Assembly: GCF_026151205.1 (NCBI RefSeq)
Contig: NC_087072.1
Coordinates: 11,756,169 to 11,820,168, forward strand
Length of the DNA stretch: 64,000 bases
Origin: Bolinopsis microptera
Lineage: Eukaryota > Ctenophora > Tentaculata > Lobata > Bolinopsidae
Direction: 5' to 3'
The position numbers and the translations under genes are program-made. How positions within the stretch are numbered: position 1 is the first letter of the stretch; each line of letters begins with the position of its first letter. Shown one piece after another: positions 1-64,000 of the stretch. The notes under the pieces were generated by a model. The model searched no databases, was not told the DNA's origin, and saw only the letters and a program-made list of their open reading frames with translations.

Positions 1-383
1 TTCACTCCGTCTTAATTATGTCTGACTCTATACAACATGGCGAAATCAGTTCTTCTGACGATCCCCCTGCTCCTCCTCCTCGTGTCACTTTGTACTTTAT
101 GTCGGGTACTTTTCCCACTCCACCTGTTGCCCCGACAGCTCCGACTCCGAATCCAAGTCTTCCTATCCAAAATGATATGGTGAGCAGCTCCTCTCCGGAT
201 GATTAGATTCGCTCCCTATCTTCATTTCCAGGTATGTATTGATCAGCTTTTCTCCACCGCCCCTGGGGGATGATAATCCCCCATAGTTATTCAATCCAGT
301 CTAAGTTTACTTTATAAATTCATTACTTTTCCACATCTATGAAATCTTTTCGTTTTTAGGTTGGAAGAATAGCGTAAAACCAT

Positions 384-1030
384 TTGGATTCAACTGCTCC
401 TACTAGAATGTATTTACAACCTGGTAAGTCTCCAAGTCTCCGAGTCTCCTTCCAACATCGTTCCATTGTTTCTTTTACTGTGTATCTCTCTTGTTCCACT
501 GGTGTTCCTCTTAATTATCAACCTCTCTGCGTCTCTCTCTTCTTCTCACACCATGTCTCCGTCTTCCGCTCGTTTCCAACATTTTGGACAGTTCCCTGTA
601 TTATCGTACTGTCCGTCCCTCCAGCTTTCCATATCTGTGTCTTCTTCTAATGTTTCACGTGTCTCCTTCTAATGTGTCACGTGTCTCTTTCCAATGTCTC
701 CATGTATCTTCTTCCAATGTCTCCATGTTTCTTCTCCCAAAGTGCTCTCGATTCTCCTTCACAGGTCTCCGCGTGTCTCCTTTCATATGTCTCTTCCCAA
801 TGCCATGTGTCTTCGTCCAATGTCTCCATGTGTCTTCCTCCAATGTGCTCACGTGTCTCCTTCACAATTCTCCACGTGTCTCCTCCAAATGTTTCCATAT
901 GTCTCTTTCCAATGTCTCCATGTGTCTTCTTCCAATTTGCTCACGTGTCTCCTTCACAAGTCTCCACGTGTCTCCTTCACGTGTCTCTATGAGTCTTCCT
1001 CCAATATTTTAACGTGTCTTTTTCATCCAT
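384..1030. repeat. pyrimidine-biased short tandem repeat
   Basis: From about 650 the sequence is made of short degenerate units such as TCTCCATGTGTCTTCTTCC, CACGTGTCTCC and TCCAATG, strongly C/T on the plus strand. The open frames here read as Ser/Cys/Val/Phe-rich translations of the repeat and look like no known protein. No gene is supported. Positions 1-383 are similar C/T-rich unique-looking sequence with no exon I can defend. Confidence 0.7.
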
Positions 1031-1339
1031 CTTCCAGCTTCCTTTCAGCTTTTCATCAATTGTCCCTACGTACTGAGCAATGTGCATCAGTTCTTTTGGA
1101 CTATGTTTTCTTTTGGACTCTTCCCTGTTTGCTCTTTCACGTCTTTTTCTTGTCTCTTTCTGCAGGTCCCCATTATTTCTATTGTTGGAAACTCTCATTC
1201 TTCATGCCTGGGACTTTTATCCGTCTTCCTTTTTCATTCACTTTTTCTTTAAGTTTCGTTTCCCTTCTAGTTCCCGTTTTCTTCTTTTTCGACCATCCTC
1301 TCCAAGCTATCTATTCTTCGTTTCTGCTTCTCTATTTTT

Positions 1340-1680
1340 TCCGATCCATGCTTCCATGTGACCTCCAATCCATCTGTCATCCAATCTGTCTTCGATCCAC
1401 ACTTCCATGCAACCTCCAATCCATGTGTCCTCCAATCTGTCTCCAAGCCATGCTTACATACGACCTCCAATCCATGTGTCCTCCAATCTGTCTCCGATCC
1501 ATGCTTACATACGACCTCCAATCCATGTGTCCTCCAATCTGTCTCCGATCCATGCTTCTATGTGACCTCCAATCCATGTGTCCTCCAATCTGTCTCCGAT
1601 TCATCTTTCTATGTGACCTCGGGTCCATCTGTCATCCAATCTGTCTCCGATCCAATGTCTCCGATCCAATGTCTCCTCGT
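1340..1680. repeat. 51-bp minisatellite
   Basis: A unit of about 51 bp containing GATCCATGCTTACATACGAC and CCATGTGTCCTCCAATC repeats roughly six times. Because 51 is divisible by three, all frames stay open and give an artificial 17-residue protein repeat on both strands. Copies differ by substitutions, mostly in the half carrying TTACATACGAC versus TTCTATGTGAC. Confidence 0.85.
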
Positions 1681-1719
1681 ATCTCCTTCAAATGTTTATT
1701 CTTCGATATTTACCCTGGA

Positions 1720-2560
1720 ATGATGTTTAATGCTCTGTTACCACTCACCATGTCCCAATATTATTTCCACTATTTACCACAAGTATTGCCACTGGAAACC
1801 CCCAAAATGGTTTTTGTTTTCCCCTTTCCTTTTCGATCACCAAGGTCCAACGCCCCTTTTAAATTCCTTGTATCGCCCAGCGAATTATTTTGGGCCCCGA
1901 TGGTTATTTCAAATACCACCTCACCCGTCCCATCCCCCTGCCCCATAGCATTTCCACTATTTATCACCTTTCCATGCTCCAATAGTAATTCCCACATTTT
2001 CCTCTCCATGGCTCCAATGAAACCCCCACTATTTCCCCTCCCCCATGCTCCAATAGAAATTTCCCCATTTTTGTACCTCTCCCCGCTCCAATAGTAATTC
2101 CACTTTTCCCCCCTATCCCCTTGCTCCTTTTGAAAATTCCACTTTGTCACCCTCGCCATATCCTAGAAATTCCACATTGTACCTTCACGGGGGCCAAATT
2201 TTTAATTACTATGCCCCCCCCTTCACAGGGTCAATAGTAATTCCCTATTGTACATGTGTACCACCACCCCATAGAAATTTCCACTAGTCCCCACTGTCCC
2301 CCACCCCCAAATAGTAATTTTATTTGTCACCCTAGTACCCCACCCCCCAATGTAATTCCTAGTACCACTAGTCCCACCATCCAATAGAAAATTCCCTAGT
2401 CACCATGTACCACCCCCTCAATAGAAATTCATTTGTACCCTGTACCCCCACTCCAATAGTATTTCCCTAGTCACCATTTCCCCACCTCCCTGAAATTTTC
2501 AATGTCACCATATTTTCCACCACCCCCAATAGAAATTTTATAGTATTGCCCCCCAAAAAA
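1720..2560. repeat. degenerate C-rich satellite with CCAATAGTAATTCC motif
   Basis: Variants of CCAATAGTAATTCC and CCAATAGAAATTTCC recur every 30-60 bp between runs of C. The motif becomes less exact, and the C and A runs longer, from left to right. It appears to be the readable front part of the array that turns into pure homopolymer runs further right. Confidence 0.6.
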
Positions 2561-4750
2561 TTTTCCCCGGGGGATTCATATGAAAACAAAAAAAAAAAAC
2601 AAGCAAAGACGAACAACCGTTTAACTTCGTTTAATAGAGGAAATTAAATACTTTATAAAACTTTCAAATTAAGAACTTTTAAACGATAGCCTTCTTTTTT
2701 GAAAAAAATTGATATGGCTCGCCCCCGGTGCTCTTTTAAAAAAAAAACCACGGCCAATTTAACACATATTTTAATTTTCCCTTTTTTTTTTTTTTTTAAT
2801 CACCCCCTACAAACCATGTTTTTTTTGCCCTTATTTTCTTAAAACCCATTTTACATTTCTCACCCGTTTTTCTGGTTTTTTTTTTCATAAAACGTTCTCA
2901 ACCCCTTTTCCCCTATTTAATTACAAAAATATTTTTATTTTTCTTTCTTTCAAAATTTTTTTTTACCCCAAAAAACCCCCAAAAAAAAAGTTTTTTCATA
3001 CTGTTTTTTTCACATAGAAAAAAAAAATACCCTCCCCCCAAAAAAAAAACGGGCCCCAAAAAAAACCCCTTCCCCCAAAAAATCCCTTAAATTCCTTAAA
3101 TCCCTCTCTTTTTTCCCCCCTCCTTTCAAAGCCCCCCCTTTTTAAAAAATTTTATTTCCCTCCCCTTCCCCTCCTTTTTTTAATCCCCCCCTTCCTTTTT
3201 TTTTAAAAAAAAAAATTTACGTCAAAAAAAAAAAATTTACAACCCTGAATTTTTTTTCCACGGCCCCCCAATTGGGTTTGGGGGTAAAGATGCAGGGCCG
3301 GGTTTTTCTTTTAAAAAAAAAAAATAAATCCTTCCCCCCCATTTAACTCCCCTCTTTTAAAAAAACTTCAAAAACCTTTTTTCCCGAAATTTCCCCCCCC
3401 TTAAACAGTTTCCCCCCTTTTTTTAATTTTTCCCCCCTGTGGGAAAAAAAAAATTTTTAAAAAACAAAATTTTCCCCCAATTTTTGGCCTTTTAGAATTT
3501 TGCCCTTTGTTTTTTGGGCAAAAATTTTTTTTGTAAAATTTTTTTGTTTTTTTAAAAAAGGGTTTAAAATTTCCCCCCCTTTTTTAAAAAAAAAACTATT
3601 TTTTAAAAAAGGGGTTTTTGGGGATTTGTTGCGGGGGGGGGGGGGGGGGTTTTTGGTTTTGGGAAAAAAAAAAAAAAAAAATTTGGGGGGGGGGTGGAAA
3701 AACCCCAAAAAAAATTTTTTTTTGAAAAGCCCCTTTGGGGGGGGGGGTTTATTAAAAGGGGGGGGGGGGGGGGGTTTGGGGGGGGGGGGGGGGGAAAAAA
3801 AATTTTTTTCCCCGGGGGGGGGGGTTTTGGGGGGGGAATTTGGGGGGGGGGGTTTTTTGGGGTTGGGGGGGGGCCCCGGTTGGGGGGGGGGGCCCCGTCC
3901 CGGGCCGGGGGGGGGTTTTGGGGGGGGGGGGCCCAAAAGGGGGGGGGGGGGGGGCCCCGGTTTTTTGGGGGGGGGGGGGGGGGTTGGGGGGGGGTTTTTG
4001 GGGTGGGGGCCCTTTTTTTTTGTTTGGCCTTTTAAAAAAGGGGGGCCCCCCCTGGTGCCCCTTTTTTCGGGGTTTTGTGGGGGGGGTTTGGGGGTTTTTT
4101 TTGGTTGGTTGGTTGGGTTTTTTTGTTTTTGGGGGGGGGGGGGGGGGTTTTTTGAACCCTTGCCCCCGGGGGGGGGTTTTGCCGTTGGTGGGTTTTGTTT
4201 TTTCCCCCTTTTTTCCCCCGGCGGGGGGGGGGCCTTTTTCCCGCCCCAAAAATTTTTTTTCTTTTTTCCCCTTTTTTGTCCGGGGGGGGGGGGGTGGGGG
4301 GGGGGGGGGGGGGGGTGGGGGGGGGGGGGGAGGAAAGGGTTTTGTTTTTTGGGCCCGGAAAGGGGGGCGGGGGGGGGGGGGGGGGGGGGGGGGGGGTTTG
4401 GGGGGGGGTTTTGGAAAAGGGTTTTTTTTTTTCTTTTTTCTTTTTGGGGGGGTTTTTTTGGGTTTTTTTTTGGGGGGTTTTGGGGGGGGGGTTTTTTTGG
4501 GGGGGGTTTTTGGGGGTTGGGGGGGGGGGGGGTTTTTTTTGGGCGTTTTTTTTTTTGGGTGGAAGGGTTTGGGGGGGGGGGGGTTCCCGGGGGGGTGGGG
4601 GTTTTTTTTGGGGGGGGGGGTTTGGGTTTTTTTGGGGGGGGGGGGGGGTTTTAAAAAAAAAAAAAGGGGGGGGGGGCGGGGGGGGTTTTTGGCGGTTTTT
4701 TTTTTGGGGCCCGGGGGGGGGGGGTGTTGGGGGGGAAAAGGGGGGGGGTT
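2561..4750. other. homopolymer-run tract, probable assembly artefact
   Basis: Nearly the whole stretch is runs of one base: A, T and C runs up to about 3600, then mainly G and T with G runs of up to about 28. Run length grows towards 4300-4740 and then stops abruptly at ordinary sequence. The long Pro/Gly/Lys/Phe open frames on both strands are by-products of the runs. The one-sided gradient with a sharp right edge fits a poorly supported long-read consensus over a C/G-rich satellite better than a biological sequence. No feature inside it should be trusted. Confidence 0.8.
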
Positions 4751-4847
4751 CTCGTCCGTCCAGGTGAGGTCCAACCCACAATCTCCATTGTATTCTCTTT
4801 CTCTAACTTTCCCTAACCACAGACCAGAACTGGATGTTCCACTTCCA

Positions 4848-4907
4848 CTGCCTTATTACACAATACTGCCTTATTACACAATACTTGCCTTATTACACAT
4901 TACTATC
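4848..4907. repeat. 18-bp tandem repeat, three copies
   Basis: GCCTTATTACACAATACT occurs three times in a row, the last copy diverged. It is a small local array just outside the homopolymer tract. Confidence 0.8.
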
Positions 4908-4939
4908 TAAAATCTATCAAATAATATAGATCAAATAAT

Positions 4940-5220
4940 CACGGCTTACAAGAGCATCCGCCTTCTGCGCGGAAGGTTCAGGGTTCGAATCCCAGTGTCA
5001 CCTAGTCTAGGGAGTAGCTAAAGATCCATTGGATCTATTCGATCTCCTCGGTCGACTCAGCCGAATGATAGGAAACTTAATTGAGGGTTAAATGAGGAGG
5101 GGTGCCTGTTGAAAGTTCAAGAAACTTCCTAGGATACCCCTTCAGTGCATACTGTAAACATATTACTATTCACTATTAACTATTACTATATAAGGTCCTA
5201 ATAATATTGTTGTTGTTCGT
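4940..5220 (+). repeat. tRNA-related SINE
   Basis: At 4943-5002 there is a tRNA-like head: an A-box-like GGCTTACAAGAGCATCC, a perfect five-pair anticodon stem TCCGC/GCGGA with loop CTTCTGC, and a B box GGTTCGAATCC at 4982-4992. The 5' acceptor strand is missing, so it is not a functional tRNA. A non-tRNA body follows, ending in ATT/GTT-rich simple sequence. Part of the body (around 5050-5100) recurs in inverted orientation at about 20190-20250, which supports a dispersed repeat. Where the body ends is inferred. Confidence 0.6.
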
Positions 5221-6326
5221 CATCACAATGATGATCTTAAATCACAAGAGTGATTATTTTGTGTTTGGAATTTACGAGAGACTTGATTAAAAAATGGTAT
5301 GAGTTATGGGACTGTTTTTGTTTTGTTGGTACCAGGTACAGTGGTTGACAAAGCTCTGACGAAGCAACATAACCGGGGGTGTAGGAATTATTTCCTTCAT
5401 GAGGGGGCCAAAATCTTAGGGTTTTTCAAATTTAGCACGCGCTTTGGCCACAGCCTGAATTTCAAAAACAGCAAAACTTGTAAAAGGCCTAGCAATTTGG
5501 CAATAGAGATCATTTTCAAACACAGTTCCAAGAACGATTAAAATAATACGATTTTAAATGCTTATTAGGGCCTGCAAGCAGCCCTTGTGAAATAAGTGTA
5601 GTTCGAAATAGGGATGCATATTATAATCTCTCGAAAAAATTTCAAGGAATTTGCTTCCAGAATTGAAATCTAGCAATGTGAAATAATAAATACAGCAAGA
5701 TTTTGTTGTCCAATTTAACTATTTAAGGCCAAGGGTCAAAGGAAAAGTCCTGCAAACTTTGAAAAATATGCTTACAGTAATAATCTTACTCTCAAAGATG
5801 GTGCAACATGCAAGTAGGGAGAATCTGGAACAATTTTTGGAAAATTTGTTTTAAAGAATGAATTCTAGCAATGAGGAATGTAAATTTGGGCTACATGGGG
5901 CAAACTGTTTCCTGCTTATTTACTTGAAAATACTGCACACGGCATAAAAGAGTTATGTTACATAACTCTAGTTTTTGAAAATCGGCTAACGGCAAGTGGT
6001 TTAATTTGTGTTTTTTTACATATCCACGGTTATTTATCACAGCAGCAGCTCTATCTGAAATACATACAAGGTTTTCTAATTTGATCATGACACTTTATAG
6101 CTCCCAGACAGAGACAAATTTTCTTAAATTTGACTGTGGTTCCCTATTAATCTTCGCTGGAGATGTTTCTAATTTAAGTCGAGCTTAAACACCTTATATT
6201 ACGTACTATGGATCAATCAACACTATTGCAACCATAATTGATTGATTTAAAGACCTCGAGGGCCACCCATAATGGCTTTAAAACAGGGTTATTATATACA
6301 GGTATATAGGTAATATTAAAAATGAT
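5221..6326. other. no recognisable feature
   Basis: AT-rich sequence with short open frames only (the longest is 80 codons at 5299-5541). No splice-bounded homologous exon, repeat array or RNA gene was recognised. Confidence 0.5.
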
Positions 6327-7206
6327 TACCTTACTCGGGAATATTATAGCGGGTTAATTTATGACTTGGAAAATTAATAACCGGGAAAAATATGGCGGAA
6401 TTTCCCAAAACCCGCCAAATTATCCCGGTCATGTATTTACCGGTGGCCGACCTTTCAAGTTTTTTTTTCAGAGGTCAACAAATTTTCAACCGAAATTTCT
6501 GTTTTTGTTACTTCTTAAAGAAGTTATTTCAATTTACAGTTACTGATATTACTCAGAAATAGAAAATAGACACGTCTAGTATTTAAAGGAAAATAAATCT
6601 ATAGCAATAATAAGTCAACTCTTCATTAAAGCGTATTCTCATTCTCATTATCGCTAATGTCCCCTCCATTATCATTATTGATATCCCCCTGCTGCTGACC
6701 GTCGAATTCGAAGTTGTATTGTTGTCTTAACAAGACTTTCATTTTGTCCGCTAATGGGGCTACTGCTCTGAAGGTCAGCCGGAGCTTAATTTCCTGCCCA
6801 CCGCTTGGTATTGGGGAACATCTTGGCTTTGCATCTTCAAGTGCTCCAGTAATCAATCCACCGTAGACCATGAAATAGTGGCACAGTTTACTCACTTCAT
6901 GGGCAAGAAAAGTGAGAATCACGGTCCACCCTGAAATCTGATTTCTATAACCAAATTGTGATTTTTATAACGAAATTATGGTAGCAACCGCCAATAAAGT
7001 TACAGCCCTCCATCCACTGCTTCAAAAGTCTTCTCTAGCACATATGAGACTTCAGGTAAAATACGATGATCACCACCCCCTTGGAACCCCATAATCTGAG
7101 TCGGCGGGTTTTTTTATGACTGGTAAAATTTTTGACCGGGAAAAATATGGCGGAATCTTCCAAAACCCACCACTTTATCCCGGTTATAATAATCCCGAGT
7201 AAGGTA
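6327..7206. mobile_element. TIR-bounded non-autonomous element (family C)
   Basis: The left end reads TACCTTACTCGGGAATATTA and the right end, read on the other strand, gives TACCTTACTCGGGATTATTA. The two ends are therefore inverted repeats about 880 bp apart. Inside each end, in direct orientation, is a shared stretch of about 75 bp (6358-6432 and 7111-7187) with the motif GACCGGGAAAAATATGGCGG. The internal region carries one open frame of unknown nature. An alternative is two separate, partly deleted copies of a short palindromic element. No clear target duplication was found. Confidence 0.55.
6626..6928 (-). CDS. unidentified ORF or terminal exon
   Basis: The frame reads WTVILTFLAHEVSKLC at its start, continues through SPIPSGGQEIKLRLTFRAV and ends in an Asn/Asp-rich tail closing NENENTL before TAA. 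A good splice acceptor (ATTTCAG) sits just upstream at about 6932, and no ATG opens the frame, so this looks like a last exon rather than a complete gene. The globular first 75 codons have the composition of real protein and the acidic, low-complexity tail fits a C terminus. I do not recognise the family. It lies inside the TIR-bounded family C segment, so it may be a captured host exon, part of an element, or a host gene invaded by repeats. Confidence 0.4.
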   Translation of the reverse strand, partial: WTVILTFLAHEVSKLCHYFMVYGGLITGALEDAKPRCSPIPSGGQEIKLRLTFRAVAPLADKMKVLLRQQYNFEFDGQQQGDINNDNGGDISDNENENTL

Positions 7207-7254
7207 TATTTGAAATAATCATAAAGCAAAATTATGAATTTGGTTCGTAACTAA

Positions 7255-7865
7255 AACATTTATGCAAATAACTCCGTCTTTCTACCTCAAATTTAACGGC
7301 TCCTTTTACTCCCAAGACGAAGGTGGCACCATGGGCTCCCCCCTCATCGTAGAACTAGCAGAAATACGCCTTGCCGAAATAGAATCCCTAGCCCTCTCCT
7401 CATGTCCTGACCCCCCTCATACCTACTCCCACTTTGTTGACGATGGCCTCGGATCTTTCAGAGACAGACAGAACGCAGAATCCTTCCTCAACTCCCTCAC
7501 CGAAGACCTCAAATTCACCCAAGAACACCCTTCTTCCAACGGAACCATACCTTTCCTCGACGTCCTCATCCACCCTAACAAGTCCACTTCATTCTACAGA
7601 AAACCCACCCACGCCAACCTCTACACCAAGTATTCCTCCTGCACTACCAACTCCTCCAAGAACGCTGTCATCCGATCCCTCACCAGAAGAGCCTACAACA
7701 TCTGTTCACCTCAACACCTCGAAGACGAACTACAGACTGTCAGACACGTTTGCCTTCAGAACGGCTTCCCTCCACTTCGCATCACCACCATCATGGACGA
7801 AGTTCACCGCAAATTCACCAACCCTCCTCGACACCGATCCCTAGCCGCCAAAAGGCCGCAATGAT
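7255..7865 (+). pseudogene. Penelope-like element reverse transcriptase, 5'-truncated
   Basis: The frame 7262-7864 encodes the middle and end of a Penelope-type reverse transcriptase. The primer-grip-side motif FYSQDEGGTMGSPL, the catalytic-type HFVDDGLG block (from about 7432) and FLDVLIHPNKSTSFYRKPTH are visible, matching the order known for the family. The 5' part is missing and the frame breaks off at 7864, exactly where the non-LTR element starts. The rest of the Penelope copy resumes at about 11892. It is a dead fragment: truncated, split and frameshifted downstream. Confidence 0.8.
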
Positions 7866-8090
7866 GTTGTGACAGAGCTGAATAAGGTTATTAAGGATAT
7901 GTGTAGCAAAGATTCTTGTTTTAATTACATTAGCACCCATAATTTATTTAACTATAATAGAAGTGGATTCAGGAAAGAATTTTATTTTGCCAGACCATCT
8001 GCAAAAATATCTGATAACTGTCACCTCAATACAAGCGGTGTTATTCGACTTGCTAAATTTCTGAAGTATTGGGCCCATAAGCAAGTTTGA
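7866..8090 (+). pseudogene. LINE ORF1 C-terminal esterase fragment
   Basis: About 74 codons ending in TGA read as the end of an SGNH-type esterase: LNKVIKDMC, then a catalytic-type SDNCHLNTSGVIRLAKFL block (an Asp..His pair followed by Leu-Asn, as in block V of SGNH hydrolases). CR1 and L2 elements of many animals carry such a domain in ORF1. The N-terminal part, including the catalytic serine block, is absent because the element is 5'-truncated. Confidence 0.6.
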
Positions 8091-8249
8091 ATTTTCAGAA
8101 AGATTGTTAACATTTATTTCATCTAGATAAGGGATAATTACACATTGTTCCTCATGTTTATTGAAGTTTTAGAAAGTTTTGTTATTATCTCATACAAATT
8201 TGCCAGTTCTGCAATTTATCTTATTCTGACAAGTTTATAGCAGCATAAA

Positions 8250-9344
8250 TTGGAAACATTTTCATGCTCTCACAGCAGTTCTTGCATTAACCCGTGCATT
8301 AGTAAAATCACAGTTTCATACCATGCCAAAAAGCTTGCAGTGGGACATTGCAACATGCAGGGAGGACTAACAGGTATGCCAAAATGTCTTGAAATCCAAG
8401 ATCTAATCTGGAAAGAGAAATTAGATGTTTTATGCCTGAATGAAACAAATCTTAAGTCGGATATTGACTCAGCCAGTCTAAACCTACCCAAGAATTTTAC
8501 TTTTATCCGCAAAGACCGTCCTAACGACAATGGTCATGGGGGATGTGGCATTCTCATCAGTGAGCACATAAAGTTTAAAATCATTCAACTAAACTTAGTT
8601 TTGCAATATGACCAAATCGAGGCTATTTGGATCCATCTTACAGATTGCAATATTTTCATCTGCTGTTTCTACAGATCTGAGTTGTTTAGTCCTCTTGACA
8701 AATTTTTAGATTATATGACAGACTGCATGATGAGTATAGGAAGTAAGAATGTTATTTGGCTGGGTGATGTAAATGTAGACCAAAACAACATCAGCAGTAT
8801 GAACTATAAGAAATTAGACATTACAATGAAAATGTTTGGAATGGTACAGGTAGTTCAGGATATTACCCGCATTGCTAAACTAGGAAACAGAATCACAAAG
8901 ACCACAATCGATGTTGTCATAACAAACACTTACTCCAAGTTTCTTTACTGCAAAGTCCTTGATGATTGTATAGGAGATCATCAGGTCGTAAAGTTCATTG
9001 TCGATTTCAATGTGCATAAGGCCTCAAAATTCAAGAAGTTACTAATAAGAGATCACAGCAAAATGAATGTTACTGCTCTTAAAGAATTTTTGGAAACTTG
9101 TGATTATAGACCAATAATAGATTCAACTAGTCTGAATGATGCAGTTGATGGTTTAAACGAACATATTGATCACTACTATGATCACTTCAGTCCAATTAAA
9201 CAAATTAAGTGCCATAGTGATTACATCCATAAGCCATCTCCAGAATTTTTAAAAAGTAAGAAGTTGAAAGGGAAACTCTACCGTAAAATTTTTAACACAC
9301 AACAAGAACAGACGTATACATCCAAATGGTCTTATACACTGTAA
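8250..9344 (+). pseudogene. LINE ORF2 endonuclease domain
   Basis: The apurinic/apyrimidinic-type endonuclease opens ORF2. Visible blocks are CNMQGG (first catalytic Asn), LNETNLKS (catalytic Glu), WLGDVNVD (the GDxN block), TIDVVITN and GDHQVV (final Asp-His pair). The frame ends in stops at 9344 before reaching the RT domain, which continues 20 bp later in another frame. The enzyme would nick the target DNA to prime reverse transcription, but this copy is inactive. Confidence 0.8.
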
Positions 9345-9363
9345 TAAATGTGACTCATTATGG

Positions 9364-11272
9364 ATGGCATATAAACGGCAGAGAAACTATTCAACCTATT
9401 TGTCTAGAATTAATAGGAAGACTAACTTAGCAACAGAACTGAAAGCCAAGTGTGCCATGAATGATCTAAAGGGTGTATGGAAAACGATAAAGACAGCATC
9501 AAATCTGCCTGTTAAAGCTAACAATATCAATAACAATCTTGATGCTGAAACCACCAATAAATATTTTGCTGAAATAGGTCCAAAGATCCAAGCAGAAGTG
9601 CAGCTGGAAAATGAAAATGAATTTCTATCTTATCTACAAAATGAGCAGATTGACAACGAGACCAGCTTGAATAGCTTTACTGAAATAACTGAGTCCAATA
9701 TCTTAGACTATGTGGCAAGTATCCCTTGTAGCAAATCCACTAATGATCATATACCATTGAGAGTGTTTAGACAAATTTTACCTGCATTTATTGCTCCATT
9801 AACACATCTTGTAAATTTGAGTTTATCCAGTGGCATCATGCCAAACAGCTGCAAGGTTGCAAAAGTCACCCCAATCCATAAGGATGGTGATACTGAGAAT
9901 CCTAGTAATTATCGACCAATCTCAATTTTACCGATTCTTGGAAAGTGCATCGAATTTTGTGTGAACTCCCAACTGACTCAATATCTTGATGAAAAGGGAA
10001 TACTTTCAGAGCATCAATATGGTTTCCGTAAAGATCACTCTACAACTTATCTCATGTTAGATCTGTTTGATCGTATATTTACTGCTAAGAACAGTGCCAA
10101 GCATCCTGCAATTATCTTCCTGGACATCAGAAAGGCATTTGATACTGTTAACCATGATATTCTCATTCAAAAGCTGAAGCATTATGGAATAAAAGATACT
10201 GCATTGAGCTGGTTTAGGAGCTTCCTCACAGATAGATTACAGCAAACTAGAGTTGGGAGTAGGATAAGCAGTTTACATTCATTGAATTCTGGAGTGCCTC
10301 AAGGAAGTATATTAGGACCAATTCTATTCAGCATTTTTATCAATGACCTGCCTAATGCATGCCTATTTTTCTAAACCTTATCTATTTGCTGATGACGGTG
10401 CATTATATTTTGACAATATATCTAGAGGAAACTATGGTAACATCAAACAAGAGTTGAAATTAGTTATCAGATGGCTTCAGGCTAATAAACTATCCCTGAA
10501 TAATGAAAAAACAAAACTAATGATCCTTGACTCTAAGCCTAACCTTGATGCCATCCTTGTTGAAATTTGTGATGACCTTACTTTGGTAATCTGTGAAACT
10601 AAATCCCATAAGTACCTTGGACTTATAGTTGACAGCAGATTGACATTTAATGAACATATTGATAACATTAAGAAAAAGATATCCAAAAGAATTGGTGCTA
10701 TGTATAGATCAAAAAAACTTCTCCGTCTTAAGTTCAGGAAGATGTTTGCTAATGCACTTATGTTGCCACATTTTGACTACTTAGACACCATCTGGTCAAG
10801 AACATATAAAAAACGACTAGGAGAGTTAGATATCATGTACAAAAAGGTTGCTAAAATAGCCCTAGATGTAAACATCAGAGAGAGGTCGGTTAATGTATAC
10901 AAAAATATGGGATGGCTTCCTCTCCATTTGAGACGACAGGTTCATCTTAGCTCATATATGTACCGTATAATCAATGAAACATGTCCAAAGCATTTTATCG
11001 GGAAATTCTCGTATATTTCTGGTGGATCACGTGAGGCAGAAAACTGCAATCTTTATACTCCTAAATCAAGATCTCACAAGGAGTTTAACTATCTAGGAAC
11101 TAAGGCCTGGAACATATTACCTAAGTCCCTTAGAGAGTGTGACGACGTTAAGAACTTTTCTAAGTTATACAAAGAAACTCTTATGAATATGGTGCTAACT
11201 GATGAGAATTACCAAGGGGATAACTCTTACGATAAATTCATGATCCCACCCAACACTAGCCAATGTATCTAG
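9364..11272 (+). pseudogene. LINE ORF2 reverse transcriptase domain, frameshifted
   Basis: Frame one (9364-10374) carries the RT fingers and palm: NPSNYRPISILPILGK, FLDIRKAFDTVNHDIL (motif A) and SGVPQGSILGPILFSIFIND (motif B). The frame then shifts within about 10343-10374, and motif C appears as YLFADDGALYF in the second frame, which continues to a stop at 11272 with a LINE-type C terminus (GTKAWNILPKSLREC). Together with the break at 9344 there are at least two frameshifts, so the copy cannot make ORF2 protein. Confidence 0.85.
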
Positions 11273-11890
11273 GCAGTTATGTTATTTCGGTTAATTTATC
11301 TCAGTGCATAAGTGAATCCAATCCATCCCCTGCAATCAAAGTATTTCCATGCCTATTAAGCTATTACAGGAAATTAGGAACATCAGTGGAAAGGTGCACT
11401 GTCAATCAGTATTGCTTCATACCTCCAGTCCTCCTGTTATGTGCAATTCTCACTGCTATGTATGCTCCTCATTTGTATCAATTATATTGATGCTACATTG
11501 TTATTGAATATGAAATAATTTTCAACCGTATTAATTTATTAACTTATTGTAAATAGCAAGTTTGACAAAGGGATTACGTTTATTTTACCCGGAGTTCGTT
11601 TAAGTTTAGTATTGTAAATAGTTAATTTGACGAAGGGAATACGTCTATTTTACCCTGAGTTATGTTTTAGTTCAATCTTGACACAATTTTAAAATTATAA
11701 TTTTATTATTTTATATATATGTATTGTCCATAACTAGGGTGGCCTGCTAACAGAACCATGATCTGCCTTGATTCATCCTTCAGCACAGAGAAAAGCTCCT
11801 TTTTTATACATTATGATTACAGAGGATCTGATATTTAGATATATATTGCTGTGCTGTAAAAATTGACTTTATTTATTTATTTATTTATTT

Positions 11891-12480
11891 AGCCTCATTC
11901 AACCGACAGACCAAGGATCACGCACTCAGCGTTTCCCTTCCATTCCATCCCTCCCTCTCCAAACCCATCTCCAAGATACTCGGACAACACGACATCAAAG
12001 TGACCCACTCATCAGCAACTACTCTCCTGTCTCCGCGACCTCCTCGCCAAGACGAAAACCACACCGCCCACTGAACTCACTCCTAACACCTATTCGAGAT
12101 ATCCTGCTCTCAATGCCCCTCCAAGTATACCGGACAGACCTACAGACCCCTGATCCACCGCATGAAAGAACACGAACGATGCTTTCGACGAAACCACAGA
12201 CAGGATCAAATCCGCCCCCGCCCAACATGCTTTGACCACTGGACATTCCATCTCCTAGAACAACATAGAAGTCCTCAAATCCCTTACTACACGATCTCAA
12301 CTTGACCTGACAGAACACGCTGCCATACAGATAAGACAACCCTCCATGAACTGAAGTCTGAACTGATCGTACCCCTAAATGTAGCTCACTTTGGGACCCC
12401 ATCCTTCGTAAGATTGCTTCATCCCTAAAGACCAGGCCATCAGGCATTTCCTTTTCATCTACCTCAGAAGCCTAGTTTTT
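11891..12480 (+). pseudogene. Penelope-like element C-terminal part with GIY-YIG endonuclease
   Basis: After the LINE tail the Penelope sequence resumes: FHPSLSKPISKILGQHDIKV and then, after a frameshift, LRDLLAKTKTTPPTE, the usual linker after the RT. Next comes a GIY-YIG-type endonuclease block CSQCPSKYTGQTYRPLIH with RMKEHE, including the family's Cys pair and the YxGQT..R core. Stop codons and a frame change show it is decayed. Its colinearity with the RT part at 7262-7864 shows one Penelope copy split by the LINE. Confidence 0.75.
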
Positions 12481-15400
12481 AATTTGAATGTTACTGTAAT
12501 GTAAACTTAAAACATTTTCCCATCATCATCATCATCATAATCCATCCTTTCCACTCCACCCTTGTACATCACACACCCCTCATCATTGACACCACTCCAT
12601 CATATGTAATCACCCCTTCACAACATCATCCCTAGCTGAAGACGATTTACACATGTATTTTGAAAGCTCCTGCTAAAACAAACTTCTCGTATCTCTTATA
12701 TGTTTTAAAACAATTCCCCCTCCGTCTTTATTAATTTCTCACTCATCAGTTAAGATGCGTTGTTTGAATTGGTAGAGACATGTGATCGCATGATTTTTAA
12801 ATTGAAATTGATAGCTGACTGGTGAATGGTGGGCAATTTAAGGTATAGGCTGCAGGTAGAAAAATGTGTTTTTAAAATCTATGGTTTAATTTAATTCTTA
12901 TCGAGATGTCCTCATAGTCATAGGCCTGGAATGTTGTTCAGCAGAAAAACGGGCCGGGCTCCGTCTACGCATTCAGTTGACTTTTGCTCGAGAATAATAC
13001 ATTTGGCATTAGACTTATAGATGTTTATCGAAAATAAGCTAGGGGGCAAGTTATTTTAGTATTGGTTCCGGTGATAGCTAGAAGTGGTCCTTTGAAGAAT
13101 ATAGAAGATCTAAAATTACGGCAACCATATTCCTCCATCCAGTCAGCGCTACTTACATGATCGGAGCCGTATGTTGGCATATTACTGGTTAGTAAGTGAA
13201 TAGTTTTCTTATCGAGTTTGGCACTGACACTGTGCAGTGTGCTGGTAACTTATCGTCTTTATAGAAGTAGTTCACTTATCCTGGCATGACCATTCTTACT
13301 CCTTGTTTCTGTTTGTTAAATAAGGATTCAATACGTGTTTTTGATGCGAAACCCCTCACGATTGAACAGAAATTCAGATGCGATTGTAAACGCACAGAAA
13401 GTGGTAAATGCCGTTTTATTCTGTACATAATATTAATACCCATTTACCTGGAAATCTTGACTTTTATAGCGGCAATGTGTTTCGACCAGTTTAAATTTTA
13501 ATCTAAGATTACCCCGAGAAAGCGTGCCTCTGTTGGCGTTACGCGGCCTATTTTAGTTCCCGCAATTATTTAACTATCTTTCAGGAACAATGTAATTTGC
13601 CAAACATAATTCAATACAATTTGACTAGATCTGATCATTTAATCTATCAAATAAATGCAAAAATAAACCTTCATTTGAAAAAATTAGCACGAATATATTT
13701 TGATTTGATGTATTCCTCGAATGAGTGGTGATAGTAATAAGTAAGTCATACCAGAAAGAATTATCTCAGTCGGGCACTCTGCTCTATAGGTGTCAAAATG
13801 TAAAATATCATGAAACATGCTATGATACAGTAAATATGTTCAGCAAATTAACAGAACGTCTTCTTTGCAGAGAGTACGAAAGATGGGAGATCCGAACGAT
13901 GCGGGTTCGGGGGGTTGGCTTGGTAGCGTCGGCACTTACATCAGCAAGTCTCTCTACTGGTGACACCCATGTCGCGCTCTAACTGGAAACTAAAAATGTT
14001 GTAAACTTGATATTGTATCCCTCATGACCTATGAAACTTTACTGTTTGCTGATTATCTCAGATGGCATAAGCAGGGGATACTTCTACTACTACTACTGCT
14101 ACTACTGCATAAGCACACTGTTACCTAATTCATTCATAGCCTGATTTTTTCTACCTTATTCAACCGCTAAATAGTGAAACTACAAATTCTATTTGATATG
14201 GAAATATGTATGTCTTCTGCATAGTAAGACAATACTAAATGATAATATCTGCGTCTTGGCAAGGGCTTGCATCGTGACCTATAAAACCCACAATCTTATG
14301 ACGTTAATCTTAAACTGACAGACAACATTTTTCAATCTGCCGTTTTCTGACAAAAGTGCCTAAGTCCATTTCCTCATTTCAAGTGGTTCTCAAAAACAAT
14401 TTTTTTGTGTGGAAACAGTGCGCTAGATATGAGGTCATTTGGGTTGGACAGTTTTGGACAGTTTTGTTGAATCGTCCGATAAAGACACGTTATAATTCAT
14501 ACGCCAGTCTTTAAGAGAACTATCCGCTGTCTTTCACATTCATGAACCGTCACGATTAAGGACGGCTTAATCATCACTAACAATGATTACAGTAAAACTT
14601 GATGTTGTCAACGATTCGAGAATTCGACCTTCAAATTTCGTTTTGAAAGATCCACACTTAATATCAATAATTCTTTTTGACATATCCGGTTGCCTGATGA
14701 AATTAATTGGAGTGAATTAGTCAATTAGAGTGAAACTTGATGTCAAATTCCTCATTATCGTAGACTTTATTTCTGAAAGAGTTTTCATTGCTAAGATAAA
14801 ATAAAGATAAGATGTTTGTTTGTTTACTACTGTATGTTAACAATACGCTATATTTTTTAATTGAGGACTTTTCTAAATTTTGTAGTGATCTAGAATTATT
14901 GGTCTCTATATTATAATTCGAAAGATTATGTCTGTCTGTACGATCGCCCACGTGCAAATTATATGAGGAATAGTAAGTTGGGTAAAAACCAAAGGTTGCA
15001 CATTGCATTTGCATAGCAACAGTGTTGTAATGCGCACGTGCAAAGATTTTTGGAAGGGTATTTTCATCGATTTTATGGTAATTACGTTGTGTTTAAAGTG
15101 TTTTACATTTAAATCGGCTGTATCTTCGGTTAAGATAAAAATTTTGATGTGATTGAAACTTATTTCAAAGAACACTACTAGCTTCATACCTGTTACCGCG
15201 GGCTTTCTAGTTTCTAGTAGTAGTACTTCGATAAATTTGTCTTTTTACCATATCTTATCACCAATTATAGTTATACGCGAGACCACAAAGAAATTCAATA
15301 AGCCGACCAGGAAAATGGGAAGTTAAATGGGGCAACTCCGAGGTGTAAATCCGCCATGGTTACTTTTATTTCGTCCAAATATCTTTGCATTAAGTCAAAA

Positions 15401-15587
15401 TGTAACTATACGAAAATGAAATGCGTAAAGTACGCATTAATACCTTAATTGAAATTAGTAATAGAATTAGAAAAGTACCACGCCACACGCGCGTACTATA
15501 CCTTGACCCATTGTCAATTGTATTGTTAATAATAATGGTCTGGCCCGGCGCGCGCTACTTTGAAGAAACTTAGACGAGTAACATCCG
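12481..15587. other. gene-poor interval
   Basis: AT-rich DNA with no exon I can support. A TAC/TGC trinucleotide run lies at about 14081-14106. A stretch at 13880-13985 has weak tRNA-like words but no convincing B box in the right place. Confidence 0.5.
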
Positions 15588-15595
15588 TCAACACG

Positions 15596-15664
15596 TTACC
15601 TCAGGTTCATAAACATGATAGAGATCAGATTAGGCAGAATGACAGGCTGAGCGCGGCCCAGTAA
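15596..15664 (-). mobile_element. short DNA element family A, copy 1
   Basis: A 69-bp element beginning TTACCTCAGG and ending GGCCCAGTAA is flanked by a perfect 8-bp duplication TCAACACG (15588-15595 and 15665-15672). The core CTGAGCGCGG and its neighbour AGAATGACAGG are shared with the other family A copies. It has no coding capacity. An 8-bp duplication is the hallmark of hAT-type transposition, but the ends (TTAC...) are not typical hAT ends, so the superfamily is left open. Confidence 0.75.
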
Positions 15665-15843
15665 TCAACACGTACCCCCTAACGAGAATAAGTAGACTAA
15701 CTTCCTTATTATACCTTCATTGTTCATATCACGTGATCTGGACAGTTTTTCGCCAATATCTCGTTCCAATTTTAACCCTATGTCACGGGAGGTGATTGAC
15801 TGATTCGGAATCAGCGTCAGCAGTCAGACTTGTTTAATTACTA

Positions 15844-16034
15844 TACTGGGCGGCGCTCAGCCTTGAGCCTGTTATTATATTCTGCCGAATCTAATTTAAC
15901 GGGTGATACTCCGACTAGTAAAATATCTGTTTCATATATATTACGTCCAACTCGGCGCGCGTCCTGGTAGGTTGTAAACCTACAAAATCTAATGCAAATG
16001 TTTATGAAATTTATAGCCTGGGGTCCCCAGGTAA
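15844..16034 (+). mobile_element. short DNA element family A, copy 2, split by a family B insertion
   Basis: The left part TACTGGGCGGCGCTCAGCC and right part GCCTGGGGTCCCCAGGTAA are the two halves of a family A element. Between them lies a complete family B element with its own 8-bp duplication. The flanks of this family A copy show no clean duplication, so it is probably the older insertion. Confidence 0.7.
15896..15985 (-). mobile_element. short DNA element family B, nested in family A
   Basis: The 90-bp element starts TTAACGGGTGATACT and ends GTAGGTTGTAAACCTACAA, flanked by a perfect 8-bp duplication AATCTAAT (15888-15895 and 15986-15993). It carries the CpG-rich CAACTCGGCGCGCGTCC core and a palindrome (GTAGGTT..AACCTAC) next to one end, as do the copies near 28-30 kb. 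Removing it restores a continuous family A element. Confidence 0.8.
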
Positions 16035-16617
16035 CTTTATTGTGTATTGTCAATATGTCCTCAGAACGATTGGCGAATCCTAGTGCCTATATTGTATATA
16101 CTAGTAAATGTATCATGTATGCATATGTACAGTTTGCAACTTTGAAATATTGTGAACTAGTATTAGTAAGTACATGTTGATGACATTTTAAATTAAACAA
16201 TTAAAACAATTTACTGTGAACGGTCAACGGAACAGAAACTTAATATTTAATTAGATTGATTTTTTTAAAGCTAAAATTCCAAAGTTATTTTGAAGCGGAC
16301 GTACGTGGTTGTCATGGGCCTTCTTTGCGCGGTGAACATACTAAATCTCATCCCGCCGAATCCATATGCAACATTTAAACTTTTATTTTGGTACATTGGC
16401 AATGGTCGTTAAAATTAAAGAGCACTAATCTAAATTCTCAATATTTAATTAAGTCGTCTTGCCCCATAAATCTTATAGTAACCCTTTGGGGCTGGACGAC
16501 AGTTCTCATTTTTCGTCAAAAAATTCTAAGTTCACATTTAATTTCCCAAATCAGCTTAGTCTCATATATCAAAACAGAATGTCCAGCCCAAGTTTAATTT
16601 ACGATGTGATCAGTTAA

Positions 16618-17318
16618 TCACTCTATTTTGTTAGGTTGAGCAGGATTCCATGATTCAACCTTGGGTTTGGTAGTAGTAGAAGGAGTGTAGCGCTCGTGGA
16701 ATATGGGAGTCATATTGGCCCGATGTTCCATGTGAAACTTCCTCTCTGCCGGAGGGTGGGTGACGGGAGTGTGGTCCGTCATGTTGTGCATCCAGGCATG
16801 CCACTCCGCCGGTATGTCTGATGCGTCGCTCTTCATCATTAGCCAATTTGGTTCTTTGAACTGGACCCACCTGTTCCTGTTAATAACCATTTGTCAACTG
16901 TGATAAAGAAGTATTTAGAAGTTATTTGCCTAATAGAAAGGTACATAATACATATATATTATATGTATTGTACACTACTATTGAATACTAAGAAATAAGC
17001 GCCTTCAAAGCTTCAGCGATATGTACAATAAACAATGTTCATAACTACAACTTGTAAACCAGCACTAATAAAGCAACTCCCCCCGCCCGCCCGCCCGCCC
17101 GCCCCCCCCCCCCCCCCCCCCCCCCCCACCGCGCCCCTTACTAACCTGCCAAGAAAGTAGTCATTATTCTCGTAGTATTCGTTACCTTTGTCATCACTAC
17201 CCACCAGGCTACCAAACCGGAACTCGTTACAACAGACATACTTGTTAACCGTGTAGTAGAGCGGCGTACTTGCCATCTTCTTGAAGAAGCCAAGCACTGT
17301 ACCTATATTACCAGACAT
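16618..17318 (-). CDS. NDUFA12: NADH dehydrogenase (ubiquinone) 1 alpha subcomplex subunit 12
   Basis: This accessory subunit of mitochondrial complex I (B17.2 family) sits on the matrix arm near the NDUFS subunits and helps assembly and stability. Two exons are read on the minus strand: 17318-17146 and 16876-16618, joined in phase to give 143 residues against about 145 in vertebrates. Diagnostic blocks are GSLVGSDDKGNEYYENN (residues 36-52), GRNRWVQF across the junction, and PAEWHAWMHNMTDHTP, the family signature in the second half. The protein ends NPAQPNKIE before TGA. The donor is CAG|GTTAG and the acceptor AACAG|G. The start ATG is the first in frame and lies just after a short pyrimidine-poor leader. 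The intron contains a very long G tract (coding strand) 18 bases after the donor. Confidence 0.93.
17078..17127. repeat. C/G homopolymer tract in NDUFA12 intron
   Basis: (CCCG)n passes into a C run of about 27 on the plus strand, so the transcript has a long G run starting 18 nt after the splice donor. Its length may be inexact for technical reasons. Confidence 0.85.
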
Positions 17319-18875
17319 ACTGCTGCAACGTGTTTAGCTAGAGTTGAATATATGTTATACTCCCGACATACTGTGCTCAGTATCATGTAGACACAGATTG
17401 CTTGTGTTTTCAGCTTGTTGTAAGCGGTATTTTCATAGAGCTTGCTCTTTCGCCACAAGTTAACTTTTCAATAAAATTTCACCATGTTGAGTACCAGTAT
17501 ACTATATATCAAGTACCAGGCTTATCAAGCAGAATACTGTTCTCTTTAACTTTAAGATACGCGAAACAATCGTTAGCATTTAAAAAGCGGCCGCTGGTTC
17601 TTATAAATAGAAACAATAGCTTTGCATGCTACAAAGAAATGAAACAACGCAATATGTACAGATACTATTCATGATCAATCAGTATTTACATATTTTATAT
17701 TCATAAATATAGCCTCACATACTTGCATATATAATGTACTCATCTGTTTATCAATAAATTACATAATACATGACTGTGAAAAATGTGGCGAGATCGCTGT
17801 GAAGAATTATTTTCTAACAAATTTATAAAAATTCTATCATAATCTTTACATATCTTTATTATATTTAATATTGGGCAATATTATATTATTTTATATTTTT
17901 ATTAACAAATATATTTACATACTCACTGTTCTGTGGTTTCAGTAAAAAATTAAACAACTCTGCTCTAAAATCTCTAGAGTGTCGGGGTAACGATAGAGAT
18001 AAAGCAAGCAGGTGACAATATGTGATAACAAATGATCCACAAAACCACTATCAAGTCTTATCATTGGTCGACGAACTAAGGTGGTGGTAACTAGGGTGGT
18101 GGTAACTTGGGTGGATTCCTGATGTGTGATGTGAATGATCGGAACCTGAAATGTGATTGATTGATGGTTTTATTAAATGTATGGTAACTATGCATATGGT
18201 TACAGTATATATTGAAATTACAGTAGTAGCAGATCGTAGTTGGGATTGTTTAAAACCTCCTTTTTATGCATATGATTGAGTGTTGTTATAAGATTGATTA
18301 TAATGTTAGATAAAAGTGTGTAAAACAGTTAGTTTGCTACTAGAAAATATAAAAGGAAGGATGAGTAACCGTTTAAGAAGGAGAGGAGTGACAGGATTCT
18401 TGCGAGGAGAAGTAGTTTGTGGTGGAGTGGAGTGGATTGAGTGGTGTGATTGTTGGTTTTGTAAATCTAACCATTGTACTTCTTGTTCAGCAGCTGTGTT
18501 ATTCACGTATCAAGTAAGTTAGTTTCAATTTGTATTGTGACTGTAAATATTTGTAAAAAATGAGTATACAAATATAAGAGGAATTCTGGATCACAAAATC
18601 TGTTTTTTATCGAGTATGCGAAATAGTTTAGACGAAACTGAAATTATACTTAATAAATTGGTCAATTTGAAAATTTGACGCCAGTAATTTTGAGATAATC
18701 TCACCAGTCATAACAATCTTAGAATGTTTAAAGTAAGATTGTCAATAACAAACATGCCATTCTAAAGGTGGAGGGTCTTCGTTTGGTAGTCCAGTATCTG
18801 GTCTCCACAAAGTAAGTTTTAGCGAATAATTTTACGTTGAGTAGCTAAGTAGAATATTCTAGAAGTATTTGAGTT
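17319..18875. other. intergenic, NDUFA12 to CFAP73
   Basis: AT-rich spacer between the 5' end of NDUFA12 and the 3' end of CFAP73, both on the minus strand. It should hold the NDUFA12 promoter. A short GGTGGTAACT duplication sits at about 18078-18115. No other exon was recognised; the open frame at 18306-18506 (minus) has no family resemblance. Confidence 0.5.
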
Positions 18876-21800
18876 TCAAGTTTTGTTCTCTCCTTGTTTA
18901 CCTGTTTCTTGTATTATCTCCGTCAAATCTTTAATGTAAATTTGTATCTTTTGTAACTGTTGCTCGGTTGTCTCTGACGCCTGAAAATTTATATTTTCCT
19001 TCAAAATGTCGCATGATATGAAGGCACTATACCAACTTCTAAAAATGCTTTGACCTTAAAACTTTATTAACTTTCTGGTGCAAGTAATAGTGGCAATTAA
19101 AAAAGATCTCTTTTTTTAGTGAAAGAAAGTGCTAAAGATTGAAAATATTCACTAATTGCTAAACAGTGCCAAAAGGAGGAGGCTATGAGCCAGAGAAATA
19201 TGATCCCTGGCTGTGAGCCAGAGGAATATGATCCCTGGCTGAATTTCTAAAAGTTAGCTATTCCTACGGTCAAGTTAATCCAGGCATGCAAATGGCTGCG
19301 ATGCTATTTATTAGTTCTGTTTTGATTGTCATGGTGCGTCTACATGCGAGACAGGTAGATAACTATTAGTTGTCTCTAGGCAACAATGCTTACTACCTGT
19401 AGGGATCACGTGTTGGGTCACGTGTTGGGTCACGTGTTGGGTCACGTGTTGGGTCACGTGTTGGGTACTTAGTACCCAGGGTACTAGCCTACCTCTTTAT
19501 GTTTGGACTAACATTCAGATTAGTATGCAATATTGCATCATGAGAACGTTTCATAGTATAAGAAAAACAGCATAAATTATGATATTTTCTAAAATTTATG
19601 CCATGTGTCTTTAACCCCATCTTTCTGCAAGTTTCATGTAATAAAAGTGTTAACGTAATTAGGATATAGTCTATCACATACTATATTGTACATATTAGTA
19701 TTACGTTAATTCAACAAATAATGGGAGCAAAGTGCTCAAATAATTGAATGTGACAAAAGTAGTCCCGTAATTATTGTATTTTGATTCGTGTAACCGACGG
19801 TTGACCAAAGTATGACCAAAGTATGGTAATTTGCTCAATAGTCAATAATATATAATTATAATCAATAATATATATCATGTATTATAATGTTCAATAAAAA
19901 AGGTAAAACTAAAATGAGAAAATGTCTGACCTCAGCTTTAGTTCTCATTTGTTTATGTATGAGCATGAAAAGGTTGTGTGTGGCCATCTTTATTCTGCCC
20001 AGTAGTAGAGTTTGTCTAGCGGCGGTGTTCTTAATGTGAGTCCACACACTCTCCCACTTTACTGCTGCACTCTGCGCAGTCTCTAGCTGCATCTGAAATG
20101 GAACAATGTTAGCAATACCATCTTCAAACATGTATTTTAGGGTTTTTAACTTAAATAAATTGCAAGATTTTGATTCTGCATCTTTTAACAGGGCTCTTCC
20201 TTATTTAACACTCAATTTTCTGATCATTCGGCTGAGTCGACTGAGGGGACATTACACAAATGACAAATGTGTAACTTCTCATTATATATCCAGTTGATTG
20301 AACTGTTTCAAGAAAATGTATGAATATTGACCGTAAATTTTAAATACAGCACAATAGTAGCCTGCTTTCTACAACTAGCCAACCTGAAGAGCTGAAGGTT
20401 GGCTAGTTGATTGTTGAACCTACCTGAAGGTTGGCTAGTTGATTGTTGAACCTACCTGAAGGTTGGCTAGTTGATTCTAGAACCTACCTGAAGGTTGGCT
20501 AGTTGATTCTAGAACCTACCTGAAGGTTGGCTAGTTGATTGTTGAACCTACCTGAAGGTTTGCTAGTTGATTCTAGAACCTACCTGAAGGTTGGCTAGTT
20601 GATTGTTGAACCTACCTGAAAGTTGGCTAGTTGATTCTAGAACCTACCTGAAGGTTGGCTAGTTGATTGTTGAACCTACCTGAAGGTTTGCTAGTTGATT
20701 CTAGAACCTACCTGAAAGTTGGCTAGTTGATTCTAGAACCTACCTGAAAGTTGGCTAGTTGATTCTTGAACCTACCTGAAGGTTGGCTAGTTGATTCTAG
20801 AACCTACCTGAAGGTTGGCTAGTTGATTCTTGAACCTACCTGAAGGTTGGCTAGTTGATTCTAGAACCTACCTGAAGGTTCGCTAGTTAATTCTAGAACC
20901 TACCTGAAGGTTGGCTAGTTGATTGTTGAACCTACCTGAAGGTTCGCTAGTCGATTCTAGAACCTACCTGAAGGTTGGCTAGTTGATTGTTGAAGCTCAT
21001 GATGTCGTTGTTTTTCTCCTCCACGAATTTCATAAGGTTAGCTTTTTCCTTCTCCAGTCGGTCCTGGTTATCTATCTCCCGGTTGAGTAGGTGTTGATGG
21101 GTTGATACCAGGGTGTCGTACCTGAGACATATCTGTGTAAAATAAAAATTGCGAAAATAACGAGAATTCCACTACTTTTCCTCCTGTGTGATAGTGAAAA
21201 TTGTAATAAAGGTGATAATCCCTCTACTAAAAGTATTGGGTACCTAAGGATGGCGTCTTTGTTCTCCGAGAATTCGTCTGCTGTCTCCAAGACTCTATCC
21301 ATGTATTTTTGGAACACCATATGTTTGGTCAGCTTAATTTTCTGAACTTCCAATTCGTGTTGTAGATGCTCTGTTACAAGAGTTTGCTTAGCTTTAAAAC
21401 CAACTTAAATTGCGTTCCATAAAATTATCGGAACACTTATGATACTAAAGCTGGGCTTTTCCAGCCTCTTCTTCATTAACATGCTGACTAAAATAGATAA
21501 TTTTCATAACATTTTAAGATAACTAACTGGCTTCTTCAGATAAGGCTTCGATCTCTCTCATTCTCTGAAGTTTAGCATCCCTTTCAACATTTGCCTTCTT
21601 GACCGCTCGATTCTTTTTTGCATCATTCTCCTTCAAAAACTTGTCAAACTTTAATAATGATTCTTTGAGTGTATACTCCTTCCGTTCAAGTTCCTCTCTC
21701 CGTTGCTGGATCGACTCCATTTTCATTTGAAACTCTTCTTTTTGTGCATTTAATGCCTGGCGAGAAAACAAATTACTAATTAGTCATAAAGTTTAAAGTG

Positions 21801-22101
21801 TTCTTTTTTTAAACTCGGTCAATGAAATAAATCACTGATTGTGACTTTTGTTCAATATATGCATTAAATGATAGATGACGGAAATTCGCTGTGATTACTG
21901 TCATCCATTATAAGGAATGTCTTCTATAGAATTTAGAAAGAAAGCAAACTTTGCAAATACCTGTTCAACTTCCGTCATCTCACGACGCTTCTCCAGCAGT
22001 CGTGTTGCTGGAGTGAGGTGCTCATCTTCTCTTTCTGGTAGCTTTACTAGAAGCTTGTCCTCGAACGTTGTACGAAAATACTCTTCTAATGAAACTGGCA
22101 T
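18876..22101 (-). CDS. CFAP73: cilia- and flagella-associated protein 73 (CCDC42 family)
   Basis: A coiled-coil axonemal protein; the Chlamydomonas relative (MIA2/FAP73) works with FAP100 in the MIA complex that controls inner dynein arm I1 in motile cilia. Six exons on the minus strand: 22101-21961, 21756-21528, 21370-21244, 21121-20968, 20092-19931, 18980-18876. All junction phases agree, giving 305 residues (human CFAP73 about 308). The N terminus MPVSLEEYFR..KLPE..RLLEKRRE, the block KFDKFLKENDAKKNRAVKKA and the near-terminal WTHIKNTAARQTLLLGRIKMA match the CCDC42/CFAP73 family, with the N terminus closer to CFAP73. The protein is mostly predicted coiled coil. The last exon is taken to run to TGA at 18876-18878; a further exon after a possible GTAAAC donor cannot be excluded. 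Intron 4 holds a minisatellite that iterates the splice donor. Confidence 0.9.
19407..19464. repeat. 12-bp array of five CACGTG boxes in CFAP73 intron 5
   Basis: CACGTGTTGGGT is repeated five times with exact 12-bp spacing (boxes at 19407, 19419, 19431, 19443, 19455). Each unit carries the palindromic E-box CACGTG, mostly as GTCACGTG, bound by bHLH-ZIP factors such as USF or MITF/TFE. Function is not shown, and the array may be a simple expansion. Confidence 0.85.
20190..20252 (-). repeat. SINE fragment
   Basis: CATTCGGCTGAGTCGACTGAG and the neighbouring TTATTTAACACTCAATTTTC match, in reverse complement, the body of the SINE near 5050-5100. Only the body part is present, with no tRNA-like head. 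It lies in CFAP73 intron 4, downstream of the minisatellite in gene direction. Confidence 0.55.
20379..20994 (-). repeat. 32-bp minisatellite iterating the CFAP73 exon 4 splice donor
   Basis: About 18 tandem copies of a 32-bp unit. Read on the gene strand, each unit is the last 27 bases of exon 4 (ending CTAGCCAACCTTCAG) followed by GTAGG, the first five intron bases. The true exon end forms the first copy, at 20994-20968. Variants differ in one short segment (CAACAATC, CTAGAATC, CAAGAATC) and in a few G/A changes. Every copy keeps the CAG|GTAGG donor. Confidence 0.95.
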
Positions 22102-22154
22102 GCTCTACTATTTAGAATGTCTTGAGTCACAATAGTAAGACAGTTCAAATATTA

Positions 22155-22706
22155 TCATGTCAAAAAGAACACGGAGAAACACAAAGAACACTGTACTCTA
22201 GTGTATAGTTACTCACTGAGAAACACAAAGAACACTGTACTCTAGTGCATAGTTACTCACTGAGAAACACAAAGAACACTGTACTCTAGTGCATAGTTAC
22301 TCACTGAGAAACACAAAGAACACTGTACTCTAATGCATTATTACTCACTGAGAAACACAAAGAACACTGTACTCTAGTGCATAGTTACTCACTGAGAAAC
22401 ACAAAGAACACTGTACTCTAGTGCATAGTTACTCACTGAGAAACACAAAGAACACTGTACTCTAGTGCATAGTTACTCACTGAGAAACACAAAGAACACT
22501 GTACTCTAATGCATTATTACTCACTGAGAAACACAAAGAACACTGTACTCTAGTGCATAGTTACTCACTGAGAAACACAAAGAACACTGTACTCTAGTGC
22601 ATAGTTATTCACTGAGAAACACAAAGAACACTGTACTCTAGTGCATAGTTACTCACTGAGAAACACAAAGAACACTGTACTCTAGTGCATAGTTACTCAC
22701 TTACTC
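22155..22706 (-). repeat. 44-bp minisatellite upstream of the CFAP73 coding region
   Basis: About 12 copies of a 44-bp unit, very uniform. On the gene strand every unit contains TCTCA|GTGAGTAACT, a strong splice donor word, and the upstream edge of the array is itself GTGAGTAAGTGAGTAACT. If CFAP73 has a non-coding first exon ending near 22706, this array again copies a donor; that exon is inferred, not shown. Confidence 0.85.
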
Positions 22707-22932
22707 ACGGTACTTATTATAATTATCTATAGAGAAAACTGAGAAATTGTACTTTAAATGAATCGCAAGATTGAAGTAATACCGCTAAATTTTGTCTAAT
22801 GTCTTATTTCAAAAGTATACTGTTTATTTTATAAACTGTCAAGATTAAAGTTTTCATAACAATCAAAAAAACGAATATTTACTGGTCAAGATTTAAAAAG
22901 CTTTACTTTAAAGTCATAAATAAGTAATGAAT

Positions 22933-25554
22933 TTATCTCTGAGTAGTCCTCCATCCAACAGAAGTTCTAGCAGACAGAAACATATTATATGTTAACTCAT
23001 AATCTTTAAGATCAGATTGGCTGAGAGATGGCTTAGTATTTGATATAGTTTCCAGCAGAACTTCTTGGTTGAGAATAGCGGGTTTTTCATAAGATGCTGC
23101 GATGGCCTTCTTAACCAGGCTGAGCTGGGCGTTGTATATTATTGCCTTGATATCTGCACCTGAGTAAAAAGCAGTTTCAGCTGCTAAAGATGATGTGTTT
23201 ATATTAAGTTCTCGTTTCATATCCCTTAGCAGGCAGTCCCAAATTTGCACTCTTTCACTTGAACTAGGCATGGGACAAAGTACTCTTCTACCTATTCGTC
23301 CAGGGCGCAAAATGGCCGGATCAATAGCATCAGGACGAGATGTGGCAGCTATGATAAATACACTTTCATGCTTTGACACTCCGTCTAATTCAGTCAGGAG
23401 CTGATTCACAACTCTGTCCATAACTCCGGTAGAATCATTTCCTCTGCAGGGGGCTAATGAATCAAACTCATCAAAGAATATCAAAGTTGGGCTCATTTCC
23501 TCCGCATTTCTGAATAAATTACGAACAGCCTCTTCACTGGCTCCGATATATTTATTGAGAAGCTCAGGCCCTTTAACAGTGAGGAAGTTCATATCTAGTT
23601 CATTTGCTATTCCTTTTACTATAAGAGTTTTCCCAACACCAGGAGGTCCAAATAACAAGAGACCTCTGTTCAGCTGAAATGGGATTTGTGAAAACAAGTG
23701 AGGGTGTTTGAAAGGTAATATGAGCATTTTATTAATCTCTTCTTTGACATCCAAGAGTCCACCACAGTCTGACAACTTCAGATCACCAGTCATAGGCTTT
23801 ATTTTCTGCAAATCAAATAAACTGCAACTCTCATCAAATTCCTTTTCTTTATAACTGTCAGATCTGCAGATCGTCTTTGATTTGAACATTTTACTTAGCT
23901 TCACTATCTCGCCAACACTCAAATTAGAACGGAGAGATAATTTGTCATAAAGATTTTTGAGAGCACCCCTCTCAACTTTATTGCTGAGCAGATTTCTTAA
24001 AAACGGCAAATGCTGTGTTACAGGTAGCAATGGTAGTGTAAAAACAGTATCACTAGCATCCATAAGAAGTGGGTGACAGGAAGATAAACTTTGGCAAGAG
24101 AAAATTATCTCTACATTATTCTGTTTGTAAATCTTAAAAATGTTGACAAGCTTTTGAGCTAAACGTATCCCAAAGATCTCATCCCCAGAGGGCTCTTCAG
24201 TTTTTGAACGAGCTGGTAGAACTGAATCCAGGTTGTCAAGCAACAAAATGGCAGGTTGACTAAAACAGCATTCACAAAGAAGATCAGTTATTTCTTTAAC
24301 AACATTGTCTACCCGTTTCCCACGCAAAAGAGTTACATTACTATATAAAACAAAAAAGTTACGAAGACGTTGATCACAAGTCAATCGCTTGAGAAGGAAA
24401 GTTTTTCCAGCCCCATAGCATTGTGTCTTAGAAGAGAGTAGAGACAATGATTTCTGAGAGAATGGGAACGATTGTAGAATTTTGTCAACTAATGATTCAT
24501 AAACAATTCCATGAGGATTAGTGCTGTCATCAGAATCACACTTTTCAAATTGAAGATCCTGCTTCTTTACAATTTTTGGGGTGTTTCCTTCAGTAGAGAT
24601 ATCAATCTTCCAGCCATGATTATTAGCATCAACAATTATCGAGTAATCTTTCACATCAGAGTCAAAAACTGGGGCATCAAAAGGAGGAACATTTTTCAAT
24701 TGTAGATCTATGCTTTCTTTTTGATACTTAGGTCTCAAAAAGCTAACAGTAATTATTTCATTCAGATTAAAATAGTAGGACAGTATTTGATCCGCCATGA
24801 CTGTTGAGTTTAATGGTACCACAAGACATTTTAGGCAGCAATTCAAACTGCAGAGAATTTTGCTGGAATTCTCTTTAGATACTTTACACACCAAAACAGA
24901 ATGAATACTAAGATTGTTTTTAGAACAGAAGCACTTGGCACTTAATTGAGCATCATATGAGTTAGATGCAGATGGATTCCAGCTGGACAATTTAAAGATT
25001 GCAGACGAATTTGATGAAAAATAAGCATTTGGCGATTTTTGTGTAGAACTTGAGTCATTTAAGGAAACACTGACTTTTGTGTAACTATTGAGTATCTTCG
25101 CATTAGATGGTTTAACACTGGTAACATTAAATTGTATACTAATGGATGAATTTATAAATCCGATAACAGGGTCCCCTTCTTTCACAATTTGAGTTTGGTT
25201 CATAAGCTCCTTTTCAATGAATTCTCTATGAAGACCTGCAATACTGTAATCAGCACTAGAACAACTCAAAGTGAGATCAGTAATAGGGATTAAGTTCTCG
25301 ATTTCATCAAGCATCACTAATCCCTCACACAGGCCAAGCAACCTACCATAGGTGCTGTTTAACCAAACCACACTTTCATCTTCAACATTGTCTTCTTTCA
25401 GAGCAAAGTAAAATTTTCCATCAGAGCCATTCTGTTTCAAGCCAACACCATGAGCTTCAGAAGAGCTGCTATTCGTGAATGTTGTATAGAAGTTCCTTGA
25501 GCAGCGGAGAAAGCAGTTTTGACCAAAGTCAAACTCTAATGAGACATTTATCAT
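22933..25554 (-). CDS. PEX1: peroxisome biogenesis factor 1, AAA ATPase
   Basis: PEX1 pairs with PEX6 in a hexamer on the peroxisome that pulls ubiquitinated PEX5 out of the membrane after cargo import. One uninterrupted 873-codon frame. The N-terminal region has VVWLNSTYGRLLGL and binding-domain-like sequence. Domain D1 (about 355-540) has a weakened P-loop CYGAGKT (379-385), lacking the first Gly of the usual motif, and LLLDNLD in place of Walker B. D2 is intact: GPPGVGKT (636-643), FFDEFDSLAP (693-702) and ATSRPDAIDPAILRPGR (737-753), with GPELLNKYIGASE between. A degenerate D1 and active D2 is the known PEX1 arrangement. It is much shorter than the human protein (about 1283), losing mostly linker and the extra N-terminal part. 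An in-frame TAA precedes the ATG directly, and TTTATTTCAG|G lies seven bases before it, suggesting a spliced or trans-spliced leader. Confidence 0.93.
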   Translation of the reverse strand: MINVSLEFDFGQNCFLRCSRNFYTTFTNSSSSEAHGVGLKQNGSDGKFYFALKEDNVEDESVVWLNSTYGRLLGLCEGLVMLDEIENLIPITDLTLSCSSADYSIAGLHREFIEKELMNQTQIVKEGDPVIGFINSSISIQFNVTSVKPSNAKILNSYTKVSVSLNDSSSTQKSPNAYFSSNSSAIFKLSSWNPSASNSYDAQLSAKCFCSKNNLSIHSVLVCKVSKENSSKILCSLNCCLKCLVVPLNSTVMADQILSYYFNLNEIITVSFLRPKYQKESIDLQLKNVPPFDAPVFDSDVKDYSIIVDANNHGWKIDISTEGNTPKIVKKQDLQFEKCDSDDSTNPHGIVYESLVDKILQSFPFSQKSLSLLSSKTQCYGAGKTFLLKRLTCDQRLRNFFVLYSNVTLLRGKRVDNVVKEITDLLCECCFSQPAILLLDNLDSVLPARSKTEEPSGDEIFGIRLAQKLVNIFKIYKQNNVEIIFSCQSLSSCHPLLMDASDTVFTLPLLPVTQHLPFLRNLLSNKVERGALKNLYDKLSLRSNLSVGEIVKLSKMFKSKTICRSDSYKEKEFDESCSLFDLQKIKPMTGDLKLSDCGGLLDVKEEINKMLILPFKHPHLFSQIPFQLNRGLLLFGPPGVGKTLIVKGIANELDMNFLTVKGPELLNKYIGASEEAVRNLFRNAEEMSPTLIFFDEFDSLAPCRGNDSTGVMDRVVNQLLTELDGVSKHESVFIIAATSRPDAIDPAILRPGRIGRRVLCPMPSSSERVQIWDCLLRDMKRELNINTSSLAAETAFYSGADIKAIIYNAQLSLVKKAIAASYEKPAILNQEVLLETISNTKPSLSQSDLKDYELTYNMFLSARTSVGWRTTQR

Positions 25555-25557
25555 TTA

Positions 25558-25575
25558 ACACCTGAAATAAATGTT
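25558..25575 (-). promoter_or_regulatory. candidate splice acceptor just 5' of the PEX1 start codon
   Basis: On the minus strand TTTATTTCAG is followed by GTGTTAA and then the PEX1 ATG. This is a good 3' splice site with a pyrimidine tract. It could end a 5'-UTR intron or be a spliced-leader addition site. No matching donor was identified. Confidence 0.45.
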
Positions 25576-25649
25576 ATGACCAATGTTATCACATTGAAAT
25601 CCAGAAGTTAACAGTAGTATTACAGACAAATGTGACAGAAAAAATTATA

Positions 25650-26733
25650 CGGGTAAATGCCTCACAGAATGGCTAGCCTCACAGAATGGCCAAATTTGTA
25701 AATGTTTTTGTAACTAATTTTTTATAAAAGACTGGTAGGTTTTGTGGATACCATATGAAACAAAAGTCTTCTGGCAACACTTCCTGTGGTGAAATCATTA
25801 ACTAGGACCACATTTTCTGGCATAAATATGACTGTTTATGTAGAAATTTTGAGCACTGAAAAATTTGTTTTCAAATTTTTGAACTAAGTTTACATTTTGG
25901 TGAGAACTTCTGGCACCAGTATGACAGAAGATGTTCAAAGAATAGTATTCATCAAACAAAACGAACATTGTTCAATTTAGGAAGAAACAAAATGTTAAAA
26001 TGGCTAAACGCCTCACAAAATGGCCAAAATATGCCTCACAAAATGGCCAAAATTTAAAACTCCTTTTATTCAATGAAACCATAAGTCTAAAGTATTCACA
26101 AGCTATTTATCATACAATAACACCCCAGATGGAGTGTTTTTACAGCCGAATGAAGGTTATAAATCATGAAATCAGGGAATATGAACAACGCCACACAAAA
26201 TGGCCATTTTTGGTGTAGGAAATTATGCCCTTTTTATTCAGTTCTAAGAAATTTCACCTATATGGGGGTGTTAACAAGGCATATTAATACCAGCAGCATG
26301 CCTGAAACAAGAGCCAAAGGTTTTAGAAAAATAAAATTTTCTCGTTTTCTTTTTTTTTTTGCCATTTTGTCAGGCATTTTTTCTTTTTTGTGAAATAATT
26401 TTTCACAGCTCAGTTTTTTCGTGAGTTTTAGGTTATTACCCCATTCCTTAATAGGTTTTCTAAGAACGTGTGGTGATAGAAATTTAAAAAGTATCTCCAT
26501 CAACAAAATTATAGAAATTCAGATTTGGCCATTCTGTGAGGCATGTTTTTTTGGAGGAAGATTTTCCGGCCAATTTTTCTCAAAGAAAAAATGGTTATGA
26601 GATTAAATGAACCCCCGGGAAGAAAAATATGAGTGTCAACTTAGCTTCTTATGAGATGAAAACTGGAATAAAGTGTGTTTTGTGACTTTGAGAGACCTTC
26701 CTTTTTTTGGCCATTCTGTGAGGCAAATACCCG
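25650..26733. mobile_element. 1.08-kb inverted-repeat element with iterated GCCTCACAGAATGGC motif (family E)
   Basis: The left end CGGGTAAATGCCTCACAG and the right end (other strand) CGGGTATTTGCCTCACAG form terminal inverted repeats extending through GAATGGC. TA flanks both ends (25648-25649, 26734-26735), consistent with a TA target duplication as in Tc1/mariner-type elements. The motif GCCTCACAGAATGGC or close variants occurs five times forward in the left half (25659, 25676, 26010, 26033, 26190) and three times inverted in the right half (26361, 26528, 26710). No transposase frame is present. It lies about 95 bp upstream of the PEX1 start. Confidence 0.75.
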
Positions 26734-27082
26734 TAATACAATTGTGTTATCCACTGCAAAAAGCTAGAGCACAACCTTAAACTGTAAGCTTGTAGATATG
26801 TACAATACACACTAGTGATGCCGATCAAATATTATAATGATAATGAAATCTTAAGATAACTAGCGAAACGTTAGTTGCCTAATTTTAAGTTTTTCATGTT
26901 AGCAGACGTGTTACTGAGGGTGCAGGATGTAAGTGCTATGAGTATATAGAACCAATTAAAGTAAAAAGTAAAGTAAAAATTATGACATCACATCATCACA
27001 AATGTCTACAAAATATCATAGCACTATGTAATTGGAAAGGGCATTTTTAGATGTAAGAGTGTATCATTGCTCAAGCTCCTTC
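26734..27082. other. no recognisable feature
   Basis: AT-rich spacer between the family E element and a family A element; nothing coding was recognised. Confidence 0.5.
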
Positions 27083-27165
27083 TTACCTGTAGGCTATTAT
27101 GCTCATAAATAGAATAGAATAGAGATTCGGCGGAATGACAGGCGCAGCTGAGCGCCGCCCAGTAA
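27083..27165 (-). mobile_element. short DNA element family A, copy 3
   Basis: An 83-bp element starting TTACCTGTAGGC and ending CGCCGCCCAGTAA, flanked by a perfect 8-bp duplication GCTCCTTC (27075-27082 and 27166-27173). The internal word CGGAATGACAGG is shared with the copies at 15.6 and 30.0 kb. Confidence 0.8.
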
Positions 27166-28189
27166 GCTCCTTCCAATAATATAAAGCCCTTGGATCTCAA
27201 AAGGTTATTCATACTACCAATGAATCAAGAAATTTCAATGAAACAAGAAATTTAATTTTAGCACATTTTACAGAATAAAAAGATGTAAAACAATTCATAA
27301 AATATAATGCCCATTTGGTGTATGACTTTTTGTCCTTGACTGCTAGTTTGGTTTTGGAAGGACAGGTAACTAACGGGGCAAGGAATGCGCATGCCTGGAA
27401 GCTTTTGCACACACTGAAACGCTAGTTCAGATAAATTTTTAGACACAAGGCTCACATTAAGACTAGAAGAAAATTTGTTAGAAGACATGAGGGGTTCTGT
27501 TTATAGTTGTTACTATAGGTTGCATGTGCAGTCTTGTTGTGACGAAAAGTCTACACTAAAACATTCTTTAGTTTATATTGTGTAGTTCAAGGATATAAAA
27601 TGCAGCTTCAAGGTGGATATTGGAGAGCAGGTGAAAGATTATGGCCTTTGTATCAATGGTTATAATATACCAATGAGATGCAGAAGAAAATTATTGTTGA
27701 AAAAAAAGGATTGTTGAAATTGTAGGTGAAAATTTACACCGATAATATTATCAAAGACAGGTAAAATGGGAAATGGGGCCAACACTTTTTGAAAAGCTTT
27801 CTGATAAGCTATCTAGAAAATCTGGCCAACAATATAGCAAGGCGATGATATTTATCAATTAATAATAGTTATGTTCTACCTCTTGACAACCACGTTCATC
27901 GTTTTAATTTAAAATAGTATGGAAGAGTAATAGTTTGCGGCACCACGCTGTGCGCGACCGACCATATCGTGGCTTTCGTTGCCTGAAATGAGGATTGCGT
28001 CACCACTCACCAGGCTAATAGTGTTCATAAACACACCGAAAATTCGGGCTGGCTTGTTGTTGTGCATAAGCTAGTTAATAACCCGCACTCCGATAAAAGC
28101 CGTCTGAAGAAACTCTTCACCTAGCCATTTTTACTAAAAAAACACTTGTTTCACCGGTTTCACAAGTAATATTCTGTGCCACCTTCTGC
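27166..28189. other. no recognisable feature
   Basis: AT-rich DNA with only short open frames; no homologous exon recognised. The two overlapping minus-strand frames at 27209-27488 have no family resemblance. Confidence 0.5.
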
Positions 28190-28334
28190 GATTTACATCT
28201 TGGTGACAGTAACTGTCACCAAGATGTAAATCAGATCGAATTGAGACGCCGTTCGATCTTATTTCTCGTTCGATCTAATTTCTCGTTCGATCTAATTTCT
28301 CGTTCGATCTGATTTACATTTTGGTGACAGTAAC
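28190..28334. repeat. palindrome plus 17-bp tandem repeat and third palindrome arm
   Basis: 28190-28232 is an almost perfect 43-bp palindrome with arms GATTTACATCTTGGTGACAG and its complement around a three-base centre. About four copies of a 17-bp unit (CGTTCGATCTAATTTCT) follow, then a third copy of the arm at 28311-28334 with one change. The structure could fold as a stem-loop in DNA or RNA. Confidence 0.85.
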
Positions 28335-28629
28335 CTTCCTACACAATTTGGACATTTTCGTGGCTAATTTATTGAACCACGTCAAATTTAATATGTCTTA
28401 AAGAATTCGATAAGTTAGCTTTTAATGTACGCTTTAGTTGTTAGTTCGGAAATGTTAACCAAACTCTTTTTATCAGGTGTGCGCCGAACCAATTTTTCTA
28501 AGTATTGTCTGCTTTTGTATATTTTGTAAATCGCAAGCGTAAATTAATTTATTAATTTATCACGTGTACACATATCACAAATTATTTTATTATAATTTAA
28601 AAATTTGATATCTGTGAAATGTGAAATGG

Positions 28630-28714
28630 TTGTAGGTTTATAACCTACCAAGTTGCGCGCCGAGTGGGCATGGACTCGTCGACGAAACAATTATATTTTA
28701 CGAGTATCACCCGT
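28630..28714 (+). mobile_element. short DNA element family B, diverged copy
   Basis: TTGTAGGTTTATAACCTACC, GCGCGCCGAGT, GGACTCGTCGACG and TTTTACGAGTATCACCCG follow in the family order. The flanks TGAAATGG and TGAATGG are an imperfect target duplication. It is older than the copies at 29.5 and 30.4 kb. Confidence 0.65.
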
Positions 28715-29065
28715 GAATGGAATAGTTAATTTGACTTTAAATATTTGAACTAAATATGAATCTTGAATTGATTGTGGGTATAAAATAAAATTTCTATATT
28801 TTTTTTTGGGCGAGCGAATTAGTAAAAGCCCCAGTTTTAACCAAAATCTTCGTCTCGTGAAACTAAAGTTAATTATTCGGGACAAGGTAGGTTTTGAGTT
28901 ATCCCAAAAACTCTTATTTCGGGCCGAATAAAAGTTTACTGATTGGCTGAATTGTGTCACATGCAGCTTGGACAATAGAATTCGCCAGGCCACAGGCGCG
29001 AGCAACCAGTGTACTTGATGTCGCGCCCGAGCTCAAACCGGTTGTTTAAAAAGCGCCTTTAGCAA

Positions 29066-29191
29066 GCGCGCCCTTGCTCTATCCAGAGCCCTTGCGCTTG
29101 CAGTAGCACGCGCCCGCCTCACGGCGGTAAAAAGGACTTTTCTTGACTTGTGAAACAAGCGCGCCCGCAGTGGCGCGAAAGCACATGGTTA
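29066..29191 (+). repeat. CpG-rich repeat family D, copy 1
   Basis: Shares TTGCTCTA..CC.GAGCCCTT, GCTTGCAGT and ACTTGTGAAACAAGCGCG with segments at 29403-29496 and, inverted, 30121-30198. This copy has an extra internal stretch of about 25 bp. No ends or target duplications were defined. Confidence 0.5.
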
Positions 29192-29282
29192 GGTGAAAGC
29201 GCGCCCCGCCAGTCGGTAATTCAGTATAGTAAGGTTTTCTGAATTTCTGAGTTACCCGTTAACGGTTACAGGTAATTTAATG

Positions 29283-29308
29283 GTGATACTCGTAAAATGT
29301 TTGTTCCA
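29283..29308 (-). repeat. family B end fragment
   Basis: GGTGATACTCGTAAAATGTT matches the family B end (reverse orientation). The rest of the element is absent. Confidence 0.45.
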
Positions 29309-29402
29309 AAAACATTTGTTCCAAAGATCACCGTCAACGAGTCCAACTTTGATTATAAATCTACAAACGGTAATCCGCTAGGGAAATATTTTAACTATAT
29401 TA

Positions 29403-29496
29403 TTGCTTGCTCTAACCAAAGCCCTTTCGCTTGCAGTTGCGCGCGACCGCCACTTGTGAAACAAGCGCGTCACGCAGTACGCGTAGACACATGGCT
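29403..29496 (+). repeat. CpG-rich repeat family D, copy 2
   Basis: Contains GCTTGCTCTAACCAAAGCCC, TTCGCTTGCAGTTGCGCGCG and CACTTGTGAAACAAGCGCG, in the same order as copy 1. It ends near ACACATGGCTATG, matching AGCACATGGTTAGG in copy 1. Confidence 0.5.
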
Positions 29497-29536
29497 ATGC
29501 GAATATTATTTGTTATTGCTACTTACAGTTACCTGG

Positions 29537-29630
29537 TTGTAGGTTTATAACCTACCAGGACGCGCGCCGAGTTGGACTCGTCGACGGTCCTAATATTTGA
29601 AACAAATATTTTACGAGTATCGCCCGTTAA
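29537..29630 (+). mobile_element. short DNA element family B, copy with target duplication
   Basis: A 94-bp full-length copy from TTGTAGGTTTATAACC to CGCCCGTTAA. TTACCTGG precedes it (29529-29536) and recurs at 29632-29639, one base after its end. Flanking duplication and high similarity to the 30424 copy mark it as a recent insertion. Confidence 0.75.
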
Positions 29631-29918
29631 CTTACCTGGGAATCCAGTGCGCGCGAAAAGTGGCATGCAACGTATGTCAAGGAATCCCAGGCTATTATAC
29701 TTGTGTATTATGGTGTATACCTCTTATCTATTTTTGGCTTGTGGTCGCCGCGCAAACCATTGTTTTTTTGTCAATTTATCTTCCGTCGATCATATCTTCA
29801 GTTCATGGAGTGAGATCATTTTGAAAATTTGTAAAGAACTTCCAGTTGGACTTAAGAAACTTCGGGAAAAACTTGGAAGATATCGGAGTTGATATAATGA
29901 TATATGGAATAAAAGATG

Positions 29919-29978
29919 TTAACGGGTGATACTCGTAAAATATCTGGTAGGTTGTAAACCTACAAAAAAAACCTACAA
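29919..29978 (-). mobile_element. short DNA element family B, internally deleted copy
   Basis: Reads TTAACGGGTGATACTCG, TAAAATATCTGGTAGG and TTGTAAACCTACAA without the CpG-rich middle, then a second AACCTACAA. AAAAGATG flanks it on both sides (29911-29918 and 29979-29986), so a shortened element seems to have moved as a unit. Confidence 0.65.
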
Positions 29979-30016
29979 AAAAGATGTTGCTTTGAGTTGT
30001 AACTTTACATATAACC

Positions 30017-30099
30017 TTACTGGGCCGCGCTCAGCCTGTCATTCCGCCTAATCTCTATTCGGTTGTTTACCAACATTAAAGCCTGGGGTCCTCAGGTAA
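30017..30099 (+). mobile_element. short DNA element family A, copy 4
   Basis: An 83-bp element, TTACTGGGCCGCGCTCAGCC to GTCCTCAGGTAA, flanked by CATATAACC on both sides (30008-30016 and 30100-30108). The duplication can be read as 8 or 9 bp depending on where the end is drawn. Confidence 0.8.
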
Positions 30100-30120
30100 C
30101 ATATAACCATGAGTCTTCGT

Positions 30121-30198
30121 GTACTACGTGACGCGCTTGTTTCACAAGTAAGAAAGACCGAAGACGGCACCTCTTGTGTGAGGGCTCTGGTTAGAACA
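30121..30198 (-). repeat. CpG-rich repeat family D, inverted copy
   Basis: GACGCGCTTGTTTCACAAGT and GGGCTCTGGTTAGAACAA are the reverse complement of words in the two direct copies near 29.1 and 29.4 kb. Confidence 0.45.
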
Positions 30199-30423
30199 AA
30201 GTTGTACCACTATGTCTGATGATTAGATATGCTCATACCTTTTCTCAAAGTTTCATTGTTAGTCTATAAGTAAACTAACCAAATTTTTAAAAGATTGGAC
30301 TGAGGAAAGGATACCAAATATGTATTTGTTTCAATTTCATATCAAGAAGTTTGTGCTGGCCGAAATTACTATTAACAATTATTTGTTATTAGCGTTTAAA
30401 AACTATCCTAGAGTCGGTACGCG

Positions 30424-30516
30424 TTGTAGGTTTACAACCTACCAGGACGCGCGCCGAGTTGGACTCGTCGACGGTCCAATACATGGAACAGATATTTTAC
30501 GAGTATCACCCGTTAA
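30424..30516 (+). mobile_element. short DNA element family B, intact 93-bp copy
   Basis: Runs from TTGTAGGTTTACAACCTACC to TATCACCCGTTAA and is flanked by the perfect 8-bp duplication GGTACGCG (30416-30423 and 30517-30524). It gives the clearest definition of the family's ends. There is no coding capacity; the element is mostly potential hairpin plus a CpG-rich core. Confidence 0.85.
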
Positions 30517-30524
30517 GGTACGCG

Positions 30525-31897
30525 CGGCTCACTGTCGATGGCCTAATTGCTAATATTATGGGTGTTTGTTTAAAAAGCACTACACCTTTTAAAAATAAAA
30601 ATTTCGAATTCCCAGTGTAGAGTGATTTGATTTTAGCACGCTCGTCTAGGCAAACTGTGTAACCTAGATTGCTGGTCTAAGGCTCGCTTTTCTCACGTAT
30701 TAAAGACAAAAGTGAACGAATACGTGCGGAAGGAAACGGATACAATGATTTCGATCGAAGACTCACTTTTTGTTTTTCCGAACGTTCTTAAATCAACTGA
30801 GATGTTTTCCATTTAATTTAATTGGCTGTTGGGAATTACCAAAAATTGTGGTTTTCATCCTGATTCCGAATCACCTTATATATATATTAAGCTTACATGA
30901 CACAGCGTTTATTGGCGAAAACTGTTTCAATTACGTGGAATGGAGAAAGTTAATTTCTTGTATCAGAGTTTTGGCAGATAATATGCTTGAGTTTCCCACC
31001 TAACTAGCTGGTATATATGATATAAAATATGGCTGGTTTTATCTTTCTCTCTTGCTACACGTTGCATATCCCTTTCGTGCACGTCAGCCGCCGGCGCGCG
31101 AAAAGGGAAATGTACCAATTTTGAATTTCACTCTCGTGTGATAACCACTGTAGGTAATGGTATACAGAGTGTATATATATATATATACTGTAAGTATATA
31201 TACATTATATAATATATTATAGTAATTAATGATCATCCCAATTCTTCAATAAAATTTATGACAAGTGATAATACATGGATTTCAAAAAATTAATCATATT
31301 ATTACACACAAAATTTTTGTTCGTGAAAAACAGAGTTACACAGAAATTTGATATTGAAAATGTTTCGTGGAGTACATTAACTGTTATATCAGTTGTAGTT
31401 GCAACTCAAAGAGAAAATGTAGTCAGGAGTTGGATAGTTAATTGGTTAAGAAGACGAAATTGCCCCAGATTAACCCACTAGTATTTATTCTGGCACTAAC
31501 TTGTACCAACATGTATGATGTACATAACTGACATGATGTAGCCAACTGTTATATTATGTATTTGTGAACGATCGGTTCCAGCGCGGCGGATGTTGTTTTC
31601 AATGTTTCACTGAGTGAAAGTCACTCGCCAAGAATTTAAATATCTTTTCAAAGGGCTCTGAGGGTATGAAAGTAATTCAGATGTATTTTTATATGCTGAT
31701 TAGTGAAAGCTCATAAGCTCAATGTTGGTTTAGATGGTGGCTATAAGAGGAACCTTCCCCGTTCCAGGGGGTCCCGGACTGTGTTAATTACAAGTTGGTT
31801 ACTTTAAATGTAATAACTTCTATCTCTCTTATCTCAATAGCCAACTTTTAACATAATCAGCGAAAATAATATTGATGTTCAAGTTATAACGAAGTAG
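30525..31897. other. intergenic, 3' of CATSPERB
   Basis: AT-rich, with a TA dinucleotide run at about 31174-31190. No exon recognised; the 3' UTR of CATSPERB should extend into its right end. Confidence 0.5.
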
Positions 31898-34800
31898 TTA
31901 ATATTTCAAAGGCGCAGTTTTATCAGGAAGAGAAGAGGAGGAACTGGAGTTGTCCCTGAATTTTGATCCTTTCTTGTTGAGGCTCCTATCAGTATCAGCT
32001 CCTTTACTAAACGTGTAGTAGATCAGGATTATTACGAACATTATCGCGCCTGAAACAGTATAGTATTAGTACTATTTAATAGTAGTGATTACCCTTACAG
32101 TAGATCAGTTAAAATACAACAATTGCAATGGGTTCATAATGGAATCTTAGGCTTATCAAACCTTAACAGGACTTTGCCTCTTAAACCCGGACGGGCACAT
32201 ACCGATACTCGCCGAGTGAACAGAGGTGATCACGGTACAGGACGGGCACATACCGATACATTTTGTGTATACTCTGCCCTTAACCCTGGCACATACTGAT
32301 CCTTTTAAGCCAGTTCTAGAAACCAAGACCACAAACTCTCTATCAGGAGACATATAATACGATTTAACATATTTGGTCATAATATTATTCCAGCCGATAT
32401 TTGTTCCCTTGATCACAACATCTGTTGCGTCAAGAAAATTTAGATGAGATATAAATAAAGAGGGAAATTAGGTCCGTTACTCGGCGACACGTGCCACAAT
32501 TACAAAAGAGACCGTCAGTACGTTCATTGACATCATGCCCAGCGTTTGACATGCCGACATGCACATTGCACTGTGATATTACATACCGACATGCACATTG
32601 CACTGTGATATTACATACCGACATGCACATTGCACTGTGATATTACATACCGACATGCACATTGCACTGTGATATTACATACCGACATGCACATTGCACT
32701 GTGATATTACATACCGACATGCACATTGCACTGTGATATTACATACCGACATGCACATAGCACTGTGATATTACATACCGACATGCACATTGCACTGTGA
32801 TATTACATACCGACATGCACATTGCACTGTGATATTACATACCGACATGCACATTGCACTGTGATATTACATACCGACATGCACATTGCACTGTGATATT
32901 ACATACCGACATGAACATTACACTGTGATATTACATACCGACATGAACATTGCACTGTGATATTACATACCGACATGCACAGTGATAGTGTTGTGCAGGG
33001 TCTTGGGGAGCGGAACATCCACCACGTACACCAGGAACTCAGTAGAGTAGTTGCAGATCGTGTCCTCCATCACAACTACTCGGTAGTGGAACAGCTCTGA
33101 AAGGGGAGGTGAGTGAGGCATCTACCATTTGTAGACTAGGAAAACCTATCAATATTACTGGAGGTTTTTTTTTTCACGTTTATCTCCCCGGACATGCTAT
33201 AATCTAAAACGTGACTAGTGCCCTAATACACAGCAGTAACAAGCTAATAGTGCACTATATATCACTATATAAAGTGATGGAATATTCATGCACCAACACA
33301 TGTGTCAACACCGAGATTAGAAACCCGCTAAGCAGATCACTCCAACATAATGGAGTAATACATGAAAGGCTACAATATTAAAGTGGTACAAAGTTGCGGT
33401 ATTACAATATAAAAGTGGTACAATGTTGCGGTATTACAATATTAGAGTGGTACAATGTTGCAGTGTTACAATATAAAAGTGGTACAAAGTTGCGGTATTA
33501 CAATATAAAAGTTGTACAATGTTGCGGTATTACAATAAAAAAGTGGTACAATGTTGCGGTATTACAATATAAAAGTGGTACAATGTTGCGGTATTACAAT
33601 AGTAAAGTGGTACAATGTTGCAGTGTTACAATATAAAAGTGGTAAAAAGTTGCGGTATTACAATATAAAAGTGGTACAATGTTGCGGTATTACAATATAA
33701 AAGTGGTACAATGTTGCGGTATTACAATATTAGAGTGGTACAATGTTGCAGTGTTACAATATAAAAGTGGTACAAAGTTGCGGTATTACAATATAAAAGT
33801 TGTACAATGTTGCGGTATTACAATATAAAAGTGGTAAAAAGTTGCGGTATTACAATATAAAAGTGGTACAAAGTTGCGGTATTACAATATAAAAGTGGTA
33901 CAAAGTTGCGGTATTACAATATAAAAGTGGTACAAAGTTGCGGTATTACAATATAAAAGTGGTACAAAGTTGCGGTATTACAATATAAAAGTGGTACAAT
34001 GTTGCGGTATTACAATATAAAAGTGGTACAATGTTGCGGTATTACAATATAAAAGTGGTACAATGTTGCGGTATTCCAATATAAAAGTGGTAAAAAGTTG
34101 CGTTATTACAATATAAAAGTGGTACAAAGTTGCGGTATTACAATATAAAAGTGGTACAATGTTGCGGTATTACAATATAAAAGTGGTACAATGTTGCGGT
34201 ATTCCAATATAAAAGTGGTACAAAGTTGCGGTATTACAATATTAAAGTGGTACAATGTTGCGGTATTCCAATATAAAAGTGGTACAAAGTTGCGGTATTC
34301 CAATATATGTCATCCAATGTATCATGTATCATACATTTATGGAACTATTCAAAATTCTTAAATTTGATGTTCCCCAGTCGATTAAAGATCTTTTCAAGTT
34401 CTGTCCTAGAAAGGAAAAACTTCGTCTGATCGTCCCATTACTGAGGTTAGATATCCCCCAACAGAAATTTTTGTACACCTCTACGAAAATTTGGAATGAT
34501 CTCATCCCCTATGTATTCGAAATTATGTGATGCTAATGAAGATGGGATAATAATCCCGGGTTCTTCCAAAAATTCAGACTTATCAGGCTTGTCAGGTAAT
34601 TTTAAATCTAACCTTAAAAAGTACTTGCTATCCCTCCAAAATCAAGATGACCCTAATACATGGTAACTAATCTATATTATATCTCAAATATAATATATTA
34701 TATTTGTATTATAAATATATATACATAGTGGATGGTTGAAGGGGTTTCAAGCACATGTCACTCTCAAATCTAATGATAAGCAGTGGCCTTTGGCACTTCA

Positions 34801-37800
34801 AACCTCCTCTGATTTGTTTATTATTGATATTGTTTGATTGTGCCGTAAAAATAAATATTTGTTTTATTAAATATTTGTTTTATTCAATATTTGTTTTATT
34901 AAATATTTGTTTTATTAAATATTTGTTTTATTAAATATTTGTTTTATTAAATATTTGTTTTATTAAATATTTGTTTTATTAAATATTTGTTTTATTAAAT
35001 ATTTGTTTTATTAAATATTTGTTTTATTAAATATTTGTTTTATTAAATATTTGTTTTATTAAATATTTGTTTCATTAAATATTTGTTTTATTAAATATTT
35101 GTTTTATTAAATATTTGTTTTATTAAATATTTGTTTTATTAAATATTTGTTTTATTAAATATTTGTTTTATTAAATATTTGTTTTATTAAATATTTGTTT
35201 TATTAAATATTTGTTTTATTAAATATTTGTTTTATTAAATATTTGTTTTATTAATATAAAATTACAATATAACACTCACCAGATCCCAGAAATACGATAG
35301 AACAGTTGGTGTAGTTGCAACTAGGCGACAAATTGTTTTCTCCAGCTTTGTAAATCTGAAACTCTTCTCTTCCGTTCAGCTCCGTGATCAGATAAGTGTG
35401 ACTAGGTGTGATTAGGTGTGATTAGGTGTGACTAAGTGTGGTAAAGTTATAAGTTAGTGTGCCTAGTTTTACCACAAAGTAATGGTTTAGACAACAGACA
35501 TTACAATTATAGAAATTTCGTACATAGCTGGAATTAATGGTACAGATAACAGAAAGGTGATGAGGTTTGGAAGGGTGAAGGTGTTAAAATACCTACCGGT
35601 AAAGTGCAGTAACAAGTTATGGATCTGTATGGAAGTAGTTAGTTGTAGGATACGAAATTAGACGAAAATCCAAATTTTGACCCAGCGTATAGTTTAAAAG
35701 TATGTCGAATAGTTTTCGGTCTCCCTAAATAATGTTGCATGAAGAGAAGGGGTCCGCAGACTGCCGGCAGCCGGAGGGGGGGGGGGGGGGGGGGGGCAGT
35801 GAAAAGTGTTACATCGTGACACACAGCATGGCAGATGGTTGATCACACAAAACATGACAATGATGGAAACTGCAATTCTACTTATTAGAATATATATGGA
35901 GCATATAAACTTTGCTAAATAAAGAAGCCTCCTCCTCCCCCCACTAGAACTATTAGCGCCCCCCCCCCCCCCCCACTAGGACTATTAGCGCCCCCCACCC
36001 ACTAAGACTATTAGCGCCCCCCCCCCCCACTATAACTAATAGCCCCCCCCCCCACTAGAACTATTAGCGCCCCCCCCCACTAGAACTATAAGCGCCCCCC
36101 CCCCCACTAGGACTATTAGCACCCCCCCACTAGGACTATTGGCGCCCCCCCCCCACTATAACTAATAGCGCCCCCCCCCCCCCCCACTAGGACTATTAGC
36201 ACCCCCCCACTAGGACTATTGGCGCCCCCCCCCCCCCCACTATAACTAATAGCGCCCCCCCCCCCCCCCCCCCCCACTATGACTATTAGCCCCCCCCCCC
36301 CCCCCACTATGACTATTAGCCCCCCCCCCCCCCCATTAGGGCTATTAGCGCCTCCCCCCTACTCAGTACTCACTTTAAAGGTAGAGGGTCCTCTCCCAAC
36401 CTCATGATAAGCAGCTCCGGTGTGAATATTGAGGTGTATGGAACCTTGTACACAATCTGTCTACAATCACTGTGAGCTGCTAAATCTATGAGAATATCGG
36501 AGTTTAGGGTGCAAAATTAAGATCTAAATTGAAATGTCTAGTTCAAATAGACTTTGACTTTGGATTATTATTCTTATTTCAAAGTTGAAGCCTTTGATTT
36601 TTTAAATAGCAGTAGTCTTGAAACCTTATCACAGCTTTACTATACAGGGAAATGAACTTTTTCACGTTTGATAAAAATAGTATGTTCTATTTTTAAGAGC
36701 TCGGTCAGACAGGTGTAAGATGTTGAGAGAGGGGTAAAGGGGTAGGGAGAGGGGGGGGGGGTAGGGAGAGGGGGGTAGGGAGAGGGGGGGGGGGGGGGGT
36801 AGGGAGAGGGGTGGTAGGGAGGGGGGAACCTACCGGATATCTTTAACTCGTCTGAACAAGAACATTCAGCCCGACTATCCGAGTTATTACACTGTTTAAA
36901 TTCGTACGAGTGTTTAGAAACGGCTTTCGCAGATCTGGGAATAGGTTGACTGGGGTCCGCATTGTAGACGTTGTGTGAAGTGGAGATCTCTCGACCGTGG
37001 ATTGAGGGGGGTCGGTAGTTGACTGGTAGTGACGTCATCACGTTGTCTCCTGAGGGTTAGTGTTTGCTGGAAGTGACGTCACTATAAAGTCTACCTAATG
37101 TTTAAAATGTGGCCTGTACCCCTGGAGCTGGTACGGAGTTGACAGTGTGTTGGTGTTAAACTGGGCAGGAATTTCAGCACATTCCTGAAAAATAGTCTAC
37201 ACGGTAAACACTAAAATCAAACTTTCGGGCTCGCACTCTAGACAAGTTATGGAGTCTCAAGTCTACTGAAGTGCGGACCCCTGCAGTCACATCTCTATAT
37301 TGCAGGGAAAACACCTTAGACAACCCAGAAGCCCGCATGGGCATAGTGTAAATTCGTTCGAGAGATCAGAAAATTGCCACAAATTAGAAAACCCTGCAGT
37401 CTTTCAGGGGATTCTGGAATTTTACAAACATGAAATTAATAACTAACCGTGAGGTGCCATGTAGTGAGGGGAGAGGAAGGCAGCTTGGTCCGGAACGTGA
37501 GGATACCTCTGGACCAGCCTGGTTTGAGGATCACAAGCTTGCTGGACTGAGAACAGTACTGAAGGTACTTCGCACTTCAAACTGGCGGAAAGGTACGGCG
37601 TGATCAGTACCGGGGTGTAGGTACCTCCCTCTGTACTCTCGTGACTTAGACCAATCTGAGGTTTACTGTTTAAAGTCACAAGTTTGCAGCTAGTATTCTT
37701 ACAAAAGCGAAGTAAATTATATTATAATTGTACTGGTCATATTATTGTATACTGCAACTGATTATACTGAAGTAATATTAATTATATTATTTTGATTTAA

Positions 37801-40800
37801 GCGGAAAGCCGCAGAGTTAACTAACAGTTAGTTGAGTGAGATGAGATGTGGTATTGTGGGTGGAGTAAAACTGGAACTTGTCTCGATTGTCAAACACTAT
37901 CTTGAAGACGGGAGAAGATGGCGGAAACATTCTCTTGTCTGACACTTTGACTTTTAGTTCAACTTGATTGAGCGTGTCTATGTGTACTGATTGTTGAGGC
38001 ACTGGAATTGATAGACGCTTTGAACTCAGATGCTAAGCATTGATAATAGCTATTTTAACACTGTTACTGTTTTAAAGAGAACTAATCTAGACTATGTGGA
38101 GTTAAACACACTGAAATTAATAAGCCTTAAATTCGGCACACGGATGACAGATACCATAGTAACCAGGAAAGTGACTGAAAGGGGAACTTAACAAGTACTC
38201 AACAGACGAAGGATTTGTTAAACAGGAGCTAGAGGGTTTACCAGGGTGAGAGAGAGCTTGTAGATCGTCTGCCACAAAGACCACCTCACACTCTGGTTCA
38301 GACAGGATCCAACTTGAGTCACGTGCCAACATGTCCTCCGCAAGCATTCCGGACCCAATGTTAGAGAACACTATCTCACCGCTTTCAAATTCTGTGAAGC
38401 CAATAATATTGTTCTTTTGCTATGAAAATGTTGTCGCAATAAAAAAAAGAGCAAATTAGAGGATATTTATGACACGATGTCTCCTCTTTATAGACGTTAT
38501 CTATTGCTACAAATAGTACCTATTTGCAGTAACTACCTCTAACCCTGTCACTGTAATCCTTGAAATATTACTCTAAACGAAGGAGGAGTAATATTCATCC
38601 TCATTCCTTATCAGGCCTCCCAGATTCATGGCTTATGGTTTATGGTTTATTTGAGACGTGGTTATCAATTTCGTTTTGGTATTAAAATGTTTAGAGTCTT
38701 AGAGGTAACTTAGAGGTAACTTAGAGGTAACTTAGAGGTAACTTAGAGGTAACTTAGAGGTGACTTAGAGGTGACTTAATACTTAAGTTTTAGGAATACT
38801 CATAAACACTATTCTGTAAAATAGTCACTGTAAAGAGAGATTACCTTCATTGAGCAGGAAGTTGTCATTAGATATGATGACAAAAGTAAGGTCGCTGACT
38901 TTCTGCACGATACCCTGTCTGCCTCCCTCCACAGTCATGATGCTCCCCTCCAAATCAGAGCTTAGAGAGCTCGGAGCAGTTATTGTTACTTGGTCACCGA
39001 CCTCTGTTACCACGAACTTGTCGCCAATCTCAACCTCAACCGTTGACATATAGGGGTCTAAGTTGATAGAAAACCATCTGTCCGACTCAATTGACCCCAT
39101 GCACTCGCTCACTGGACAGAAAAATGGGTTTGGCTACGTCTAATTCTCTTGCTATCTAACCGTTAAAGTCTGCAGCAGCTGCTCAACCGTTAGCAGCGAA
39201 TAGACGTGCAAATTAATTTTCAGACTTGTTGAGCTTCAAGTTTGTTAAATATTAACGACTATCTCTCTATCGCGGCATATTTGTGCGCACGTACCTTTGT
39301 TCGGGTAGAGAGGGGTAGCAATTAGGGATGTTGGACTGTGGACACCGGACACGAGGAAAGGAGTACAGTGTAGGACAAGGATACAGGAGCCTATCTGTCT
39401 GGTGGTCCACAGACTACCACCTGAGGAGACACCACTACTAGACACTCACTATTACCCTTCTACTTTTATACTCTACAGTAAAACACACTGCACTAATCTA
39501 CATTTTAGTTCGCCCAATTTTAAAGATAATCAACAGTCGATATTCCACATCTTTCCTTTGATCGTTAATAAAATGGAGCTGCCTTTACTTAAGCAGAGCG
39601 ATGATATAGGAATGGTTGTAACTAATTGTAGTTGGTATATTTAAAAACTGACAACAAACGAACTTGACCATGGTCGTTAGTCTGGATTGTGATACACCAC
39701 ACCATAAAAGAGTTCACCAGTAATCATTATAAAGGAAATTTAAAATAAAGAATGGACTCACCAACAAGTCCGATCTTAACCAAGCCGTCTCCGTGTGACT
39801 CTATGAATATAGTGTTTTGCACAGATTTGGGCTTGAAAAAGGGTTCCATGACTTCAAGAATCGCAACAGAACTATTTTTGTCAGAAATAGTTGCTTGGGT
39901 CACTTCAGCTATTCTACCAGATCCCCTGCCTTCATTTAGCTGGAATATCTTGCCAACATCTCCCAAGGCGAACGTGTTCTTCTGAGGGGGTATCATGATA
40001 ATTTTTAATCTGAGCTCGGGTTGACATGAAAAGAACACAAATCTAAAATAATACGTTGCTTTCTCTTAGTAAGCATTATAAAAAACTTATATAAATCCCA
40101 GATAATATGAACCTAGCTACTATAAAACCAACTGCTATGAACCTAGCTACTAGGTCCGAAGTTTTCAAGCACTTTTGTGACATTTTAAGTGGTTGCATAA
40201 GGGGGGATCTGATGGTTTTCAGGGATAGTTCTTGACCCAAAAAAGAAATCTCGAAACTTAAAGAATTCAGAATTTGACTCTTGTCACTACTATAAACCAG
40301 CTACTATATTATCGGAGGGCCAGCAACCAAACGAGAGGAGTAAACTAACAAAGAGGGTGATAAGCCAAGACTGGTGTGATTGCAGTGTTAATGTGACCCA
40401 ATCAGATCAGTCGGTAAGATATAGACAGGGTGAGAGAGTTGACATTCCCTCCACAGTAGCGTTAGATAGGTGGTGTATTATAATATCATAATACGGACAG
40501 ATAATGACAGAGAACATTGTACCTCCGCAAACCCCCTCCCCTCCGTAACCCCCTCCCTCCGCAACCCCCTCCCCTCCGTAACCCCCTCCCCTCCACAACC
40601 CCCTCCCCTCCGCAACCCCCCTCCACAACCCACCCTCCCCTCCACAACCCCCTCCCCAAGCGTGAAATAGTTCTGCTACAGCAATTGGGCTTAGGTTAAA
40701 GGCATTTATCAACTGTTTAGTTCGTTTCAAAATATCTGCTAAACTTGAAAACCAGTGGCACATAACGCAGGAACCCGGTATCAGTGTAACTTTGTGGCTG

Positions 40801-43800
40801 CTAAAATGCTAGATGTGATACTTGTAGTGATCACACTCTTGTGTCTAGATTCTAACTTATATTATCCCAATCTTGGAACAACTTTGTAATTCCCAACTTT
40901 GTAGTTCCCAAAAGTAATCACCTGTGAGAAGGAAATAAGTCTGACTTTGTTCCCTCCTATAAGTTCTATATAGAGCTGAATATCTCCTGACTCCTCCACA
41001 TACAACGCTCGTCTGGGTATTCTGTACCTGAATCAGATAATTCTAGTGTCATTTGACTAATTATAATTATAAGCACGAATCTTGATGTATGGATTGCCGA
41101 ATCAGAGAGTAGGGATTCCCGATAAATCTGGGGATCCACCGCGCGAGGCGGGAGCATGCGCAGAATGCACGTGCATCCTATCGGAGCAGCCTTTCAAGTA
41201 AAGCAGGAGCATTAGGAACCTGGTGATTGAGGAGTCTCGCAGAGTGTGATAGCACAACTGAGAAGTGTGATCTAATGTGAAGTATGTGTGTGGTGTGATC
41301 GGGCTGCTCTGGATATTGTGAACTTCTACAAATCGGTTTATTCCAACGTTCGACATGAACACTCTTCCGGAGTCGGTCAGCTGAAAACCCACATTTTGAG
41401 TTAATTTATAAGGCTGTTAAAGTTTTAATTCATTTGTACTGTAATTAAAAATTTGCAGCCCTATTTTTGGATCAAGCATCAAAAACATTTTTAAAATACA
41501 TATTTTCAAGTTTTCAACACTACTAAGTACTGCAAATAATTTGAGTCCACGCAATGACGTTCTGACGATGAAATATATTGATCATTTTCCTAGTCAACCA
41601 CGCCTAGGTTGTTTTGTCAAGAAAAGAATCAATATTATTCACTAAATGAAAAATGCGACTCATTTATGACTGTTCGACAATTGTTCAGTTTGACCACGAA
41701 AAACCAAAAGAAACTCGATGAAAGAGGTATAAACTGTAAACTTAAGGTATTTATATTAGCAGTAGTGAAACTTACCGCTACAATATCTCCGAAGAGACCC
41801 CCGGAGACCATGTCCCTGACCAGGTCCCCCTCCTTGAGGGTCAGTACAGTGGTTAGGAACTCTCCCCGAGAAGAGGAGTGCAGGATCTGGGAACCGTGCA
41901 GGTACAAATCAGAGGTTACTTCGTCCCAGTGTACCCCTACTACACTGTCCGGCCACTTCTGAGAGAGAACATGGATCACATCTTTTTTATAAATTTGTTG
42001 AACAAAAATTTTGAAATTTGTTGTAGAGAACTTGTAGTTGTCAAAGGAGGATTAAAATAAAACGGATCGTACACATAAAACTTTACTTACAACACTATTA
42101 TTGAAAGGAGGGCCACTTCCAGTGCCGTTTATGGTGACAAAGTCTTCACATTTTTGAGAGACTACAGTGAGATTGCGGATGGTATCATGGTATGTGTCCA
42201 GTATCTTGCAGTCTGGGTCCGGGGAGATCGGTACTGTCTCCAGTCTGAATACGGATACCTGCCGGATAACGGTCCTGTAGATCAGAGCGGGCTTTTAACC
42301 CTATTGCAGTAGTCAGGCCTCTTGTAGCCCTCCGGACATTTCCCCCTTATTTTAACAGTAATACTTCATTTCAGGGCAAACGAAGAAAGCCCATAATTTC
42401 CCCAAAATTAAAAAGTCATTGTGCTGGAAAATTAATATTAATCACTTCGAGTCAACCCAAAATTCGCTACTTAGTAGCGCCAAGGTTCGCATACATTTGA
42501 GTTAAACAACCAGGGGATAAATGTTTGTCTAAAACCCTGTAACTTTATTTGTATATCCGCACATTCGCGGAAAAGCACGTAGTCCATGATATTGATTAGC
42601 GGGAATCTGGTAAATGCAATTTATGCCAAAATTGTCTTTGTCCCTCGCCCCGGCTGCAATAGGATTTAATATTATTTACATTCTCAGCCCATGAAGTGGA
42701 CTTTATATTGCCAGAGATTTGAGAAACCAAGTATTTTCATATGTAATGAAAATTACAGAACATGACGATCGTTAGCTGATCTTTTTCAAAGGATTCAAGT
42801 CGGAGCCAGGTACGAGTTAAAAAGTTCCAGATATACAAGGTGAAACATACTAACTCAGCTGTCAGGGCAGCAGCTTGGTTAAGTGTGATGATTGTTCTAT
42901 CAGTGCACACGGCAGGGCAGCTCCGAGTAACAGTGCGAGTAGCGTGTGTGGTGGGGTGAAGATGTTCCCACTCACCTGACTCTCCCACAGTCAGTACACC
43001 ACGTGATGTTACCAGGATAACGGTAGTGGGCAGCAGCACCACCTCCACTAGCTCTGAGCCAGCGACTCCCGAGTTTTTACTTTGATTTTTAAAACCTACT
43101 GCAAACCATTCCACTTTGCCGTACTTATACATCCCAAAATAGGAAGAGTTTTTCTGGAACACTATTTGCACATTTCTGCTACAAGGCGAATATCTGGATA
43201 AGAGTTGGCTGTCTGTGTTGAAAACGGGAGTGACCGGATCAAAATAACTGTCAGGTTTACTATAAACAGAACTCAGCAGAGATACTGAGAAGACAGCGTC
43301 CTGAATAAGGCAGGAGTCGACATAAGTTTTAGGGAATGTAACTCTAATGTGCCAGTCCCGGGGAGCTGTAGCAGCCTGACTGAGGAGGGTATTCTTGTTG
43401 AGGGGGATAGTCCAGGTTCCAACCGTGTAGTTTCTGGTGATAGGGAGGGAGAGTTGGGACGTGGTGTTAGTCAATTGGACTGTTGGCGAGAGGACACCAC
43501 TGTAGAAATACTGAGAGGTTATCTTCTCTTTTGCTCCGTTGAAAATGTTAATCTCAACCAATGTTTCCTCAGAAAACGAAACACCTTCTACTTCCTCTCC
43601 ACCAACAGAAAATACCATGTAGTTACAGTAATCTGACTTTGTGACGAGCACAGGAATGACAAAAAGGAGCGGGAGTCCACCGTCTAGAGTGGAGGGGTAT
43701 ACTAGGTGACTCTCAGTCCCATCATCTGAAAACACCACCACTAAGTTGGTGTGTCCTGGGGTGGAGACTTTGATATCTGTACTCTTAGTACTGTTCTCGT

Positions 43801-44011
43801 ATTCTCCTGAACTTACAACCTCCTTGTTGATCCTGACTGTGAAGTAGCAGGGGTCGTAGGGGCAGTCGTCTCCTTCAACTACAAGAGAGAAGGTCTGTTT
43901 GAGGAGGAGGTCATGTGACTGGGACGACACGAACACGTGCAGTGGGGTCACGTGGTTTAGCAGGGAGAGGAGGAGAAGGAGGAGAACAGTCATCCTACCT
44001 GTGGGGGGCAT
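31898..44011 (-). CDS. CATSPERB: cation channel sperm-associated auxiliary subunit beta
   Basis: CatSper beta is a large single-pass subunit of the sperm flagellar calcium channel, with its ectodomain forming part of the canopy over the pore. Fifteen minus-strand exons, approximately: 44011-42851, 42258-42091, 41958-41776, 41380-about 41256, 41027-40922, 40014-39762, 39111-38845, 38391-38242, 38001-37826, 37655-37448, 37049-36834, 36476-36374, 35401-35280, 33096-32971, 32049-31898. Length is about 1170 residues (human 1116). Signal peptide: MTVLLLLLLSLLN. Diagnostic blocks: LTDSGRVFMSNVGINRF in the propeller, PVNYRPPS, NVYNADPSQPIPRS, the Cys-rich KQCNNSDSRAECSCSDE, SDCRQIVYKVP, ELFHYRVVV, and a membrane span GAIMFVIILIYYTF before a short Ser-rich tail. 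Junctions 4/5, 5/6 and 9/10 are the least certain. The start may be 44011 or 43993; a CACAG acceptor-like word lies between them. Confidence 0.9.
32185..32300. repeat. GGGCACATACCGATAC words in CATSPERB intron 14
   Basis: GACGGGCACATACCGATAC appears at about 32190 and 32241, and a diverged form near 32286. The word ACATACCGAYA resembles the 32-bp array 260 bp away, which may be its source. Confidence 0.45.
32555..32985 (-). repeat. 32-bp minisatellite iterating the CATSPERB exon 14 splice donor
   Basis: About 13 copies of a 32-bp unit. On the gene strand each unit contains TGTGCATGTCG|GTATGTAA, the same bases as the real end of exon 14 and its donor at 32971/32970. The first copies next to the exon differ slightly (TGTTCATG), then the array is nearly uniform. 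Each unit also has ATCACAG, an acceptor-like word, so a 16-nt micro-exon could be drawn in every repeat. Confidence 0.95.
33372..34312. repeat. 32-bp minisatellite in CATSPERB intron 13
   Basis: About 29 copies of a 32-bp unit ACAATATAAAAGTGGTACAA + TGTTGCGGTATT. Variants alternate AATGTTGC and AAAGTTGC, ATTACAAT and ATTCCAAT. Open frames over it on both strands (VVQCCGITI-type repeats) are artefacts. It is not tied to a splice site. Confidence 0.95.
34313..34857 (+). mobile_element. non-LTR retrotransposon 3' fragment
   Basis: In CATSPERB intron 13, antisense to the gene. The sequence encodes a LINE ORF2 C terminus: FKILKFDVPQSIKDLFKF, FLYTSTKIWNDLIPYV, and after a frame break FKSNLKKYLLSLQ. 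About 180 bp of 3' sequence follows, ending GTGCCGTAAAAATAAAT, where the 16-bp tail repeat begins. The 7.9-11.9 kb element ends with a similar GTGCTGTAAAAATTGA, so the two families share a 3' end signal. Severely 5'-truncated. Confidence 0.7.
34858..35255. repeat. 16-bp tail array of the LINE fragment
   Basis: About 25 nearly perfect copies of ATTTGTTTTATTAAAT directly continue the LINE 3' end. Microsatellite-like 3' tails are known for CR1/L2-type elements; here the tail has grown to 400 bp. It stops about 25 bp from the exon 13 donor. Confidence 0.9.
35397..35445 (-). repeat. 10-bp repeat overlapping the CATSPERB exon 13 acceptor
   Basis: TCACACCTAA is repeated about four times on the gene strand and the last copy is the acceptor itself, CACACCTAG|TCACACTTATC. 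The intron end and exon start therefore share the repeated word. Confidence 0.7.
35774..36352. repeat. poly-C minisatellite in CATSPERB intron 12
   Basis: From 35936 units of CCCCCC-ACTAGGACTATTAGCG of 22-35 bp repeat about 14 times with varying C runs. On the gene strand the array begins about 20 nt after the exon 12 donor (36373) and is G-rich. A lone G run (plus strand) lies at 35777-35796. Run lengths may be unreliable. Confidence 0.85.
36725..36830. repeat. TAGGGAGAGGGG repeat next to the CATSPERB exon 11 donor
   Basis: Units of GGTAGGGAGAGGGG with G runs. On the gene strand it reads CCCTCCCTACC beginning four bases after the donor CCG|GTAGG, and the unit contains the complement of the donor-like TAGG word. 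Confidence 0.8.
38695..38780. repeat. 11-bp tandem repeat in CATSPERB intron 7
   Basis: CTTAGAGGTAA is repeated about seven times, the last two copies with GTGA in place of GTAA. It begins about 65 nt after the exon 7 donor on the gene strand. Confidence 0.85.
40530..40665. repeat. C-rich 20-bp minisatellite in CATSPERB intron 5
   Basis: Variants of AACCCCCTCCCCTCCGC repeat about seven times. The gene strand is G-rich with closely spaced runs of four or five G and could form G-quadruplexes in the pre-mRNA. Confidence 0.85.
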
Positions 44012-44299
44012 TCCTTCGTTATATTGAATATATGTACATAATAATAAGTAGTTATTTGGAGGACTTGATGACGCATAAATCTGCATAAATACTGAAAATT
44101 AAATTTGAAATAGAAGTACTGGTGGTATTTTCAAAAACAAATATAATGTTTAAATGGTAACTATTCAGTTAACTATTCAATGTGTATTAAATAATTACCA
44201 TTTAATACACATTGGTGTTCAATATCAGGCACAAAGTACAGTGCTAATTGCCAAGATACCTGTATTCCATACTCTATCATGTAGTATGTGCATCTTTAA

Positions 44300-44455
44300 A
44301 ATGGTACGCATGTTAAGGTCCTGTACGCACGTTAAGGTCCTGTACGCACGTTGAGGTCCTGTACGCACGTTAAGGTCCTGTAAGCACGTTAAGGTCCTGT
44401 ACGCACGTTAAGGTCCAGTAAGCACGGTAAGGTCCAGTACGCACGTTAAGCTCCA
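44300..44455. repeat. 19-bp tandem repeat upstream of CATSPERB
   Basis: ACGCACGTTAAGGTCCTGT is repeated about eight times with small changes (AAGCACG, GGTCCAGT). It lies about 290 bp upstream of the CATSPERB start, in the presumed promoter or 5'-UTR region. Confidence 0.9.
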
Positions 44456-47400
44456 ATGACCAGAGCGCACAACAGTTATGTAGGATTTCGTTGGACTTGT
44501 TGATCTTTATCCAGATTCATTCAAATGAGGGTCCCATTAAAATAGAATCCATTCTTAGCCCGGGCTTCTTTCAAATAGGATTCGGACTTCGTACAAGTCG
44601 AACACTATTACCAGATTCCTACTTCGTCAACAGAGAGATACTATAGTTGCCTACTATAAGTAACTGCGATACTATAGTACCCTATTATAAGTGTCAGATA
44701 AGCGCATATCGTGTGAACTAGATTATTGGTCACGTCAATAGTTAGTGTAGTATTAGTGAAGTGTGAGTGAGTATCTCCCATGTGAACCTATACCTAGGTG
44801 ATAACTGCTGATAAGAAGTGTAATGACAACTATATTGTGGGCTAACTGACTGATATTCAGAGCTGCGTGGCACTGTCAGGCAACTACCCAGATATTGACT
44901 AATTCTAGACCTGTGATGATTACAATTAGGTCAGCTATTGGAGATAAGGTGCGGGTCTCAAGTGGAGTGGTGGTGAGTGGTTGTAGGTGTGACCTATCAA
45001 GAGTCATCTTCCTAACGAGCCCTTCTCACGGCTATATCTCCTAATCTCACTCTCTCACGCCCTGTTCTCCACTTTAAAACAATTGTTAAACTTGCAGCCT
45101 GGGAAGCAAGTAGCACCTGTTTTCAGCAGAATTCAATTTACCGGTCTGTTCACCTGTTGCCTGTCCAGGAATGTAGCGGTCTTGAAGTTAGATGATCTGA
45201 TGAGGCGATAGTTGGGGAACTATCCACCGGGTACAGTTTTAAAGTTGTAACTATAGCAACTATCAGAGTTAGAGTGTTCCTCTGCTGTTGACAACACTGT
45301 CTTATTATTGTGCAGCCGCGCAGACATCCTCGCCAGCCCACATTTATTCGCTAATTAAAATTGGATACATGAGTACCTGTCCACGTAACGAGGGGCACGT
45401 TTTTCAGGCTCAGTTCAGTCAGGGTCAACTTTTAACAGGCTCGTTTGTTGAAAAGCTGGTGGTGTAGTGACCGCCAGGCACAGGAGCTGAGCGAGGGGAG
45501 GCGAGTACCAGTTAGCTGATGATAGGCAGAGGGTTTTAAAAACAGGAGCAGTGACACAGTACAAATAGGAGGGGTGAAGTATGAAGTAGTTGCGGGGGAG
45601 GTTGTTACAACTTCCCCCGCGTGTGGTAAGAGCTGTAGGGCGTGCAGTGCTCGAGTACTATGGCTTGACGCCTTCATGCTATACCTCTTAAAATAGCACT
45701 CACAGCTAGATCACTAGAGCTCTTGTTGACGGTATGGAGCGTAATAATATCGTGCCAAGGTTTTAAACCCCGAGTTTATGTCTACCAGCAGTAGGTACAG
45801 CTCCTACTTGCATTTTGCAACATTGCGTAATACCCAAACCTGTCATGTAGCCCTGAGCAGGAACTTAAGTTTATGTCGGGATTCCTGCAAGTTCTTCAAA
45901 TCAGAAGCATCACCATAACATATGCAGTACAGGATATATATACTAGATAATATTCATTTCCCTTTCAGGTGTGGTACTGCCTGCCTAGGGATACAGAGTA
46001 CTGAACAGAGGGTAAATACTTATTAACTGTAAGGTAAGTGATAAGTTGTTGATGTTAAGAAAATTTTCTCTTCTTGCCCTTGAGTTTTGCTGTGCTTGCG
46101 CTCTCTCTTGTTTTTCATTCGCGAGCTTCAAGTGAGGTGATTCAGAAAGCAGTTTACCGTACAAAACAGTTAGGTACAGTTTGAAGATAAGATGTTTAAC
46201 GTTGAGTTAGTAAGGGAGCCAGCGCCAAAAAGGCTGTCCTGATCCTCCAACAAATTACACGGGGGATTACCGACCCTGTCAACTGTTAGATAGAAGGGGA
46301 GTATTGTGTCCACCCCTCTATCAACAATCCACTAAACCGCCAGCGAGGGGAAACCATTAAAAACCACGGGATCTTTACGGCAAAACTCAACCCACGATTG
46401 TCAGCGGGATCGGCGAGGGGGTCTAAATTTAGTTGCTGGTGACAAGTATTAACTATCTCCACATATATACTATATTACACATACGATTAAATATGCAGCG
46501 CACAGAGATACAGAGGGCTGTTTCAGCGGATATCTGATATTATAACCATGTCACCATTATAAAAGTAACATATATTTATATAAAAGTAGCAGCAGACTTA
46601 TACACGATGGAAGAAACAGCGGAACTGTCTATATAATATCCTGTTATAATGCCGATAATATCATGTTAATCCCGGTTTCTGTCTCGGTACCGGGATTCTC
46701 TCTATCTGGTATCACGTGACCGGGCATTAGCACGGCCCTGAAATGTAGAAGTTAAGCGGGGCCTACAGTCACTCCCCGATCACTGATTTCTTTAATCTGA
46801 GCTACCGTTAATTGACCAGCTGTGTAAAGTAAGTATGCATTGAACAGAGTATGCACACATTAAGTAACTTTATCTAATTTGGTTTAGTCAACGCCACGGT
46901 TAGCCTTTTGTTAAGCTATTAGGTTACCCCGGATTTTCGAGGCGTGGCTCCGAACAGAGCAAAATCAGCTCCTGATTTTGACAAGTCAGTTCGAACTGTT
47001 TTCAGATCTCGGTGTTTATCATGGCCAGGTATCATTCTGGTATTTTGCGTGCCCAGCTAGCAGTTTAGTGCGTTGCTCGTCCAAGTGCAGAATTTTAACA
47101 ATTGGCTTCACTTCGTCTAGTTTTGCCGAAAAAAAGCTTATGGTTTAAAGCTGAGTACCGTCTAGATCAGCTAGTTACTTCAAAGAAAAAGATTCCAGGA
47201 TCGTAATATTTTGATGGCAGCTGAGCCAAGGTATTTAGCCTGCAGTTCAAGGAGTTCAGGAGGAAAGTCTTTGGATCGGGAGAAGACGGAACTTATGTGA
47301 ATGACAGGAATAATACAGATAATAATATGTAGTTATCCAGTTATCTCCCCTGTTGGGCTGACAGCTGGTTTTGGTACTTGGTACCCGGTAGAGTTGGCTG

Positions 47401-50400
47401 GTTAACGTGCCAAGTTGTGGGACGTGTGAAGTGCGACAGGCTGCCTGAGAGTCTCTAGCCCGACTAGTTCTCTCTCTGGGACTCTCTCTTCCTCCACCAG
47501 CTCCTCTGACATCAGCCAGATCCCGCCGCGTTTTCAGCGTTTTCAGGCGTGTCTATCACCCAAAAATATGCCGGGGACCTTCTTAAACAGCAAATAGCTT
47601 TTAAAAGTGCCGGTATCCGAGAGGAGATCAGGGAGAGTGCCACGTTACGCTAATCTGAGAGTGTAGGTAACCAATGGCGACAGGGCGCCAGAGTCACGTG
47701 GGCAGGCACACCAATAGCAGGGAGTTTATGGCGTAGAGCATACCCTTGTGAAGCTGGATTGTAACAGTTCAAGTTAGACAGGTAACTGGACAGGAGAGTT
47801 TTAGCGGGGCCCCCACTAGACAGTGGTCAAGCTTGCGTTCCACACGGCAACCCGCACAGCGAACAGACTATATTGTCAACACTTCGCATCTGACACTACT
47901 CGTCTACTGAACCCCAGCTGCCAATCACACCGCCACCAGCAGGTCACGTGCTGCAGCCGGCTAATCACGCAGTCCGGCTTAGGGTCAGCTGACGGAGGAA
48001 CTTTCTCCTCTCCGGTTGAACCTTGTCTACCTTTAAAACAACATGTGACACGTGGGCGACCACGTCACTGTCACGTGCGTTATAACTACACCACGTGCTA
48101 CCAACTCGATATATACTCGAAATGCCCGCGCGAGTTAACGCAAAACCGTCATATTATGCTGGTGTTGGTTTCTTGATTCCCAATTGTCACCCATTACTCT
48201 GTAAACAGTAGTAGCTGCAGCAGTAGTAACACAAGTGACACGTTCACACTCCTACTGCACTCGCCGTCTTTTCAACGGTTTTAAAATTTTCTTTTACCGC
48301 TGAATACATTCTGCCCAACACCCGAACCTCTTTTCCCCTTCTTTTCACCAGTTCTACTGGCAGAAGCGTGCCTTTCATTCTTAACTCGACTCGCCTTAAA
48401 CGTCATGAAGGTCGTCCAACACTTGGTCAAGTGTTGGAAATTTAGGGCAACAATTAATTAGCGTTCATGTCGAAAATTGCAGGACCTCGTTTACTGCCAT
48501 TTCCACTCCCTTATCTCGACAGGAATCAGTTTAACATTTAACCCAAATGGGATTCATTGTCAATTTATTAATTATGGCTGTGTAATACAATTTGGCGTGA
48601 ATATACACCAACTACTAGTATTGTCCAGTGCCCGGGTTCAGTGACTTTGCTTACATCTGGTTTAGTTTGCGAAACTAGTTCCTTACATCTGTTCTCGTTA
48701 TCGTTTGTTTGTGATTCCCAACTTTGGATGGGTCTACTGACAGTAGGGTTGTGATAAGGTTGATGTCTGGCACTTCATTTCTCCTTGATTAGGGACAGGC
48801 TTACAGATATCACCGTCTGAAAAGTAGGAACTTGTCGCTAAACCCTCGTAGCGGTGTTTCCCATGTTGGTGAATACTGGGACTTAGGGCTCTGTAAGGTA
48901 CCTAGCAGAGCCTATACCTGTAATGACAATAACAATAGTGCCCGAGATTGTCAGTATTACGTTCAATTAACACTATAAAAGTATAAACACTGATAAACAC
49001 GGTGTGAATTGCTAAGGGTCGCACAAGGCCATCTTATTGGATTACCACGATCACGTGTTCATTAAAAATTGTTGTCATTGGATACCACAACCACCACGTG
49101 GTGATCTCGAGATCGTCTGGACTTTTTAATTTTTCTGAGAGAAAAATTCCAAAATTTCATGTATGTACTAGAGTTGTACCCGAGTACAGTGTTTGTGTGT
49201 TTAATGCTTAGTATTCGTGCTGAGGAAGAATGTTAATTATCATCGTTACTCTCCAAGAAACATAGTCTAGTCTCCACGCTCTCAGTATTCTAGCTCTTTT
49301 GGCGTACCGGTATCTCTCTAACCTACCGGTACTCTAGCTCTCATTACGTACGGTTCCACACGGTACTGATATTTTTTCCCCGATTTAGTGCCCGTGCTGA
49401 CACCTATGTAATATGTACTGTACAGCGTGTTGTTGAGCTTGAGTTGGTGAGCTCTAGTTGAGGTTGTAGCGTTCCCATGGCCGGCTAATCAGGTGAAGAC
49501 GTGACCGATCTTGTGTTTCACTCTCCAACAGAGTCGTGTCAACTTCCTCTCAATCTCACTCAACACTCTACATTTGATGATCACCACGTTTCCTGGTGTT
49601 GACAAGTTTTCCCAAACTGATTAGACCCGATCTCTGGTTCCCATGGTTTCAGGAAGGCGTCAAGTGGCCATCATAATTCAAGAGTGTTGGCACCCGAGTA
49701 GCAATTCATTTCCGAGAGTTTGTCGTTTCTTTTGTTTTGCTTCGTTCTTGTTTCTGGGAACTGTTTCTCTCAACCCCCTATGTAACATATGTATAGTTAT
49801 ACTAACTAAGTGCCATTATATCCATTTGCCATTCAGACTTTGAAAATCTTTCCCACGTTTGAGGGTCGCTCTGGCAAGCATAGGCGTCCGATGCAATATC
49901 AATACTGAACTCTCCTATAACAAGCAGACTGGGCACTTTTCTGGGTTTTGTCCAGTCGTCCTGATCCACGTGCAGTACACTTCCAAGTTCTCTCAAAATT
50001 TTCCCAAACGTTCAATTTAATCAGCGATGGGGTGGCGTTTTAGTCGAATCTAACAGCAATGATAGCAAGAGCAAATCTAACAGTAGTAGTGACGGCTCAG
50101 CCAATACGCCCAGCCTCCTGATTGATTGCTTAATCAAGGCTCGTATTTAATTAGGAGGGTATGGGAGAAAACTGATACATGGTTTTATAGGTGCTATATC
50201 AAGCAGTGACAGCAGTCCCTCGCACAGTTCATCTTTTTTGTCTTCTCGCATGTTCTCAGAAAGTCCTTCAATGCTCTTGACCTGATTAGCTGTCTACAGC
50301 TCGCGTAGTTTCTTTGAAGAAAAGTTATGATTTGAGATTTCTCAGAGATTGCCCAATTAAATCTGGTATCCCGTCAAATCACCAAGTTTATCAATAACAA

Positions 50401-52232
50401 CCATTCCGAAAGTAGAAGGAGCGGAAACATATTTGCAAGTGCAGTAAATGTGTTTCCAACCCGAATACCCAGCCTATATTAGCAGAATGTAAGGCTGGGA
50501 AGCGCTAAAAGGGAAGTAAGCCCGCACTTCTAGGGAAGCCAAATTTCGTCATTAAAGGTGAAGCCGAGGTCCACAGCTGAGTTTCACCATCGTAAACCAG
50601 ATAATTTTAGTTCCGATGGGCTGGCCAATGAGCGCGTGAAACAGCCTGCACTACGGATGTGCCTAAACGCGTGGCTCTGATTGGGAGTCAGCTGAGCGTG
50701 TGTGAGGGCGAGTGCTGCGCAGGATATGCTTCAGTTGCATGGTTTTCTCCCTTTGCGAAGCCCCTAAAACTGCCGAGAAGACTACCAAGTCCCTTCTTCG
50801 TTCATTTGCGTTGCTATGGTTACAGCTAAAATCGTCCCAGGAAAGAGTCCGGTGTTTTTATTTTCAAACTCGTTAGTACAGTTTCGTTGCAATTTTATAA
50901 GGGTTCCGGAGCAGACCTTTCTAAGCCATAGTAGTCCAGATATCATTACTTTTGGATGCATAATTATATGGTTCCGAAGTGAACCCAGAACACTTTGAGA
51001 AGCCTTTCGTGTATCACCTGCTAAGTGAGCCTGAGTGTGTTCGCATATGATGAGGTTTCAAGGGTTAAAACATACTTTCCAGCACAGACCTGCCATTACA
51101 TAGGATGGCTTCGGTTTCACATTCGGGGTGAATCTATAGCTGTGTGAGTACAGCAGATTCCAAACAAGCTAGAATTAGAAAAGTAGAGTTCTACTGGTGA
51201 TATAATCATGTAATCATAATGGTAAACAGCTGATATGTATCCGGGTAACTTGCCAAGTTCTGCACTCCGCAGGTGTAATACTGTAATATGAGGGATACTT
51301 TGATAAGCCTGCCTCCCGATTAAACATATCGTCTAAACGTGATCTGAGTGATATTTTAATAAGAGTGAATGGCAGTTGCAGACAAGTGGAATTGGCAGCC
51401 GGATATTAGATTAAGATTGCTAGGCTAAAGTCTTACCCCCAGTCCCTGGCGACCCCTAGTACCTGACACTTGTAACACGAACCCAAGTATTAGCCCCTTT
51501 TCAAGTTCTTTTTAATCTCAGGTTTAACAAGGTTTGCACCTTTACTTTACTAAGTAGACAGTCCTAGAAGTAGCGTGTAAGTTGCGTAAGAGTGAGCGAG
51601 GTGTGAGGTAGTAAATCTTAGATCGTACACTAATTTAAGTGTTAGCTCTTGTCTGAGGTTTATCTATATCCCGCTCTGTTATACTGTCAAAGTGCTAATG
51701 CTTTAAAGCCCAGGTTTTATCAACGGCTCGTCGGTAAAATTACAATTTGAGAAGCTTCTGTTGGTCTCCATTAGTGCCTTTATTACAACCTCTCTCCCGT
51801 CTTGTGCGCATAATTTGAGTGGATTTTGCTTCAACAACCATCAGGTAACTTCGCTTTAATGGCGATTTGATCAAATAGGAAGCCTACAAAAGACAAACAT
51901 TAATCTCGAAGTGATAGATCTCACATCATTGGCAAAAACGCTATGTTTGTAAACTCCACCATACGGGTGAAGCCTTTTAAGATTCTAAGTTAGTCTCGCT
52001 TCAATAGTGCTAGAAGAATTGAGTACGAAAAAGTACGGTTAGCGACAAAATCGGCGCGTGGCTCGGCTCAACTTACAGGATCTAACCTCGGGGATCTGAC
52101 ATAGTGTCTGACCCAATAAAAGTGCTCTAAATCTGCCGAACAAATTCCTCTTTGGCGTTGCTAAGTGAGTTCCTCGTTGCTAAGTTGGTTCCCCATAACT
52201 ATTCATGCTAACGCAGTACACCCTCCCCAGCA
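44456..52232. other. divergent intergenic region between CATSPERB and glass
   Basis: No exon, RNA gene or element was recognised in nearly 8 kb. GC content is higher than in the left half of the window. CACGTG E-boxes are frequent: for example near 46713, 47695, 47945, 48049, 48074, 48091, 49053, 49097 and 49967. Open frames of 60-117 codons (45432-45677 minus, 47823-48176 plus) have no protein-like pattern I recognise. It should hold the promoters of both genes, and low repeat content fits regulatory DNA, but this is inference. Confidence 0.45.
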
Positions 52233-62076
<9,844 letters not shown>

Positions 62077-62464
62077 GCAACTTATTCCTGGTACTCCAGA
62101 CAACGCACCGATATTCATGTGACAAAGAGAGCACTTGTTAGATGATCACCCCCACCAAGGAAAGGTCCATTTTTATCTAGGCTTACCAAATGTTGTGGAG
62201 GTCCTTGATTGTAGCCAGATAGGAGCCGATAACGAAATCGCCATGGACAACAATTAACTGATAACGTTAAGTTAACTGATAACGAGGACTAAAACAAACT
62301 GTGACTTATTATTGTAATAACTTTGTAGTATAACGTATTTGTTTTTATTTTATGGTTAATTATGACTAGAATAGTTAATAATTATAAAAGTGTATTCTTG
62401 TTTTGTTAACTTAGATAATAACTTTTAAATATTGACAGTTTAATGTGTGTATAACTTTGTACCC
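62077..62464. other. glass 3' flank
   Basis: AT-rich DNA after the stop codon, presumably 3' UTR. I see no clear AATAAA signal. Nothing else was recognised. Confidence 0.45.
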
Positions 62465-63105
62465 TTATCAAGTAGCAGAGTAGTTCAGTGCATTCTAAAT
62501 ACCTCCCTCTGCAAGCAATCCCTCCCTCCGCAAGCAACCCTCCCTTATCAAGTAGCAGAGTAGCTCAGTGTCAGTGCATTCTAAATACCTCCCTCTGCAA
62601 GCAATCCCTCCCTTATCAAGTAGCAGAGTAGTTCAGTGTCAGTGCATTCTATCTCCCTCCCTCTGCAAGCAATCCCTCCCTCCGCAAGCAACCCTTCATT
62701 ATCAAGTAGCAGAGTGGCTCAGTACATTCTAACTCCCTCCCTCTGCAAGCAATCCCTCCCTCTGCAAGCAATCCCTCCCTTATCAAGTAGCAGAGTAGCT
62801 CAGTGCATTCTATCTCCGTCCCTCTGCAAGCAATCCCTCCCTCCGCAAGCAACCCTTCATTATCAAGTAGCAGAGTAGTTCAGTGTCAGTGCATTCTATC
62901 TCCCTCCCTCTGCAAGCAATCCCTCCCTCCGCAAGCAACCCTTCATTATCAAGTCGCAGAGTGGCTCAGTACATTCTAACTCCCTCCCTCTGCAAGCAAT
63001 CCCTCCCTCCGCAAGCAATCCCTCCCTTATCAAGTAGCAGAGTAGCTCAGTGCATTCTAACTCCCTCCCTCCGCAAGCAACCTCCCTCCGCAAGACTGCC
63101 CAGTT
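62465..63105. repeat. C-rich minisatellite 3' of glass
   Basis: Higher-order repeat: blocks of CCCTCCCTCYGCAAGCAA (one to three per unit) alternate with TTATCAAGTAGCAGAGTAGC and CAGTGCATTCTAACTCC, giving units of about 60-125 bp. It repeats about eight times. The open frames over it on both strands (SLPLQAIPP-type) are artefacts of the repeat. Confidence 0.9.
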
Positions 63106-63474
63106 TAGCAGGCTTGTCACATGTCAGTTAGCTGGCACGCTGGGGTGGGCGCCTCACGACTGGCCGCGTGTCTCTCCCTTCTTAGTGGGCTGAGTCTTGC
63201 AAACCTAATTGAAAGGTTAAATCCTATAATTGATAAACGGCGGTGTTGATCCTTCAAAATACGGGCTGCTGTTGTATGGGGGAGATACTGTAGGAGATAT
63301 AATATAGTACTAATAATAGTATACTAATAATAGTAGAGTAAAGATGACACGTCAACCCCCTGCAGGTGAGGAAGTGAGAAAGATAATCTGAGGGTAAAAC
63401 TTTGGATTTCCGGGGATTGTGTGAAAGAGGAAATTTAAAAAGTACTTCTGAATTTCGAAAAATTTTGAAATGAA

Positions 63475-63745
63475 ATGTTAGTTGTATGATAGGTGAATTG
63501 TATAGTATATATGTGAATTGTATAGTATATATAGTGTATTGTACAGTATATATAGTGTATAGTGTGTATACACATGTATAGTATATAGTGTGTATGGTGT
63601 GTATAGTATACACATGTATAGTGTGTAGTATACTGTGTGTATGGTATACACATGTATAGTGTATAGTATACACATGTATAGTGTATAGTGTGTATACACT
63701 GCACATGTATAGTGTGCACTAGTAGTATATTGTATATTGTATAGT
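63475..63745. repeat. GTATAGTGTATA low-complexity tract
   Basis: Words TATAGTGTATA, GTGTGTATACACATGTATAG and GTGAATTGTATAGTATATA follow irregularly. The minus-strand frames give Tyr/His/Thr/Ile-rich nonsense. Alternating purine-pyrimidine content makes it prone to unusual DNA structure and slippage. Confidence 0.85.
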
Positions 63746-63823
63746 GTATTTGACCAAAACCCATAATCATGGGTAGAGTGTACCGCTGCCAGTGTCTCTC
63801 TTTTCCAAACAAAAGGAAATGAT

Positions 63824-64000
63824 ATAAATTTGAGGAACAGTCCGCTAATGCAAATTGATACCGAGAATGAAATCGGTCGCTCGCTTTTTCAAATCAATAA
63901 GCTTTATTACAATTCGTGAGCCGTGATCGAATGGAAAAAGCGAGCGACCGATTTCATTCTCGGTATCAATTTGCATTAGCGGACTGTCCCTCAAATTTAT
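63824..64000. repeat. large inverted repeat, 67-bp arms, 43-bp spacer
   Basis: The left arm 63824-63890 begins ATAAATTTGAGGAACAGTCC and ends GCTCGCTTTTTC. The right arm 63934-64000 is its reverse complement with a single mismatch (GGAAC against GGGAC). The right arm reaches the last base of the window, so it may be longer. Such a near-perfect fold-back fits a young MITE with long terminal repeats, or a palindrome; no coding capacity is visible. Confidence 0.9.

Follow-up and report, generated by a model that had tools for sequence, protein, structure and literature searches.

The window analysed here, a whole stretch of 64,000 nucleotides (nt) from the ctenophore Bolinopsis microptera, contains a minus-strand gene for the cilium protein CFAP73, with six exons that all have GT-AG borders. 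Exons were placed by eye with the translation as a check, and the last exon was extended to the stop codon. The joined protein carries DUF4200 (1.5e-24) and matches its best solved relative, CFAP73 8j07_j3, with an E value of 1.6e-52; this alignment crosses the join of exons 4 and 5, NNQLANLQ/MQLETAQ (slashes mark splice junctions throughout). The predicted exon 4 (21121-20968) is well supported, and a minisatellite spans its 3′ end and continues into intron 4. The features that matter for the analysis are as follows, in window coordinates.

21961-22101, minus strand: CFAP73 exon 1 with the ATG (gene model)
21528-21756, minus strand: CFAP73 exon 2 (gene model and DUF4200, protein residues 35-159)
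21244-21391, minus strand: CFAP73 exon 3 (gene model and DUF4200 search)
20968-21121, minus strand: CFAP73 exon 4, 154 nt, with its 3′ end on a codon boundary, phase 0 (gene model and alignment with solved CFAP73 spanning the 3′ end)
20968-20994, minus strand: exonic repeat copy, the last 27 nt of exon 4, TTCAACAATCAACTAGCCAACCTTCAG (script)
20962-20970, minus strand: true 5′ splice site CAG/GTAGGT, intron starting at 20967 (script and gene model)
20093-20967, minus strand: CFAP73 intron 4, 875 nt, of which the array takes 576 nt; acceptor TTCCATTTCAG outside the array (gene model)
20392-20967, minus strand: 18 intronic 32-bp units (GTAGG plus 27 nt), with CAG/GTAGG at 20967 - 32k, k = 0 to 17 (TRF, script)
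20372-20385, plus strand: 14-nt inverted copy of the unit past the far end of the array, with perfect arms and a 10-nt spacer
19931-20092, minus strand: CFAP73 exon 5 (gene model and alignment with solved CFAP73)

No Rfam family was found at 19000-23000. Upstream of CFAP73, at a distance of approximately 0.8 kb, the minus strand also carries an uninterrupted PEX1-like open reading frame (ORF) of 873 codons (22936-25554, minus strand) with profile matches to PEX-1N (2.9e-12) and AAA (3.4e-51). A separate array of 12 units of 44 bp (22170-22701, minus strand) sits just upstream of the CFAP73 start codon; its units contain GTGAGTAA, varied in some copies, and have a pyrimidine-rich TTCTTTGTGTTTCTCA end, and it might be a ladder of splice sites in a 5′ UTR intron.

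The 32-bp unit spans the exon-intron junction, combining 27 nt from the end of exon 4 with intronic GTAGG, and the true junction is the first copy, as an initial annotation of this DNA had proposed and as our script and gene model confirm. TRF places the array at 20392-20988 (period 32, 18.7 copies, 93% matches, 0 indels), and by script all intronic units are exactly 32 nt, with GTAGG starting at 20967, 20935 and so on to 20423. The intron thereby contains equal 5′ splice sites arranged as a ladder, CAG/GTAGG occurring at 18 places. The annotation had seen this ladder but counted about 18 copies beyond the true junction, whereas there are 17 such decoys; the last (18th) copy ends CAG/CTCTTC and is followed by the 14-nt inverted copy at 20372-20385. 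Likewise, the extent that it gave, 20379-20994, is repeat from 20392 to 20994, but 20379-20391 is not array. The remaining 299 nt of intron 4, acceptor included, are non-repeat.

Copies of the unit are similar without being uniform. Six of the 32 columns vary and there are 8 distinct intronic unit types in mixed order; CAGGTAGGTT is unchanged in 18 of 18 intronic units, and 6 of 18 are identical to the exon copy. The exon-adjacent intronic copy differs from the exon copy by 4 positions, making it one of the two most diverged, and the two copies farthest from exon 4 are identical to it, which argues against simple outward copying from the exon. Exon 4 is the likely source of the repeat, judging from its sequence, because its end NNQLANLQ aligns with CFAP73 of other organisms (NNQVAKLK in 8glv) and, across 27 positions, the intronic copies show 0 to 4 differences from it. 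An 18-mer of the unit, with up to two mismatches, has 20 matches in the window against none in 100 shuffles, which excludes a chance origin. In an assembly-wide search that skips very common words, the array was found in one place, without the copies elsewhere in the genome that would mark a dispersed repeat or satellite family.

The annotation had expected later donors mostly to shift the reading frame, which the added sequence contradicts. It reads GTA GGT TCW ASA ATC RAC TAG, and because exon 4 ends in phase 0, 17 of 17 later donors meet the same in-frame TAG in the first added unit, at codon 7 past the junction, whatever the frame at the next exon. Only the first of the 18 CFAP73 donors is predicted to be productive. 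The stop itself is ordinary, in that read-through into an intron usually meets one. In splicing assays with equal donors, the intron-proximal one, nearest the acceptor, is often favoured; if that preference held in CFAP73, the gene would make little protein. A 361-nt piece (the exon end and about nine copies) folds better than its shuffles (z -4.2). In the fold of exon 4 with the array, predicted accessibility differs little among donors 1-18 (0.23-0.37), and RNA structure that hides the later donors was rejected as the selector.

Such an arrangement, which the annotation did not know as a described class, has a precedent in the 31-bp variable number tandem repeat (VNTR) of human CBS (PMC2630376, PMC1395315, PMC5188458). 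That VNTR, c.1444_1467+7(16_21) (PMC2630376, PMC1395315), has a unit reported to join 24 nt from the end of exon 13 to 7 nt of intron 13 (exon and intron numbers from PMC1395315 and PMC5188458). The CFAP73 array is of the same design. In both, the unit joins an exon end to the first intron bases with the 5′ splice site (24 + 7 nt in CBS, 27 nt + GTAGG in CFAP73), the unit is of constant length with point substitutions (31 and 32 bp), and copy numbers are alike (16-21 against 18 intronic plus one exonic); in CFAP73, the true junction lies in the edge copy, beside a coding exon that homology indicates is intact. The gene and the organism differ, and it is for CBS alone that polymorphic copy number and altered enzyme activity have been reported. 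Lievers 2001 reportedly also described alternative splicing at the CBS donor. A review citing Lievers 2001 states that additional CBS repeats had been found to reduce CBS activity and to increase homocysteine (PMC5188458). CBS 844ins68 is comparable in being a reported duplication over an intron/exon junction that gives a working product via splice-site choice (PMC2630376). Among related systems, an intronic 38-bp VNTR in TERT intron 6 is also reported to influence splicing through its copy number, but it lies more than 1 kb from the junctions and does not multiply splice sites (PMC3948165). The Rogers model of intron gain and tandem-repeat introns are related but differ (PMC4974935, PMC3629103). 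In fission yeast (Schizosaccharomyces), introns made of 24-nt tandem repeats are likewise reported with copies carrying splice signals, but there the repeats create new introns (PMC3629103), whereas in CFAP73 the repeat covers neither the acceptor nor the whole intron. Going by titles and the beginnings of abstracts in the open-access literature, no description of such arrays as a class was recognized.

We consider it probable that the CFAP73 array is a junction-spanning minisatellite of the CBS type, tolerated through use of the first donor. It would have started when a short stretch across the junction (27 nt of exon 4, 5 nt of intron 4) was duplicated in tandem, creating a second donor; slippage or unequal exchange would then have expanded the array to 18 intronic copies. 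Cutting at the first donor would remove the array with the intron and leave the protein unchanged. What lets the array persist is that an intact exon still adjoins the first donor, and the sequence supports both an intact exon 4 and the joined CFAP73 protein. The 17 later donors may be silent decoys or, given the stop 7 codons past the junction, may feed nonsense-mediated decay. The array probably evolves almost neutrally, although it may carry a cost that depends on copy number, as reported for CBS. Among the observations against this reading, RNA folding gave no reason for the first donor winning, and the invariant donor columns need not be expected of a purely neutral array. None of the 9 donor columns varies, against 6 of the 23 others, for which column counting by hand gives a chance of about 0.11. 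Donor conservation was therefore rejected as a sign of function, as this difference is not significant by column count and other arrays are mixed. The latter comparison is a rough guide only, with arrays chosen by donor word, one row (L013) one base out of register, one walk (L016) that ended after one copy and some other walks that stopped early.

Alternatively, the array might control dose, with later-donor use rising with copy number, the resulting codon-7-stop mRNAs being destroyed and array length tuning CFAP73 output; the 17 identical competing donors, all leading to one stop, speak for this. The tendency of the intron-proximal donor to win among equals would fit, as would the lower CBS activity reported with more repeats (PMC5188458). 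However, most extensions into an intron can be expected to meet an early stop, which therefore shows no design, and apart from the invariant donor columns nothing points to constraint; we regard dose control as unlikely. Recursive splicing, in which each CAG/GTAGG seam acts as both acceptor and donor and whole units are removed stepwise without trace, draws on the fact that intronic units start with GTAGG and end in CTTCAG or TTTCAG, such that removing whole units re-forms CAG/GTAGG. That property is automatic in any CAG/GT donor array, however. Of the features of a recursive site (AG/GT, pyrimidine tract, branch point), CAG/GT is present at 18 CFAP73 seams, but ATCAACTAGCCAACCTT, the sequence that precedes it, does not look by eye like a strong pyrimidine tract. 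We hold this mechanism to be very improbable.

We give equally little credence to intron gain by the Rogers model, in which tandem duplication of an AGGT-bearing exon segment, and hence the array, made intron 4. The unit does hold AG/GT with exonic sequence, and introns of 24-nt repeats are reported in fission yeast (PMC3629103), but the model derives both intron ends from repeat copies, whereas the intron 4 acceptor, beside exon 5 (20092), lies 299 nt past the array and is no copy of the repeat unit. An assembly artefact is the least credible of these readings: tandem arrays are error-prone in assembly, but the mixed order of 8 unit types at an exact period, the intact flanks and gene, and the recurrence of similar arrays in other genes all speak against it. 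The preferred reading remains a tolerated, junction-spanning minisatellite.

Four further donor ladders have protein homology support. One is in the same window:

32549-32981, minus strand: CATSPERB-like donor ladder, 13 donors TCG/GTATGT spaced 32 bp apart (32970 to 32586)

Its exon ends at 32971 with a short copy of its own (a tail lacking 7 nt of the unit), and the next exon is proposed from approximately 32421; adding that exon improves the CATSPERB_C match slightly, from 1.9e-8 (34.4 bits) to 2e-9 (37.6 bits). In a homeobox gene (L020), the exon ends ...NLAQIQVQ and is followed by 21 donors 35 bp apart and then by VWFQNRRAKCKK; the homeodomain match strengthens from 3.2e-13 without the next exon to 5.1e-23 with it. 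Skipping the array at the first donor improves the family matches (homeodomain and CATSPERB_C), which counts in favour of the preferred reading. A MABP1/WDR62-like gene (L015) has 9 donors, with profile positions 54-113 before the array (1e-5) and 112-185 in a downstream exon (2.3e-23), both fragments that fall below the family's whole-protein cut-off. The fourth (L024) has 12 donors 34 bp apart on an exon matching JmjC_2 (1.5e-11), the name that Pfam gives to what we take to be a RIOX-like gene. Together with CFAP73, the five ladders hold 73 donors, of which the 5 first ones are predicted to be productive, 67 meet a stop in the extension and 1 is frame-shifted (for L015 and L024, frame was judged from the extension alone, with no next exon appended). 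In 5 of 5 ladders, only the first donor would thus be productive by sequence.

Acceptors can be involved as well. A TAF2-like gene (L017; contig C8, approximately 7.27 Mb; Pfam TPR_TAF2_C 2.2e-30) has an acceptor-anchored counterpart, an array of about ten 37-bp units ending TTATTTCAG, the last of which is the proposed real acceptor. The units resemble whole mini-introns (GTAAGT...TTATTTCAG). In L028 (contig C1, approximately 22.08 Mb), about 180 copies of a 13-bp unit extend as far as the acceptor proposed for a Ras-family exon, presumably of RAB23 (Pfam gives Ras), with no AG in the neighbouring copies shown.

Genome-wide, the donor word occurs in threefold tandem 1,775 times and its reversal 116 times, against single counts of 14,871 and 8,375; the stricter word CAGGTAAGT gives 431 tandem matches against 0 reversed. 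A control word gives 1,604 (1,425 reversed) and a second control, a pattern with slightly fewer fixed bases, 1,321 (3,196 reversed). Long arrays inflate these match counts, and single-count normalization covers the donor word and its reversal only. By eye, among the matches listed, there are at least 6 donor-word arrays on contig C1 and at least 7 CAGTGRNGT arrays. We dropped the claim of donor-specific array enrichment, though it is not disproved, with controls spanning 116 to 3,196 (0 for the strict word). There is no clear donor-specific excess. The tandem excess of the donor word over its reversal is larger than their single-count ratio, which counts against a reading by general growth, and there may be some donor preference. 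The annotation had seen the period as anchored on the junction; the unit does span it, but special anchoring is doubtful, as other words occur in tandem about as often or more. General minisatellite growth that sometimes captures a junction probably accounts for the arrays. Minisatellites are abundant in this genome, and in the simplest reading arrays form at many sites, with those that take in a donor surviving because the first donor still works.

Support from homology was found for 2 donor-anchored and 1 acceptor-anchored array among 20 donor-word loci, for 1 donor-anchored and 1 acceptor-abutting array among 8 control-word loci, and for 2 of the 20 window arrays passing our filter (CFAP73 included); these counts are not rates, as the homology search was uneven and partly hand-picked. 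Sequences from 10 of the 20 donor-word loci were sent to Pfam, which supported the junction at L020, L015 and L017, found a LIM domain in the upstream ORF of L003, gave weak, unrelated matches only for L006 and L021, and gave none for L007, L013, L014 and L019. The L003 junction exon matched designed proteins only in the PDB (best 4.6e-5, no stretch passing alone) and was not counted. From the control-word loci, only L024 and L028 (2 of 8) were sent, chosen by recognized ORFs. None of the 12 arrays found in ten fixed pieces of 10 kb was demonstrated to lie on a coding junction, so the class may be rarer than the picked loci suggest; 9 edge ORFs from 8 of these 12 arrays had no convincing Pfam match, with one weak match (0.011) below the cut-off. 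Codon-usage scoring contributed little to gene finding: one run gave nothing and another listed the ORF that led to CATSPERB.

We put forward only tentatively, as a bolder proposition that we think rather less likely to hold than to fail, that junction-spanning donor ladders form a class that recurs across this genome and that, faced with up to 21 near-identical donors, its spliceosome reliably selects the one farthest upstream. If true, this upstream choice would contrast with the intron-proximal preference known from assays and point to first-come, co-transcriptional or exon-defining donor choice; the arrays would be invisible to selection, and minisatellites could settle on exon ends. Each ladder sets many equal 5′ splice sites in natural competition, and the encoded protein requires the first to win. 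One human array of the kind, that of CBS, has been linked to lower enzyme activity. With several ladders in one genome, even in a conserved homeobox gene, RNA reads could reveal both the position effect and the cost of decoys.

Array length also appears to evolve. Two inverted duplicate loci (L007 and L008; contig C2, approximately 118 kb and 257 kb) have a common 41-bp donor array. Over 230 bp, their 3′ flanks are approximately 99% alike; on the upstream side, the nearest 100 bp are identical, with similarity falling off farther out in an ungapped comparison. Because these near-identical flanks enclose 9 and 16 donors, respectively, copy number seems to change after duplication, at least at these candidate junction loci. 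Other long arrays were noted in passing. Within the window, 29 units of 32 bp and 25 units of 16 bp occupy 33371-34307 and 34852-35254, respectively. On contig C2 (L010, approximately 621-625 kb), an array of 32 units of 77 bp runs straight into a 25-bp array with the common donor GTACGT, and a similar 25-bp array lies at approximately 656.6 kb.
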